Part shown: piece by piece, positions 1-64,000 of the stretch | Position numbering within the stretch: position 1 is the stretch's first letter | Layout: every line of letters starts with the position of its first letter | NCBI RefSeq assembly: GCF_001584725.1 | Contig: NZ_CP014606.1 | Coordinates: forward strand, 496,001-560,000 | Direction of reading: 5' to 3' | DNA: 64,000 nt | Origin: an endosymbiont 'TC1' of Trimyema compressum | GTDB lineage: Bacteria; Bacillota; TC1 | The notes under the pieces: generated by a model | Database searches by the model: none | Seen by the model: the letters and a program-made list of their open reading frames with translations, nothing else | Told to the model about the DNA's origin: nothing | Position numbers and translations under genes: made by a program

Positions 1-679
1 TTCAGCTCCTGAAAGAGGAGAAAATGCTATTTATAAAATGGCTCCAATTATTATGGAACTCAGAGCATTACATGAGAACTTACACTATGATGCATTCTTA
101 GGAAAAGGTTCTTTAGCTGTATCTCAAATTTTCTATACTTCTCCATCAAGATGTGCAGTTGCAGACAGTTGTGCAATTTCTATTGATAGAAGATTAACTG
201 ATGGTGAAACTTGGGAAAGTGCTTTAGAAGAAGTTAGAAACCTACCTTCTGTTAAAGAAGCTGATGGTGTTGTTTCATTATACACATATGATCGTCCATC
301 ATGGAAAGGGACTGTTTATGAAACAGAATCTTATTTCCCAACATGGGTTATTCCGGAAGCAGACCCAGTTTGCCAAACATTAGTGGAAGCTGGAAATGGC
401 TTATTCAATAAAGAGAACTTCGGTGCTCTTAAAGAACAAAAAGAATTAAACCCACACTTTGTTAAATTATTTGAAGGACCAGTTGTAGACAAGTGGACTT
501 TCTCTACAAATGGCGTTTCAATTATGGGACGTCACGGTGTTAAGTGTATTGGATTTGGACCTGGAGATGAAGAACAAGCTCACGCTCCTAATGAGAAAGC
601 TTATAAATCTCACTTAGTAGCAGCAGCAGCTTTATATGCGGCTATTCCAAAACAATATGTAGACAAATACGTAAAATAA
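1..679 (+). CDS. ygeY: YgeY-family M20 hydrolase, 3' part (5' end outside window)
   Basis: This is the C-terminal part of a metal-dependent M20-type amidohydrolase of the YgeY family, linked to selenium and purine metabolism. The frame is open from base 2, so the true start lies upstream of the window. Visible features are the D-R-R segment near [15 protein letters not shown], typical of the dimerisation/catalytic junction, and [13 protein letters not shown] near the C-terminus, where the His is the usual zinc ligand. The next gene, ygeW-like, starts 40 bases later, so the two are probably cotranscribed. In known clusters YgeY sits beside YgeW, YgeX, hydantoinase-like and xanthine dehydrogenase genes. 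The substrate is unproven for the family; an N-carbamoyl or N-acyl amino acid is plausible. Frame and family are clear, the exact reaction is not. Confidence 0.88.
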
Positions 680-719
680 AAAAAATAAAAAATTAATTTT
701 AAACCTGGGGAGGGTTATT

Positions 720-1736
720 ATGCAAGCTAATTTCAGAGGTAAACATCTAATCACTCTAAGAGAGTGGACTAAGGAAGAAATTGACACATTAATGGACGTT
801 TCTTTCGACTTAAAGAAAAAATTTGCACTAGGTATTCCAACAAGATACCTACAAGACCAAACAATTTTCCTAATGTTCTTTGAAGCATCAACAAGAACAA
901 GAAACTCTATGGAAGCTGGGATTACACAATTAGGTGGACATGCTCACTTTTTAGATACTTCAACAATGCAGATTTCTCATGGTGAAACACCAAAAGATAC
1001 TGCAGTAATTCTAGCACGTTTTGGACATGCTATTGCATGCCGTATCTGTGCTTGGGATACAGGAAACAAATATATTAGGGAAATGGCTAAGTGGTCTCCA
1101 GTGCCAGTAATTAACTTACAGTGTGACCTCTACCACCCATTGCAAGGACTAGCTGACTTAATGACTATCATTGAGAAATTTGGTGATACTAAAGGTGTTA
1201 ATGTTTCAATTATTTGGACATTTGCTACAAGTCACAAAAAACCAATTTCTGTTCCATTAACACAATCACTATTATTCCCACGTTATGGAATGAATGTTAC
1301 TTTAGCTTATCCAGAAGGCTATCACATGCCTGATTGGGTATATGAAGAAGCTAAAGCTAATGCTGAAAAGCATGGTGGTTCTTTCAGAATTACTCATGAC
1401 CAAGAAGAAGCTTATAAAAATGCTGATGTAGTTATTCCTAAAAACTGGGGTAACTGGGTTGCAGATCCTGAGGGAGATACAACAAGCAGTAACACTCAAA
1501 GCGAAGCGTTATTGGCAAACAAGAGCTGGAAATGTACTCTTAAATTAATGGAGTTAACAAGTCCAAACTGTGTTTACATGCACGCTTTACCGGCTGACAG
1601 AAATAACGAAGTTGAAGATGAAGTTATTGATGGCAAATGGTCTGTGGTTTATGATGAAGCGGAAAACAGATTACACACATCTAAAGCTGTAATGGCTTTA
1701 ACAATGGGTGGCAGAAACGCTTACCACGGCTAATAA
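720..1736 (+). CDS. ygeW: YgeW-like knotted carbamoyltransferase
   Basis: The 337-residue protein belongs to the aspartate/ornithine carbamoyltransferase superfamily, YgeW branch. It shows the carbamoyl-phosphate motif as FEASTRTRNS (about residues 54-63), the HPLQGLADLMT segment (about 139) corresponding to HPxQ, and MHALPADRN (about 286) in place of the usual HCLP. The HALP variant and the neighbours YgeY, YgfK and SsnA favour YgeW over anabolic carbamoyltransferases. The family is thought to act in catabolic carbamoyl transfer during purine or allantoin breakdown, but its substrate is not settled. It starts at ATG after GGGGAGGG and is followed by a clear terminator, so it probably ends the transcription unit that includes the YgeY gene. 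Confidence 0.87.
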
Positions 1737-1756
1737 AAACAATTTTTAACAATAGA

Positions 1757-1785
1757 AAGAGTTCCACTGTTCCGGTGGAACTCTT
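1757..1785 (+). terminator. Rho-independent-like hairpin after ygeW
   Basis: An 11-bp perfect stem (AAGAGTTCCAC with GTGGAACTCTT) and a 7-base loop lies just after the ygeW-like stop codon. The T tract after it is short, so termination may be partial, leaving some transcription into the ygfK-like gene. Confidence 0.75.
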
Positions 1786-1855
1786 ATTCTACACAAATAG
1801 ATGTGAAAAAAGCGCATTAAATAAGTTAGAAACGCCAAGGAGGTAGGACTAAACA

Positions 1856-4800
1856 ATGAGTGAAATAATGAGAATGATTCCTTTCGAAAATATGGTTGAG
1901 TGGATGTTAGATGAATACAAGGACCAAGGCTCTATTTTTGGAATTCGTAAAGATAAAATGTATAAAAATAAAAGCGGTAAAAATGTGGTGATGTTTGGCG
2001 ATGAAATTAGTTCTCCTGTAGGACCAGCTGCTGGACCAAACGCACAATTAGCTCAAAATATCGTAGCTTCCTACTTAGCAGGATCTCGTTTTATTGAACT
2101 TAAGACAGTTCAAGTTATGGATGGTGAGGAATTAAGAAACTGTATTCCTAGACCATGTATTAATGCACAAGATGAAGGCTTTAACGTTGAATGGTCAACT
2201 GAATTAACAGTTGAAGAAGCTCAAAGTGAATATATTAAGGCATGGTTTGCTGTTCAGGTAATTGCTAAAGAATTAGGCATTAGCAATCAGAGAGACTTTG
2301 CTTACAACATGAGTGTTGGCTATGATTTAGCTGGTATTCAAACGCCTAAAATTGATGGTTACATTGAAGGGATGAAAGATGCTTCAAATACTAAAGTGTT
2401 TAAAGAATGTCAAGAATATCTTTTAAACAACCTAGGACAATTTAAAAATGTAACTAAAGATGATGTAATGGCAATTTCACCTAATATTTGTCAATCTATT
2501 ACATTATCAACTATGCATGGATGTCCTCCAGAAGAAATTGAAAAAATTGCCCGTTATTTAATGAAGGAAAAAAATATTCACACATTTGTGAAATGCAATC
2601 CTACATTATTAGGCTATGAATTTGCAAAAAATATTTTATCAGAGATGGGTTACGGATTTGAATTTGGAACACATCATTTTGATAATGATTTACAATATGA
2701 TGACGGTATTGCTATGATTAAACGCTTAATGGAGTTTGGCGCAAGTCTGAACTTATCTTTTGGTGTTAAATTAACAAATACTTTTGCAATGCCAATTAAC
2801 AACAAAGAATTACCTGGCGAAGAGATGTATATGTCAGGTCGTTCCCTTTATCCACTAACGATTAGTCTAGCTAATAAACTATCAAAAGCATTTGATGGTA
2901 AATTACCTATTTCATTCTCAGGTGGAGCTGATCATTTCAACATTGAAGATATTATTAAGACTGGTATTCAACCAATCACATTTGCAACAACAATTTTAAA
3001 GCCAGGTGGCTATGAAAGAATTAAGCAATTAGCTGATGATGTTGAAGGCGCAATGAAAGGCGAATTTAAAGGAATTGATTTAGAGGCTTTAAATACGTTA
3101 GCTACAGATGTTGTGAATAATAAGCATCATTTAAAATCTGCTCGTCCAGTTGAATCTAGAAAAACAGATTCTGTTCTACTTCTTTTCGATTGTGCTAAAG
3201 CGCCATGTAAAGATGGAGGATGTCCTATTAACCAACAGATTCCAGAATACTTGCAACTTGTAAGTGATAAAAAATATGATGAGGCTTTCAAAGTAATTGC
3301 AACTGATAATGCTTCTCCTGCAGTTACAGGTACTATTTGTGACCATCAATGTCAACATAAGTGCACAAGACTTGATTATGACACTTCACTTGAAATTCGC
3401 AACATGAAAAAAATTGCAGTTATGAATGCACAAGATAAGTTTATTGCTTCTATGAAAGTTGCCAATATTGCTTCTGATAAAAAGGTTGCTATCGTTGGTG
3501 CTGGACCTGGTGGTGTGGCTACAGCTTTATTTCTAAGAAGAAATGGCGTAGATGTAACTATTTTTGAAAAAAGACAAGAAGCATATGGTATTGTCAAATA
3601 TGTAATTCCTGGCTTCAGAATTTCTGATGAAATTATTAACAAAGATGTAGATATGGCTAAAAAAGCTGGTGTGCGTTTTGAATTTGGTGTTGACGAAAAT
3701 ATTAGTGTAGCTAATCTTAAAAAAGATTATGACTATGTAGTTCTTGCAATTGGCGCATGGAAAGAAGGGGTTTCTCCTGTTAAAGAAGGAGCCGAAAACC
3801 TAAAAGATGCTTTAGCTTTCTTAGAAGATTTTAAATCTAATGACGGAAAAATAAGCTTAGGAAAAACTGTAGCAGTTATTGGTGGCGGAGACGTTGCGAT
3901 GGACTGTGCAAGAGCAGCTAAAAGAGTACCCGGGGTTGAGAAAGTAATGATTGTTTATAGAAGAACAAAAGCTTTTATGCCTGCTCAACCTGAAGAAAAA
4001 GCTGATGCTTTAGCAGATGGTGTTGAATTTAAAGAATTACTTGGCCCAGTGAGCTATAAAGATGGAGTTTTAACTTGTGAATACATGGAGCTTGGTGAAA
4101 GAGATGCATCAGGACGTAAGAGTGTTAAAGGAACAGGTAAAACAACAACTATTAATATCGATACTGTTGTTGGTGCAACAGGAGCTAGAATTGACACTAC
4201 TTTATTTGAGAAGAATAGTGTTAAATTAGATTCAAAAGGTTACCCAGTAATCAATACTAATAATGAGAGTGGTTTAGCTGGTGTTTATATTGCAGGAGAC
4301 TGTAAAGCTGGTGCTTCTACAATTGTTAAAGCTATTGCAGATGGTAAAGTAATTGCTGAAGATATTTTAGGAAAAGTTGGCTTGAAAGCAGACTTTGTTC
4401 GCTATTCATATCCACAAGACGAGAAGACTATTTACGATAGAAAAGGTGTTCTAGCTGACAAACGCGGAGATGAAAGCGATGGGAAACGCTGTTTAGTTTG
4501 TGACCAAATTTGTGAAATATGCTGTGACGTCTGTCCTAATAGAGCTAATGTAGTTGTAAAAGTAGACAGTGGCTTCAATCAAAAACATCAAATCCTTCAT
4601 ATTGATGGAATGTGTAATGAGTGTGGCAACTGTGGTGTTTTCTGTCCGCATACAGGTAATCCTTATAAAGATAAAATTACATTATTCTGGACTGAAGAAG
4701 ACTTTGTTAATAGTACTAACAAAGGATTTGTACAAACAGGAGATAAAACATTTAAAGTTAGAAAAGAAGATGGTTCAATTGTTGATTATACTTTAGATGA

Positions 4801-4882
4801 AAAAGGCGTAATTTCTGATCAAATGTCAGCTGTATTAAAAACAGTTCTAAAAGATTATGATTATTATACTATGAGCTTATAG
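1856..4882 (+). CDS. ygfK: YgfK-like selenium-metabolism flavin/iron-sulfur oxidoreductase
   Basis: This 1008-residue protein has the domain order of YgfK, annotated in the family as a putative selenate reductase subunit. The first 430 residues are a dihydropyrimidine/dihydroorotate dehydrogenase-like flavin barrel. A cysteine-rich GltD-type linker follows (CAKAPCKDGGCP and later CDHQCQHKC, about 450-510). Two dinucleotide-binding motifs come next: VAIVGAGPGG (about 545) for FAD and VAVIGGGDVAMDCARAAK (about 675) for NAD(P)H. Near the C-terminus CLVCDQICEICCDVCP and CNECGNCGVFCPH can hold two 4Fe-4S clusters. It probably moves electrons between NAD(P)H and a partner molybdenum hydroxylase. 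ssnA starts 11 bases downstream, so the two genes form an operon. The real substrate is unknown; the selenate role is inferred from genetics in other bacteria. Confidence 0.9.
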   Translation: MSEIMRMIPFENMVEWMLDEYKDQGSIFGIRKDKMYKNKSGKNVVMFGDEISSPVGPAAGPNAQLAQNIVASYLAGSRFIELKTVQVMDGEELRNCIPRPCINAQDEGFNVEWSTELTVEEAQSEYIKAWFAVQVIAKELGISNQRDFAYNMSVGYDLAGIQTPKIDGYIEGMKDASNTKVFKECQEYLLNNLGQFKNVTKDDVMAISPNICQSITLSTMHGCPPEEIEKIARYLMKEKNIHTFVKCNPTLLGYEFAKNILSEMGYGFEFGTHHFDNDLQYDDGIAMIKRLMEFGASLNLSFGVKLTNTFAMPINNKELPGEEMYMSGRSLYPLTISLANKLSKAFDGKLPISFSGGADHFNIEDIIKTGIQPITFATTILKPGGYERIKQLADDVEGAMKGEFKGIDLEALNTLATDVVNNKHHLKSARPVESRKTDSVLLLFDCAKAPCKDGGCPINQQIPEYLQLVSDKKYDEAFKVIATDNASPAVTGTICDHQCQHKCTRLDYDTSLEIRNMKKIAVMNAQDKFIASMKVANIASDKKVAIVGAGPGGVATALFLRRNGVDVTIFEKRQEAYGIVKYVIPGFRISDEIINKDVDMAKKAGVRFEFGVDENISVANLKKDYDYVVLAIGAWKEGVSPVKEGAENLKDALAFLEDFKSNDGKISLGKTVAVIGGGDVAMDCARAAKRVPGVEKVMIVYRRTKAFMPAQPEEKADALADGVEFKELLGPVSYKDGVLTCEYMELGERDASGRKSVKGTGKTTTINIDTVVGATGARIDTTLFEKNSVKLDSKGYPVINTNNESGLAGVYIAGDCKAGASTIVKAIADGKVIAEDILGKVGLKADFVRYSYPQDEKTIYDRKGVLADKRGDESDGKRCLVCDQICEICCDVCPNRANVVVKVDSGFNQKHQILHIDGMCNECGNCGVFCPHTGNPYKDKITLFWTEEDFVNSTNKGFVQTGDKTFKVRKEDGSIVDYTLDEKGVISDQMSAVLKTVLKDYDYYTMSL

Positions 4883-4893
4883 GAGGAAAAATC

Positions 4894-6222
4894 ATGATAT
4901 TAATTGGAAACGGAAAAGTATTCACACGTGATGCCAATAACCCATACATTGAAGACGGTGCTGTCTTAATTGATGGTAAAGTGATTAAAGAAGTGGGTAA
5001 AACAGCAGATTTAAAAGCGAAATATAAAGATGCTGAGTATAAAGATGTGAAAGGTCGTTTAGTAATGCCTGGATTCATCAATGCTCACCAACACTATTAT
5101 AGTACCTATGGTAGAGGTTTATCACTAGATGGTCCGCCAGCTACAATGTTCAGTCAAATTCTTGAAGGATTATGGTGGCGTTTAGATAAACAACTTACAT
5201 TAGAGGATGTTTATTACAGTGCTCTGATTCCTATGTTGGAAGAAATCAAATGTGGTGTAACTACTGCAGTTGACCACCATGCTAGTCCAATGGCTGCAAG
5301 AGGAAGCTTGTTTAAAATTGCAGAAGCAGCTAAAGAAATGGGTCTTCGCAGAAATTTATGTTATGAAGTTTCTGATCGAGATGGTCTTAAAATTGCAGAT
5401 GATGGCATTGCAGAAAATATTGAGTTTGCTAAGTATTGCAATGAAGAGAAAGACGATATGATTAAAGCTATGTTTGGGCTACATGCTTCAATGACAATAT
5501 CAGATGAAACTTTAAAAAAATGCCTTAAAGGTGCTGACAGTGTAGGTGTTGGCTTTCATGTTCATGCGGCAGAAGGCATTGAAGATGTTGCTGATTCCTT
5601 AGCTAAATATCATATGCGTGTTATTGAAAGATGGCACAAAGCAGGAGTCTTAAATAAAAAAAGTATTGCTGTACACTGTATTCATATTACAGATGCTGAA
5701 ATGAAAATGCTTAAGGACAGTGGCGTATCTGTTGTTCATAATCCAGAGTCAAATATGGGAAATGCTGTTGGTGTTGCTCCAGTATTGAAGATGATGGAAA
5801 AAGGAATAGAGGTTGGTTTAGGTACAGACGGTTATACTTTTGATATGACTGAATCCTATAAAGTTGCTAATATACTTCATAAACATGAAGCTCAGCTACC
5901 TAGTGTAGGCTGGGGAGAACCACCAGCAATGTTGTTTGAAAACAACAGAAAAATTGCCGGCAAGCAATTAGAAGGTAAAATTGGTATCTTAGAAGAAGGT
6001 GCTTATGCAGATATAATTATTTTAGACTATAAACAATTTACACCAATTAACGAGAATAACATTAATGGACATATTTTATTTGGTGTTTGTGGCAGAAATG
6101 TGGATACAACAATTTGTAATGGTCGAATTCTAATGGATGAGAGACAACTTGTAGGTATTGATGAAGAGAAAATAGTTGCAAGATGTAAAGAGTTATCTAC
6201 TGCTATGTGGAACCGTATTTAA
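4894..6222 (+). CDS. ssnA: SsnA-like putative aminohydrolase
   Basis: The 442-residue protein is a metal-dependent amidohydrolase of the SsnA group, related to chlorohydrolases and guanine deaminases. Metal-site motifs can be read in order: NAHQHYY (His about 65 and 67), FHVHAAEG (about 223), VHCIHI (about 261) and LGTDGYTFDM (Asp about 312). It follows the ygfK-like gene at 11 bases with an AGGAGG site. YgfK, SsnA and a selenium-dependent molybdenum hydroxylase occur together in many anaerobes, which suggests deamination or ring hydrolysis in purine breakdown. Length and all metal ligands look normal, so it is probably active. The substrate cannot be read from the sequence. Confidence 0.88.
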   Translation: MILIGNGKVFTRDANNPYIEDGAVLIDGKVIKEVGKTADLKAKYKDAEYKDVKGRLVMPGFINAHQHYYSTYGRGLSLDGPPATMFSQILEGLWWRLDKQLTLEDVYYSALIPMLEEIKCGVTTAVDHHASPMAARGSLFKIAEAAKEMGLRRNLCYEVSDRDGLKIADDGIAENIEFAKYCNEEKDDMIKAMFGLHASMTISDETLKKCLKGADSVGVGFHVHAAEGIEDVADSLAKYHMRVIERWHKAGVLNKKSIAVHCIHITDAEMKMLKDSGVSVVHNPESNMGNAVGVAPVLKMMEKGIEVGLGTDGYTFDMTESYKVANILHKHEAQLPSVGWGEPPAMLFENNRKIAGKQLEGKIGILEEGAYADIIILDYKQFTPINENNINGHILFGVCGRNVDTTICNGRILMDERQLVGIDEEKIVARCKELSTAMWNRI

Positions 6223-6314
6223 ATTATTAGGAAAACAAACCCTTGAAAGAGGGTTTGTTTTCCATATGTATATGTGTTTCAAGTTGGTTGTTAGACAGAA
6301 GGAGGGAATACCCT

Positions 6315-8625
6315 GTGGATTTCAAGGTAATTGGAGAAAATATTCAAAGATGGGATGCCGTTTCAAAAGTTATAGGGAAAGCTAAATATACAGAAGATAT
6401 TCCAACTAAAAAAAATGCTCCATGGAAAAATTGCCAGAAGTACAATTACACATGGAATTGTTACGAGTCCTTAATATTAAAGAAACATTAAAAGTTACTG
6501 GTGTTGTTAAAATATTAACACCAGATGATGTGCCTAATATTGCTTTTGCAACAGCGGGCCATCCTTATGTACTAGATTCTAATTCTGCTGATGTGGCTGA
6601 TAGAAATATTTTAACAAAAAATTCGCTTATATGGAGATGAAATAGCTGCTGTTATAGCAGAAACTGCGCTAGCAGCAGAAATTGCAGTATCAAAAATTAC
6701 TGCTACATATGAAGAATATCCTTTTTATTTAACGCCTGAGGAATCTATGGTAGAAGATGCCGTGGAAATTCATGAAGGTAGTAAAAACATAATTGCTCAT
6801 ACAGTCTCTGGTTTCGGAGATATAGATAAAGGTTTTAATGAATCAGATTTGGTAATTGAGGACACTTATCAAACTCAAACTGTACAACATTGCCATATGG
6901 AGAGTCAAGTGGCCTATGGCTATCAAGATGTTGATGGAAGATGGGTCTGTGTTTCCTCAACTCAAATTCCCCATATTTGCAGGTGAGTATTATGTCAGGC
7001 ATTTGTCATACCTTGGGGCCAATTTAGAGTAATCAAGCCATTTATTGGTGGTGGATTTGGGAATAAACAAGAGACGTTACTATTGAACCTTTAGTAATGG
7101 CCATGTCAATGGCTGTTGGCGGGAAACCAGTAATGATTGAATTACAAAGAGGAGAAGGTTTAGCATGGACTCGTGTGAGACATGCTTTAGGATATAAAAT
7201 TAAAATAGGTGTTACTAATGAAGGCTTGATAAAGAGTGCAAAAATTGATGTTGTATCCAATAATGGTGCTTATGCATCTCATGGACATGCTATTGGTGCC
7301 TAAAGGTGGCGGTGTTATTGCTAGCCTTTATAAAATGGATCATTTACATTATGAAGCTACTACTGTATATACCAATACAGCGGCGGCAGGGTGCTATGAG
7401 AGGTTATGGTGTACCACACAACTTACGTTTGCTTTAGAAAGCCATATGGATAAAATTGCCAGAACTCTTAATATGGATCCTTTGGATTTTTGTTTAAAAA
7501 ATATTGCGCCTAATGATGAAATTAATAAGGTAACTCATATTGTTCCCATGAGCAACCATCTTGATAAATGCTTAGTTCAAGGTAAAAAGATATTTAAGTG
7601 GGATGACAAAATGGAATTAGTTGAAGCCTATAGAAACCGTAAGGATGTTAGTAATCTTAGAAGAGGCGTTGTTTTAGCAACCTTTACTTATGCTTATGGG
7701 ACCTATCCGAAATGCTTAGAAATAAGTGGCTGTCGTTTAGTTTTAAATCAAGATGGCAGTATTAAGATGATGGTTGGAGCAACTGAAATCGGTCAAGGGT
7801 CGCCCGGATACTGTATTTAGGCAAATGGTTGCTGAAACCGTTGGTATTTCACCTGAAAAAGTATATGCAGATAACATTGCAGATACAGATACTGCGCCTT
7901 TTGATACTGGTGCCTATGCTTCAAGACAAACTTTTGTAACAGGTATGGCGGTGAAAAGAGCAGCCCAAGAACTAAAAGAAAAAATTATAGATGCAGCTGT
8001 TTTATTTTAAGGTATTGAGAAAGACGCTATTGATATTGTAAATGGAAACATTATTTATAAGCATAATAAAAAACTGGTGACATCTTTAGGTGATTTAGCA
8101 TTAAAATCATATTACGATATTAATAAAGGTGAATGCTTAAGGGTTGATGTTTCTAATAAATGCCTCTATAATGCATATCCTTATGGTGCTACATTTGCTG
8201 AAGTGGAAATTGATATGGATGCAGGAAAAGTGAAGTTACTCAGTGTTTTAAATGTTCATGACTCAGGGAAAATTATTAACCCTATTCTTGCAGCAGGGCA
8301 AGTTCATGGAGGTATGTCTATGGGAATTGCTTATGGATTAGCTGAAGAGCTTAATTATGATAAGACTACAGGGGAACCTCTTAACAATAATTTGTTAGAC
8401 TATAAGATTCCCGCATTTATGGATACACCTGATTTAGATTGTGCCTTTATTGAAGAAGAGGATCCTATTGGACCTTATGGCAATAAATCTTTGGGAGAGC
8501 CACCGACTTGTTCACCAGCGCCAGCTATAAGAAATGCTATCTTAAATGCATTAGATGTTGAGTTTAATAAAATTCCAATTACACCGCAAGATATTATTGA
8601 AGCGTGTGTTTTAGAGCAAGAGTAG
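6315..8625 (+). pseudogene. Molybdenum-binding subunit of a xanthine dehydrogenase-type enzyme, heavily frameshifted
   Basis: This is a broken gene for a large molybdopterin-binding subunit (XdhA-like). Reading starts at GTG 6315 after GGAGGG and, joined across frames, gives about 760 residues. Recognisable parts are an N-terminal hammerhead start (VDFKVIGENIQRWDAV), FIGGGFGNKQ (about 7045), a TEIGQG segment (about 7780) and PYGNKSLGEPP (about 8475) at the active-site Glu. Lesions include two frame changes between 6415 and 6472, one near 6625, an in-frame TGA at 6985, a GA duplication near 7072, changes near 7302, 7391 and 7423, damage near 7801 and an in-frame TAA at 8008-8010. The FAD and 2Fe-2S subunit genes follow, so it once formed a three-gene enzyme. 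It cannot make a functional subunit as written. Confidence 0.85.
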
Positions 8626-8638
8626 GGGGGTTATAGTT

Positions 8639-9520
8639 ATGTATCAAATAAGAAGTTATCAAGAAGCTACTACTTTAGATGAAGCCGTGAAATTATTATC
8701 TGGCAACGACAGTGCTCGAATTATTGCTGGTGGTACAGATGTTCTGATAAAAACAAGAGAACGCAAAAGAGGATATATAGACAGAGACTTAGTTGGTATT
8801 ATGAGAATACATGATTTAAAAGGTGTTAGGATAGATAATGAAGGTACAATTTTTATTGGAGCAACTACTACTTTTACTGAAGTTGAAAATTCACATTTAG
8901 TTAAGCAGTATTTAGGTAGTTTAAGCTTTGCTTGCTGTTGGCACTGTAGGTGGACCACAGGTAAGGAATGCAGGTACTATTGGTGGCAATGTTTGCAACG
9001 GGCCTACCTCTGGAGACAGTGCATCAACTCTTTATGTATTTAATGCTATTGTTTGCTTAACTGGGATAAATGGAAATAGAGAATTGCCTATTAGTGAGTT
9101 TTATCTGGGACCTGGAAAAGTTGATTTACAATCGAATGAAATTTTAAAAGGTTTTAAAATTAAAGAAAAAGATTACAAAGATTATAAAGGTCATTATATT
9201 AAATTTAGTCAAAGAAGAGCTATGGATATAGCCACATTAGGCTGTTCAGTACTTTTAAAAGAGCAAGGTGGACCTATTGATGACATGAGAATTGCTTTTT
9301 GGGGTAGCGGGACCAACACCAATTCGAGCAGAAGAAGCAGAAGCCTTTGCCAAGGGGAAACCAGTTAGTAATACAGTGCTCAAGGAAATATGCGTACGTT
9401 GTTTAGAAAGTGCGAGGGCCAGAGATTCATGGAGAGCTTCTAAAGCATTTAGAGAACAATTAATTAAAACGTTGCCTAGAAAGGCTATTGAAATTGCTTT
9501 AGGAGGTGAGGGCGATGTCT
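8639..9520 (+). pseudogene. FAD-binding subunit of a molybdenum hydroxylase, frameshifted
   Basis: This is an XdhB/CoxM-like FAD-binding subunit in three frames. The first part carries IIAGGTDVLIKTR, the second TIGGNVCNGPTSGDSAS, both typical FAD-contact motifs of the family, and the last part gives the C-terminal CO dehydrogenase flavoprotein domain (segment from GVAGPTPIRAEEAE). Frames change near 8920, where the leucine-to-glycine turn is lost, and near 9300 in a run of T and G. The joined length of about 290 residues matches the family. Its end overlaps the start of the next gene by 6 bases, a translational coupling still preserved. The two frameshifts should abolish it. Confidence 0.85.
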
Positions 9521-9997
9521 AAACAAATTACTTGTGTTGTTAATGGGCGTACGCACACATTAATGGTTGAAGCAGGAGAATCTCTTCTTGAAATGTTGAG
9601 AAAACGCTTAGAGTTAACGGGAGTCAAACAAGGTTGTGGCGTTGGTGAATGTGGCGCATGTTCAGTTATTATGGATGGAAGTGTAGTTGATTCTTGTATT
9701 TATTTAGCTGTTTGGGCAGATGGAAAAGAAATTACAACTATTGAAGGTATTCAGGATGAAAATGGTGGGCTGTCAGATTTACAAAGTAATTTTGTAGAGA
9801 TGGGTGCTATTCAGTGTGGCTTTTGCACACCGGGTTTAGTTCTATCAGCTACAGCATTTTTAAATAATAATCCAGATCCAACTCGTGAAGAAATTAGAAG
9901 AGGCTTATCGGGTAATCTTTGTCGTTGTACAGGGTATCAAAAAGTGTTAGAAGCTGTAGAAAAAACGGCAGAAGAAAGAAATCTTGGAAAAAATTAA
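9515..9997 (+). CDS. 2Fe-2S subunit of a molybdenum hydroxylase
   Basis: The 160-residue protein is an XdhC/CoxS-type electron-transfer subunit with two 2Fe-2S clusters. The N-terminal plant-ferredoxin-like cluster uses GCGVGECGACSV plus a Cys near DSC. The C-terminal cluster uses QCGFCTPG and NLCRCTGYQ. ATG 9515 is chosen because an ideal AGGAGG lies at 9501; a GTG at 9506 is too close to it. This is the only intact member of its three-gene set, since both partner genes upstream are frameshifted. It may be a leftover, or it could serve another large subunit. Cluster motifs are complete and length is normal. Confidence 0.9.
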   Translation: MSKQITCVVNGRTHTLMVEAGESLLEMLRKRLELTGVKQGCGVGECGACSVIMDGSVVDSCIYLAVWADGKEITTIEGIQDENGGLSDLQSNFVEMGAIQCGFCTPGLVLSATAFLNNNPDPTREEIRRGLSGNLCRCTGYQKVLEAVEKTAEERNLGKN

Positions 9998-10053
9998 AGA
10001 AAGACCAGTAGAGGTGGCATTATCGATTCAATAGGAGAAAGAAGGGAATAGAC

Positions 10054-12813
10054 ATGATTGAAACAAAATTTATTGTGAATGGGGAAAGTATTACAGCGAA
10101 TGTAGACGAAAAAGAAACATTGCTTAATTATTTAAGAAATGAACTAAATTTATTCGGTGCTAAAAATGGCTGTAATAAAGCTCAATGTGGCGCTTGTACA
10201 GTGCTTATTGATGGTGATGCAAAGCGATCATGCACAGTGAGAATGAGCAAGGTCGAAGGCAAAACTATTGAGACTATTGAAAATTTATCTAAAAATGGTA
10301 AACTGCATCCTGTACAAATTGGTTTTATTCACACAGGTGCTATTCAATGTGGCTTTTGTACTCCAGGCTTTATTATGGCAGCAAAAGGATTACTGGATAA
10401 AAATCTTAATCCAACAGAAGAGGAAATCAGAACTGCTTTGAAATTTAATATTTGTCGTTGTACTGGATATGTAGCAATTATTGATGCAGTCAATATGACA
10501 GCTAAAATTCTTAGAGGAGAACCAGTAGAGTATTTACCAGAAGAAGGTGGTATGGGTGTATCTGTAGTAGGTAAAGATGCTTATGCTAAAGCAACAGGAT
10601 TACCTATTTATGCAGATGATAAAGAGTTTCCGGAAATGCTTTATGGTAAGGTTCTCTATACTGAATATCCTTATGCTATTGTTAAAAAAATTGACACATC
10701 AAAAGCTGAAGAAGCTGAAGGCGTTGTAAAAGTAATAACAGCTAAAGATATTCCTGGTAGAAAAACCTTTGGATTATTAAACCCTCATCAACGTGTAATG
10801 GTTGAAGAAGGCGATACAGCTCTCTATATGGGAGAGTCTGTAGCAACAGTTTTTGCAGAAACATTAGCACTTGCTGAAGCAGCAACTAAACTAATTGAAG
10901 TTGAGTATGAGGAATTAGAAGGGGTCTATACTATTGAAGATGCTTTAAAAGAGAATAAAGCTGTTCTGCACAAAGATAAAGCTATTTCTAGTCATACTAA
11001 AATTCGTAGAGGCGACACAGAAAAAGCTTTTAAAGAATGCGATGTTATTGTAGAAGCTGCTTTTAAGGTTCCGCCAGTAGAACACGCTTATATGGAACCT
11101 GAGGCTTGTGTTACTAAATATAATGATAAAGGTCAACTTATTGTATTTATGTCTCATCAAGGGGCATATGATATGCGAAATCAATTTATGCAAACCCTTG
11201 ATTTAACACCTGAACAAATTATTATAAATACAACACCAGCAGGTGGTGGATTTGGCGGAAAAGAGGAACCATTAATTCATTTACACTGTGCTCTTGGAAC
11301 CATGTATACTAAAAAACCATGTAAGGTTGTAATGACTAGAGAAGAGTCTATTGCTGCTTCTACTAAGAGACATGGTGAAAATATAAAAATGAAGTACGGT
11401 TGTAAAAATGATGGTACTTTCTATGCATTTGAAGGAAGAGCAGATGTTAATGGTGGTGCTTATGATTCTTTAGGTGGACCTGTTGTATTCCGTTCAGGGG
11501 TTGTAATGAATGGGCCTTACGAGGTTCCTTTTGCCCATACAGATAGTATTGGTCATTATACTAATACACCTCCAGGTGGAGCTTTTAGAGGCTTTGGTAG
11601 TACGCAAGTAACATTTGGTGCTGAAATCCTAGTGGATATGATGGCTGAAAAATTAGGTATGGATCCAGCAGATCTTAGAATTAAGAATGCGCTAAAAGAA
11701 GGTCGCCAAGGTATTACAGGACAAACTATGGAAACTGGTATTGGCTTAACTGAGTGTATTCAAAAAGTAAGTAAGCGCTTAGCTGAAATTAAAGATGATT
11801 ATAAGCCAAGTGGTGAAAATAAAAAAATTGGTATTGGTATTGCCTGTTCCTATAAGAATGTCGGTATTGGTATTGGTTTAAAAGATGGTGCAGGAGCGGC
11901 CTTAGAGCTGACTCAAGAAGGTACCATTCTCTTAAAACATGGTGCCGCTTCTATTGGTCAAGGGCCAGACACAACAATGGCTTTAATTGCTTCTGAAGCA
12001 TCTGGTATTCCTTATAGCTCTATTGATGTAATTAATAATATCACACCAATTTGCCCTGATGGTGAGGAAACCACTGCTTCAAGACAGACTTTTGTGACAG
12101 GTAATGCAACTAAAGCAGTTGCAGAGCAATTTGACAGTGCATTGAGACGTGAAATAGAGAAGCATTTTAGCATTAAAGCTAGTGATGTTAAATACGTTAA
12201 AGATGGTTTTAAAAGTAAAAGCGATGGAAAAACATATACCTTTAAAGAACTTGTTGGGAAAACAGGCCCTATGGAATTAGAATATGAATACATTCCACCA
12301 CAAACAAGCCCATTAGCTGAAGATAATACGCCTAAAGAAGGAGATATCCCAGTTAATTATAAAATTCACTATTCTTATACTTATGCTACTCATGGCGTTA
12401 TTCTAGAAGCAGATGAAATTACTGGTGAGTATAAGGTGTTGAAAGTAATTGCGGCGCAAGACTTAGGTAAAGCCGTTCATCCTTTACAGTCTAAAGGACA
12501 AGTAGAGGGTGGTGTTGCAATGGGACTTGGCTACGGACAAAGTGAGGAATTTGTAACTAATAAAGGTAGAATTGTTACAGATAATTTAGCAAAGCTAAAA
12601 GTGCCGAAAATTACAGATATGCCTGATATTGAGATTATTCTAGTTGAAGAACCTCAAATTGAAGGACCTTTTGGAGCAAAAGGCATGGGAGAATTACCTG
12701 TTAACCCTGTTGCACCAGCTATATCTAATGCTCTATTTAATGCATTAGGTGTTCGTATGTGTGAGTTGCCTATTACTAAAGAAAAAGTAAAGGCTGCTCT
12801 AGACGCAAAATAA
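10054..12813 (+). CDS. Selenium-dependent xanthine dehydrogenase-type molybdenum hydroxylase
   Basis: This 919-residue protein fuses a 2Fe-2S module (about 1-155; NGCNKAQCGACT, QCGFCTPGF, ICRCTGY) to a molybdopterin-binding module. Motifs of the latter include AGGGFGGKEE (about 395), PPGGAFRGFGSTQ (about 506), ASIGQGPDTTM (about 633) and GPFGAKGMGELP (about 871), with the catalytic Glu in GMGE. The layout without an FAD domain matches the selenium-dependent xanthine dehydrogenase/XdhD group, in which selenium is a labile cofactor of the molybdenum site, not selenocysteine. Its redox partner is plausibly YgfK. It is intact, in contrast to the broken homologous set just upstream, so it probably keeps the pathway's hydroxylation step. 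Its ATG follows a GAAGGGA site. A strong terminator follows. Confidence 0.9.
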   Translation: MIETKFIVNGESITANVDEKETLLNYLRNELNLFGAKNGCNKAQCGACTVLIDGDAKRSCTVRMSKVEGKTIETIENLSKNGKLHPVQIGFIHTGAIQCGFCTPGFIMAAKGLLDKNLNPTEEEIRTALKFNICRCTGYVAIIDAVNMTAKILRGEPVEYLPEEGGMGVSVVGKDAYAKATGLPIYADDKEFPEMLYGKVLYTEYPYAIVKKIDTSKAEEAEGVVKVITAKDIPGRKTFGLLNPHQRVMVEEGDTALYMGESVATVFAETLALAEAATKLIEVEYEELEGVYTIEDALKENKAVLHKDKAISSHTKIRRGDTEKAFKECDVIVEAAFKVPPVEHAYMEPEACVTKYNDKGQLIVFMSHQGAYDMRNQFMQTLDLTPEQIIINTTPAGGGFGGKEEPLIHLHCALGTMYTKKPCKVVMTREESIAASTKRHGENIKMKYGCKNDGTFYAFEGRADVNGGAYDSLGGPVVFRSGVVMNGPYEVPFAHTDSIGHYTNTPPGGAFRGFGSTQVTFGAEILVDMMAEKLGMDPADLRIKNALKEGRQGITGQTMETGIGLTECIQKVSKRLAEIKDDYKPSGENKKIGIGIACSYKNVGIGIGLKDGAGAALELTQEGTILLKHGAASIGQGPDTTMALIASEASGIPYSSIDVINNITPICPDGEETTASRQTFVTGNATKAVAEQFDSALRREIEKHFSIKASDVKYVKDGFKSKSDGKTYTFKELVGKTGPMELEYEYIPPQTSPLAEDNTPKEGDIPVNYKIHYSYTYATHGVILEADEITGEYKVLKVIAAQDLGKAVHPLQSKGQVEGGVAMGLGYGQSEEFVTNKGRIVTDNLAKLKVPKITDMPDIEIILVEEPQIEGPFGAKGMGELPVNPVAPAISNALFNALGVRMCELPITKEKVKAALDAK

Positions 12814-12834
12814 GCAAACATTTTAAAATAAATA

Positions 12835-12871
12835 AAAAAGAAGGGCTTTTAAAATAAAAGCCCTTCTTTTT
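12835..12871 (+). terminator. Strong rho-independent terminator
   Basis: A 16-bp perfect stem around a 5-base loop (core AGAAGGGCTTTT with AAAAGCCCTTCT) has A and T tracts on both sides, so it can act in both directions. It closes the molybdenum hydroxylase unit and may also end the convergent TM2-type gene. Confidence 0.92.
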
Positions 12872-12880
12872 GTGTGTTTT

Positions 12881-13287
12881 TTAGTCTACCAATGGCACAC
12901 CGTTAGCATCTTTATCAATGCTACCAGTTAGAATAAGAATACCTTCTACAAGGCCCCCGGATTGCAGCAAAGACGATTGGAAAAACCACAAGTGAAGCAA
13001 AAGGGCCCCCTACAGTAGATAATAAAAGCTGTGCTATGCCTTTTCCTGTATATCCTAAATAAAAGTTGTGAATACCAAAGTATCCTAAAAAAATTCCAAA
13101 TAGTCCAGCCGCAATTTTTGACTTACCTTTAGAATCATTTTGGTTTGTTGTTTTTTGATTATCAGTAGTCTTTTTTTTCAGGTGTAACTTCCTCTACTTT
13201 CTTTGTAGTCTCAGCTTTGATTACATCAGATGCTTGATGTGTTGTTTTTTGAGAGGCATTGTTGCCCCAATATTTTCTGTTATTCAA
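12881..13287 (-). pseudogene. TM2-domain membrane protein, frameshifted
   Basis: Read on the minus strand from TTG 13287 (AGGAGG at 13300-13295), the joined product is about 135 residues. A charged Thr/Lys/Glu-rich N-terminus is followed by a TM2 domain (IAAGLFGIFLGYFGIHNFYL, then GKGIAQLLL) and a second hydrophobic stretch. Two lesions are visible: one extra A in an A8 run near 13174, and one extra G in a G5 run near 12957. Both are single-base homopolymer expansions, and each would be removed by one deletion. This makes slippage mutation or a homopolymer read error possible. TM2 proteins are small membrane proteins of unknown function. Confidence 0.7.
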
Positions 13288-13414
13288 ATGAATCCCTCCT
13301 TAAGTAATGTTTTATCACTACTTAATATATTCACCATTATTATAACACATAATAATAGGAAATACATTGACAAAAATCAGCTAAAATATTAACCTTGAGA
13401 AGGAGGTTATGTCA

Positions 13415-13785
13415 ATGCAAAAAAGAAAAAGTAGCATTAATAAGAATTATAGTTTATATTCTTTTTATTGGTGCTTTTATGGTGGTGCCTGTGGTCCATT
13501 TTTTAACTGGAGAGCCTTGCTCATTTGAACAAGCTTTTAAATATGGTTTCTCCAAGTTGTGGAGTGACCCGCTCCTTTTCATCTCTAGTACATGGGGATA
13601 TTGGGGATTCCTATTATTATAATCCGTACTTTACATTATTTTTAGGTCCTATGTCTTTTTTAGTGATGATTCAAGGTGCTTGGACATTTGTAATGAGAAG
13701 AGTAAAAAAAGATAATAGAATCTCTTTAATGGATGCTCTTTTTGAACAGGTCTTCAGAGGCTTAAAAGAAAAAGGTGGTAAATAA
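13415..13785 (+). pseudogene. Small membrane protein of unknown family, frameshifted
   Basis: I do not recognise the family. Joined across frames from ATG 13415 (AAGGAGG upstream) it gives about 123 residues: a basic start, a hydrophobic segment (VYILFIGAFMVVPVVHFL), a middle part with WSDPLLFISS, a second hydrophobic segment (LGPMSFLVMIQGAWTFVM) and a charged tail. Frame changes lie in the A-runs just after the start and near 13600. Its stop overlaps the ATG of the next small gene, so a three-gene run of small membrane proteins can be seen up to 14016. The function is unknown. Confidence 0.5.
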
Positions 13786-13898
13786 TGACATAAATATATT
13801 TGATAACATTTTTCTTAGTATCTGCTGTTACGACAGGACGGGTCGCTTTTATCTTAGGTTATAGAGACTATGATAAATATAGAAAAGAAAAAGATTAG
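13785..13898 (+). pseudogene. Tiny single-span membrane protein with stop at codon 3
   Basis: The ATG overlaps the previous stop (TAATG). The frame reads Met-Thr-TAA and then continues open for 34 codons with a hydrophobic segment (YLITFFLVSAVTTGRVAFIL) and a charged tail (DYDKYRKEKD). The TAA at 13791-13793 is consistent with a CAA-to-TAA change at a glutamine codon. Coupling to the genes before and after suggests it was a real small membrane protein. The family is unknown. Confidence 0.45.
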
Positions 13899-14016
13899 CA
13901 GAAAGCTTTACTTAGGCTTTTTTATTATGTTAACAATTGCCTTGATTTTATTTATAGTTTGGGGGTTTTCTCAAAATTTAAATACACCTCCGTGGGCTGC
14001 AATAGAAGTCCTTTAA
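13870..14016 (+). CDS. Small single-span membrane protein, unknown function
   Basis: This 48-residue open frame starts at ATG 13870 inside the end of the preceding tiny gene. It has a basic N-terminus (MINIEKKKISRKL), one transmembrane segment (LGFFIMLTIALILFIVWGF) and a short outer tail with TPPWAA. Amphipathic order and overlap with the upstream frame support translation, but no ribosome binding site of standard strength is seen and no family is recognised. It lies just ahead of the tuf promoter. Confidence 0.45.
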   Translation: MINIEKKKISRKLYLGFFIMLTIALILFIVWGFSQNLNTPPWAAIEVL

Positions 14017-14030
14017 AAGAACCTTTAGTA

Positions 14031-14059
14031 TTGACAAAGGACCCAGAAACATATTATCA
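14031..14059 (+). promoter_or_regulatory. Promoter of tuf copy 1
   Basis: A perfect -35 TTGACA lies at 14031-14036. Downstream are TATTAT (14052-14057, spacer 15) and TTATCA (14054-14059, spacer 17). It is followed by about 45 bases and the tuf start, so this tuf copy has its own promoter outside the str operon. Confidence 0.6.
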
Positions 14060-14103
14060 TGAAAACATATAATAGTGTTCATTTTAAGGAGGAGAAGAAA
14101 GAA

Positions 14104-15309
14104 ATGTCAAAAGCAAAATTTGAAAGAAACAAACCCCATGTAAACATAGGAACAATTGGTCACGTAGACCATGGTAAAACAACATTAACAGCAGCAATAA
14201 CCAACACGTTAGCAACAACAGGAGGATCTGAAGCGAGAGCTTATGATCAGATTGACAATGCACCGGAAGAAAGAGAAAGAGGTATTACAATTAATACTTC
14301 ACACGTAGAGTATGAAACAGAGAACAGACACTATGCACATGTAGACTGCCCAGGTCACGCAGACTATGTAAAGAATATGATAACAGGAGCAGCACAAATG
14401 GACGGAGCGATTTTAGTAGTAAGTGCAGCAGATGGTCCGATGCCACAAACAAGAGAGCATATTCTATTAGCGAAACAAGTCGGGGTACCATACATAGTAG
14501 TATTCTTAAATAAAGAAGATCAAGTAGACGATCCAGAATTACTAGAATTAGTAGAGATGGAAGTAAGGGAGCTACTAAGCGACAACGACTTTGACGGAGA
14601 TAATGCACCAGTAGTAACAGGTTCAGCATTAAAAGCGTTAGAAGAAGGAGACGGAACAAGAGAGAACAAATGGTCTGGAAAGATTTGGGAATTAATGGAT
14701 GCAGTAGATGCATACATTCCAACGCCAGAGAGAGCAACAGACAAGCCATTTTTAATGCCAATTGAGGATGTGTTCACTATTACAGGAAGAGGAACAGTAG
14801 CAACAGGCAGAGTAGAGAGAGGCATCGTAAAAGTAGGAGATGAAATTGAGATTGTAGGCTTACAAGATAAGGCAACAAAATCAACAGTAACAGGTGTAGA
14901 AATGTTTAGAAAGCTATTAGACCAAGCAGAAGCAGGGGATAATATTGGCGCATTACTAAGAGGCATTGAGCGTTCAGACATAGAGAGAGGACAAGTATTA
15001 GCAAAGCCGGGAAGTATTAATCCACACAAGAATTTTGAAGGACAAGTATACATCTTAACAAAAGAAGAAGGTGGCAGACACACTCCGTTTTTCAATGGAT
15101 ACAGACCCCAATTTTACTTTAGAACAACAGACGTAACAGGAATGGCAGAATTACCAGAAGGAATAGAAATGGTAATGCCAGGAGATGACGTAGAGTTAAA
15201 AGTAGAATTAATAACGCCAATTGCGATTGAAGAAGGCTTACATTTTGCTATAAGAGAAGGTGGCAGAACAGTAGGAGCTGGTGTTGTAAGTAAAGTACTT
15301 GCTGACTAA
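14104..15309 (+). CDS. tuf: Elongation factor Tu, copy 1
   Basis: The 401-residue GTPase delivers aminoacyl-tRNA to the ribosome. It shows [10 protein letters not shown] (G1), DCPGHADYV (G3), NKED (G4) and all three domains at normal length. ATG 14104 is chosen over an upstream in-frame ATG at 14059 because GGAGGAG lies just before it and [16 protein letters not shown] is the family start. The gene, its ribosome binding site and a few flanking bases are identical to copy 2 at 30951 over 1232 bp. It stands alone with its own promoter and terminator. Codons favour A in third position (gca, gta, aca, also ata), unlike fusA and rpoB, where T-ending codons are common. Confidence 0.97.
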
Positions 15310-15322
15310 TTCAAAAGAGATT

Positions 15323-15366
15323 AAGACTACTGATGGTATAATATAGCTCTATCAGTAGTCTTTTTT
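15323..15366 (+). terminator. Terminator of tuf copy 1
   Basis: A 12-bp stem (AAGACTACTGAT with ATCAGTAGTCTT) followed by a T tract is a standard rho-independent terminator right after tuf. Confidence 0.9.
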
Positions 15367-15380
15367 AAATAGGAGAGGCT

Positions 15381-15704
15381 ATGAAAGAAGTAGGACGAAA
15401 ATTATATGAAAGCTTTTTTTATCTTTGTGGCAAGTTAGGTTGTCATCAAATGCCTAATAGAAGCTTTTATATTAAAGGATATCAACTGCCTCTTTGTGCA
15501 AGGTGTACAGGTGTTGTACTGGGATATTTAGTTGGTTTGATTTTAGGAATTTTTGTTTCACCACCTATGTGGTTTGCAGCTATATTACTGTTGCCAATGG
15601 GAATTGATTGGGGTTTACAGACTGCTCTAAAAAAAGACTCGACTAATAATAGACGCCTTTTAGTAGGATTGTTAGGTGGCATTGGCATTATCATTTTTTT
15701 GTAA
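15381..15704 (+). CDS. DUF2085 membrane protein
   Basis: The 107-residue protein has the DUF2085 pattern: a CHQMPNRSF segment, then LPLCARCTGVVLGYLVGLI with the CxRCTG motif, and two or three hydrophobic segments to the C-terminus. The conserved Cys and His residues suggest metal binding or redox chemistry near the membrane, but the function of the family is unknown. Its ATG follows AGGAGAG directly after the tuf terminator. The C-terminus (GGIGIIIFL) is hydrophobic and at or slightly short of the usual family length. Confidence 0.75.
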   Translation: MKEVGRKLYESFFYLCGKLGCHQMPNRSFYIKGYQLPLCARCTGVVLGYLVGLILGIFVSPPMWFAAILLLPMGIDWGLQTALKKDSTNNRRLLVGLLGGIGIIIFL

Positions 15705-15741
15705 CTTATTTGGTTTATATTAATTTAAAGGAGATGGAATT

Positions 15742-16128
15742 ATGGAAAACAAACAATTATTGGTTTTTCAAAATGGGGTAATATTTATGGTGTTTTAGCA
15801 ATTGTTTCGGGAGCTTTAACTTGCTTGACAATTATTGGTGCTATTATAGGCGTTCCTGTGATTTTTGCATGAATCAATATGAGAAAAGGTGCTTTAAAAG
15901 CAAAAAAGTATTATTACAAGAACTTCTGATGGGGAGGTAATATCAACGGAAGAGCAGCATGGTGCAGTTGTTGAAGAGGTCGGTCGCTATGCCCAAATAA
16001 TGGGTATTGTTAGTATTGTTTCTTATGTCTTGGGAATTGTTATCTTTATATTCTATTTCATTATAATTTTCTTTTTGATTTTTGCTGGTGCATCAGGTTA
16101 TGGAGGTTCATATCATTATTATTACTAA
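15742..16128 (+). pseudogene. DUF5362-like small membrane protein, broken
   Basis: Joined across frames from ATG 15742 (AAAGGAGA upstream) it gives about 128 residues with two hydrophobic regions: GVLAIVSGALTCLTIIGAII and IMGIVSIVSYVLGIVIFIFY. It ends in GGSYHYYY. Lesions are a frame change near 15757, a TGA at 15870-15872 where Trp is expected (FA-stop-INMRKGAL), and a frame change in the A-run near 15904. The family assignment rests on the pattern of two hydrophobic segments around a basic linker, so it is tentative. Confidence 0.5.
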
Positions 16129-16153
16129 GTTTTATGAAATAAAATAATAAGGG

Positions 16154-16188
16154 AAGACAGCAGTTGATTTTTAATCAACTGCTGTCTT
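16154..16188. terminator. Long hairpin, possible terminator
   Basis: A 16-bp stem AAGACAGCAGTTGATT with AATCAACTGCTGTCTT has a 2-base loop. There is no T tract on the plus strand; on the minus strand AT-rich sequence follows. It may terminate either flanking unit or be a repeat remnant. Confidence 0.5.
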
Positions 16189-16289
16189 AGCAATGGTTGC
16201 TTGTACAGCTCTTAATAGTAGTTTTCAATTAAGCTACACAAACAGATAAGAGACTAGATGTTGTTTTTATTTTAGACCATGGCAACTAG

Positions 16290-16332
16290 CATAAAAAGAA
16301 GGCAACAAAGAGGTCTCGGTTTACTGCCTTTA
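16290..16332 (-). terminator. Terminator of the minus-strand hypothetical gene
   Basis: Read on the minus strand, AAGGCA and TGCCTT form a stem extended by wobble pairs, followed by CTTTTT. It lies 10-50 bases after the stop codon of the convergent 154-residue gene. Confidence 0.6.
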
Positions 16333-16341
16333 TAACGATAA

Positions 16342-16806
16342 TTAATATTCTCCCTTAATTACAAAAAAAGATCCTCTAATTGTGCCTGCAAGTTTAGATT
16401 TTTGTCTAGCAAACTTAAATTTGCCTTCTAATTCTTTAGGGATTTCCATACCTTCAGATAGCTTGAAACCAACAGCTCGCTTTTTAGCTTCATCAATTGA
16501 GTACATTACATTAACTTCAAGGCCGCTTTCATAAAAGATATAGGCCATTTTCATGTTATTAACTTCAAATTGTGATGTTTCGAAGGGTTTTGCTTGAAAT
16601 TCAATATTTCGTTCCTCTTTTAATATCTTATTTACATAATTCAGGGTATTTGGACTTTTTTCTGCCGAGATTACAGTAAATTTATGTTTGTATTTATTCA
16701 TTAGGTAACGGGCTTCATTTGCTCTTAAGCCTGCAAGAGCTGTTGCAAAGAGTGAGGTGTCTAATCCTATTGTTGAGATATTCTTATAATCCACTTCATA
16801 AATCAT
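16342..16806 (-). CDS. Conserved-looking hypothetical protein (154 aa)
   Basis: I do not recognise the family. The protein is soluble (no signal peptide or membrane segment), mixed alpha/beta in composition and rich in Lys and Glu. Segments such as GLRANEARYLMNKYKHKF and EGMEIPKELEGKFKFARQK are visible, and the C-terminus (GTIRGSFFVIKGEY) looks like a beta hairpin. The start at ATG 16806 follows a GGAG site, and a good minus-strand promoter lies upstream. It is divergent to the rpmG operon and intact, so it is probably expressed. Confidence 0.6.
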   Translation of the reverse strand: MIYEVDYKNISTIGLDTSLFATALAGLRANEARYLMNKYKHKFTVISAEKSPNTLNYVNKILKEERNIEFQAKPFETSQFEVNNMKMAYIFYESGLEVNVMYSIDEAKKRAVGFKLSEGMEIPKELEGKFKFARQKSKLAGTIRGSFFVIKGEY

Positions 16807-16851
16807 TTTTCTCCTTTAAGTATCCATTTAGCTTAGATATATATATCATAC

Positions 16852-16880
16852 ATACTACCGTTTCAAACAGTACTTGTCAA
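16852..16880 (-). promoter_or_regulatory. Promoter of the 154-residue hypothetical gene
   Basis: On the minus strand a perfect TTGACA (complement of 16875-16880) and TAGTAT (complement of 16852-16857) are 17 bases apart. Confidence 0.65.
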
Positions 16881-16963
16881 GTTTAGAGATAATCTCCGTA
16901 GTCTAATTTTTGCGGGAGTCTTTAGGTAGAGAGGTAATCACTGGAGAACATGTTTTGAAATAG

Positions 16964-16994
16964 TTGACCACATAATGATTTTTCCTGTTATAAT
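16964..16994 (+). promoter_or_regulatory. Probable promoter of the rpmG-secE-nusG operon
   Basis: TTGACC at 16964-16969 and TATAAT at 16989-16994 are separated by 19 bases, slightly long. The start of rpmG lies about 110 bases downstream, so there is a short leader. Confidence 0.55.
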
Positions 16995-17105
16995 AGAGGA
17001 AGATTAGAGATAGATTTGTTGTGCTGGAAACTTGACAGGACAAGTATTTTATTATAAAATTATTTAGTCGAAGTGTCTATAAAATAAGACAGGGGGGTGT
17101 TACCA

Positions 17106-17255
17106 ATGAGAGTAGGCATTACCTTAGAATGCACAGAGTGCAAAAATAGGAATTATCAAACAAAGAAGAACAAAAAAAATACTACTGATCGTTTAGAGTT
17201 AAAGAAGTATTGCAAAACTTGTAAAGGTCATACTGTGCATAAAGAAACTAAGTAA
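17106..17255 (+). CDS. rpmG: 50S ribosomal protein L33
   Basis: The 49-residue protein of the large subunit keeps two Cys pairs (CTECKNRNY and YCKTCKGH), the zinc-type L33. ATG 17106 follows GGGGGGTG. It starts the classic Firmicutes run rpmG-secE-nusG-rplK-rplA, with secE 20 bases downstream. Confidence 0.93.
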
Positions 17256-17275
17256 TAGTAAAGGAATGGATTGCT

Positions 17276-17485
17276 ATGGCAGCGAAAAGTGAAAAGAAAA
17301 AAAAGAATAATATTTTTAAAGGTATGCTTAAGGAACTGAAAAAAGTAACTTGGCCTACTAAAAAAGAATTGGCGGTTTATTCTGTCGTAGTTATTGTTGC
17401 AGTAATTATCTTTACGATAATTGTTGGCATTTATGACTTAGGTTTATCTAAACTCATGGAATTAATTTTGAGTTTGGGTAAATAG
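17276..17485 (+). CDS. secE: Preprotein translocase subunit SecE
   Basis: The 69-residue protein is a short, single-span SecE of the Gram-positive type. A Lys-rich cytosolic start and the conserved amphipathic helix (ELKKVTWPTKKEL) lead into one transmembrane helix (VVVIVAVIIFTIIVGI). It clamps SecY, encoded in the spc operon of the same window, in the inner membrane. Its position between rpmG and nusG is standard. Confidence 0.95.
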   Translation: MAAKSEKKKKNNIFKGMLKELKKVTWPTKKELAVYSVVVIVAVIIFTIIVGIYDLGLSKLMELILSLGK

Positions 17486-17496
17486 GTGGAATGAAT

Positions 17497-18027
17497 ATGG
17501 AAAACGAAAAAAAATGGTATGTGGTGCATATCTATTCTGGTTATGAAAAGAAAGTGCAAACTAACTTGGAGAAAAGAATAGAGACCACAGGCATGCAAGA
17601 TAAAATATTTACAATTTTGATTCCTGAAGAAGAAGTTCAGGTAAAGGATGGCGTGAAGAAAACAGTCGTTAAGAAGGTTTATCCAGGTTATGTTTTAGTT
17701 GAAATGATTATGACTGATGATTCTTGGTATATTGTTAGAAATACACCAGGGGTTACAGGGTTCGTAGGGGCTGGTTCAAAGCCTGTTCCTCTTGAAGACT
17801 ATGAAGTTGAGAAAATATTTAAACTAATGGGTCTTAAAAAGCAATCCCTTCGCTTCGATGTGAATGTTGGAGATAAAATCCAAGTTACAGAAGGACCTTT
17901 TGAAGATTTTATGGGTACAATTACAGCTATCGACATGGACAAAGGGAAAATTCATGTACTTGTGTCTATGTTTGGAAGAGAAACTCCGTTGGAGTTAGAT
18001 TTTGATCAAATAAGAGAAATCGAATAG
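17497..18027 (+). CDS. nusG: Transcription termination/antitermination factor NusG
   Basis: The 176-residue protein has an N-terminal NGN domain (KWYVVHIYSGYEKKVQ; VYPGYVLVEM) that contacts RNA polymerase, and a C-terminal KOW domain (VGDKIQVTEGPFEDFMGTI) that contacts Rho or S10. ATG 17497 is preferred to ATG 17491 because AGGTGGA ends at 17490 and would be too close to the latter. It links transcription and translation and is encoded next to its ribosomal neighbours in the usual order. Confidence 0.95.
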   Translation: MENEKKWYVVHIYSGYEKKVQTNLEKRIETTGMQDKIFTILIPEEEVQVKDGVKKTVVKKVYPGYVLVEMIMTDDSWYIVRNTPGVTGFVGAGSKPVPLEDYEVEKIFKLMGLKKQSLRFDVNVGDKIQVTEGPFEDFMGTITAIDMDKGKIHVLVSMFGRETPLELDFDQIREIE

Positions 18028-18042
18028 TGGGAGGTGAATCAC

Positions 18043-18468
18043 ATGGCAAAGAAAGTAATTAGCTTAATTAAGTTGCAAGTTAAGGGAGGGCAAGCGAATC
18101 CGGCACCTCCAGTAGGTACTGCATTAGGACCTCATGGTGTTAATATCATGTCATTCTGCAAAGAGTTTAATGAGAAAACACAGCAACAAAATGGCACAGT
18201 TATTCCTGTAGTTATTACTGTTTATGAAGACAGATCATTTTCATTTATAATGAAAACACCACCAGCGCCAGTTCTTTTAAAGAAAGCAGCTGGTATTGAA
18301 AAAGCTTCTGGCGTACCAAACCGTGAAAAAGTTGGTAAAGTTACTAAAGCACAGGTTAAGGAAATTGCAGAATACAAACTACCTGACTTAAATGCTGCAG
18401 ACATTGATGCTGCTATGCGCATCATTGAAGGCACAGCAAGAAGTATGGGAATTACAGTAGAAGAATAA
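18043..18468 (+). CDS. rplK: 50S ribosomal protein L11
   Basis: The 141-residue stalk-base protein binds 23S rRNA at the GTPase centre. The N-terminal proline-rich motif ([17 protein letters not shown]) is intact. ATG 18043 follows GGGAGGTG; an in-frame GTG nine bases upstream lies inside that site and is rejected. It is paired with rplA 37 bases downstream. Confidence 0.96.
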
Positions 18469-18505
18469 GTGGGAGGGAAACCGTAAGTACCACGAGGAGG
18501 TTAAA

Positions 18506-19201
18506 ATGCCTAAAGTAGGTAAGCGCTTTAAAGCGGCAAGTGAAAAAGTAGATAGTGAGAAATACTATGACATCAAAGAAGCTGTTGCGTTAGTTAAAGA
18601 GACAGCAACTGCTAAGTTTGATGAAACCATTGAGGCTAATGTTCGTTTAGGAGTAGATCCACGTCATGCAGATCAACAAGTAAGAGCTACTGTTATAATG
18701 CCTCATGGAACAGGAAAAAGTCATAAGATTTTAGTTTTTGCTAGAGGCGAAAAAGAAAAAGAAGCATTGGATGCTGGCGCAGAATATGCAGGACTTGATG
18801 AACTAGCAACTAAAATCCAAGGTGGCTGGATGGATTTTGATGTTGTTGTAGCAACACCGGATACAATGGCTATAGTAGGTAAACTTGGTAAAGTATTAGG
18901 TCCAAGAGGTTTAATGCCTAACCCTAAGACAGGTACTGTAACCCAAGACGTTGCAAAAGCAATTGAGGAAATTAAAGCCGGTAAAATAGAATTTCGCGTA
19001 GATAAAGGCGGTATTCTTCATGTGGGATTTGCAAAAGCTTCTTTTGATTCCGACAAAATTGAAGAAAACTTCAAGGTATTTATGGAAGCAGTAGTAAAGG
19101 TTAAGCCTTCTTCAGCAAAAGGCGTATACTTGAAGAACATTACCATTAAATCTACAATGGGACCTGGAATCAAAATTGATCCATCTGTCATTGCGAAATA
19201 A
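18506..19201 (+). CDS. rplA: 50S ribosomal protein L1
   Basis: The 231-residue protein forms the L1 stalk that handles exiting tRNA, and in other bacteria represses its own operon by binding its mRNA. The family segment [18 protein letters not shown] is present and the length is normal. It ends just before the L10 leader, so rplK-rplA and rplJ-rplL are separate regulatory units. Confidence 0.96.
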
Positions 19202-19209
19202 TTTAATAT

Positions 19210-19365
19210 TGACCATCCATTCTCTGAGTGATATACTTAGAGAATATTAAAAAAAATCAACTGTAGACAGCAGGCGCTAAAGCTTAATTTCCTGCCGAGG
19301 TTATGTGTTACATAATATGTTATTGTATTATTTAACCCTAACTGTCATGCAGTTAGGGTTTTTTA
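19210..19365 (+). ncRNA. L10 leader (ribosomal protein autoregulatory RNA) with terminator
   Basis: The 190 bases between rplA and rplJ hold structured sequence, including the GC-rich CAGCAGGCGC and CCTGCCGAGG region. It ends in a perfect terminator hairpin (AACCCTAACTG at 19334-19344 with CAGTTAGGGTT at 19350-19360, then TTTT) about 30 bases before the rplJ start. This is the place and layout of the L10 leader, where the L10/L12 complex binds and attenuates its own operon. The call rests on position and structure, not on a covariance search. Confidence 0.75.
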
Positions 19366-19391
19366 TTATTGTGAATAAGGAGGTGTACCAC

Positions 19392-19919
19392 TTGAAACCA
19401 GCAATTGAGAAAAAACAAGTCGTTGTTTCTGAGATTAAGGAAAGATTAGATAGTGCAACATCTGTTGTTGTTGCTGACTATAGAGGACTTAGTGTTGAAG
19501 AAGCTACTGAGTTAAGAAAACAATTGAGAGAAGCAGGCGTTGATTTTAAAGTTCTTAAGAATACATTAGTAAAGAGAGCTTGTAATGACGCTGGCATTGA
19601 AGGATTAGAAGATGTTTTAAAGGGACCAACAGCTATTGCTTTTAGTGAAGATGCTGTGGCACCATCAAAAATATTATTTGATTTTGCAAAAAGTCATAAA
19701 CTACTGGAAATTAAAGGTGGTTTACTAGAGGGTAAGGCTGTAGAAATTGCTCAGCTTAAAGCCTTAGCAATGCTTCCTTCTAAGGAAGCATTGCTAAGCC
19801 AAGTTGCAGGCGCTTTTGCGGCACCAATGCAAACAATGGCTTCATTATTTGCAGCACCAATAAGAGATTTAGTTGGCGTTGTAAATGCAGTTAAAGAAAA
19901 GAAAGAACAAGCATCCTAA
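19392..19919 (+). CDS. rplJ: 50S ribosomal protein L10
   Basis: The 175-residue protein anchors L7/L12 dimers on the ribosome. The N-terminal rRNA-binding part (VVADYRGLSVEEATELRK) and the C-terminal helix that carries L12 are present. Start TTG 19392 follows AAGGAGGTG; the longer in-frame reading from 19305 would run through the terminator hairpin and is rejected. It is followed by rplL at 38 bases. Confidence 0.95.
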   Translation: MKPAIEKKQVVVSEIKERLDSATSVVVADYRGLSVEEATELRKQLREAGVDFKVLKNTLVKRACNDAGIEGLEDVLKGPTAIAFSEDAVAPSKILFDFAKSHKLLEIKGGLLEGKAVEIAQLKALAMLPSKEALLSQVAGAFAAPMQTMASLFAAPIRDLVGVVNAVKEKKEQAS

Positions 19920-19957
19920 GCCATTGTAGCTAGGGTATTATGAGAGGAGATTTTATA

Positions 19958-20332
19958 ATGAGTAAAATTCAAGAAGTAATTGATATTGTAAAAGAAATGA
20001 GCGTTTTAGAATTAAGCGAACTAGTAAAAACATTTAAAGAGGAGTTTGGTGTATCAGCAGCAGCTCCAGTAGCAGTAGTAGCAGCAGCTCCAGTAGCAGG
20101 CGGTGCAGCTGAAGAAGAAAAATCTGAATTTGATGTTGTTTTAGCTGACATTGGTGGAAACAAAATAGCTGTTATTAAAGCAGTTAGAGATTTAACAGGT
20201 TTAGGATTAAAAGAAGCTAAAGAATTAGTTGAAGGTGCTCCGAGCCCAGTAAAAGAAGGCGCTAACAAAGAAGTAGCTGAAGAAGCTAAAGCTAAATTAG
20301 AAGAAGCTGGCGCTAAAGTAGAATTAAAATAA
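19958..20332 (+). CDS. rplL: 50S ribosomal protein L7/L12
   Basis: The 124-residue stalk protein recruits translation factors. It has an N-terminal dimerisation domain, an Ala/Val/Pro-rich hinge (about 35-55) and the C-terminal domain with [20 protein letters not shown] 19958 follows GAGAGGAG; an upstream in-frame ATG at 19940 is rejected. A strong terminator follows, so expression above rpoB can be set separately. Confidence 0.96.
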
Positions 20333-20350
20333 TAGAAAATTCTATAGTTG

Positions 20351-20381
20351 AAAGGTTGAGTGTTAACACTCAACCTTTTTT
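20351..20381 (+). terminator. Terminator after rplL
   Basis: The fully palindromic stem AAAGGTTGAGTG with its complement, followed by a T run, closes the rplJ-rplL unit. Confidence 0.92.
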
Positions 20382-20774
20382 GTACGTTGGCTATTTATTT
20401 GTTAAAATGATTGACGTGAATTCTATGAGTGAGTATAGGGTAGATTTTTTTGGCAAACATTTAATATTTTGCTTATTATTGTTGCTATTGCTAGCATCTT
20501 ATTATTGATTTGTAAGAATAAGAAAAGAATAGAATTTTCTGAATTTAAAACCAGTCGAAGAAGGCTGGTTTTTGTGAAAAAATAATGGTCTATTAAAAAT
20601 AGATTATATAGTTTTTTAATTATTTTTCATAATCTATTAAAAATAAGGCTAAAACCATTGACATTCCTGCTAAATAGGATATAATAATGAGATGTATTAT
20701 TTAGATAATGGGGGATTGTGCACATTATTATCCCTTAGCTCTATTCAATATAAATATATTCAGGAGGTGTCGCC
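20382..20774 (+). other. Intergenic region between rplL and rpoB
   Basis: No convincing gene is seen. The region holds a second hairpin with T tail at about 20547-20573 (AAACCAG with CTGGTTT), two copies of TCTATTAAAAATA (about 20588 and 20633), and the rpoB promoter. A 22-codon hydrophobic frame at about 20426 is too weak to call. Confidence 0.6.
20658..20685 (+). promoter_or_regulatory. Promoter of rpoBC
   Basis: A perfect TTGACA (20658-20663) and a perfect TATAAT (20680-20685) with a 16-base spacer lie 90 bases before the rpoB start. The rpoBC/str unit therefore has its own strong promoter after the rplL terminator. Confidence 0.8.
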
Positions 20775-23700
20775 GTGGCTTATACTCCACAGAAAAACAA
20801 AGCGGAAGAACGGGTGAGTTTCGCGGAAATTAACGAAATTATGGAAATGCCCAACTTGATTGAAATTCAGAAAAAATCCTATGAGTGGTTTTTGGATGAA
20901 GGGATTGCATCTATTTTACAAGATGTATCGCCAATCGAGGATTTTGGAGGTCGGCTCGTACTAGAATTTATAGAACATACATTTGGACAGCCAAAACATA
21001 CAGTAGAGGAAGCAATAGAAAAAGATGTTAACTATGATGCGCCTTTACGTGTAATGACTCGCCTAATTAACAAGGATACAGGGGAAGTGAAAGAAGATGA
21101 AGTTTTCTTGGGAAACTTTCCTTTGATGACGCCGACAGGTACTTTTATTATTAATGGTGCTGAGCGTGTCGTTGTTAGTCAGTTGGTCCGATCCCCTGGC
21201 GTTTATTACGGTGGACAAACAGATACTAATGGCGATCGCATTTATAACTCGACAATTATTCCAAACAGGGGTGCTTGGCTTGAGTATGAAAGTGATTCCC
21301 AAGGATATGTTTATGTCCGGATAGACAGAACAAGAAAACTGCCAGCGACAATACTATTTAAAGCATTAGGATTTGGCGATACAAAAGATATTATAAAGCA
21401 TTTTAATCAAAATGAATATATTATGAAGACTTTAGAAAAAGATAATGCAGATACTAAAGAAGCTGCATTAATTGAAATCTATAGAAAGTTAAGACCCGGT
21501 GAACCACCTACAGTGGACAGTGCTCAAAACTTGCTTCACAGTCTTTTCTTCGATCCAAAGAGATATGACCTAGACAATGTAGGTCGTTATAAAATTAACA
21601 AAAAATTAGAACATGATGTTCCTTTATTTAAAACACCTAAAGATGAGGCTAGTGGCCGTTATTTCAGGCAGTTAGACATTAAGGATATTGTTTGTACAAT
21701 GGAAAACTTCCTTAAAGTTATGAACGAAGAGTTACCAGTAGATGATATTGACCACTTAGGAAACAGAAGGTTGCGTTCTGTTGGTGAATTGTTAAGAAAT
21801 CAATTCAGAGTTGGCTTGTCAAGAATGGAACGCTCCGTTAAAGATAAAATGACGCAACAAGATATTGAGGGTATTAGTGCTCAACAATTAATTAATATAA
21901 GGCCTGTTATCGCGACAGTAAAAGAGTTTTTTGGATCAAGCCAATTGTCCCAATTTATGGATCAAACAAATCCATTAGCTGAATTAACACACAAGAGACG
22001 TTTGTCGGCTCTTGGACCAGGTGGTCTTTCAAGGGAAAGGGCTGGTTTTGAGGTTAGAGATGTACACCACTCTCACTATGGCAGAATGTGTCCAATTGAG
22101 ACACCAGAAGGACCGAATATTGGTTTAATTGGTTCCCTTGGTGTTTATGGAAAGGTTAATGAGCTTGGCTTTATTTGTGCTCCTTACAGAAAGGTTGAAA
22201 AAGCTAATGGTCGCGTAACAGATGAGATTGTTTATTTAACAGCAGACGAGGAAGATGTTTTCGTTATTGCTCAAGCAAACTCACCTATAGATGAAAATGG
22301 CTATTTTACAGATAAAAAAGTAGATGCTCGTTTTAGGAAAGAATATATTGACGTAGATCCTAAAGATATTGATTATATGGACGTATCGCCAAAAGAGGTT
22401 TGGAGTATTGCTACTGCGTTAATTCCATTTCTAGAGCATGATGATGCAAACCGTGCCCTTATGGGTGCTAACATGCAGCGTCAAGCAGTACCTTTGATTT
22501 ATACTGAATCGCCATGTGTGGGAACAGGTATGGAAAAAAGAGCGGCGCAAGACTCTGGAGTTTGTGTTCTAGCTGAAAAAGAAGGAATTATCGAAAGAGT
22601 TACAGGCAATGAAATTGTTATTCGCACAATTGATGGAGAACAAGAAGTGCATAATGTAGTGAAGTTCAAGCGATCTAACCAAGGCACTTGTATTAACCAA
22701 AAACCAATTATTAAGAAAGGTGAAAAGGTTAAGGCAGGAGATGTGTTGGCCGATGGACCATCTGTTGATAATGGCGAATTAGCATTAGGCCGTAACGTAT
22801 TAGTAGCGTTCATGACATGGGAAGGCTATAACTATGAGGATGCTATTTTAATTAGTGAAGAACTGGTTCAAGATGATGTCTATACATCTATTCATATGGA
22901 TGAATATGAGTGTGAAGCACGTGAGACAAAATTAGGACCTGAAGAAATCACTAGGGAAATTACAAATGTTGGACAAGATGCTATCATTGATTTAGATGAT
23001 GAAGGTATCATTAGAATTGGGGCAGAAGTAAAAGCTGGAGATATTCTGGTTGGTAAAGTAACACCTAAAGGTGAAACAGAACTAACTTCTGAAGAACGTC
23101 TTTTAAGAGCTATCTTCGGAGAAAAATCAAGAGATGTTAAAGACAATTCACTCAGAGTGCCACATGGGCAAAAAGGAATTGTTGTAGATGTTAAAGTGTT
23201 TGAAAAAGAAGATAAAGACAATGCTTTATCTCCAGGTGTGAATAAAGTTGTCCGTGTCTATATTGCCCAAAAAAGAAAAATATCTGTAGGGGATAAAATG
23301 GCTGGACGTCATGGTAACAAAGGTGTTATTTCTAGAATTTTGCCTAAAGAGGATATGCCGTTTTTACCAGATGGCACGCCAGTGCAAATTGTACTTAATC
23401 CGTTAGGTGTACCATCGCGTATGAATATTGGACAGGTTCTTGAGTGTCATTTAGGAATGGCAGCAGTTAAAAAAGGTATTAAGGTAGCAACACCAGTATT
23501 TGATGGTGCTTCTGAAGATGACATTCATAAAATGTTAACATCAGTAGGTATTAGCGCATCAGGTAAAACTAGATTATATGATGGTAGAACAGGAGAACCA
23601 TTTGATAACGAGGTCACTGTTGGTCAAGTATATATGTTGAAACTGCACCACTTAGTAGATGATAAAATGCACGCTCGCTCAACTGGACCGTACTCACTGG

Positions 23701-24167
23701 TAACTCAGCAACCCCTTGGTGGTAAAGCCCAGTTTGGTGGACAGCGTTTTGGAGAGATGGAGGTTTGGGCATTAGAGGCCTATGGTGCAGCCCATACTCT
23801 ACAAGAGATATTGACAATTAAGTCAGATGATATTGTTGGTAGGGTGAAAACATATGAAGCTATTGTAAAAGGAGAAAATATTCCTGAGCCAGGCATTCCA
23901 GAATCTTTCAAAGTATTGATTAAGGAATTACAGAGCTTAGGACTAGATGTTCAGGTTCTCCATAAAAATAAAGAAAAAAATGTATTTGAAACTGCAGATA
24001 ATGAACCAATTACTGCTGAAATAAAAAAAGATCCAGAGGAGATTGTTTTAGAAGGTGCAGAACTCATCGCATCCGGATACCACGTAACATCCGAAGACGA
24101 TGAAAATGTAGATTTTGGTTTTGTTGTTAAGGAAGAAGAACAGGAGGGTGAACATGGAAGAAATTAA
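20775..24167 (+). CDS. rpoB: RNA polymerase beta subunit
   Basis: The 1130-residue core subunit starts at GTG 20775 after AGGAGGTG. The rifampicin-binding region ([20 protein letters not shown], about 389-408, then [11 protein letters not shown]) has susceptible-type residues at the Asp, His and Ser positions. Family segments such as RHGNKGVI and [20 protein letters not shown] are intact. It overlaps the rpoC start by 14 bases, so the two subunits are translationally coupled. No lesion is seen in 3.4 kb. Confidence 0.98.
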
Positions 24168-27100
24168 TAAAAAAAGTGATTCTAAAAAGGATAATAGTAA
24201 TCCTGTGGACTCCAATGCTTTCGATGCTATTCGTATAAGTTTAGCCTCTCCAGAAAAAATACGTTCATGGTCATATGGTGAAGTGAAAAAACCAGAAACC
24301 ATTAACTATAGAACGCTAAAGCCGGAAAGAGATGGACTCTTTTGTGAGAAAATCTTTGGACCTACAAAGGACTGGGAATGTCATTGTGGAAAATATAAGA
24401 AAGTCAAGTATGAAGGAATCGTTTGTGATCGTTGTGGCGTTGAAATTACACGTGCAAAAGTTAGAAGAGAGAGAATGGGACATATAGAGTTTGCAGCACC
24501 TGTTTCCAGTATTTGGTATTTTAAAGGTGTGCCAAGCCGTATGGGATTGCTTCTAGATGTATCACCAAAATCCATTGAAAAAGTACTTTATTTTTCAAGC
24601 TATATAGTTTTACAACCAGGAGATACACCTCTTGTAAAAAAACAAATATTATCTGAACAAGAATATAGAGATAATCGTAAAAAATTTGGTAAAGCATTTA
24701 AAGCCGGCATGGGAGCAGAAGCCATTAAGGAATTATTACGGGAAACTGACCTAGCTACTTTAGCAACTGAAATTAGAGCTGAAATTTTAAATACCAGTTC
24801 TCAAAAGAAAATTCGTCTTTTGAGACGACTTGAGGTTGTTGAAGTATTCAGAACTTCTGGCAATAAACCTGAGTGGATGATTTTAGATGTTCTGCCAGTG
24901 ATTCCGCCAGAGCTAAGACCGATGGTACAGTTAGATGGTGGTCGTTTTGCTACTTCTGACTTAAATGATCTCTACAGAAGAGTCATTAATAGAAATAATC
25001 GTTTGAAGAAGCTACTTGATTTAAATGCCCCAGAGATTATTGTTAGAAATGAGAAGCGAATGCTACAAGAAGCCGTTGATGCTTTAATTGATAATGGTAG
25101 AAGAGGTCGTCCCGTTGCTGGTTCAGGAAACCGTCCTTTGAAATCATTAAGCGATATGCTTAAAGGCAAACATGGTCGTTTTCGTCAAAACCTATTAGGA
25201 AAACGTGTTGACTATTCAGGTCGTTCTGTTATTGTAGTTGGTCCAGAGCTTAAAATGCATCAATGTGGTTTGCCTAGAAAAATGGCTTTAGAACTTTTCA
25301 AACCTTTTGTAATGAAGTGTTTAGTCGAGCAAGGTGAAGCTTTAAATATTAAACAAGCTAAAAAGCAAGTTGAAAAAGGTGAAAGCAAAGTTTGGGATAT
25401 ATTAGAGGAAGTTGTTAAGGAACATCCGGTTCTATTAAACAGGGCTCCTACACTGCACCGCTTAGGTATTCAAGCTTTTGAACCAATCTTAGTTGGTGGT
25501 AAAGCCATTCAACTACATCCATTAGTTTGTACAGCCTATAATGCAGACTTTGATGGTGACCAAATGGCGGTTCATTTACCATTATCTTTAGAAGCACAAG
25601 CTGAAGCTAGATTTTTAATGATGAGTACCAATAATATTTTGAATCCAAAGGATGGTCACCCTGTTGCAACACCTACACAGGACATGGTATTAGGTTGTTA
25701 TTACCTAACCGTAGTTAAAGAAGGTGGAAAAGGCGAAGGTAAAGTCTTTAACAACTACACTGAAGCTGCAATGGCATACGAGCATGGTGTTATTGAATTA
25801 CATGCAGTAATTAAGCTGAAAGATAAAAATGGTGATTGGTTAGAAACAACGGTAGGTCGCTTAATCTTTAATTACGAAACACCAATTCCTGAAGAACTTG
25901 GTTACTATAATCAGGAAATGGATAAAAAGAAACTTGGAGAACTAATTTACTTATGCTACAGAAAATTAGGCAGTGATAAAACTGCTCAAGTTTTAGATGG
26001 TATTAAGAAATTAGGTTATAAGTATTCTACAAAAGCTGGTTTAACAATTAGCGTAGCCGATATCTTTATTCCTGAAGCTAAAAAAGAAATTCTTGCTAAG
26101 GCTGATGAAGAAGTAGATAAAATTGACAACTTATTTAAAATGGGCTTTTGTACAGAAAAAGAGCGACATGAAAAAGTTATTGAACTTTGGAATGGTGCAA
26201 CAGGAGCTGTTACCAAGTCTATGATGGAAAACTTAGATAAGTTCAATCCTATTTTTATGATGGCTAACTCTGGAGCCCGTGGTAATGTTCAGCAAATTCG
26301 TCAGCTGGCAGGTATGAGGGGACTCATGGCTGACCCATCTGGTAAAATTGTTGACTTACCTATTAAAGCTAACTTCCGTGAAGGATTAACTGTACTTGAG
26401 TATTTCTTATCTACTCACGGAGCCAGAAAAGGTTTGGCGGATACAGCTTTAAGAACAGCTGAGTCAGGTTATTTAACACGTCGTTTAGTTGATGTTTCTC
26501 AAGATGTTATTATTAGAGAAGAGGACTGTGGTGCTGAAGAAGGGTTTACAGTGTCTTCTATTATTGAAGGAACTCGTGTTATTGAATCTCTTGGTGAGAG
26601 AATTATTGGACGTTATTTAGCTGAAGATATTATTCATCCTAAGACAAAAGAGATTATTGCTCATAAAAATGAGTTAGTTGATGAAGATAAATCTGAAGAG
26701 GTTGTGGCTGCTGGTGTTGAAGAAGTTAAGATTTTCTCAACATTTAACTGTAAAACAAGACGAGGCGTTTGTGCAAAGTGCTATGGTAGAAACTTAGCTA
26801 TTGGTACACCGGTAGAACTAGGTGAAGCTGTTGGTACAATTGCGGCTCAGTCAATTGGAGAGCCAGGCACTCAGTTAACAATGAGAACTTTCCATACTGG
26901 TGGTGTTGCGGGAGATGACATTACCCAAGGTTTACCTAGAGTAGAAGAACTTTTTGAAGCTCGTAAACCTAAAGAGAAAGGTGAGCTTGCTCCAGCTGCC
27001 GGTAAAATTAAAATAAAAATGGTTAAAGGTAAAAATGAGATTTCCATTACCAATAAAGACGGCATAGAAACAGTTACTGTTCCATTATCTGCTAAACTAA

Positions 27101-27660
27101 GAGTAGCCACTGGTGATAAGGTTGAATTAGGCGATCAATTAACGGAAGGTTCTTTAGATCCTCATAGTTTATTGGCATATAAAGGCACCAAGGCATTACA
27201 AAACTATATCTTAAGAGAAGTTCAAAAAGTATATAGAACTCAGGGTGTTGATATTAGTGATAAACATATTGAAATTATTATTCACCAAATGCTTAAAAAA
27301 GTTAAGATGTCAGATACAGGAGATACACACTTGCTTGAAGGAACTATTGTCAATACATTTGATTTTGAAGAAGCTAATAAGCTTGCTACAAATAAAGGAG
27401 AAGCTATTCCGATTTTATTAGGAATTACCCAAGCATCATTAGCTACAGATTCTTTCTTATCAGCAGCGTCTTTCCAAGAGACAACTAGAGTATTAACAGA
27501 TGCTGCTATTAGAGGTAAGATTGACTATCTTGTTGGCTTGAAAGAGAATGTTCAAATAGGTAAGCTAATTCCAACTGGAACTGGCCTTACAAAGTATGAA
27601 TATTTGGAAGTTAATAAGATTCCTGACCGAGAAGAACTCTTCATTGACAGAGAAGATTAA
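24154..27660 (+). CDS. rpoC: RNA polymerase beta' subunit
   Basis: The 1168-residue catalytic subunit carries the N-terminal zinc site ([20 protein letters not shown]), the Mg-binding [12 protein letters not shown] (about 463) and the second zinc region ([13 protein letters not shown]). ATG 24154 is chosen because GGAGGGTG precedes it and MEEINKK fits the family start; the longer frame from 24115 lies inside rpoB. The bridge helix region and C-terminus are intact. Confidence 0.98.
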
Positions 27661-27699
27661 AAGTGATAAAATTGTATGGCTTGGAAAGGGGGCTACTCT

Positions 27700-27957
27700 A
27701 TGTCTTTAGATGAACTTAAAATAGCAAAAAGACGTACAGTTGGCACCAAACAGACTAAAAAGGCCTTACAAAACAGTCAGCTAAAAGCGGTTTATGTTGC
27801 AATGGATGCTGAACATAAGGTGACGAAACCACTTGTTGAAATAATAAATAAAAAAGGCCTTCCTATTTGCTGGGTGGAAACCAAGTATAAATTAGGAAAG
27901 GCCTGTGGTATTGAAGTAGGTACAGCCATTGCGGGTGTATTAAAAGAGGAAGAATAA
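27700..27957 (+). CDS. L7Ae-type ribosomal protein (YbxF-like)
   Basis: The 85-residue protein has the L7Ae/L30e fold pattern ([37 protein letters not shown]), a kink-turn RNA binder. In Firmicutes it sits between rpoC and rpsL as here. ATG 27700 is preferred, since AAGGGGGC precedes it; an ATG at 27676 lacks a good site. Its role on the ribosome or in RNA is not well defined. Confidence 0.88.
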
Positions 27958-27971
27958 AAAGGAGGTGTGGT

Positions 27972-28346
27972 ATGCCTACAATTAACCAATTAGTAAGAAA
28001 AGGTAGAGAAGTGATGGAGCAAAAATCTACAGCACCAGCACTCAAAAATTGCCCTCAAAAAAGAGGAGTATGTACGAGAGTTTATACAGCCACTCCTAAA
28101 AAGCCGAATTCAGCTTTACGTAAAGTAGCCAGAGTTCGCTTAACGAACAGCATTGAGGTAACAGCGTATATTCCGGGAATTGGTCACTCATTACAAGAGC
28201 ACTCAGTTGTGCTAATCAGAGGTGGCAGAATTAAGGACTTACCAGGTGTTCGTTATCATATTGTAAGAGGTGCTTTGGATACAACAGGTGTTCAAGATAG
28301 AGGGCAAAGTCGTTCTAAGTACGGTACAAAGAAACCTAAAAAATAA
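27972..28346 (+). CDS. rpsL: 30S ribosomal protein S12
   Basis: The 124-residue decoding-centre protein keeps the lysines of [17 protein letters not shown] and [13 protein letters not shown], the streptomycin-sensitive form. ATG 27972 follows AAGGAGGTG. It opens the str operon proper (rpsL-rpsG-fusA-tuf). Confidence 0.97.
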
Positions 28347-28362
28347 GTGTGAGGTGAAATAG

Positions 28363-28833
28363 ATGCCAAGGAAAGGTAGTGTTCCTAAAAGAGAAGTATT
28401 GCCAGACCCGATTTACGGGAGTGTAGTACTAACTAAATTAGTTAATCAAATTATGTTAGATGGCAAAAAGAGCATAGCGGAAGGTATCTGCTATGGCGCT
28501 TTAAATATTATTAAAGAAAAAACCGAAAGAGATCCAATGGAAGTTTTTAATGAAGCTATGGAAAATGTTATACCTTTATTAGAAGTTAAAGCACGTCGTG
28601 TTGGCGGGGCAAACTATCAGGTTCCAATTGAAGTAAGGCCTGAGAGAAGACAAACATTAGCAATTCGTTGGATTACAAAATTCACAAGAGCTAGAAGTGG
28701 CAAGTCAATGGAGCAAAAATTAGCAAATGAGTTAATGGATGCTGCAAATGGCACAGGTTCTTCTGTTAAAAGAAAAGAAGATACTCATAAAATGGCTGAG
28801 GCTAATAGAGCATTTGCACATTACAAATGGTAG
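28363..28833 (+). CDS. rpsG: 30S ribosomal protein S7
   Basis: The 156-residue protein nucleates the 30S head on 16S rRNA. The N-terminal [20 protein letters not shown] and the C-terminal [12 protein letters not shown] are standard. It sits 16 bases after rpsL and 15 before fusA. Confidence 0.97.
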
Positions 28834-28848
28834 AGAGGGGATAATCAT

Positions 28849-30927
28849 ATGGCTAGACAAGTTAGCTTAGAAAAAACTAGAAATATTGGTATTATGGCGC
28901 ATATTGATGCGGGTAAAACCACAACAACAGAGAGAATCCTCTTCTATACTGGTCGTGTTCATAAAATTGGGGAGACACATGACGGTGCAGCTACTATGGA
29001 CTGGATGGTTCAAGAGCAAGAAAGAGGTATTACAATTACTTCTGCTGCAACTACTTGTTCATGGAAAGACCACAAAATCAATATTATCGATACACCAGGA
29101 CACGTGGACTTTACAATGGAAGTTGAACGTTCATTACGTGTTTTAGACGGTGCAGTAGCAGTATTTTGCTCAGTAGGTGGTGTTGAACCTCAATCTGAAA
29201 CTGTTTGGAGACAAGCAGACAAGTATGGTGTTCCAAGAATTGCTTACATTAATAAAATGGATAGAACAGGAGCTGACTTCTTTACAGGTGTCAATATGAT
29301 TAAAGATCGTTTAGGCGCAAATCCTGTTCCAATGCAAATTCCAATTGGTTCTGAAGAAAACTTTAAAGGTGTTGTAGATTTAATTGAAAATGAAGCAATT
29401 ATTTATACTGATGACTTAGGTCAAGTTTCAGATCACACTGCTATTCCCGAAGATTTAGTTGAAATAGCAGCGGAGTATAGAGAAAAATTAATTGAAGCAG
29501 CAGCTGAAAATGATGAAGAATTAATGATGAAGTATTTAGAAGGTGAAGAACTTTCATTAGAAGAAATTAGACGAGGAATTAGACGAGGAACTTTGGCGGT
29601 TACAATGATTCCAGTGTTCTGTGGGTCTGCTTTTAAAAACAAAGGTATACAACCATTGTTAGATGCTATTATTGATTTTATGCCATCTCCAGTAGATGTG
29701 CCACCAGTTGAAGGTATTAATCCTGAAACAGGAGAAACAGAAACAAGAGACTCAGATGACGATGCACCATTTTCTGCTTTAGCGTTTAAGATTATGGCTG
29801 ACCCGTTTGTTGGGAAGCTTGCGTTCTTCAGATCTTATTCTGGGATTGTTGAATCTGGAACTTATATTTATAACTCAGTAAAAAGTAAGAGAGAGCGTTT
29901 AGGAAGAATCCTACAAATGCACGCTAACTCAAGAGAAGATATTAAAGAAGTCCGTTCAGGTGATATTGCAGCTGCAGTCGGTCTAAAGGACACTGCAACT
30001 GGAGAAACCCTATGTGACGAAAAGCATCCAATTGTTTTAGAATCAATGGAATTCCCAGATCCAGTTATTGATATTGCTATTGAGCCTAAAACAAAGCAAG
30101 ACCAAGAAAAAATGGGTATGGCTCTTCAGAAACTTTCAGAAGAAGATCCAACATTCAGAGTGCATACCGATGAAGAAACTGGACAAACAATTATTTCTGG
30201 AATGGGTGAATTACACTTAGAAGTTATTGTGGATCGTCTGTTAAGAGAATTTAAAGTAGATGCGTTAGTCGGTAAACCGCAAGTTGCTTACAAAGAGACA
30301 GTTACTAAAGAAGCTCGCTCAGAAACTAAATATGCTCGTCAATCAGGTGGTAGAGGTCAATACGGACACGTTGTTATTAACATTGAACCACTTGAAAGAG
30401 GAACAGGATATGAGTTCGTTAATAAAATTGTAGGTGGTGTTATTCCTAAGGAATACATTCCAGCAGTTGATGCTGGTATTCAAGAAGCTATGGTCAATGG
30501 TGTTATTGCTGGTTATCCATTAATGGATGTAAAGATTACATTAGTTGATGGATCTTATCATGATGTTGACTCATCTGAAATGGCCTTTAAAATTGCCGGA
30601 AGTATGGCATTTAAAGAGGGGGCTAAAAAAGCTGGAGCAACTATTGTTGAGCCTGTAATGAAAATTGAGGCTACTATTCCTGAGGAATACATGGGAGATG
30701 TTATTGGCGACATTAACTCTCGTCGTGGAAGAATTGAAGGAATGGACCCAAGACCAGGTGGCGTAACAGTTGTTAGAGGTTTTGTACCGCTAGCAGAAAT
30801 GTTCGGTTATGCTACAGACCTACGTTCACGTTCACAAGGTCGTGGTACTTATGTAATGCAATTTGATCATTACGAAGCGGTACCAAAAAGTATATCTGAA
30901 GAAATTATTGAAAAAAGAAGAGGATAG
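28849..30927 (+). CDS. fusA: Elongation factor G
   Basis: The 692-residue translocation GTPase shows G1 [16 protein letters not shown]3 DTPGHVDF, G4 NKMD and domains II-V up to [20 protein letters not shown]. The length is normal and no lesion is seen. Codon use has many T-ending codons, in contrast to the adjacent tuf. tuf begins 23 bases downstream. Confidence 0.98.
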
Positions 30928-30950
30928 TTTTTAAGGAGGAGAAGAAAGAA

Positions 30951-32156
30951 ATGTCAAAAGCAAAATTTGAAAGAAACAAACCCCATGTAAACATAGGAAC
31001 AATTGGTCACGTAGACCATGGTAAAACAACATTAACAGCAGCAATAACCAACACGTTAGCAACAACAGGAGGATCTGAAGCGAGAGCTTATGATCAGATT
31101 GACAATGCACCGGAAGAAAGAGAAAGAGGTATTACAATTAATACTTCACACGTAGAGTATGAAACAGAGAACAGACACTATGCACATGTAGACTGCCCAG
31201 GTCACGCAGACTATGTAAAGAATATGATAACAGGAGCAGCACAAATGGACGGAGCGATTTTAGTAGTAAGTGCAGCAGATGGTCCGATGCCACAAACAAG
31301 AGAGCATATTCTATTAGCGAAACAAGTCGGGGTACCATACATAGTAGTATTCTTAAATAAAGAAGATCAAGTAGACGATCCAGAATTACTAGAATTAGTA
31401 GAGATGGAAGTAAGGGAGCTACTAAGCGACAACGACTTTGACGGAGATAATGCACCAGTAGTAACAGGTTCAGCATTAAAAGCGTTAGAAGAAGGAGACG
31501 GAACAAGAGAGAACAAATGGTCTGGAAAGATTTGGGAATTAATGGATGCAGTAGATGCATACATTCCAACGCCAGAGAGAGCAACAGACAAGCCATTTTT
31601 AATGCCAATTGAGGATGTGTTCACTATTACAGGAAGAGGAACAGTAGCAACAGGCAGAGTAGAGAGAGGCATCGTAAAAGTAGGAGATGAAATTGAGATT
31701 GTAGGCTTACAAGATAAGGCAACAAAATCAACAGTAACAGGTGTAGAAATGTTTAGAAAGCTATTAGACCAAGCAGAAGCAGGGGATAATATTGGCGCAT
31801 TACTAAGAGGCATTGAGCGTTCAGACATAGAGAGAGGACAAGTATTAGCAAAGCCGGGAAGTATTAATCCACACAAGAATTTTGAAGGACAAGTATACAT
31901 CTTAACAAAAGAAGAAGGTGGCAGACACACTCCGTTTTTCAATGGATACAGACCCCAATTTTACTTTAGAACAACAGACGTAACAGGAATGGCAGAATTA
32001 CCAGAAGGAATAGAAATGGTAATGCCAGGAGATGACGTAGAGTTAAAAGTAGAATTAATAACGCCAATTGCGATTGAAGAAGGCTTACATTTTGCTATAA
32101 GAGAAGGTGGCAGAACAGTAGGAGCTGGTGTTGTAAGTAAAGTACTTGCTGACTAA
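30951..32156 (+). CDS. tuf: Elongation factor Tu, copy 2
   Basis: This is the str-operon copy of EF-Tu, 401 residues and identical in protein and DNA to copy 1 at 14104. The identical block runs from 30929 to 32160, including the ribosome binding site AAGGAGGAG. Identity that stops a few bases outside the gene on both sides points to gene conversion, or to a recent duplication of just this unit. A- and ATA-rich codon use differs from fusA just upstream. Confidence 0.98.
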
Positions 32157-32182
32157 TTCAGTTGTTTTAAATTAAATAGATA

Positions 32183-32220
32183 GACACAAGTCAGTGGCTT
32201 AATGCCACTGACGTTGTGTC
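32183..32220 (+). terminator. Large hairpin between tuf and rpsJ
   Basis: GACACAA and TCAGTGGC pair with GCCACTGA and TTGTGTC, giving a 15-bp stem with a small internal loop and a 5-base apical loop. The T tract after it is weak, so it may be a terminator of the str operon or the first hairpin of an S10-operon leader. Confidence 0.6.
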
Positions 32221-32324
32221 GTTTATAGGCGAGGAAGTAGAAGGTTGCTTTTCATCTGCAGATGGAAGGGTGTTTTTATGGAGCCAGTTGTATTGAAAAT
32301 ACAAACGAAAGGAAGGAACAAAAA
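32221..32324 (+). promoter_or_regulatory. Possible S10-operon leader
   Basis: About 100 bases before rpsJ hold two further hairpins: one around TTTCATCTGCAGATGGAA (about 32251-32268), and one around TTGTATTGAAAATACAA (about 32288-32304) with a short loop. No clear promoter is seen. The structure and place fit a leader controlling the S10 operon, but no known leader family is recognised. Confidence 0.4.
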
Positions 32325-32633
32325 GTGGCAAAAGAGAAGATTAGAATTCGCTTGAAAGCATATGATCACAAGTTATTAGACCAATCAGCAAGGAAAATTG
32401 TTGAGACTGCTAAGAACACAGGTGCAATGGTTTCCGGACCAATCCCACTTCCTACAGAAAGAAACATCTATACCATTTTACGTTCTACTCACGTCCATAA
32501 GGATTCAAGAGAGCAATTTGAGATGAGAACTCATAAACGTCTTATCGATATATTGGCTCCGAACCCTAAGACAGTAGATGCGTTAATGCACATTGATTTA
32601 CCTGCAGGGGTAGATGTAGAAATTAAACTATAG
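32325..32633 (+). CDS. rpsJ: 30S ribosomal protein S10
   Basis: The 102-residue protein of the 30S head also pairs with NusG in coupling. GTG 32325 after AAAGGAAGGA is chosen; the longer frame from 32262 runs through leader hairpins. [20 protein letters not shown] is the normal family start. It is the first gene of the long S10-spc-alpha run. Confidence 0.96.
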
Positions 32634-32666
32634 GAAAAAAGATTGGAAAGGAGATGAATTGTCATA

Positions 32667-33284
32667 ATGGCTAAAGCAATTATAGGTAAAAAAATTGGAA
32701 TGACAAGCATCTTCCAAGATGGAACGATGATTCCAGTTACTGTTATTGAAGCTGGTCCTTGTGTAATTACACAAGTAAAGACTAAAGAAAATGACGGTTA
32801 TGAGGGAGTACAAGTCGGTTTTTTACCAAAAAAAGAAAAACACACAACTAAACCATTAGCGGGCCATTTCAAAAAAGGAAATGTTAGCCCACTTAAGATT
32901 TTAAAAGAGCTTCCAGTAGAAGGCGAAGCAGAAGTTGGAGCGGAAATCAGAGTTGATATTTTTGCAACAGGTGACTACGTTGATGTAACAGGAAAATCAA
33001 AAGGTAAGGGTTTTGCAGGGGTTATCAAAAGATATGGTTTTCACCGCGGACCTGAAAGTCATGGTTCTAGACACCACAGAAATGTTGGTTCTTTAGGATC
33101 TATGGATGCTGCCCGTGTATTCAAAGGCAAAAAAATGCCAGGAAGAATGGGTGGCGATTGTGTAACAGTCCAAAATTTAGTTATTGCAGACGTGTTACCA
33201 GAACAAAACTTAATTTTAATTAAAGGTGCAATTCCAGGAGCGAAAAAATCAATCGTTACTGTGAGACCTGCTAAAAAGAAGTAG
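32667..33284 (+). CDS. rplC: 50S ribosomal protein L3
   Basis: The 205-residue early-assembly protein contacts the peptidyl transferase region through its long loop ([20 protein letters not shown]). It has normal length and a good AAAGGAGAT site, and is followed by rplD at 16 bases. Confidence 0.97.
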
Positions 33285-33299
33285 AAGGAGGTAGAGCAA

Positions 33300-33929
33300 A
33301 TGGCAAAAATAAATGTACTAAGTACTGATGGTTCTGTTAAAGAATCTTTAGAACTTAAAGACGAAGTTTTCGGTATTGAGCCAAGTGAAGCATCTGTCCA
33401 CGCTGTGGTAGTTATGCAACTTGCAAACAAACGCCAAGGAACTCACTCCACTTTAACACGTGCAGAAGTATCAGGTGGTGGAAAGAAGCCTTGGAGACAA
33501 AAAGGAACTGGTAGAGCCAGAGTAGGTAGTTCAAGAAATCCTGTCTGGAGAAAAGGTGGCGTTGCTTTTGGTCCTAAACCAAGAGATTACAGCTACAGCC
33601 TACCAAAGAAAGTTAAGCGCTTAGCTATGAAATCTGTACTAAGCGACAAAGTAGCTAATGAAGAATTAATCGTTGTAGACAGCTTTAATTTTAAAGAGCC
33701 TAAAACAAAAGAAATGAAAAATGTTTTAGCTAATTTAAAGGCTGGTAGAACAGCTTTAATTGTTACTTTAGATAAAGAGAACAACGTTATTGCTTCTGCA
33801 AGCAATTTACAAGGGGTAACAACAACTTTTACAGGCAGTGTAAATGTTTATGATATGGTCAGACATGCATCCCTAATTGCTACTAAAGAAGCTGTGCTAA
33901 AGCTGGAGGAGGTGCTTTTAGATGCGTAA
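33300..33929 (+). CDS. rplD: 50S ribosomal protein L4
   Basis: The 209-residue tunnel protein has the family loop [21 protein letters not shown]4 is the autoregulator of the S10 operon in E. coli; whether it acts so here is unknown. Its end overlaps rplW by 8 bases. Confidence 0.97.
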
Positions 33930-34206
33930 CCCAGCAGATGTAATCGTCAAGCCAGTTATTTCTGAAAAGAGTATGGACTTGTCAGCACAAAATAAATATG
34001 TATTCTTTGTTAATAAAGATGCAAATAAAATTGAGATTAGACATGCAATTGAAAAACAATTCAATGTAAAAGTAGGAAAAGTTAATACGATGACTGTTAA
34101 AGGGAAGCTCAAGAGACAAGGTAAAACACAAGGCTATAGACCAGATCGTAAAAAAGCAATAGTTACTTTAATAGAAGGAACTATCGAATTATTTGAAGGC
34201 ATGTAA
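33922..34206 (+). CDS. rplW: 50S ribosomal protein L23
   Basis: The 94-residue protein sits at the tunnel exit, where trigger factor and SRP dock. It starts inside the end of rplD (8-base overlap) after GGAGGAGG. Family segments [12 protein letters not shown] and [13 protein letters not shown] are visible. Confidence 0.97.
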
Positions 34207-34231
34207 ACCAGAGAGATAAGGAGGAGAAAAG

Positions 34232-35065
34232 ATGGCATTAAAATCTTTCAGACCAACATCACCTGGTTTAAGACAAATGACGGTTTCTTCATTTGAAGAA
34301 GTAACTGCAAAAAAACCTGAAAAGTCTTTAACAGCCCCACTATCAAAAAAAGCAGGGCGTAATAACCAGGGTAGAATTACAGTAAGACACCGCGGAGGCG
34401 GCGAAAAACGTCTATATAGAATTATTGATTTTAAAAGAAACAAGGACAATATTCCAGCAAAAGTGGAGAGTATTGAGTATGATCCAAATCGCTCAGCTAA
34501 TATTGCACTACTACACTACGCAGACGGAGAAAAAAGATATATTTTAGCACCAGAAGGATTAAAAGTAGGCGTTAAAGTTGAATCTGGCGAAAAAGCTGAT
34601 ATTAAGCCAGGTAATGCATTACCACTTGCAAACATCCCTGTGGGTGCCACAATTCATAACATTGAGATGAAGCCTGGAAAAGGTGGACAACTTGTTAGAG
34701 GTGCAGGAAACTCTGCACAGTTAATGGCTAAAGAAGGTCGTTATGCACAAGTGCGAATGCCTTCCAGTGAAGTAAGAATGATTTTAGTTGACTGTAAAGC
34801 AACAATTGGCGAAGTTGGTAATGGAGACCATGGTAATATTACTATTGGTAAAGCTGGACGTAAACGTCACTTAGGCTTCCGTCCAACAGTTCGTGGCGTT
34901 GTAATGAACCCTAACGATCACCCACACGGTGGTGGTGAAGGACGTTCACCAGTTGGCAGAAAACATCCAGTTACCCCTTGGGGTAGACCAGCGCTTGGAC
35001 AAAGAACAAGAAAGAAAACAAATTCTTCTGATAAGTTCATTGTTCGTAGACGTTATGATAAGTAG
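34232..35065 (+). CDS. rplB: 50S ribosomal protein L2
   Basis: The 277-residue protein is required for subunit joining and peptidyl transfer. The conserved C-terminal segment [18 protein letters not shown], with its essential His, is intact. AAGGAGGAG precedes the ATG. Confidence 0.98.
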
Positions 35066-35083
35066 TGAAGGGAGGACAAAATT

Positions 35084-35353
35084 GTGTCAAGATCAATAAA
35101 AAAAGGTCCTTATTGTGAACCTAAACTTTTGAAAAAAGTTGAAGCAATGAATGAAACAGATGAAAAACGCGTTATTAAAACGTGGTCCAGAAGATCTACA
35201 ATTTTCCCTGAAATGGTAGGATATACCTTTAATGTACATAATGGAAGAAAACATATTCCAGTGTATGTATCTGAGGATATGGTAGGTCATAAATTAGGTG
35301 AGTTTGCTCCGACAAGAACTTACAGAGGTCATGCGGGCAACAAAGCTAGATAG
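35084..35353 (+). CDS. rpsS: 30S ribosomal protein S19
   Basis: The 89-residue protein of the 30S head starts at GTG 35084 after [26 protein letters not shown] and [14 protein letters not shown] are standard family features. Confidence 0.96.
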
Positions 35354-35371
35354 AGGAAGGAGGACAAAATA

Positions 35372-35716
35372 ATGGCAAGTGAAGTAAAAGCAGTTGCGAA
35401 ATATATGCGTATCTCCCCTCAAAAATTGAGAAGTGTTGCAAATGAAATTAGGGGTAAAGAATTAAGAAATGCATTAGCTATCTTAAAATTCTCTCCTAAA
35501 AAAGCATCATTTTTGCTGGAGAAAGTAGTTAAATCTGCTGCGAGTAATGCAGAAAATAACAGCAGCTTAAATAAAGATGCCCTGTATATTTCTGAAATAT
35601 ATGTAGGGGAAGGTCCAACCTTGAAACGCTTTAAACCAAGAGCGATGGGAAGAGCCGATTTAGTACTAAAAAGAACCAGCCATGTAACAGTAGTTGTGGC
35701 TGAGAAGGAGGTTTAG
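35372..35716 (+). CDS. rplV: 50S ribosomal protein L22
   Basis: The 114-residue protein has a long beta hairpin lining the exit tunnel, here around [19 protein letters not shown]. There is no insertion of the kind tied to macrolide resistance that I can see. Two bases separate it from rpsC. Confidence 0.96.
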
Positions 35717-35718
35717 TA

Positions 35719-36393
35719 GTGGGACAGAAAGTACATCCAAAATCAATGCGTTTAGGCGTTGTTCAGGACTGGGATGCAAAATGGTACGGTAGCAATAAAG
35801 ATTATTCAGATATTTTATTGGAAGATGTAAAAATCAGAGAATATATTAAGAAAAGTTTATACCACGCTGGCATTGCTAGAATTTTAATTGAGCGTGTAGG
35901 CAAGCGTATTACTATTACCATCCACACAGGTAAACCAGGAGTGGTTATCGGACGTGGTGGTTCTGAAATTGAAAAATTAAGAAACTCATTAAAATCCATG
36001 GTTAAAGGACATCAAATAAATATTAAAGTAATTGAAGTGAAAAAGCCAGAAATGGAAGCTCAATTAATTGCTGAGAATATTGCAGCACAATTAGAAAAAA
36101 GAATTTCTTTCAGACGTGCTGTTAAGCAAGCAGTTCAACGTGCTATGAAAATTGGTGCAGGTGGTATCAGAGTAGCTGTATCCGGTCGTTTAGGTGGCGC
36201 TGAAATTGCTAGAACTGAATGGTATAGCGAGGGTAAAGTGCCATTGCATACAATTCGTGCCAATGTAGTTTATGCAACAGCTGAAGCTGATACTACTTAT
36301 GGAAAAATTGGTGTAAAAACATGGGTTTACCTAGGAGACATCCTTACTGAAGAAAAAAACAGGAAGTTAAGGAGGGGAAGTGAATCATGTTAA
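35719..36393 (+). CDS. rpsC: 30S ribosomal protein S3
   Basis: The 224-residue protein lines the mRNA entry channel. A KH domain motif ([13 protein letters not shown]) is present. It starts at GTG 35719 after AAGGAGG at the end of rplV, and overlaps the rplP start by 7 bases. Confidence 0.97.
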
Positions 36394-36830
36394 TGCCTAA
36401 AAAGGTTAAATACAGAAGACCTCGCCGTCCTAAGAAGATGAAGGGGAAATCAAAAGGTGGCAACCATGTAACTTATGGTGAATTTGGCTTAAGAGCTACA
36501 TCACCAGCATGGGTTACTTCAAGACAAATTGAAGCAGCACGTATCGCCATGACCCGTTATACAAAAAGAGACGGTAAAGTATGGATTAAAATATTTCCGG
36601 ATCGTCCAATTACACAAACTCCTGCGGAAACTCGTATGGGTAAAGGCAAAGGTTCTCCGGAGTATTGGGTAGCAGTGGTTAAACCAGGACGTGTTCTTTT
36701 TGAAATTTCTGGTATTAGCGAAGAGCAAGCTCGCGAGGCTATGCGTCTAGCATCACACAAGCTCCCATTAAAAACAAAATTCGTTGTGAAAGCCGACGAA
36801 GAAATTGGTGGTGACGCTAATGAAAAATAA
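36387..36830 (+). CDS. rplP: 50S ribosomal protein L16
   Basis: The 147-residue protein binds near the A-site tRNA elbow. The start [20 protein letters not shown] matches the family. It overlaps both rpsC (7 bases) and rpmC (11 bases), which shows tight coupling. Confidence 0.97.
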
Positions 36831-37011
36831 AGAATATAGAGATTTATCAACTGATGAATTAGTCTCTCAAATAGATGGTTTAAAAAAAGAGTTATTTAAC
36901 TTGAGATTCCAAGCAGCGACAGCGCAATTATCAAATCCAATGCGCATTCGTGAAGTTAAGCGTTCTATTGCAAGAGCAAAAACGATCTTAACGCAAAAAG
37001 AAAATCAATAG
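36820..37011 (+). CDS. rpmC: 50S ribosomal protein L29
   Basis: The 63-residue protein lies at the tunnel exit beside L23. ATG 36820 is chosen, giving the family start [15 protein letters not shown]; a GTG at 36805 inside rplP would add five foreign residues. It overlaps rplP by 11 bases. Confidence 0.94.
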
Positions 37012-37026
37012 AAGGAGGAAAGATTC

Positions 37027-37290
37027 TTGGAAAGAAATACAAGCAGAAAAACAAGAATTGGTGTTGTTGTTAGTGATAAAATGGACAAAACAGTTGTTGT
37101 TAAAGTTGAAAACTTTAAAAAACACTCTATTTATCACAAGCGTTTTAAAGTATCTAAAAAATTTAAAGCACATGATGAAAACAACACTTGCATGATAGGT
37201 GATAAAGTAAAAATTATGGAAACACGTCCTCTTTCTAAAGATAAACATTTTAGAGTACTTGAAGTACTTGTAAAAGGTAAGAGGGTTTAG
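37027..37290 (+). CDS. rpsQ: 30S ribosomal protein S17
   Basis: The 87-residue rRNA-binding OB-fold protein starts at TTG 37027 after [27 protein letters not shown] is the family signature. Confidence 0.96.
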
Positions 37291-37317
37291 TATCTGCCAT
37301 AAAAGGAGGGTTATGAA

Positions 37318-37686
37318 ATGGTCCAACAAGAATCAAGATTAAAAGTTGGGGACAATACTGGAGCAAAAGAATTACTTTGCATTCGTGTTCTAGGTGGTTC
37401 TAGAAAAAGAACGGCTTCTGTGGGAGATGTTATCGTATGTTCCGTCAAACACGCAACACCAGGTGGCGTGGTAAAGAAGGGCGAGGTAGTGAAAGCTGTT
37501 GTAGTTCGTACTGTTTACCAAACAAGACGCCCTGATGGTTCTTATATTAAATTTAATGAAAATGCAGCAGTTTTAATTAAAGATGATGGTACTCCGAAAG
37601 GCACCCGTATCTTTGGTCCTGTTGCTAGAGAGCTCAGAGAGAAAAACTATATGAAAATTGTTTCTCTAGCACCAGAAGTGCTATAG
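37318..37686 (+). CDS. rplN: 50S ribosomal protein L14
   Basis: The 122-residue protein at the subunit interface begins [20 protein letters not shown], the normal family start, after [29 protein letters not shown] closes it. No oddity. Confidence 0.97.
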
Positions 37687-37706
37687 AAATTACGGAGGTG
37701 AACAAG

Positions 37707-38027
37707 TTGACACCACACTTACATGTGAAAAAAGGGGATAAGGTAGAAATTATCGTCGGTAAAGATAAAAATAAAAACGGCAAGATTCTGGAGAGTTATC
37801 CAAGTGATGGAAAAGTACTCGTTAAAGGAATTAATAAAGTTAAAAGACATACAAAAGGGACTCAAAAGAATCCGCAGGGTGGCATTATCGAGAAAGAAGC
37901 ACCTATTCAAGCGTCTAATGTTCTTCTGTTTTGTTCTAAGTGCAACCGTGGCGTGCGTCATGGACACGAAGTTAAAGAAGACAAAAAAGTACGCGTATGT
38001 AAAAAATGCGGAAAAGTATTAGACTAA
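37707..38027 (+). CDS. rplX: 50S ribosomal protein L24
   Basis: The 106-residue KOW-domain assembly initiator starts at TTG 37707. A GTG at 37698 directly abuts the GGAGG site and is rejected. [20 protein letters not shown] is the KOW motif. A Cys set near the C-terminus (CSKCN and CKKCG) suggests a bound zinc. Confidence 0.94.
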
Positions 38028-38046
38028 AAGAAAGGAGGACCTTACA

Positions 38047-38586
38047 TTGGCTAGACTAAAAGATACGTATAAGGAAGAAGTTGTGCCTGCATTAGTTGAA
38101 AAGTTTTCATATAAAAATGTTAACGAAGCACCAAAACTTAACAAAATTATTGTTAATATGGGTGTTGGTGAAGCAGTGCAAAACAGCAAAGTTTTAGAAG
38201 GAGCAGTTTCTGATATTATAATGATTACTGGACAAAAACCTGTAATCACTAAAGCAAAAAAATCTATTGCTACTTTTAAATTAAGAGAAGGCATGCCTAT
38301 CGGCTGTAAAGTTACAATGAGAGGCGCTAGAATGTATGAATTTCTAGATCGCTTAGTGAATGCTTCCTTGCCGAGGGTTCGTGATTTTAAAGGAATCTCT
38401 AATAAAGGTTTCGATGGTCGTGGTAACTATACATTAGGTATCACTGAGCAATTAATATTTCCTGAAATTGATTTTGATAAAATTGATAAAGTAAGAGGGA
38501 TGGATATAACATTTGTTACAACAGCAAAAACAGATGAGGAAGCGAGAGAATTACTAAAGTTACTCGGCGCTCCTTTTGCTAAGTAA
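38047..38586 (+). CDS. rplE: 50S ribosomal protein L5
   Basis: The 179-residue 5S rRNA-binding protein starts at TTG 38047 after [24 protein letters not shown] and [20 protein letters not shown] are standard. Confidence 0.97.
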
Positions 38587-38601
38587 TTAAGGAGGATAGC
38601 A

Positions 38602-38787
38602 ATGGCTAAAACATCAAAAAAAATAAGTCAACAAAGAACTCCTAAGTATAAAGTTAGAGCTTATAATCGCTGCAAAATTTGTGGAAGACCACATGCATAT
38701 ATCAGAAAATTTGGTATCTGCAGAATTTGTTTCCGCAAAAGAGCCAGCAATGGAGAATTGCCTGGAGTTAGAAAAGCAAGCTGGTAA
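38602..38787 (+). CDS. rpsN: 30S ribosomal protein S14, zinc type
   Basis: The 61-residue short form carries the zinc-binding set [10 protein letters not shown] and CRICFR. This type is typical of Gram-positive bacteria. It lies between rplE and rpsH in normal order. Confidence 0.96.
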
Positions 38788-38814
38788 GCATATGCTTTGG
38801 AAGGAGGTATTTGA

Positions 38815-39216
38815 ATGGTAATGACAGATCCAATAGCGGATTATTTAACAAGAGTTCGTAACGCGAATACTGCATATAAGAAATCTGTAGATATTCCTGC
38901 TTCTAATTTAAAGGAGTCTATGTCTCGTATTCTAAAAGAGGAAGGCTTTATAAAAGGATTTGAAGTAGTAGATGGCGACAACCCTGCTAAAAAAGCAATT
39001 CGCGTTTATTTAAAATATGATGATAAAACAAGAGTAATTTCCGGACTAAAAAGAATTAGCAAACCTAGCCTTAGAGTATATGTAGGAACTGAAGATGTTC
39101 CTAGAGTGTTAGGTGGTTTCGGTATTGCAGTTCTTTCAACATCAAAAGGAATTATGACAGATAAATCAGCAAGAAAAGAAGGCGTTGGTGGAGAAGTACT
39201 CTGCTATGTCTGGTAA
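38815..39216 (+). CDS. rpsH: 30S ribosomal protein S8
   Basis: The 133-residue protein binds the central domain of 16S rRNA and in other bacteria represses the spc operon. ATG 38815 has AGGAGG at a proper distance; ATG 38821 is a close alternative. [16 protein letters not shown] and [11 protein letters not shown] are family ends. Confidence 0.96.
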
Positions 39217-39230
39217 CCAGGAGGTACAAC

Positions 39231-39770
39231 ATGTCAAGAATAGGTAAAGCACCTGTTGTTATTCCCGAAGGAGCGGAAGTAAACGTCTCTGGTAGCCATG
39301 TGGCAGTTAAGGGACCTAAAGGAAAATTAGAGTTTACTTTTGAGCCTGTAATAACAATTAAAGTAGAAGACGGTGAAGTATTGGTTTCAAGAGCAGATGA
39401 TGATAAACATAACCGTTCACTACACGGAATGACAAGAGCGATAATAAACAATATGGTAACTGGTGTAAGCACTGGTTTCCAAAAAGAGTTAAACATGGTT
39501 GGGGTAGGTTATAAAGCCAATCTTGCTGGGAAGAAACTAGTTGTAAATGCTGGTTATTCCCATCCAGTTGAAATGGAAGTTGAAGCTGGTTTAGAAGTTG
39601 AGGTTCCAAAACCAACAGTGATTATTGTTAAAGGTATTGATAAGCAACAAGTAGGGGCTTTTGCTGCTAATGTGAGAAGTATTCGTCTACCTGAGCCATA
39701 TAAAGGCAAAGGTATTAAGTATGCTGACGAACATATTAGAAGAAAAGTCGGTAAAACTGGCTCCAAATAG
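39231..39770 (+). CDS. rplF: 50S ribosomal protein L6
   Basis: The 179-residue protein near the factor-binding site has two repeated domains. The start [19 protein letters not shown] and the C-terminal [19 protein letters not shown] are typical. Confidence 0.97.
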
Positions 39771-39792
39771 AGCAAGAAAGGAGTGAGCAGTT

Positions 39793-40149
39793 TTGATTAA
39801 ACAGATTAACAGAAAAAAAGTTCGTGCTAAGAAACACAGAAGAGTTCGTAAAAATATCAGCGGAACAGCAACCTGTCCAAGACTATGTGTTTTCAGAAGT
39901 GGAAAAAACATTCATGCTCAGATTATCGATGATGTTGCAGGTCACACATTGGTTGCAGCTTCCTCTCTTGAAGTGAGGGATGTAAATGGTGGCAATGTAG
40001 AAGGCGCTGGTGTTGTTGGTAAATTACTTGCTGAAAAAGCAGTTAAAGCTTGTGTGAAATCAGTAGTTTTTGATAGAAGTGGCTATATTTATCACGGAAG
40101 AGTTCAAGCCCTTGCAGAAGGTGCTAGAGAAGGCGGATTAGAATTTTAA
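39793..40149 (+). CDS. rplR: 50S ribosomal protein L18
   Basis: The 118-residue 5S rRNA-binding protein starts at TTG 39793 after AAAGGAGTG. A basic N-terminus and [20 protein letters not shown] are visible family features. Confidence 0.96.
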
Positions 40150-40169
40150 ATCCAAAAGGAGGGAAAAAC

Positions 40170-40667
40170 GTGCACACTGATGAAAAAAAGAGTGAATTCT
40201 CAGAAAGAGTAGTCAACATTAATCGTGTTGCTAAGGTCGTAAAAGGTGGACGTCGTTTTAGCTTTAGTGCTTTAGTCGTTGTTGGCGATGGCGAAGGCAG
40301 AGTTGGCGTAGGACATGGGAAAGCTCAAGAAGTTCCTACAGCTATTAAAAAAGCTGTTGAAGATGCAAAGAAAAATGTTATCAATGTTCCGATTGTTAAT
40401 ACAACAATACCCCACCAAATTATCGGTAAATTCGGAGCAGGTGCCGTTCTATTAAAACCTGCAGCAAATGGTACTGGCGTTATTGCTGGTGGACCAGCGC
40501 GTGCAGTTTTAGAATTAGCAGGCATTAAAAATATTTTGACAAAATCTTTAGGCTCATCTAATAAAAATAACATGGTATATGCTACCATAGAAGGTTTAGC
40601 TTCTTTGAAGCGCGCTGATGAAGTAGCAAGACTACGCGGTAAAACCACCGACGAGTTATTCGGTTAG
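40170..40667 (+). CDS. rpsE: 30S ribosomal protein S5
   Basis: The 165-residue protein helps decoding accuracy and mRNA unwinding. It starts at GTG 40170 after [28 protein letters not shown] is the RNA-binding domain start. Confidence 0.97.
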
Positions 40668-40678
40668 GAGGGATGGGC

Positions 40679-40858
40679 GTGAAAGAAGTAAAAGTTACAT
40701 TAGTTAAAAGTATTATTGGACGTCCTGAAAGACAGAAGGAAACTGTAAGGTCTTTAGGTTTAGGAAAAATTAACAGCCAAGTAATACAAAAGCTAACACC
40801 AGATATTGAGGGGAAATTAAATAAAGTTTCTCATCTGGTCAAATATGAAGAAATATAG
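40679..40858 (+). CDS. rpmD: 50S ribosomal protein L30
   Basis: The 59-residue protein starts best at GTG 40679, about six bases after AGGAGG. An ATG at 40673 is too close to that site. [20 protein letters not shown] is the family motif. Confidence 0.93.
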
Positions 40859-40869
40859 GAGGTTTTGTG

Positions 40870-41310
40870 ATGAAGCTTCATGATTTAAGCCCAGCAGCAG
40901 GTGCAAAAAAAGCATCTAAACGTGTTGGAAGAGGCATGGGTTCTGGTACAGGCAAAACCTGTGGTAGAGGTCATAATGGCCAAAAATCCCGTTCTGGCTA
41001 TAGCCAAAAAAGAGGATTTGAAGGCGGACAAATGCCTTTAATTAGAAGAATACCAAAAAGAGGTTTTACAAATATATTTGCAACAGAGTATACTATTATA
41101 AATCTAGACCAATTAAATAGATTTGAAGATGGTGCTACAGTAACTATTGACGATATGCTAAACTGTGGAGTTGCTAGAAAGCTTCAAGATGGCATTAAAA
41201 TTCTCGGTAATGGTGAAGTAACAAAAAAATTAACAGTTCAATGTAACAAAATTAGCGATTCCGCAAAAAGTAAGATTGAAGCTGCTGGAGGAAAAGTAGA
41301 GGTGATTTAA
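40870..41310 (+). CDS. rplO: 50S ribosomal protein L15
   Basis: The 146-residue late-assembly protein starts at ATG 40870 (an in-frame GTG three bases upstream is the alternative). The Gly/Arg-rich N-terminus ([20 protein letters not shown]) is standard. secY follows after 3 bases. Confidence 0.96.
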
Positions 41311-41313
41311 GTA

Positions 41314-42573
41314 ATGTTTGAAACTCTAATAAATGCGCTGAAGGTCAAGGAAATCAGAAGGAAGATTATATTTACGCTTCTCATACTCGTAGTCGTACGT
41401 TTTGGAGCTTATATTCCGATTCCTGGGATTGATTCTGCTGTCTTAAGTCAAATTTTTTCAAACAACGGTATTTTAGATATTATCGATACATTCTCAGGGG
41501 GCTCCTTGAGTCGATTTACTATCTTTGCAATGTCTATCGTGCCCTACATTAATGCTTCTATTATAATGACCCTGCTGACCGCAGGGTTTGATCGCTTAAA
41601 GCAGATAGCGAAAGAGGACAATAAAAAAATTGCCCAGTATACTCGTTATTTAACACTTGCGTTGGCATTGGTTCAAGCCATAGGCTTAACAATCTTTATT
41701 AATGCAAGTAACGGATTTGCAGATCCAAATGCATTTACTTGGATTGTTTGTGCATTAACTATGACAGCGGGTGCTATGCTACTTATGTGGCTGGGAGAAC
41801 TTATTAATGAACATGGTATTGGAAATGGTATTTCCCTAATTATTTTCATTGGTATTGTTTCTAGAGTGCCTGTTTTAGTTAATACAGTTATGCAACAAGT
41901 AAGTAGTGGTAATACACATGGTTACATGGCAATTTTACTACTAGTAGCTCTTCTTCTGGCTGTTGTCGGCATTGTTGCAGTTCAACAAGGAGAGAGAAGG
42001 GTTACTGTTCACTATGCAAAGCGCGTTGTTGGCCGTAAAATGTACGGTGGGCAAAGCACATTTATTCCGATTAAATTGAATCAAGCAGGGGTAATTCCAA
42101 TTATCTTTGCTTCATCACTTTTAATATTACCAGGAACTATTGTTTCGATTTTCTTTGCAGATACAGGTTTTGCTCAGTTTTTCCAACAATGGTTTGGTGT
42201 AAACACACCTGTTTACATCGTATTCTATGCATTGCTCATTATCGTATTTACATTCTTTTATTCTGTTATTGCTTTTAATCCAGCGGATGTAGCAGATAAC
42301 TTAAAGAAGAGTGGTGGTTTTATCCCGGGTATTCGACCAGGAAAACCAACGTCTGAAGCATTGCAAAAAATCTTAACAAGAATTACTTTATTCGGTGCTA
42401 TTTTCTTAGCTATTATTGCTTTATTACCTAATATTTTAGGAGGTTTTATTGGCGGAATGCAGTTGCAGTTTGGAGGAACAAGTTTGTTAATTGCAGTCGG
42501 CGTAGCTCTTGATACTATGAAACAAATGGAGTCACAACTTTTAATGAGACACTATCAAGGATTTTTGAAATAA
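41314..42573 (+). CDS. secY: Preprotein translocase channel SecY
   Basis: The 419-residue channel has ten predicted transmembrane helices, the plug region after GAYIPIPGID and the cytosolic loop with QQGERRVTVHYAKR. The C-terminal LLMRHYQGFLK is typical. Its stop overlaps the adk start by one base (TAATG). It works with SecE encoded at 17276. Confidence 0.97.
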   Translation: MFETLINALKVKEIRRKIIFTLLILVVVRFGAYIPIPGIDSAVLSQIFSNNGILDIIDTFSGGSLSRFTIFAMSIVPYINASIIMTLLTAGFDRLKQIAKEDNKKIAQYTRYLTLALALVQAIGLTIFINASNGFADPNAFTWIVCALTMTAGAMLLMWLGELINEHGIGNGISLIIFIGIVSRVPVLVNTVMQQVSSGNTHGYMAILLLVALLLAVVGIVAVQQGERRVTVHYAKRVVGRKMYGGQSTFIPIKLNQAGVIPIIFASSLLILPGTIVSIFFADTGFAQFFQQWFGVNTPVYIVFYALLIIVFTFFYSVIAFNPADVADNLKKSGGFIPGIRPGKPTSEALQKILTRITLFGAIFLAIIALLPNILGGFIGGMQLQFGGTSLLIAVGVALDTMKQMESQLLMRHYQGFLK

Positions 42574-43223
42574 TGCGAATTCTAATGATGGGTCCTCCAG
42601 GCTCTGGTAAAGGAACACAAGGAAAAATAGTTGCAGAGGCTTTGAAAATACCTCACATTTCAACTGGAGATATTTTCAGACAAGCAATGAGTGAAGCAAC
42701 ACCGCAAAGCGAGGAACTAAAGGCCCTTATTAATAAGGGCCAACTGGTCCCAGATAGTTTGACTAACGCTATGGTTTTTAAACGGATAGAACGCAGTGAC
42801 TGTATAGGTGGCTATATTTTAGATGGTTATCCTAGAACACTCTCTCAAGCTGAGGTGCTTGATGCCTACTTAGCTGAGAAACATCAGAATCTTGATTATG
42901 TTGTTATGTTAGATGTCCCTGAAGAAACTACTGTAGACAGAATTCTCAATCGCAGATTTTGTAAATCTTGTGGTGGTTCCTTTAATATTACTACCAATCC
43001 TCCAAAGATAGAAAATATTTGTGATTATTGTGGTGAATCATTGTCAGCACGAGATGATGATAATGAAGAAACTGTATTAGATCGAATTAAAGTATATGAA
43101 AAAGAAACAAAACCGTTAATTGAATTTTATGAGAGCAAAGGAATTGTGTGTTCTATTGCAGGCGATAATTCAGTTAAGGAAGCGACAAAAGAGATTGGCA
43201 AATGCTTAGGAAGGGACATTTAG
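42573..43223 (+). CDS. adk: Adenylate kinase, zinc-finger lid type
   Basis: The 216-residue enzyme interconverts ATP, ADP and AMP. P-loop MMGPPGSGKGTQ, the NMP-binding segment ISTGDIFRQ, and a lid with four Cys (CKSCGGSF and CDYCGE) give the long, metal-binding form usual in Gram-positives. It overlaps secY by one base and abuts map. Confidence 0.97.
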   Translation: MRILMMGPPGSGKGTQGKIVAEALKIPHISTGDIFRQAMSEATPQSEELKALINKGQLVPDSLTNAMVFKRIERSDCIGGYILDGYPRTLSQAEVLDAYLAEKHQNLDYVVMLDVPEETTVDRILNRRFCKSCGGSFNITTNPPKIENICDYCGESLSARDDDNEETVLDRIKVYEKETKPLIEFYESKGIVCSIAGDNSVKEATKEIGKCLGRDI

Positions 43224-43970
43224 TTGATTATTATTAAAAATAAAGATAGTATTTCAAAAATGAAAGAAGCAGGCACCTTAGTCGCATTAGTACACCAAAA
43301 ACTAAAGGAAATAATTACGCCTGGCATCTCCCTTTTAGAGTTGGATAGAGAAGCTGAAAAAATAATCAGAGAACATGGAGCTATCCCTAGCTTCAAAGGT
43401 TATGAAGGGTTTCCCAACACTATTTGCGCCTCGATGGATGAAGTTGTCGTCCATGGCATTCCAAGTAGTAGGCGCTTAAAAGAAGGAGAGATTATCAGTA
43501 TAGACGTTGGTGCATTGAAAGATGGGTACCATGGAGATGCTGCTTTTACTGCGGCAGTGGGAGTCATTTCACCTGAAAAAGAAAAGCTGATTTCTGTTAC
43601 AGAAGATAGTTTTTTTAAAGGACTCCAAATGGCAAAAGTAGGCAATCGTTTAGGGGACATTTCTCATGCAATACAGAAAACAGTTGAATCAGCTGGCTTT
43701 AGTATTGTTAGAGAATTTGTAGGTCATGGAATCGGTGAAGATTTACATGAAGATCCTGCTGTACCTAATTATGGCCCCCCTGGTAGAGGCCCTCGTCTTG
43801 AGGCTGGCATGGCTCTTGCCATAGAACCTATGGTAAATATGGGCGGCTCCAATATCGAGATTTTAGAAGATGGATGGACAGTCGTAACTAAAGATAAACA
43901 GCCTTCAGCCCACTATGAGCATACTGTGATTATCACAGAGAGTGAGCCTATCATACTCACTCGGTTGTAG
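43224..43970 (+). CDS. map: Methionine aminopeptidase type I
   Basis: The 248-residue enzyme removes N-terminal Met from new proteins. Metal ligands can be read as Asp in ISIDVGAL, Asp in GYHGDAAF, His in FVGHGIGE, Glu in LAIEPMVN and Glu in HYEHTVII. It starts at TTG 43224 directly after the adk stop, with no separate strong ribosome binding site, so coupling to adk is likely. Confidence 0.96.
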   Translation: MIIIKNKDSISKMKEAGTLVALVHQKLKEIITPGISLLELDREAEKIIREHGAIPSFKGYEGFPNTICASMDEVVVHGIPSSRRLKEGEIISIDVGALKDGYHGDAAFTAAVGVISPEKEKLISVTEDSFFKGLQMAKVGNRLGDISHAIQKTVESAGFSIVREFVGHGIGEDLHEDPAVPNYGPPGRGPRLEAGMALAIEPMVNMGGSNIEILEDGWTVVTKDKQPSAHYEHTVIITESEPIILTRL

Positions 43971-44060
43971 AAGGGATAAGGTGAAGATAAGGATGATAAT
44001 CCTGAATAAGAAATGCGTTACTATAAGCAGTATTTCAGTTAATAAAAAGGAGATGATCAA

Positions 44061-44279
44061 GTGTCCAAAGAAGATGTAATTGAAGTGGAAGGTAAAGTAA
44101 TTGATTCTTTACCTAATGCTATGTTTAAAGTTGAATTAGATAATGGTCACCAAATTTTGGCCCATATCTCAGGAAAAATCAGAGTAAACTTTATTAAGAT
44201 ACTACCTGGAGATAGAGTCAAAGTTGAATTATCTCCTTACGACCTTAGTAAAGGTCGTATCACTTATAGATTTAAATAA
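44061..44279 (+). CDS. infA: Translation initiation factor IF-1
   Basis: The 72-residue OB-fold factor binds the 30S A site. GTG 44061 follows [31 protein letters not shown] is the family start. The 90 bases after map hold no gene that I can see. Confidence 0.96.
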
Positions 44280-44408
<129 letters not shown>

Positions 44409-44429
44409 AAAACTTATGGAGGTGTAAGA

Positions 44430-44798
44430 ATGGCACGTATTGCTGGTGTTGATATACCAAACGACAAAAGAGTAGAAATTTCTTTAACTTACGTATACGG
44501 TATTGGACGTACAACTGCTAATGAAATTTTAGCAGCTGTTGGAATCAATCCAAACGCAAAGGTTAAGGATTTAACAGACGAGGAAGTCAATGCAATCAGA
44601 GACGAAATTGGTAAGTCACATAGTGTAGAAGGTGACTTAAGAAGAGAAGTTTCTCTTAATATTAAGCGTTTAATGGAAATTAATTGCTATAGAGGAATGC
44701 GCCACAGAAGAGGCTTGCCTGTTCGTGGACAAAATACAAAAAATAATGCAAGAACAAGAAAAGGGCCTAATAGAGGGGCCGTTGCTAAAAAGAAATAG
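44430..44798 (+). CDS. rpsM: 30S ribosomal protein S13
   Basis: The 122-residue head protein contacts the P-site tRNA with its basic C-terminal tail ([15 protein letters not shown]). [20 protein letters not shown] is the normal start. Confidence 0.97.
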
Positions 44799-44810
44799 GA
44801 GGGATAGGTT

Positions 44811-45203
44811 ATGGCAGGTAAAGGTAAAGTCCGTTCTAAGAAACGGGATAAGAAAAAAATCGATTATGGCGTAGCTCATATTCAGTCTACATTTAATAAT
44901 ACAATTATTACCATCACCGATAAAGAAGGCGATACTATCTCTTGGTCTAGTGCCGGATCTCTTGGCTTTAAAGGATCAAGAAAGAGTACACCTTTCGCAG
45001 CCCAAATGGCAGCTGAAAAAGCAGCAGAAGCTGCAGCTGAACATGGTGTAAAAGAAGTGGATTGCTATGTAAAAGGACCTGGCTCAGGTAGAGAAGCGGC
45101 AATTCGCGCTCTAACAGCAGCAGGCATTGGAGTGGCAATGATTAAAGATGTCACACCAATTCCTCATAATGGTTGTAGACCACCAAAACGTAGAAGAGTT
45201 TAG
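44811..45203 (+). CDS. rpsK: 30S ribosomal protein S11
   Basis: The 130-residue platform protein shows the signature [11 protein letters not shown]-like stretch ([17 protein letters not shown]) and the C-terminal [16 protein letters not shown]. It lies 12 bases after rpsM. Confidence 0.97.
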
Positions 45204-45219
45204 AGGAGGAGGAAAAAAT

Positions 45220-45837
45220 ATGGCAAGATATAAAGGCACTGCTTGTCGTCTCTGTCGTAGAGAAGGCACAAAGCTATACTTAAAATCCGACCGTTGCTAT
45301 TCTAACCAATGTGCTATGGAAAGAAGAGGCTATCCACCAGGACAACATGGACAAGGTAGAAAGAAAGTAACTGAGTATGGATTACAATTAAGAGCAAAAC
45401 AAACAGTTAAACGTATATATGGTGTTTTAGAGAAGCAATTTAGAGGGTACTTTAAAGAAGCTGATCGTCAAAATGGCATTACAGGTGATAACCTTTTAGT
45501 TCTTTTAGAAAGACGTTTAGATAATGTAGCTTTCCGTTTAGGATTGGCAAAAACACGTACTGAAGCAAGACAATTAGTGCGTCATGGCCATTTTCTTCTA
45601 AATGGAAAGAAAATCAATATTCCTTCTTACTTAGTAAGAGTTGGAGACGAAATTAGCGTTCGAGAGAAAAGCAGAAGCAGTGTTGCATTCAAGGAGCTTT
45701 CAGATAACGTTACTGCTCCAAGTTGGTTAACAGTTAAATCAGGGGAACTGGTTGGTAAAGTTGAATTACTTCCAACAAGAGAAGAAATTTCAATTCCAGT
45801 TGATGAGCAACTCATCGTTGAATTATACTCAAGATAA
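45220..45837 (+). CDS. rpsD: 30S ribosomal protein S4
   Basis: The roughly 205-residue primary 16S binder has an N-terminal [14 protein letters not shown] region and the S4 domain ([19 protein letters not shown]). The start [10 protein letters not shown] after GAGGAGGA is chosen; the longer frame runs into rpsK. S4 controls the alpha operon in several bacteria. Confidence 0.96.
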
Positions 45838-45862
45838 TAGCCTGATAGATAGGAGTAAAAGT

Positions 45863-46813
45863 ATGTTAGAAATTGAAAAACCAAAAATTTCTATAATAGA
45901 AACCAGTGAAGACGGTTCTTATGGCAAAATTGCAATTGAGCCATTGGAACAAGGGTTTGGGATTACTCTAGGCAATGCATTAAGAAGAACCTTACTTTCT
46001 TCCTTACCAGGTATTGCAGTAACCAGCATGCAAATAGAAGGAGTTCAACACGAATTTTCTACTATTCCAGGCGTGGTTGAGGATACAACGGATTTACTAT
46101 TGGCAATGAAATCTTTAAAGCTTAAAAGTCAATCTAAAGAACCTAAAGTTTTAAGAATTGAAAAAGAAGGCGCTGGCACGGTTACTGCTAGAGATATTAT
46201 CTGTGACAGTGACATTGAAATATTAAACCCTGATTTACACATTGCCACATTAGAAAAAGAAGGCAGACTATTTATGGAAATTAATATAAAAGTTGGCCGA
46301 GGTTATGTAGGCGCAGATGATAACAAAGGTGAAGATGCAGCTATTGGTGAAATTCCAATTGACTCACTATTCTCTCCTGTTGTTAAAGTTAACTATGAAG
46401 TAAAAGACAAAAGAGTTGGAAAAGAAGCAGACCATGATTTACTTATTTTAGAAGTATGGACTAATGGTAGTCTTACTCCTGAAGAAGCAATCAGTGGTGC
46501 AGCTAGACTAATTTTTAACCACATTACTTTATTTGTAGCTTTAAGTGATTCTGACATTGCAGGGGTTCCTCTAGTAGAAAAAGAAGCAGAGAAAAAAGAT
46601 CAGCTTCTTGAAAAATCTATTGAGGATTTAGACTTATCAGTGCGACCATATAATTGCTTGAAAAGAGCAGACATTAATACGGTTGGTGATTTAGTAAATC
46701 ACACTGAACTTGAGATTATGCGTGTGCGTAACTTAGGTAAGAAATCCTTAGATGAAATTCATGAAAAAGTTGCAGAATTAGAACTGTCTTTCAGAAATGA
46801 AGACGAAGATTAA
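45863..46813 (+). CDS. rpoA: RNA polymerase alpha subunit
   Basis: The 316-residue subunit has the N-terminal assembly domain ([19 protein letters not shown]) and the C-terminal domain ([18 protein letters not shown], about 260-277). ATG 45863 follows TAGGAG; the long frame from 45752 lies within rpsD. Confidence 0.97.
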
Positions 46814-46827
46814 AAGGAGGGATTAAA

Positions 46828-47178
46828 GTGGGCTATCGAAAACTTGGACTTCGTTCCAATCAAAGAAGAGCTATGCTTAGAAATATGACAACTTCTTTAC
46901 TTGAACATGGCAGAATTGTTACAACTGAAACAAGAGCAAAAGAAGTGAGACGTGTTGCTGAGAAAATGATTACTCTTGGCAAAAGAGGAAAATCTGATCT
47001 TCATGCTGTACGTCAAGCACTGGGCTATTTAAACAGTGAAGATGTTGTAATGAATAAAGTATTTGGCGAATATGCTACTAAATATGCTACAAGACAAGGT
47101 GGCTATACACGCGTAATTAAAACTGGCTATAGAAGAGGCGACGCTGCTCCTATGGCAATAGTTGAATTAGTAGACTAA
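46828..47178 (+). CDS. rplQ: 50S ribosomal protein L17
   Basis: The 116-residue protein near the tunnel exit starts at GTG 46828 after [29 protein letters not shown] is the family start. It ends the alpha operon and is followed by a terminator. Confidence 0.97.
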
Positions 47179-47189
47179 TAAAAAAATAG

Positions 47190-47230
47190 AGGTTCTCATG
47201 GCGTGCAAATTGCCATGAGGACCTTTTTTA
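47190..47230 (+). terminator. Terminator of the alpha operon
   Basis: AGGTTCTCATGGC pairs with GCCATGAGGACCT (one mismatch), then TTTTTT. It ends the roughly 15 kb S10-spc-alpha run. Confidence 0.9.
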
Positions 47231-47253
47231 AAATGCGAGGAGACCCAAAAAAA

Positions 47254-47381
47254 ATGAATAAAGCTAGAAAATCCAAGGGGCTGGCAATAGTATTTACAAC
47301 TATTGCTGTTAGTATAATAACCCTTATTGCGCTAACCTTAAGTCACTTCTTTTTTTGCAAAGGCTTGGAAGAATGTCAATA
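47254..47381 (+). pseudogene. Small membrane protein truncated by the IS element
   Basis: ATG 47254 begins a frame with a basic start (MNKARKSKGLAIVF), one hydrophobic segment (TIAVSIITLIALTLSHFFF) and then sequence inside the IS3-type element, ending at a TAG in the IS. A GCGAGGAGA site precedes it. The original C-terminus is lost. No family is recognised. Confidence 0.5.
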
Positions 47382-47402
47382 GAGTAGATAGAAAAAGTGA
47401 AA

Positions 47403-48346
47403 TTAAGTTTTAATAGAAGTGAAAAAATAGTCTTCTTTGGAATTAGGAGAAAGAATGTTATTAGCAGAGTGGGGACGTATAGGGGGTTGTAGAAGCCCTC
47501 AATGTGTTCAAAGCAGGAAAGCTTAATTTGAGCAAAGGAAGAAAAAGACCTACGAAGAATTTCTTCTTTTTTCATATATTTAAAAAGGACTCAACGACAG
47601 CATTGTCCCAAGGATGAGAAAGCTTAGAAAAAGATTGAATGATACCAAAAGAATCAAGGAGCTTTCTAAAGATAAAAGAAGTATATTAGGAACCTCTGTC
47701 AGAATGAAAAATAAGAGAAGTAGAAGGTTTTTGAGAATAAAAGGCTTTGATAAAAGTATCCTTAACAAGAGAAGTATCAATTTTAAGAGAGAGCTTCCAA
47801 GCAATAATTTTACGAGAAAATAAATCCATAATAACACAGAGATAAGCAAAAGAGGCATTTAAATTAATATAGGTAATGTCACTAGCCCAGACTTGATTGG
47901 GCTGAGGAACATTAAAATTTTGATTTAGGTAGTTAGGGCAATCAAAATTGGGAATAGACCTCGGATGAATAAACCGAAGTTTGATAGTAGGCATTTTAGG
48001 AAGATTCATGTCAGTCATCAGGCGGCTCGCTCTACCAATACTGATGTTGATGCCATAGTCATAGGAAAGAAGAGCCTTAATCTTAGATGGGCCAATACGT
48101 CTCTTAGTAAGATGACAAATCTCCGAGAATAAGCTGACGGAGTTTTTAATTCTCAATAGTTCTAGGAGAAAGTTTTTCCGAAAAGTATTTGTAATAGGAG
48201 CTGCGGTTCACTTTAAGGACATGACAAAGAAAAGAGATAGCGTGCTGAAAACGAAGGGTATGAACAGCCATTAATCTTTGTCTGAGTGAGGCGTGAATAT
48301 GGCAATTGCTTTTTTTAAATGATATTTTCCTCCTAGAGTCGAGCAT
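47403..48346 (-). pseudogene. IS3-family transposase OrfB, copy 1, broken
   Basis: This is an IS150-type integrase-core transposase (Pfam rve). The catalytic region reads QVWASDITYI (first Asp), LCVIMDLFSRKIIAW (second Asp) and VVESFFK (Glu, reached after a frame change). Lesions are a frame change near 48150 after SPRTIEN; a TAA at about 47686 where HSDRGS is normally followed by Gln-Tyr-Thr-Ser; a lost T near 47580; and a frame change in the C-run near 47480, after which the true end (FFTSIKT) appears. It should be inactive. Confidence 0.85.
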
Positions 48347-48551
48347 TACGCTTTTGAAGATCCTTAATCTGCTTAGCGGTTAGAATAGTATCATCATCAA
48401 TTCTAACCTGAGAATAAAGTTTAATCCACTTGTGTAAAGCAGACATGGAGACACCATATTCTTTAGAAAGTTGGGATTGAGTTTTACCGTTTTGGTGTAA
48501 ATTAACAATACTTTTTTTAAATTCTTCATCGTATTTCTTGTAATTATTCAT
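48333..48551 (-). CDS. IS3-family transposase OrfA, copy 1
   Basis: The 72-residue protein is a helix-turn-helix OrfA (KSIVNLHQNGKTQSQLSKEY, then GVSMSALHKWIK) with a short coiled-coil tail (AKQIKDLQKRNARL). It is intact and identical to the copy at 60498. Its end overlaps OrfB by 14 bases, the usual place of programmed -1 frameshifting in this family. Confidence 0.85.
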   Translation of the reverse strand: MNNYKKYDEEFKKSIVNLHQNGKTQSQLSKEYGVSMSALHKWIKLYSQVRIDDDTILTAKQIKDLQKRNARL

Positions 48552-48629
48552 AATTTTATCCTTTCTTATGTGTCTACTTATTTAAAACATGTTTCACTTT
48601 TTCCTGTCTACTTTTTTAGTATATATCCA

Positions 48630-49064
48630 ATGGGCTTAGGGAGTTTTGTTGTATAGAGATAAAATAGGATGCGGTATGATTCAGAGCGGACACCTAATTT
48701 ATGATTATATATATTGCTGCCATAACATATGTGTTAATATACTCAGTAGGGTTTTTGACGGTAAAAACTAGCAAATCCTATGATGGTTATAGTACATCAT
48801 GCAATGCTAAAATACTTAAGTTCTTTTAAATCCATTGGTTAAAATCTTTATTTAAAATTAAAATCCTGCAGATGTCAAATTCTATGCTGATTTGATTCCA
48901 ATCTCAGGCACCAAAAAAGGTTTCTAGTAAATTGCCAGAAGCTTTTTTTATTTACAATTAAATAGTATTTTTATGATAGAGATGAGAACTGGTTTTATTA
49001 TTATTTGAGAAGGTATTAAAACAAAAATGCAAAGTCTATTATTAGATAATAGCGTACAGCTGAG
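48630..49064. other. Gene-poor region right of IS copy 1
   Basis: The first bases are the 3' arm of a terminator (GCTTAGGGAGTTTT) that matches an intact one at 58727. At 48862-48927 a short frame (NPADVKFYADLIPISGTKKG) ends in TAG, probably the C-terminal remnant of a lost gene, followed by a weak hairpin with T-run near 48915-48950. Nothing else can be supported. Confidence 0.5.
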
Positions 49065-49509
49065 ATGCTTGAGTTGAATTTTAAGGTAACTTATTATAAT
49101 TTATCTTTTGATTTAAATGATAATATAGGAAAAGAACCTATTTGTGAGTCTTTATGTGAAGGGGATAAAATTACAGCGCCTTTGATATCAGTTGGGGTAG
49201 GTTATATATTAAAAGGCTGGAATACAGTAAGGGATGGCAGTGGTGTAATGTGGGATTTTAAAAATGCAACAATGCCAGCACAAGATGTTATTTTATATGC
49301 TCAGTGGAAAAAAACTAAAAGTGATAATAACAATGATGAAATTAGCAAAAAAAGATGATTTGAATATTATTGATACTGAAGGGAAGCCAGTCAATAAAGA
49401 CTCCATAATAAAACTTCCACAAATAGGGAACTCAATCTTTTTCTATGGTTTAGTCATAACAATAGTAGGTTCATTATTAATAGGTTACCATTCAAAAAGA
49501 AGTAAATAA
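49065..49509 (+). pseudogene. C-terminal remnant of a cell-wall anchored protein with InlB-type repeat
   Basis: The first frame carries a Listeria-Bacteroides (InlB B / Flg_new) repeat, seen as ILKGWNTVRDGSGVMWDF and MPAQDVILYAQW. After a frame change near 49350 the second frame gives an LPQIGN motif, a hydrophobic helix (FFYGLVITIVGSLLIGY) and a basic tail, which is a sortase-like sorting signal. The upstream part of the protein is missing. Two other pieces of the same repeat lie at 54386 and 58517. Confidence 0.75.
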
Positions 49510-49672
49510 GTAATTAATAAATCTATATTTTATTATAAAACAAGACATATTCTATTTAGATATGTCTTGTTTTTTTATATTATTAAAATTTATTACAAAA
49601 AACATGATTATTTAAAAGTTATAGGTATTGTTTTTGTTTCTTTTAAACATAGTCTAATGGTGTATTAAAAAG

Positions 49673-49693
49673 TTATACTGGACTTAGTATAAT
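49673..49693 (+). promoter_or_regulatory. Palindromic site over the -10 of the ABC transporter operon
   Basis: TTATACT and AGTATAA form a perfect 7-bp inverted repeat with a 6-base centre. Its right half contains TATAAT (49688-49693). This is a typical operator position about 25 bases before the lipoprotein gene. Confidence 0.5.
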
Positions 49694-49718
49694 AATTCTA
49701 TAAAGGAAGGTGTTTGTA

Positions 49719-50783
49719 ATGCTTAAAAAAGGGTGTGCTGTAGGAGTATTAATTTTGCTATGCTATTTTTTAATAGGTTGTAGTAATGAGGAGGCTAGTC
49801 GTGAGGTTGAGACATTAAAAGTAGGTATGGCAGGAAAAGATATTAAAACTGCATGTATAATAATTGCTCAGGGTATGGGCTATTTTCAAGAAGAAGGTGT
49901 TAATGTTGAGTTTGAGACTATTTCAAATTTAAGCGAGGGACTAACGGCTGTCGATATGGGGAAATTGGATATTTTACCATTTGGCGTTATTCCGTCAGCA
50001 ACTTTTATTAGTCAGGGTTCAGATGTTGTTATTTTTGGAGGGACTATTTCAGAAGGCAGCGAATTAGTAGTAAAGCTTGAACATAAAGATAGCTTAAAAA
50101 ATAGAGGATTTTAAAAATAAAAAATTGGTTGCTATAGAATGGAAACAGGTCATATGGTTATGAAGGGCCTGTTAAGAGATGCAGGAATGGTTATTGATAA
50201 AGATGTATCCTTTATTCTTTTGGATTCTCAACAGAGTATCATGGAAGCAGTAAGAAAAGGAGAGGCTGATGTTAGATTTTTAAATAGTGGCCAAGGTTAT
50301 ATTGCTGAACAGTCAGGCTTAGCCATTGCTGGAAAAGTTGCTGATTTTGAGGAAGGGTTTCCATGTTGTATACAGACTACTTCAAGAAAAAGTTTTGAAA
50401 ATAAAAGAGATGCTTTAGTAAAATTTCAAATTGCTAATTTAAGAACATATGAACTTATTAAAAACAATTAAGCATTAGCTATTAAAAAATTAGTGGATTA
50501 TAGTGGTCAGCCAGAAGAGTATGTTAAAGCAGTAATTTATGGTATTGAAGGTGTTTATGATAATGCAATGGTCATTTTCTTAGATCCTAACAAAAAAGTA
50601 ATAGATTTTTATGAAGTAATGAAAAATAATGGAGATATTGATAAAAGTACTCAATTTAAAATAGAGGATTTTATAGATATAAGTATTTATGAGGATGCAT
50701 TGAAAACAATGATTGAAAGAGGGGGGAATTCTACATTGTTCCAATCATTAATGGAGGAATTCAAACAAAATAATATGGAATAA
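49719..50783 (+). pseudogene. NitT/TauT-type ABC substrate-binding lipoprotein, broken
   Basis: The N-terminus has a lipoprotein signal (KKGCAVGVLILLCYFLIGC, Cys at the lipobox end), then LKVGMAGKDIKTACIIIAQG and the type-2 periplasmic-binding fold of SsuA/TauA/NMT1-like proteins. Two frame changes lie between 50095 and 50140 and an in-frame TAA at 50469-50471 where Gln is likely (NN-stop-ALAIKKL). The rest of the frame is open to 50783. ATPase and permease genes follow. The ligand could be a sulfonate, nitrate-like ion, pyrimidine precursor or nucleobase; the sequence does not decide. Confidence 0.78.
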
Positions 50784-50797
50784 AAGGTGTGAATTAT

Positions 50798-51574
50798 ATG
50801 AGCTTTATTGAAATTGAAAATTTATCTTTTAGCTATCAATCCATTAATGATGATTATTTAGCACTAAAAAACCTTAATTTAAATACTCATAAGGGTGATT
50901 TTTTATGTGTTGTAGGTCATTCAGGATGTGGTAAAAGTACGCTTCTTAATATTATTGGTGGTTTTCTTAAACCGCAAAACGGATAAGTTTTAATTAATGG
51001 TAAACCTATTAAAGGACCAGGTACTGATCGAGCTATAGTCTTTCAGCATTATTCTTTATTTCCTTGGTTGACCAGCAAAAAAATATTTGTTTTGCAATTA
51101 GACAGAGCCATAAAAGTATTTCAAAAAAAGGCTTTGGAGAAGGCTCAAGTTTATTTAGACTTAGTAGGAATGAATAATTGGGGCGATAAATATCCTTATC
51201 AATTGTCTGGTGGGATGCAACAGAGAATTGCTATTGTTAGAGCACTTGCAATTAAAAGTGAAATTTTACTTTTAGACGAACCCTTTGGCGCTTTAGATGC
51301 TACTCGCAGAAAAAGTTTACAGCATCTTTTGCAAGTGCTTTGGACAATGGAATCAGAAAGAAAAACTGTTGTTTTTGTAACCCATGATATTGATGAGGCA
51401 ATACTATTAGGGAATCGCATTATTGTAATGGGAAATAAAAGTGTTATAAAGTCGTTTGTTGTTCCTTCAGAGATTAAGAAAGAAGGCCGATTTTGGAAGT
51501 GTTTCAGAGTCCTATTTCAAATTAAAAGAAGAGATAGTTTCTTTATTAGGCGCTTGAAAGAAGGAGTGTTATAA
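50798..51574 (+). pseudogene. ABC transporter ATPase (SsuB/TauB-like), broken
   Basis: Walker [15 protein letters not shown]-loop VFQHYSLFPW, signature YQLSGGMQQR, Walker B ILLLDEPFGALD and the switch THDIDEA are all readable. A TAA at 50984-50986 interrupts PQNG-stop-VLING where Gln is typical. A frame change near 51080 and one near 51475 alter the middle and the C-terminus; in the alternative frame the end reads EEIVSLLGA. ATG 50798 follows AAAGGTGTG. It would energise import with the lipoprotein and permease on either side. Confidence 0.82.
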
Positions 51575-51943
51575 ATGAAGTATAGGGGCAGGTGTTTATT
51601 TATTTTAAATCATATTCTATTGCTTTTTTTAATTATACTAATAGTAACGCCTAGTAGTAAGTTAGTTGAGTCGTCACTTCCATTTATAGTTGCTTGTTTT
51701 TTAATTGAACTATTTTATCTTTTACAATTAAAAAGAAAATCTAATCCTTATATTAGTAATTTAATGGTTATTATTTGGCTGTTCTTTATTGTTTGGGAAA
51801 TACTGGTAACAAAGCTTAATCTGTTACAGCCTATTTTGTTTCCAGCACCAGAAAATGTATTTAATGTTCTTGCAACTCAATATGAGACCTTTTTCATAAA
51901 TATTGTAGCTTCAACAATACTGTTATTTTTAGGTTATTTTTAG
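51575..51943 (+). pseudogene. ABC transporter permease, 3' truncated
   Basis: Only 122 residues remain of a permease that usually has about 250 or more. Hydrophobic helices and the family segment VWEILVTKLNLLQPILFPAP (about 70-90), followed by ENVFNVL, are present; the inner-membrane transport domain with the EAA loop is missing. The end lies 7 bases from the stop of the convergent glycerol dehydrogenase gene, at a short TTAGGTTATTTT duplication. This suggests a deletion that joined the two genes. Confidence 0.78.
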
Positions 51944-51950
51944 GTTATTT

Positions 51951-53010
51951 TTAGTTGGTGACTAGCTGATCTGTTTTTAAAATAGCTTCAAATAGTATTT
52001 TTTCTGTAATGTCAACAGGCTCATTATAAATAAAGGAATTTTCTGTACAAACAAAGGAAACTATATCTTTAAGATTTTCTTCAATATTTTTTGAAATTCC
52101 AATATCTTTTAAAGTCATTGGTAAGTTAGTTTTTGAATAGAAATCATAGATATCATTGGCCACAGAGGTATGTTCCTCATTATTAAGCATTAAAGCCACT
52201 AAGATACCAAAAGCAACTAATTCTCCATGAAGGCAATTTTTGGTTGCTTCTAATTCAACTAATCCATTATGCAGAGCGTGTGGACCGGCTAAGTGACAGG
52301 ATTCAAACCCCACACCACTTAAAAGAATAGTACTTTCAATCACTCTATTAAGAGCAGGTGTAATTTGAGCTTTTTTAAAATCATTAATAGCTTTTAAGCC
52401 ATCTTCTAAAATAATTTGAGTAGCCATTTGGGCTAGGAGGATTCCCGTAGTCGTTGCTTGTCCTCCGTGATAGCTTATAGAACCTTTTTAAGCCAAGACT
52501 TTGCTTCAAAGCCAGTTGCTAAAGCATCTGCCATCCCACTTATAAAGTATCTTATGGGACTTGCTAAGAGAATGTTGGTATCAACTAAAACAATTGCAGG
52601 GCTGTTTTTTTGAATTTCAAAACTTGTAATATGATTGTGTTTATCGTAAATGACTGCACAACCTGTACAAGGAGCATCTGTAGAAGCTACTGTAGGTACA
52701 ACTACTAAAGGGATATTTAAATGGTCTGCGAAAACTTTACCACAGTCAATTATTTTTCCACCACCCATTACAACTAAAGTGTTAAATTTTTTTCCAATGG
52801 CTATTAATCGATTTATTTCTAAATAGGTGTATTGTCCATTAAATGTTTCAACAGGGAAATGACATAAATCTTCTAGTGTTTTTTAAATCTAGGAATTGCG
52901 ATAAGAAAAGGTTCTCCTTCTAAGGTGTTAAGTATTTTAGGCAGTTCTTTTAAGGTATCTTCTCCCTGAATATATTTTCCAGAAAAGTGAATATGTTCAA
53001 TGTGTTCCAT
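51951..53010 (-). pseudogene. gldA: Glycerol dehydrogenase-like iron-containing alcohol dehydrogenase, frameshifted
   Basis: Joined on the minus strand from ATG 53010 the product is about 350 residues. NAD-binding VVMGGGKIIDCGKVFADH, the metal-site Asp region (FISGMADALATGFEAKSW) and the His region (HLAGPHALHNGL, then LHGELVAFG) identify the glycerol dehydrogenase group. A lost A near 52884 and a homopolymer change near 52490 split it into three frames. The enzyme would oxidise glycerol or a related polyol. It is otherwise well conserved, so inactivation looks recent. Confidence 0.82.
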
Positions 53011-53179
53011 TTTTCTATCCTTTCAAATCAAAAAAATATTTTAATTGATTATTTTAGTATAAGGTTTTTGATGAAAAAACAACTATTTAATGCTAAAATA
53101 TATGTTTTTTATACTTATTGCAAAATATGAAAAAAATCATATACATTAGTACCTTGTTGGTGACTCTGGAGAAGAAATG

Positions 53180-53216
53180 TTGACATTTTGTAAAATAATA
53201 TACTATACTTTAGTAT
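53180..53216 (+). promoter_or_regulatory. Promoter with palindrome before the adhesin gene
   Basis: TTGACA at 53180-53185 and TATACT at 53204-53209 are 18 bases apart. The -10 lies in an inverted repeat, TATACT-TT-AGTAT (53204-53216), close to TATACT-AT-AGTAT at 56463. Confidence 0.6.
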
Positions 53217-53247
53217 GGTTTGATATTATGGGAAGGAGTTTGATAAG

Positions 53248-54849
53248 ATGACTAAAATGAGGAGCAAATTATGTATTGCAGTGATTATGATTTTAACTGT
53301 ATTTTACTGGCAACTATTTTCAAGGGACATGGCTGTTAAAGGTGGGATGCCAGAAGAACATAATGCAATGGAAGCTGCTTTAACAGAGAATTGGATTGAG
53401 TGGACTGGCGGTGATGTAACAATTGACTTTATTTTGAACTATATTGATGCTAAAGCAAAAGTGAGTTTGCGCCAGGAAATCCAACAGTACCGACTGGCTA
53501 TATGACCAATGCCAATCAATTTGGAGTAGTTATTACTATGGGAGGTAATGATTATATCTACACTTTTGCAGATGGTTCATCTGAATCGTCTGGCGTATTT
53601 TTTGCTATTGAGGAAAATGGTGCTCAATCCCCTTATGTTTTGAAGCCATCATTCCCAGCAAATAATAGCTGGAATAATCCTAATGGAATCGTTACAGATT
53701 ATAAGTATTATTACTCAGGTAATAAGGTTAAAGAAGAAAGTACAATTGAATTAATAACAGGAGAAAAAGTACTTTTTACGCAGATTGTAGAGTTTAAAAA
53801 TAGTGGTATTTATCACCATGCTTATTTTAAAAATATTGGATTAAATGATATTCCTACTTTTAGAATTTTAAATAAATTGGATACTTATTTAATTCATGAT
53901 GGTGTTCCGATTTACTATGGTGAGTCTCAACATACATATTACTTGAAAAATGGGGCTTTAAAGCTCCGTGTATCAGGTCTGAATGGTGTTGATGGTAGCC
54001 TTGGTACTAGAGAACATCAGAGAATATGGGAAAATGGATTTATAAATACCTATAGAGTATATAATCCAATCAATTTTGAAAATGTGGGGAATCCAGGAGA
54101 CGTTGCTTTTAGTGGTTAATGGCCAGATGATGATTCAGAAATTATATTTACGCAAGTACCTTTTACTTTAGATGTTGGAGCAACAGCTGAGCAAACTTTT
54201 GCGATTAACTTTTTGCCAGCTAATACTGTTACTGTAAATTATTTAGATATCCTTGGTAATTAAGTAGCTGAACCCGATTTTTTAAAAGGGGAATTAGATG
54301 CTAAATATGTAGCAGCTGCTAAGGATATTTCTGGTTATTCAATTGACTTAGATAATTACCCAGTAAATACTATGGGGTTTTTCGTGTGTATGAACAAGCA
54401 GTGAATTTTATTTATAAAGAAAATGCTCCTTTAACATACAAGGTTACTTATGATGGCAATCTGAATACTGGTGGTACATTGCCTCTTGATAATACCGATT
54501 ATTTAGAAGGACAATTAATTAATAATCTTGACGCTGGAGATATTATAAAAGATGGATACACTTTTAAAGGTTGGAATACGGCTGCTGATGGTAGCGGAAA
54601 ATTGTGGGATTATGCAGTTGATACAATGCCAGCAAGGAATATAACACTATATGCTCAATGGGAACCAAATGAAATAGTAACTGTAGGCCCAGAAGTAGAA
54701 GAAAAAATACTGATACTGAAAATCAGAGTATCACCGAATTAAGTAAGGAACTACCTAAAACAGGGAATAATTTAAATATAATAGCTAGCGTTGCAATTGT
54801 ATTAACTGGCATTATATTTAATATAAATGCCATAAGGAAAAATAAATAG
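53248..54849 (+). pseudogene. LPXTG-anchored cell-surface protein with InlB-type repeat, broken
   Basis: A signal peptide (KLCIAVIMILTVFYWQLF) leads into a surface domain of unknown type (GNDYIYTFADGSSESSGVFF), then one Flg_new/InlB B repeat ([19 protein letters not shown], then [12 protein letters not shown]) and a complete sorting signal: LPKTGN, a hydrophobic helix (IIASVAIVLTGIIFNI) and RKNK. Lesions are frame changes near 53490, 54375 and 54710 and TAA codons at 54117-54119 and 54261-54263, both fitting Gln positions. It would have been displayed on the cell wall by sortase. Function is unknown; adhesion is plausible. Confidence 0.8.
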
Positions 54850-55093
54850 TTTTTAGATTAAAACCCATAAGCTAGCTTTAGTTTACGGGGGTTTTAAGTG
54901 GTATTTATTTTATTTGATTTTTAAAAGGTATATGAATAAGGAAAATCCCTATTGTTAAATGACTGCCATGTTTGCAAAATTGGGTTTTATGTTTAAGTTT
55001 ACAAAAAGTCTGTTTTAATATATAATACAGGTATATATGAAGACTTTCTCACTTTGGCTAAGTTGTTTTATAATTTATAAAGGAAGTGAAAAA

Positions 55094-55478
55094 ATGAAAG
55101 ATTTTTTTGAATTTTCAAAAAGAAGAAGAGAACAAGAAAAGGCAGCTAATGCAAAAGACTTTGCATTAGGTATTGGCATTGGTGTTTTAGTAGGAGCATT
55201 AGCAGGTATTTTGATAGCACCTAAAGCTGGAAAAGAGACTAGACAAGATATCAAAGAAACAGCAAGCCAAGTTGCAACAGTAGCAAGGGAAAATGTTAAT
55301 AAAGCAGTTCAAGCAACAAAATCAAAAGCTCAAGAGTTTTCTGAGGAAGTTAATGAAAGTGCAGAAAAAGCTAAAATCAAAGTCGCTGCAGCGCACAAAG
55401 ATATTTCTGAAGGAAAAACAAAAAGTTGCAGAAGATATTGAGTTAACGGTAGATAATGTTAAAAAAGATATTAAATAA
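55094..55478 (+). pseudogene. YtxH-like small membrane protein, frameshifted near the end
   Basis: The N-terminal part has the YtxH pattern: a short charged start, a glycine-rich membrane helix (FALGIGIGVLVGALAGILIA) ending in PKAGKETRQDI, then a long Lys/Ala/Glu coiled coil. Near 55415 one base is gained in AAAAACAAAAAG, which ends the frame early at 55441; the other frame continues the helix (KQKVAEDIELTVDNVKKDIK) to 55478. The late position means a shortened protein could still work. Confidence 0.75.
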
Positions 55479-55496
55479 TGCGAAGTGAGGTAAAGG

Positions 55497-55946
55497 ATGA
55501 ATATACAATTTTCGTTAAATGATTTATTTTCCTTTCTAGGAGGCCTTTTACTTTTTGTAATTGGAATTTTTCTGATTATTCTGCTAGTTAAACTTATAGG
55601 TGTTCTTAGTAGAGTTAAAAATTTACTTATAGAAAATAAAGATAATATTAATCGCTCATTAGCTGCATTGCCTGAAACATTAGAAAATGCTAAAGATATT
55701 ACAGAAGACTTAAAAAATGTATCAGGACAGGTTAAGGAAACTGTTCCTGTTGTTTTAGATCATGTTGAAACAATTACTGGAAATGCAAGAGATAGTGTAG
55801 AAATGGTTGGAGAAGTTATTTTTAACATTGGAGAAGGTATTGATGATACTGTTAAGTCATTTAAAGAAGAAACTGCCAGCTATGGAACTTATTTTGCAGG
55901 TATTGTAGAGCTTGTTAAATTTATCTATCAAAAATTTTCTAAATAG
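55497..55946 (+). CDS. DUF948-like membrane/coiled-coil protein
   Basis: The 149-residue protein has one N-terminal transmembrane helix (LLLFVIGIFLIILLVKLIGV) and a long amphipathic helix region, as in DUF948/YtxG-like proteins, which are often next to YtxH. The pair is common in Firmicutes and tied to general stress response in Bacillus, but the role here is unknown. It is intact and followed by a terminator. Confidence 0.65.
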   Translation: MNIQFSLNDLFSFLGGLLLFVIGIFLIILLVKLIGVLSRVKNLLIENKDNINRSLAALPETLENAKDITEDLKNVSGQVKETVPVVLDHVETITGNARDSVEMVGEVIFNIGEGIDDTVKSFKEETASYGTYFAGIVELVKFIYQKFSK

Positions 55947-55958
55947 TTAATAAAGATG

Positions 55959-56001
55959 ACCCTTTTAGCAATTATTTACATGTTAAAAGGGTTTCTTTTT
56001 T
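55959..56001 (+). terminator. Terminator after the DUF948-like gene
   Basis: ACCCTTTTAGCA pairs with TGTTAAAAGGGT (one wobble), followed by TTTCTTTTTT. Confidence 0.85.
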
Positions 56002-56037
56002 AGAGAGAATTTAAAGCTTAACTTTGCGTTTTTTCTA

Positions 56038-56066
56038 TTGACTTATTTCAAGATTAAAGATATAAT
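56038..56066 (+). promoter_or_regulatory. Promoter of tRNA-Cys
   Basis: TTGACT (56038-56043) and TATAAT (56061-56066) with a 17-base spacer lie about 90 bases before the tRNA. Confidence 0.6.
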
Positions 56067-56108
56067 AGTTCTTGCGTTGGATATTCTAGAAATGCAAAAA
56101 GCAACCTG

Positions 56109-56138
56109 TATAATGGGAAATGTTATAATGGGAAATGT
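56109..56138 (+). repeat. 15-bp tandem duplication containing TATAAT
   Basis: TATAATGGGAAATGT is present twice in a row, giving two extra -10-like boxes just before tRNA-Cys. Confidence 0.9.
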
Positions 56139-56155
56139 TCCCTTATATAATATGG

Positions 56156-56232
56156 GGCGACGTCGCCAAGTTGGCTAAGGCAGAGGTCTGCAAAACCTTC
56201 ATTCCCCGGTTCGAATCCGGGCGTCGCCTCCA
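56156..56232 (+). tRNA. tRNA-Cys (GCA)
   Basis: The acceptor arms GGCGACG and CGTCGCC pair fully, the anticodon loop CTGCAAA gives GCA, the T arm holds GGTTCGAATCC, and CCA is encoded at 56230-56232. All arms fold. Its 3' end is repeated in degenerate form at 59003-59039 and an integrase remnant lies just downstream on the minus strand, so it served as the attachment site of an integrative element. Confidence 0.95.
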
Positions 56233-56249
56233 CTATTACTAAAAGCTCT
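56213..56249 (+). repeat. attL-like direct repeat (tRNA-Cys 3' end)
   Basis: This 37-bp block starts in the T arm of tRNA-Cys and is repeated at 59003-59039 with six differences. All six are C here and T there. The pair brackets 2.8 kb with an integrase remnant at the tRNA side, the classic layout of a tRNA-integrated element. Confidence 0.8.
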
Positions 56250-56456
56250 ATAATAGGGGCTTTTTTATTTGTTTTTTCTCTGGACAAGCTCTGGACAAAT
56301 TCTAAAAAAAATGTTGATATCATTTTTTCAAATTGTTCATTTAATACATTTGCTGAAATTTCGATATTTTCTTTATATAGATGCCTGTAAATTTTTTGGA
56401 TTTGCTTAACAGTTGTATGCCCTACAATTGTTCTCTCACTGACTCCATTTTCCTTT
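56241..56456 (-). pseudogene. C-terminal remnant of a tyrosine integrase
   Basis: On the minus strand about 70 residues of a phage-type integrase end remain: NGVSERTIVGHTTVKQIQ with the GH of the catalytic box, then IYRHLYKENIEISANVLNEQ with the Tyr, and a tail containing VQSLSREKTNKK. The conserved order (GH followed by Tyr) and the position beside tRNA-Cys support the call. Everything upstream, including the first catalytic Arg, is missing; the frame stops at a 36-bp palindrome. Confidence 0.8.
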
Positions 56457-56487
56457 CTTCATTATACTATAGTATAATGAAGAAAGG
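56452..56487. repeat. 36-bp perfect palindrome
   Basis: CCTTTCTTCATTATACTA is followed directly by its exact reverse complement. The left half belongs to the integrase remnant, so the right half looks like an inverted copy. It contains TATAAT boxes in both directions. Confidence 0.95.
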
Positions 56488-56561
56488 GTAGACTCATAAT
56501 GGGTCTACGTAATTCTCATGAAAGAACCTTTTACAACTGGTAGAGATTGGGGTTCTTTTTT
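56486..56561 (+). ncRNA. Candidate small RNA
   Basis: Just after the rightward TATAAT in the palindrome (56473-56478), the sequence can form a hairpin (GTAGACTC with GGGTCTAC, 5-base loop), a short single-stranded link and a rho-independent terminator (AAGAACC with GGTTCTT, then TTTTT). No open frame is present. It could be a roughly 75-base RNA. No known family is recognised, and an old attenuator is an alternative. Confidence 0.4.
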
Positions 56562-56654
56562 ATTGATGTCATTTAATACCCATTTTCTGATGCACTGTAG
56601 CTTACCTGCGCATTTGTAAAACCTTCAGTTTGTACATAAGTATAGAGGATTGAC

Positions 56655-56861
56655 GGAAGCAGGCTCCCAACTATCCAGATTATTAATAAGTATTCTGGGA
56701 AAGCTGTTGGCTTGGGCTGTGGTAAAAAAGGCAATGAAACTAAGATTTATACTGTTAACCCAAATGATTCAACTAATCAAGATTGGATAGCTATTCCGAT
56801 TAGGCGGTTTACTAAGGAAAATATTGTGATAAGGGTTTTAAGAAGTAAAGAGATGTCATGA
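56655..56861 (+). pseudogene. Short remnant, possibly of a ricin-type lectin-like domain
   Basis: An open stretch of 68 codons without a good start contains IQIINKYSGKAVGLGCG and NDSTNQDWIAIPI, which resembles the repeat unit of beta-trefoil lectin domains (NKxSGK ... QW). A terminator (AGCTTAGGGGA with TTCCTCTAGGCT, then TTTTT) follows at about 56863-56895. The match is weak. Confidence 0.3.
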
Positions 56862-57029
56862 GCTTAGGGGATTGATTTCCTCTAGGCTTTTTTACAAGCC
56901 ACTCAGCTTGTAAATATTGATATGATCTAAATTGTTATGGCATAATAAAACGATAAAATTGTGATTCAAATAAACATGATTTGAAGGATGGGGAATGTGA
57001 AAAATAGAAAAATACATATGGAGGTAAGT

Positions 57030-58368
57030 ATGAAAAAAATTGATGATACAACCTTAATAGATTCAAATTGTATTATAAAAATAATGCCTAATAAATCTTT
57101 CATTAATGAAGATGTTGATATTACAATAAGTGGGTTGAAATGCAATCAAAAAGTGATTGTTCGCGCTGAGAGTAAAGATTATTATTGTATTAATTGTGGA
57201 ATGCTTGAACAGGGGAAAAATTCTTTGTGGGAATCATATGGTGTTTTTATTTCTGATGATAATGGAAATATTTTTTTAAAAAGCGCTATGCCAATTGATG
57301 GTACCTATAAGGATTGTAATTCAATGGGACTTTTTTATTCGATGAAAATAAAAAATGCGTAATAAAGAGTTGGCGAAAAATCTTTTAGATATTAGTGAAA
57401 ATCGAAGTTGTAATATTATTTTTACGGTTGAAATTGATGGAAAGGTATTAGCTTCTAAAATACATACTAGACAATTTTGTGATGATACAATAATAAGTAA
57501 GAGTATTGTTCAGAAAAATTTTGTTGGACGTTATTTTATTTCTGAAATTAAAAAACAAAGACCTGCAATTATTGTAGTTAGTGGAAGTGAAGGAAGAATT
57601 GAAAAGGCACAGGCTATTGCAGAAGTATTAGCTCAACAAGGGTATTCAACATTGGCTGTTTGCTATTTTGGAATGAATGACCACATCACCTAATCTGAAT
57701 TTAATCCCACTTAAAATTATTGAAAACTCTTTAGAATGGTTGAAAAATCAAGATACTGTTGATAATAAATGCATTGGAATTTATGGGCGTTCAAAGGGCG
57801 GAGAGTTAGCACTTATAGCTGCTTCTATTTTTCTAGTATCACTTGTGTGATTGCTAATATGCCTAGTTGTTATATTTATGAAGGGTTAATAAAAGGAAAG
57901 CCTTATCATCAATCATCATGGACATATCGAGGTTTAGAATTACCTTATATAAAATTTTCTTTTTTTATTTTGTTTAAAGCAATTATAAAAAAATATTATG
58001 AAAAAAGACTATATTAGAGAGATGTATCAGAATATGATTAAAAAATTTATTATAGAGGGTGCGAGTATAGAGGTAGAAAACATTAATGGTTCAATTTTGT
58101 TTTTATCTTCAGAGGAAGGTAAAATATGGCCTTCTTTCCTTCATTGCGAAATTGCAACTAAGAGGCTATCTGAAAAAAATTTAAGCATTATTATAAACAT
58201 CGTACTTATAAAAAAGCTGGACATATGCTTACATTACCTTATCAATCTATTATCAATGATAAAAAATGCAATGGATTTTTGCAGGAATGGGATAAGGCAT
58301 GCAATGATAGTTGGAATCAAACAATTGATTTTTTAGATAAATGGAGAGCAGGTCATATAAACAAATGA
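57030..58368 (+). pseudogene. Acyl-CoA thioesterase / BAAT-family protein, broken
   Basis: The N-terminal domain fits acyl-CoA thioesterase/BAAT (PNKSFINEDVDITISGLKC; FLKSAMPIDGTYKDCNSMGL). The C-terminal alpha/beta-hydrolase domain shows IIVVSGSEGRIEKAQAIAE, the nucleophile elbow IGIYGRSKGGELALIAAS and KKAGHMLTLPYQS with the likely catalytic His. ATG 57030 follows GGAGGTAAG. Frame changes occur near 57360, 57685, 57830, 58005 and 58185. The family hydrolyses acyl-CoA or transfers acyl groups to amino acids, including bile acid conjugation in animals; the bacterial substrates are mostly unknown. It lies inside the tRNA-Cys element. Confidence 0.78.
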
Positions 58369-58516
58369 AGATTTAATTGGAAGAAATGGGTTTTTATTGC
58401 ATAAATTATAATTTATAATATATAATTAAAAAAACATAAAAACTACAGTCTAAATATTTAATAAGAAAGAAGATCAAATATTACATGAGGGAGACAAGGC
58501 ACAATAAGTTAGAAAG

Positions 58517-58639
58517 CGTTATACTTTCAAAGGCTGGAATACAGCAAAAGATGGAAGTGGAGAAAACTGGAAATTCAATAAAACAACAATGCCTGATCAT
58601 AATGTAACACTATATGCCCAATGGCAATGTTGGTGGTAA
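58517..58639 (+). pseudogene. Isolated InlB-type repeat remnant
   Basis: About 40 codons encode one more Flg_new/InlB B repeat ([18 protein letters not shown] and MPDHNVTLYAQW), ending in TAA. No signal peptide, anchor or start is near. It is the third piece of the same repeat in this window. Confidence 0.7.
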
Positions 58640-59002
58640 CTGATAAATAAAGTTATTTACAAAAAGAATAATTAATGTTACTATCATTATAATGCTAACA
58701 ACCTTTTAATTTTTTTCATTTAATGTAAAATTCCCTAGGCAATGAGCTTAGGGAGTTTTGCTATATAAAAATATCAAGGTAGCAAAAAAACGCCTTGATA
58801 AAAGTTAGGGGTCATCACATAATTTCTAGCTCTTATCTTGTAAAATGCCCATTCATGAAGAGGGCATTTTACTTTCAAATTATTTTTCCTTCAATAATAT
58901 ACACTTCAAGTCAATTACAAAATTAGGGGTATTTGATATTATATGTTTTAACAATTCCAAAGTGTTTAAGTGCGATGAAATACCTTAAAATTGTTATTTT
59001 AA
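58640..59002. other. Non-coding stretch with three hairpins
   Basis: No gene is seen. It holds a strong terminator at 58727-58759, a short hairpin at about 58768-58797 (TATCAAGG with CCTTGATA) and a second terminator-like hairpin at 58840-58872 (GTAAAATGCCC with GGGCATTTTAC). Confidence 0.6.
58727..58759 (+). terminator. Strong terminator, twin of the half-site at IS copy 1
   Basis: AAAATTCCCTAGGC pairs with GCTTAGGGAGTTTT (14 bp with two wobbles) around the loop AATGA. The 3' arm is repeated right of IS copy 1 at 48630. Confidence 0.85.
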
Positions 59003-59039
59003 GAATCTGGGTGTTGTCTTCACTATTACTAAAAGTTCT
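59003..59039 (+). repeat. attR-like degenerate direct repeat of tRNA-Cys 3' end
   Basis: GAATCTGGGTGTTGTCTTC and the following CACTATTACTAAAAG match 56213-56249 at 31 of 37 positions. Each difference is C-to-T. It marks the far end of the integrated element. Confidence 0.8.
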
Positions 59040-59529
59040 TCAATTGCTATAATGGTCTGTCTTTTTACACCGATTCGTAATAGAAAATATAAGAAATATT
59101 TAAAATGTTATCCCTGTATTAATAAGAAAATAGGATATAAAACAGAAGTTAACAAGGGAATTCTTCATAGACTATCCAATGCAGATGAAAAAATGCGATT
59201 TACAGATGGCGCCTAATACTAATATTGATTTGCCTATTTTTGGGAATCAAAAGACTATAGAGCTACGTAATTATAAACTTCAGGTTATTTTAGAATCAGA
59301 TGAAAAATTGGAAGAGGGGTTATCTTTTACTGTTGCTTCTAAGACTTAAAAAATGATTGAGGATGCTGACCAGTCAATACAAAATAGTTAAAAAATATAT
59401 TTACTAACAATAAAAGATTATTTATTTTCTTAAATTAAATAATTGAAGCAAAAGTGAAAACATAAAAAAAGAAAGGCTATTATAAATAACGAAACTATTG
59501 AAATAATGGCTCCAGTATTTGCAAGCTAC
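59040..59529 (+). other. Remnant region left of IS copy 2
   Basis: Short open pieces can be read (for example NKGILHRLSNADEKMRFTDG near 59155-59213 and NYKLQVILESDEKLEEG near 59270-59320, ending at TAA), probably decayed coding sequence. I recognise no family and no start. Confidence 0.4.
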
Positions 59530-59566
59530 TGGAAGAATGTCAATAGAGTAGATAGAAAAAGTGAAA

Positions 59567-60511
59567 TTAAGTTTTAATAGAAGTGAAAAAATAGTCTTCT
59601 TTGGAATTAGGAGAAAGAATGTTATTAGCAGAGTGGGGACGTATAGGGGGTTGTAGAAGCCCTCAATGTGTTCAAAGCAGGAAAGCTTAATTTGAGCAAA
59701 GGAAGAAAAAGACCTACGAAGAATTTCTTCTTTTTTCATATATTTAAAAAGGACTCAACGACAGCATTGTCCCAAGGATGAGAAAGCTTAGAAAAAGATT
59801 GAATGATACCAAAAGAATCAAGGAGCTTTCTAAAGATAAAAGAAGTATATTAGGAACCTCTGTCAGAATGAAAAATAAGAGAAGTAGAAGGTTTTTGAGA
59901 ATAAAAGGCTTTGATAAAAGTATCCTTAACAAGAGAAGTATCAATTTTAAGAGAGAGCTTCCAAGCAATAATTTTACGAGAAAATAAATCCATAATAACA
60001 CAGAGATAAGCAAAAGAGGCATTTAAATTAATATAGGTAATGTCACTAGCCCAGACTTGATTGGGCTGAGGAACATTAAAATTTTGATTTAGGTAGTTAG
60101 GGCAATCAAAATTGGGAATAGACCTCGGATGAATAAACCGAAGTTTGATAGTAGGCATTTTAGGAAGATTCATGTCAGTCATCAGGCGGCTCGCTCTACC
60201 AATACTGATGTTGATGCCATAGTCATAGGAAAGAAGAGCCTTAATCTTAGATGGGCCAATACGTCTCTTAGTAAGATGACAAATCTCCGAGAATAAGCTG
60301 ACGGAGTTTTTAATTCTCAATAGTTCTAGGAGAAAGTTTTTCCGAAAAGTATTTGTAATAGGAGCTGCGGTTCACTTTAAGGACATGACAAAGAAAAGAG
60401 ATAGCGTGCTGAAAACGAAGGGTATGAACAGCCATTAATCTTTGTCTGAGTGAGGCGTGAATATGGCAATTGCTTTTTTTAAAATGATATTTTCCTCCTA
60501 GAGTCGAGCAT
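59567..60511 (-). pseudogene. IS3-family transposase OrfB, copy 2, broken
   Basis: It has the same integrase core as copy 1 with the same frame changes and the same TAA after HSDRGS (about 59850). The extra A near 60481 also breaks the region after the OrfA/OrfB overlap (a TAA follows the KISF segment), so copy 2 carries one lesion more than copy 1. Confidence 0.83.
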
Positions 60512-60716
60512 TACGCTTTTGAAGATCCTTAATCTGCTTAGCGGTTAGAATAGTATCATCATCAATTCTAACCTGAGAATAAAGTTTAATCCACTTGTGT
60601 AAAGCAGACATGGAGACACCATATTCTTTAGAAAGTTGGGATTGAGTTTTACCGTTTTGGTGTAAATTAACAATACTTTTTTTAAATTCTTCATCGTATT
60701 TCTTGTAATTATTCAT
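60498..60716 (-). CDS. IS3-family transposase OrfA, copy 2
   Basis: The 72-residue helix-turn-helix protein is identical to OrfA of copy 1 and is intact. Alone it can bind the element's ends but cannot move it. Confidence 0.83.
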   Translation of the reverse strand: MNNYKKYDEEFKKSIVNLHQNGKTQSQLSKEYGVSMSALHKWIKLYSQVRIDDDTILTAKQIKDLQKRNARL

Positions 60717-60794
60717 AATTTTATCCTTTCTTATGTGTCTACTTATTTAAAACATGTTTCACTTTTTCCTGTCTACTTTTTTAGTATATGTCCA

Positions 60795-60957
60795 ACATGG
60801 GAAGATGGTAAGGTATATACAGTAGACAAAGCTTTGGGTCGAGATAGGCGTGCTGCTTTAAAAACAGGGGGACAGGGCATGCGCTATACTTGTAAAATCA
60901 TGGGAAAAATATCCTACCTTTTTTGAAGAAGGAAAATGGTTTATGGAAGGTAAGTGA
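60795..60957 (+). pseudogene. Small protein before lexA, N-terminus cut by IS copy 2
   Basis: The frame leaving the IS reads GKVYTVDKALGRDRRAALKT and MRYTCKIMGK, then changes frame in the A-run near 60905 and ends as FEEGKWFMEGK with TGA just before the lexA ATG. Its pattern (a basic middle, a beta-rich end) is that of a small accessory protein, but I cannot name the family. The start is lost to the IS insertion. Confidence 0.5.
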
Positions 60958-60958
60958 G

Positions 60959-61548
60959 ATGAATAAAAATAATAGGAGAGAAAAAGTTTACGACTATATT
61001 AAAAAATTTATAGAGGAAAAAGGTATTCTCCTAGTGTGCGTGAAATAGGAACAGGTGTTGGTTTAAAATCTAATAATACCGTTTATTTTCATTTAGAAAA
61101 GTTAATAGAAGCAGGACTTTTAGAAAAAGATCCCTTTGAAAGTAGGACATTGCGTTTAAGGAGGAAGGAGGCAGTACCTTTTGTAATGGCGCCTATCCTA
61201 GGTAAGGTCACAGCTGGTATTCCCATTTTTGCAGATGAGGAGTATCAGGGTGAGTTTCCTGTTCCAGAAATAATTACTAAGGGAAAAAATGTTTTTGTTT
61301 TAACGGTTAAAGGTGATAGTATGATTAATGCAGGTATCCATAATGGAGATTTAGTTATTGTGGAAAAGACATACGTTGCTAATAATTATGATATTGTAGT
61401 TGCTTTAATTGGAGAAGAAGCTAATGTTAAACGTCTAGTTAAAGAATAAAATTCATATATTTTAATGCCATAAAATAGTAGTTATAAACCTATAAAAGGG
61501 GATTTTATAATTATTGGAAAAGTAATTAGTGTTTTTAAAAGATTCTAA
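60959..61548 (+). pseudogene. lexA: LexA repressor, broken
   Basis: The N-terminal winged helix (KGYSPSVREIGTGVGLKSNN) and the C-terminal S24 protease domain (VPFVMAPILGKVTAGIPIF; GDSMINAGIHNGDLVIV with the catalytic Ser; VALIGEEANVKRLVKE with the Lys) identify LexA. A lost T near 61025 shifts the frame in the DNA-binding domain, and TAA codons stand at 61447-61449 and 61471-61473 (KE-stop-NSYILMP-stop-NSSYKP), both where Gln fits. The rest to IIIGKVISVFKRF is open. If no second copy exists, the SOS repressor is lost. Confidence 0.85.
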
Positions 61549-61607
61549 AAATAACCTCTGAGTTCAGATAAATGTTATAATGTAAAACATAGAAGGGCAG
61601 GGAGCTC

Positions 61608-62275
61608 ATGAAAGAAAAAACATTTTAAAAAAAGCCTAGCACCACAAAAAGGCATATTCTTTAGGAGAAGAAATTTTTAATTCAACAACCCATCTTGTAG
61701 GCAGTGAAATCAGTATTGCGGCATTGGTTATTATGATTGTAATTTCAGTTAGTGTTGGAAGTCCTATAAAATTAGGCTCATCTATAGTTTTGGCATTTCT
61801 TTATTGTTACTATATATGATGTCTACTCTATATCACAACATTACGAATCCACGAGCTAAAAACTTTTTTAAAGTTTTAGATCATTGTGCCTTTCAATTTT
61901 AATTGCAGGAACCTATCACCCTTTGCATTAGTTGCTATAGGGGGTACTTTCGGTTGGATTATTTTTGGTATTATTTGGCTTAGTTCTTTAATAGGCATTA
62001 TATTTAATGCTATTGATGTAAAACGCTATAAGCTATTTTCAACGATTCTCTATGTACTAATGGGCTAGGCAATTATTTTTACAATTCAGCCTTTAATTGC
62101 TAACATTCCTTTAGGTGGTATTATTCTATTGGCTACAGGTGGGTTATTCTACACTTTAGGCTTGGTGTTTTATTTGATTAAAAGCAAAAAATATTTTTAT
62201 AGTATTTGGCATATTTTTGTTTTGCTAGGAAGTGTTTGTCATATATTGGCTGTAATATTGTATGTACTCTTATAA
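61608..62275 (+). pseudogene. Hemolysin III family (YqfA-like) membrane protein, broken
   Basis: Joined across frames the product is about 215 residues with seven hydrophobic segments. Typical parts are YSLGEEIFNSTTHLVGSEIS, STLYHNITNPRAKNFFKVLD with its His, GTFGWIIFGIIWLSS and SIWHIFVLLGSVCHILAVIL with two His. Frame changes occur near 61655, 61795 and 61895, and a TAG at 62066-62068 stands where Trp is usual (VLMG-stop-AII). The family is related to adiponectin receptors; despite its name hemolytic activity is doubtful. Confidence 0.8.
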
Positions 62276-62293
62276 GGATAGGAAAAGGTAAAT

Positions 62294-62323
62294 AAAAAAG
62301 GAACTGTGTACAGTTCCTTTTTT
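62294..62323 (+). terminator. Terminator after the hemolysin III gene
   Basis: AAAAAAGGAACTG pairs with CAGTTCCTTTTTT around TGTA. It is nearly symmetric. Confidence 0.9.
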
Positions 62324-62741
62324 GAGGTCATATGAAAAGTTTATCGGTAGTAGGTTATTTTTGTTTATAATGTTATTATAGAAGTTCAATATGAGGCATA
62401 AGTGTAGTTTGAGTTAAGATTAGGAAAAGATTGGGTAATAAAAATGGAGACTGGTAAAAGTCTCCATTTTTTCGTTTGGAATAAACAAATATTCCAAAAC
62501 AGGAATGAACATAGAAGAACAATATAGTAACTTCTAATATATGTATTATAAATTACCAGTGTGTTTTCGGTGTGAACTTATTGCTTTTATTTGAGAATAA
62601 ATTGAAAATACAAACGATTTCATAATAGGATATTTTTATAAATAGGTGAAAAACTAAGTCGGTGATATAATAGAGCTATGTATTAATATACCATATTTAT
62701 TTTCCGAGTATACTTTTCTAAGTTTTATAAAATATGAATTG
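62324..62741 (+). other. Intergenic region with a second terminator and a long leader
   Basis: A second terminator lies at 62441-62472 (AAAATGGAGACT with AGTCTCCATTTT). A TATAAT at 62366-62371 lies upstream of it, so a short unannotated transcript is possible. TATAAT at 62666-62671 may start the roughly 150-base leader of the oxidoreductase gene; its -35 is weak. Confidence 0.5.
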
Positions 62742-62819
62742 TATACCATTGGGTATAAAAGGAAACTTTTATACCTCCCGCATTTGGAAAGGAAGGGCAT
62801 ATTTCAAATAAAGGGAGGT
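62742..62819 (+). promoter_or_regulatory. Candidate riboswitch-like leader hiding the Shine-Dalgarno site
   Basis: TATACC (62742-62747) and a second TATACC (62770-62775) can both pair with GGTATA (62752-62757). The second pairing is a 10-bp stem (62752-62761 with 62766-62775) closed by a GAAA tetraloop. ACCTCCC (62773-62779), which overlaps that stem by three bases, is complementary to GGGAGGT (62813-62819), the ribosome binding site. The folds exclude each other, the plan of a translational switch. Downstream is a pterin-metal oxidoreductase, so a molybdenum or tungsten cofactor sensor is possible; no known family was matched. Confidence 0.5.
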
Positions 62820-62826
62820 AATTTTT

Positions 62827-64000
62827 ATGTATGGTTATATGGGTAATGTATTAAGAGTTAATTTGACAAAAGGAACAACAGAAGTTGAAGCACTTAATAT
62901 GGAGGATGCAAAAAAACTATATTGGGTCTAGAGGTTTAGGTGTTAAAACCTATATGGATGAAGTGAATCCTAAGATAGACGCATTAAGTGAAGAGAATAA
63001 GGTGATGATTGCAACAGGACCTTTAACAGGAACTTTTGCGCCAACAGGTGGTCGCTATATGGTTATTACAAAATCACCATTGACTGAAAGAATTGGAATT
63101 GCTAACCCTGGTGGTTATTTTGGTACACAGTTAAAAAAGCTGGAATTGATATGGTTATTATTGAAGGGAAGGCTTCAAAGCTAACATATCTTTTGATAGA
63201 GGAAAATCGTATTGAGTTAAAAGGTGCTAGCCATTTCTGGAGTAAGGTTCTGTCTGAAACTACTAAAATATTAGAAGAGGAAACTTCTTCTAAACATAAA
63301 ATTTTAGCTATTGGACCTGCTGGAGAAAACTTATCACCACAATGGCAGCTGTAATGAATGATATTGATAGAGCTGCCGGTAGAGGTGGACTATGTGTTGT
63401 TCTCGGCTTTAAAAACTTAAAAGCCATTGTAGCAAGAGGCAATAAAGAAGTGCCTCTTCCGGATAAAAATGCCTATTTAAAAACAGTAAAAGAGAAAGTT
63501 GAAAAACTTAAGAATGATCCAGTTGGTGGACAAGGTCTTCCGCTATATGGGACAGCAGTACTTGTAAATATTATTAATGAGCATGGCATTCATCCAAATA
63601 AAAATTTTCAAGATGGTTATTTAGACCCTGACACTATTGATAAAGTAAGTGGCGAAACACTAACTAAAGATTATTTAACTAGAAAAACGAATTGTGCATC
63701 ATGTCCCATTGGATGTGGCAGAGAGGTTAAGTTAGATGATGGACGTATTGTAGGGGGACCTTAGTATGAAACAATCTGGTCTTTTGGTGCAGATTGTTAT
63801 AATTTTGATTTGAATAATATTAATGAAGCTAATGAACTCTGTAATGAATATGGTTTAGATACAATTTCTGCTGGAGCAACAATAGCAGCAGCTATGGAAA
63901 TGTATGAGAAGGGCTATATTAAAGATAACGATATTAAAGCAGATGGACTTTCTTTAAAGCGGGGAGATGCTCTGATGCTATTTTGCAGTGGCTACATAAA
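62827..64000 (+). pseudogene. Aldehyde:ferredoxin oxidoreductase, 5' part, broken (runs off window)
   Basis: The N-terminus MYGYMGNVLRVNLTKGTTEV and MIATGPLTGTFAPTGGRYMV, then AAVMNDIDRAAGRGG, are typical of tungsten/molybdopterin aldehyde:ferredoxin oxidoreductases. Cys residues CASCPIGCG (about 63697-63720) match the first part of the 4Fe-4S/pterin site. Frame changes occur near 62910, 63140 and 63338, a TAG stands at 63762-63764 within GGP-stop-YETIWSFGAD (Glu or Gln expected), and a CT insertion near 63972 shifts the frame again. The gene continues beyond the window. It would have oxidised aldehydes to acids with ferredoxin. Confidence 0.82.

What the first reader, a model, noticed from the sequence alone, without database searches (positions are those of the whole stretch)
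56213..59039. Integrative-element remnant at tRNA-Cys with an att repeat that differs only by C-to-T
The 37 bases at the tRNA 3' end recur at 59003-59039 with six differences, each C at the tRNA and T in the far copy, while all G positions are kept. An integrase end lies beside the tRNA. This defines a 2.8 kb decayed element carrying an acyl-CoA thioesterase/BAAT gene and an adhesin repeat. The one-sided change could reflect strand-biased deamination after loss of selection, or chance.
Basis: partly seen in the sequence, partly recalled or inferred. Interest (0 to 1): 0.6.

Follow-up and report, generated by a model that had tools for sequence, protein, structure and literature searches.

The report
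Decayed mobile element at tRNA-Cys gene
A 2.8-kb stretch next to a cysteine tRNA gene is the worn-down remains of a mobile DNA element that once inserted there, one of at least seven such relics at tRNA genes in this small genome; it is ordinary, and its C-to-T differences need no special mechanism.

Summary
The last 20 bases of tRNA-Cys plus 17 bases beyond it (56213-56249) recur at 59003-59039 with 31/37 identity and six differences, all C to T. The repeat exceeds chance: score 44 against a shuffle maximum of 28; no other place in the window exceeds 21/37. An antiparallel C-terminal remnant of a tyrosine integrase (56237-56452) abuts the tRNA. The interval also holds a ricin-lectin-type fragment, a frameshifted BAAT/acyl-CoA-thioesterase-like pseudogene and a Listeria-Bacteroides-repeat adhesin fragment. 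This is the standard anatomy of an integrative island at a tRNA 3' end, decayed. In the same 1.62-Mb genome, 7 of 18 tRNA loci carry an antiparallel integrase remnant at the 3' end; at tRNA-Leu(gag) two integrases lie in tandem, separated by a second displaced tRNA fragment 9.35 kb away. The C-to-T one-sidedness is weak evidence of anything special: the + strand is G-rich (skew +0.2, leading-strand-like), the local C>T:G>A rate ratio is about 1.4, so six of six GC-to-AT changes falling on C has p of about 0.11 (0.02 to 0.0006 under harsher nulls), and neither the rest of the element nor the second att pair shows such a bias. Verdict: a new but ordinary member of a known kind.

The parts
56156..56232 (+). 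tRNA-Cys(gca), intact, CCA encoded: the integration target, regenerated by the element
   Evidence: ARAGORN; Rfam RF00005 61 bits
56213..56249 (+). tRNA-side att copy (attL): last 20 nt of the tRNA plus 17 nt, running into the left arm of the tRNA terminator (aaaagctc...ggggcttttt)
56237..56452 (-). C-terminal remnant of a tyrosine integrase (box II-like GHTTVKQIQKIYRHL), pointing at the tRNA 3' end; truncated at a 36-bp palindrome
   Evidence: 63% over 19 aa to the integrase remnant at C1:353 kb; phrog_1 integrase, E 0.045
56452..56487 (.). perfect 36-bp palindrome at the point where the integrase is cut off; unique in the genome
56626..56897 (+). C-terminal remnant of a RicinB-lectin-2 domain plus terminator; 80% identical to a copy in the tRNA-Arg(cct) element
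56988..58336 (+). BAAT / acyl-CoA thioester hydrolase-like pseudogene (PF04775 then PF08840) split over several frames; the only PF04775 match in this genome and 30 relatives
58391..58478 (+). leader region of the surface-protein family; directly follows the ricin block (22 bp apart) in the tRNA-Arg(cct) paralogue, so the thioesterase module lies between two blocks that are contiguous there
58502..58640 (+). Listeria-Bacteroides repeat (PF09479) fragment, end of a surface adhesin pseudogene
58641..58900 (+). multicopy hairpin/terminator block that follows surface-protein genes elsewhere in the genome
59003..59039 (+). displaced tRNA-Cys 3' fragment (attR), six C-to-T differences from attL

Best explanation
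A tyrosine-integrase element (an ICE, island or prophage carrying cell-surface cargo) once integrated at the 3' end of tRNA-Cys. Recombination within the T-loop-to-3'-end identity block regenerated an intact tRNA on one side (attL) and left the original 3' fragment at the other (attR). Most of the element, including all but the last ~70 codons of the integrase, was then lost by deletion. The remaining lectin, thioesterase and adhesin genes became pseudogenes. The attR copy, no longer selected, drifted under AT-biased, leading-strand-biased mutation, while the tRNA copy was kept by selection. Shown: the repeat, the integrase remnant and its orientation, the gene fragments, and parallel relics at other tRNAs. 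Inferred: the order of events, the type of element, and the mutational cause.
For: att repeat far above chance and of the right kind: 3' fragment, downstream, same orientation as the tRNA. Antiparallel integrase remnant directly beside the tRNA. The same arrangement at six other tRNA loci of this genome: Leu(tag), Arg(tct), Leu(taa), Leu(gag), Arg(cct), Met, against a chance probability of about 1e-13. A second displaced fragment at tRNA-Leu(gag), 9.35 kb away and followed at once by a second integrase remnant, with a VirD4/T4SS coupling-protein gene inside that element. Shared adhesin and ricin blocks between the window element and other tRNA loci. BAAT gene absent from 30 relatives, i.e. imported cargo. 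GC skew about +0.2 across the whole window; leading-strand G excess, generally attributed to C deamination, is the common bacterial pattern (PMC3269012).
Against: The integrase remnant is short and gives no Pfam hit; its identity rests on motif, position, a weak PHROG match (E 0.045) and one paralogue. No empty site or complete copy of the element was found; the nearest sequenced relatives are a different genus. The interval may hold later insertions (the surface-protein blocks are multicopy in the genome), so not everything between the repeats need have arrived with the element.
Confidence: 0.88

Rival explanations
1. The six C-to-T changes record a special strand-specific C deamination acting on the displaced att copy (for instance long exposure as single strand, or an enzyme), beyond ordinary mutation.
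For: Six of six changes are C>T, including all three CpG cytosines; under the spectrum measured in the genome's own repeats the chance is 0.0006 for all changes or 0.024 for transitions only.
Against: Given that changes are GC-to-AT transitions, the chance is 0.11-0.12 with the measured 1.4-fold leading-strand bias. Unpolarised paralogue-to-window differences in the rest of the element are not C>T biased (G>A 87, C>T 39). The tRNA-Leu(gag) att pair shows mixed changes. The pattern was picked by eye from 64 kb.
Confidence: 0.05
2. The far copy is a decayed tRNA-Cys gene duplicate or stray tRNA fragment, not an att site.
For: Under a very permissive scoring some D-arm-like similarity upstream appears (8% of background positions score as well).
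Against: Under two other scorings the upstream similarity is at background. The repeat runs 17 bases past the tRNA, begins at the T-loop, and has an integrase remnant in the expected place.
Confidence: 0.05
3. Two or more elements were stacked at tRNA-Cys, and 59003-59039 is a middle att; the surface-protein remnant (WxLIP_HBD, 59179-59349) beyond it belongs to a second element. This is a variant of the best explanation and can be true together with it.
For: The tRNA-Leu(gag) locus is a tandem of that sort, and a WxLIP_HBD protein lies beyond its second integrase. The sequence beyond the far copy in the window is also remnant DNA, followed by an IS3-family element.
Against: No third copy of the repeat and no second integrase remnant was found downstream in the window.
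Confidence: 0.3

Closest known systems
Genomic islands in tRNA genes mapped by displaced tRNA fragments (Islander, PMC4383910)
   Same: Intact tRNA, downstream 3' fragment in the same orientation, tyrosine integrase beside the tRNA; tandem arrays are known (125 tandems of two or more among 3919 islands).
   Different: The integrase is truncated and the interval is only 2.8 kb, so it is a relic, not an intact island.
Integrative and conjugative elements (ICEs) and prophages integrated by tyrosine integrases
   Same: Integration mode and site; a sister relic at tRNA-Leu(gag) keeps part of a VirD4/T4SS-DNA_transf coupling protein.
   Different: In the window itself no conjugation or phage structural gene was identified.

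Membership tests
tRNA-integrated genomic island (Islander criteria) | Intact tRNA gene with a cognate fragment on the same replicon | tested here: met
tRNA-integrated genomic island (Islander criteria) | 3' fragment lies downstream of and in the same orientation as the tRNA | tested here: met
tRNA-integrated genomic island (Islander criteria) | Integrase gene within the interval | tested here: inconclusive
   Only the C-terminal ~70 residues remain, with a box II-like motif; no Pfam hit
tRNA-integrated genomic island | Empty attB in a related strain | not testable with these tools
   No genome of the same genus; tRNA-Cys in the nearest relatives has different flanks
Integrative and conjugative element | Conjugation genes (relaxase, coupling protein, T4SS) in the element | tested here: not met
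   None among the window ORFs scanned; a coupling-protein remnant is present only in the sister relic at tRNA-Leu(gag)
BAAT / acyl-CoA thioester hydrolase | PF04775 N-terminal and PF08840 C-terminal domains in one open frame | tested here: not met
   Both domains detected, but split over several frames: a pseudogene

The most novel reading that the evidence does not exclude
Displaced att copies left by integrated elements accumulate C-to-T on one strand faster than neighbouring DNA, so that the direction and number of changes could date integrations.
Probability: 0.03. Interest if true: 0.5.

Novelty: new member of a known kind. Interest (0 to 1): 0.17.

Why it matters
It adds one precisely bounded relic to a genome in which more than a third of the tRNA loci were once occupied by integrase elements and an IS3-family element has spread in near-identical copies. 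That illustrates how a small genome takes up and sheds mobile DNA. It does not reveal a new mechanism.

Tried and rejected
Searched IMG/VR for the att sequence in C or T form: none. Searched IMG/VR, phages and plasmids for relatives of the integrase fragment, and IMG/VR for the BAAT fragment: nothing significant. Looked for a full decayed tRNA upstream of the far copy: not supported. Looked for a third att copy or second integrase downstream: none. Tried IS3 copies as a mutation-spectrum yardstick: they are nearly identical, so useless for that. Looked for the DUF948-like flanking protein in GTDB contigs to find an empty site: no relative found.

Full report
Observation. The tRNA-Cys(gca) gene occupies 56156-56232 on the + strand (Rfam). 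Its last 20 bases and the 17 bases after it recur at 59003-59039, with 31 of 37 positions identical and six differences, each C at the tRNA and T in the far copy. The alignment score is 44, against at most 28 in dinucleotide-preserving shuffles of the downstream DNA. The next best places in the window match at 21 of 37, and the far copy is the only other match to the tRNA region in the whole genome. The repeat is real.

Anatomy. Between the repeats, in order: the C-terminal ~70 residues of a tyrosine integrase on the - strand, with the box II-like GHTTVKQIQKIYRHL (56237-56452), cut off at a perfect 36-bp palindrome that occurs once in the genome; the end of a ricin-type lectin domain with its terminator (56626-56897); a BAAT/acyl-CoA-thioesterase-like gene broken into several frames (56988-58336); a leader-like block (58391-58478); a Listeria-Bacteroides repeat fragment (58502-58640); and a multicopy terminator block. 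In the paralogous locus at C1:1311 kb, beside tRNA-Arg(cct), the ricin block and the leader block are 22 bp apart. The thioesterase module is therefore an insertion in the window copy or a loss in the other. PF04775 occurs nowhere else in this genome or in 30 relatives searched, so it was probably imported.

The genome. The window is C1:496001-560000 of a 1.62-Mb, two-contig genome whose genus has no other member in the sets searched; its RpoC is at best 68% identical to named records, which are mostly clostridial Bacillota. The 34 tRNA genes found fall into 18 loci. Seven of these carry a tyrosine-integrase remnant within 1 kb of the tRNA 3' end, antiparallel to the tRNA: Leu(tag), Cys, Arg(tct), Leu(taa), Leu(gag), Arg(cct), Met. 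With 11 integrase places in the genome, chance would give this with a probability of about 1e-13. A displaced 3' fragment was detected at two of the 18 loci: the window and tRNA-Leu(gag). The Leu(gag) fragment lies 9.35 kb from the tRNA and is followed at once by a second integrase remnant, so two elements were stacked there. The first keeps part of a VirD4/T4SS coupling protein and a ricin-lectin protein; a WxLIP host-binding-domain protein lies beyond the second integrase. The arrangement and its use as a marker of islands are well known (Islander, PMC4383910; tRNA fragments from integration, PMC9897764).

The C-to-T pattern. The + strand has a steady GC skew of about +0.2 through the window, as expected for a leading strand, where C deamination bias is the usual account (PMC3269012). 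Two estimates of the C>T to G>A per-site ratio agree at about 1.4: base composition of the decayed interval (assuming equilibrium), and changes against the consensus of repeated blocks (20/189 against 24/313). With that ratio, six of six GC-to-AT transitions falling on C has a probability of 0.11-0.12. Without any strand bias (hypergeometric) it is 0.034. Against the full spectrum of the diverged repeats it is 0.024 (transitions) or 0.0006 (all changes), but that spectrum comes from old, partly coding copies with many multiple hits. The repeat blocks themselves show no C>T excess in the window copy (unpolarised differences G>A 87, C>T 39), and the second att pair has mixed changes. Since the pattern was noticed by eye in 64 kb, I treat it as ordinary drift plus luck. 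That no A or T in the copy changed fits AT-biased mutation.

What could not be tested. No genome of the same genus was available, so neither the empty site nor the full element could be seen. The nearest family members have tRNA-Cys in other surroundings. Whether the element was an ICE, an island or a prophage remains open.

Verdict. This is an ordinary relic, one of a series in this genome.

Noticed in passing
G000:C1, seven tRNA loci (L075, L076, L081, L082, L083, L086, L089): Antiparallel tyrosine-integrase remnants at the 3' ends of 7 of 18 tRNA loci, several followed by surface-protein genes with Listeria-Bacteroides repeats, leucine-rich repeats or an LPKTG-like anchor (the last two read by eye): surface-protein islands parked at tRNAs.
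   Followed up: partly
window 59530-60760; copies such as C1:279054, 649214, 423714, 1050007: An IS3-family element (rve integrase core) in about 30 full or nearly full copies at an identity that rounds to 100% across the genome: a recent burst. Several copies lie inside or beside the tRNA-linked relics.
   Followed up: partly
window 56452-56487: Perfect 36-bp palindrome exactly where the integrase remnant is cut off, followed by more hairpins; unique in the genome. Function unknown.
   Followed up: partly
window 59179-59349: Fragment of a WxL-interacting-protein host-binding domain just beyond the far att copy, related to a protein beyond the second integrase at tRNA-Leu(gag).
   Followed up: partly
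window 51951-52768 and 62885-64000: Neighbouring genes that look like glycerol dehydrogenase and aldehyde ferredoxin oxidoreductase (named by eye) appear split over several frames, while 1-46 kb has long intact genes: the 46-64 kb part looks like a decaying stretch.
   Followed up: no
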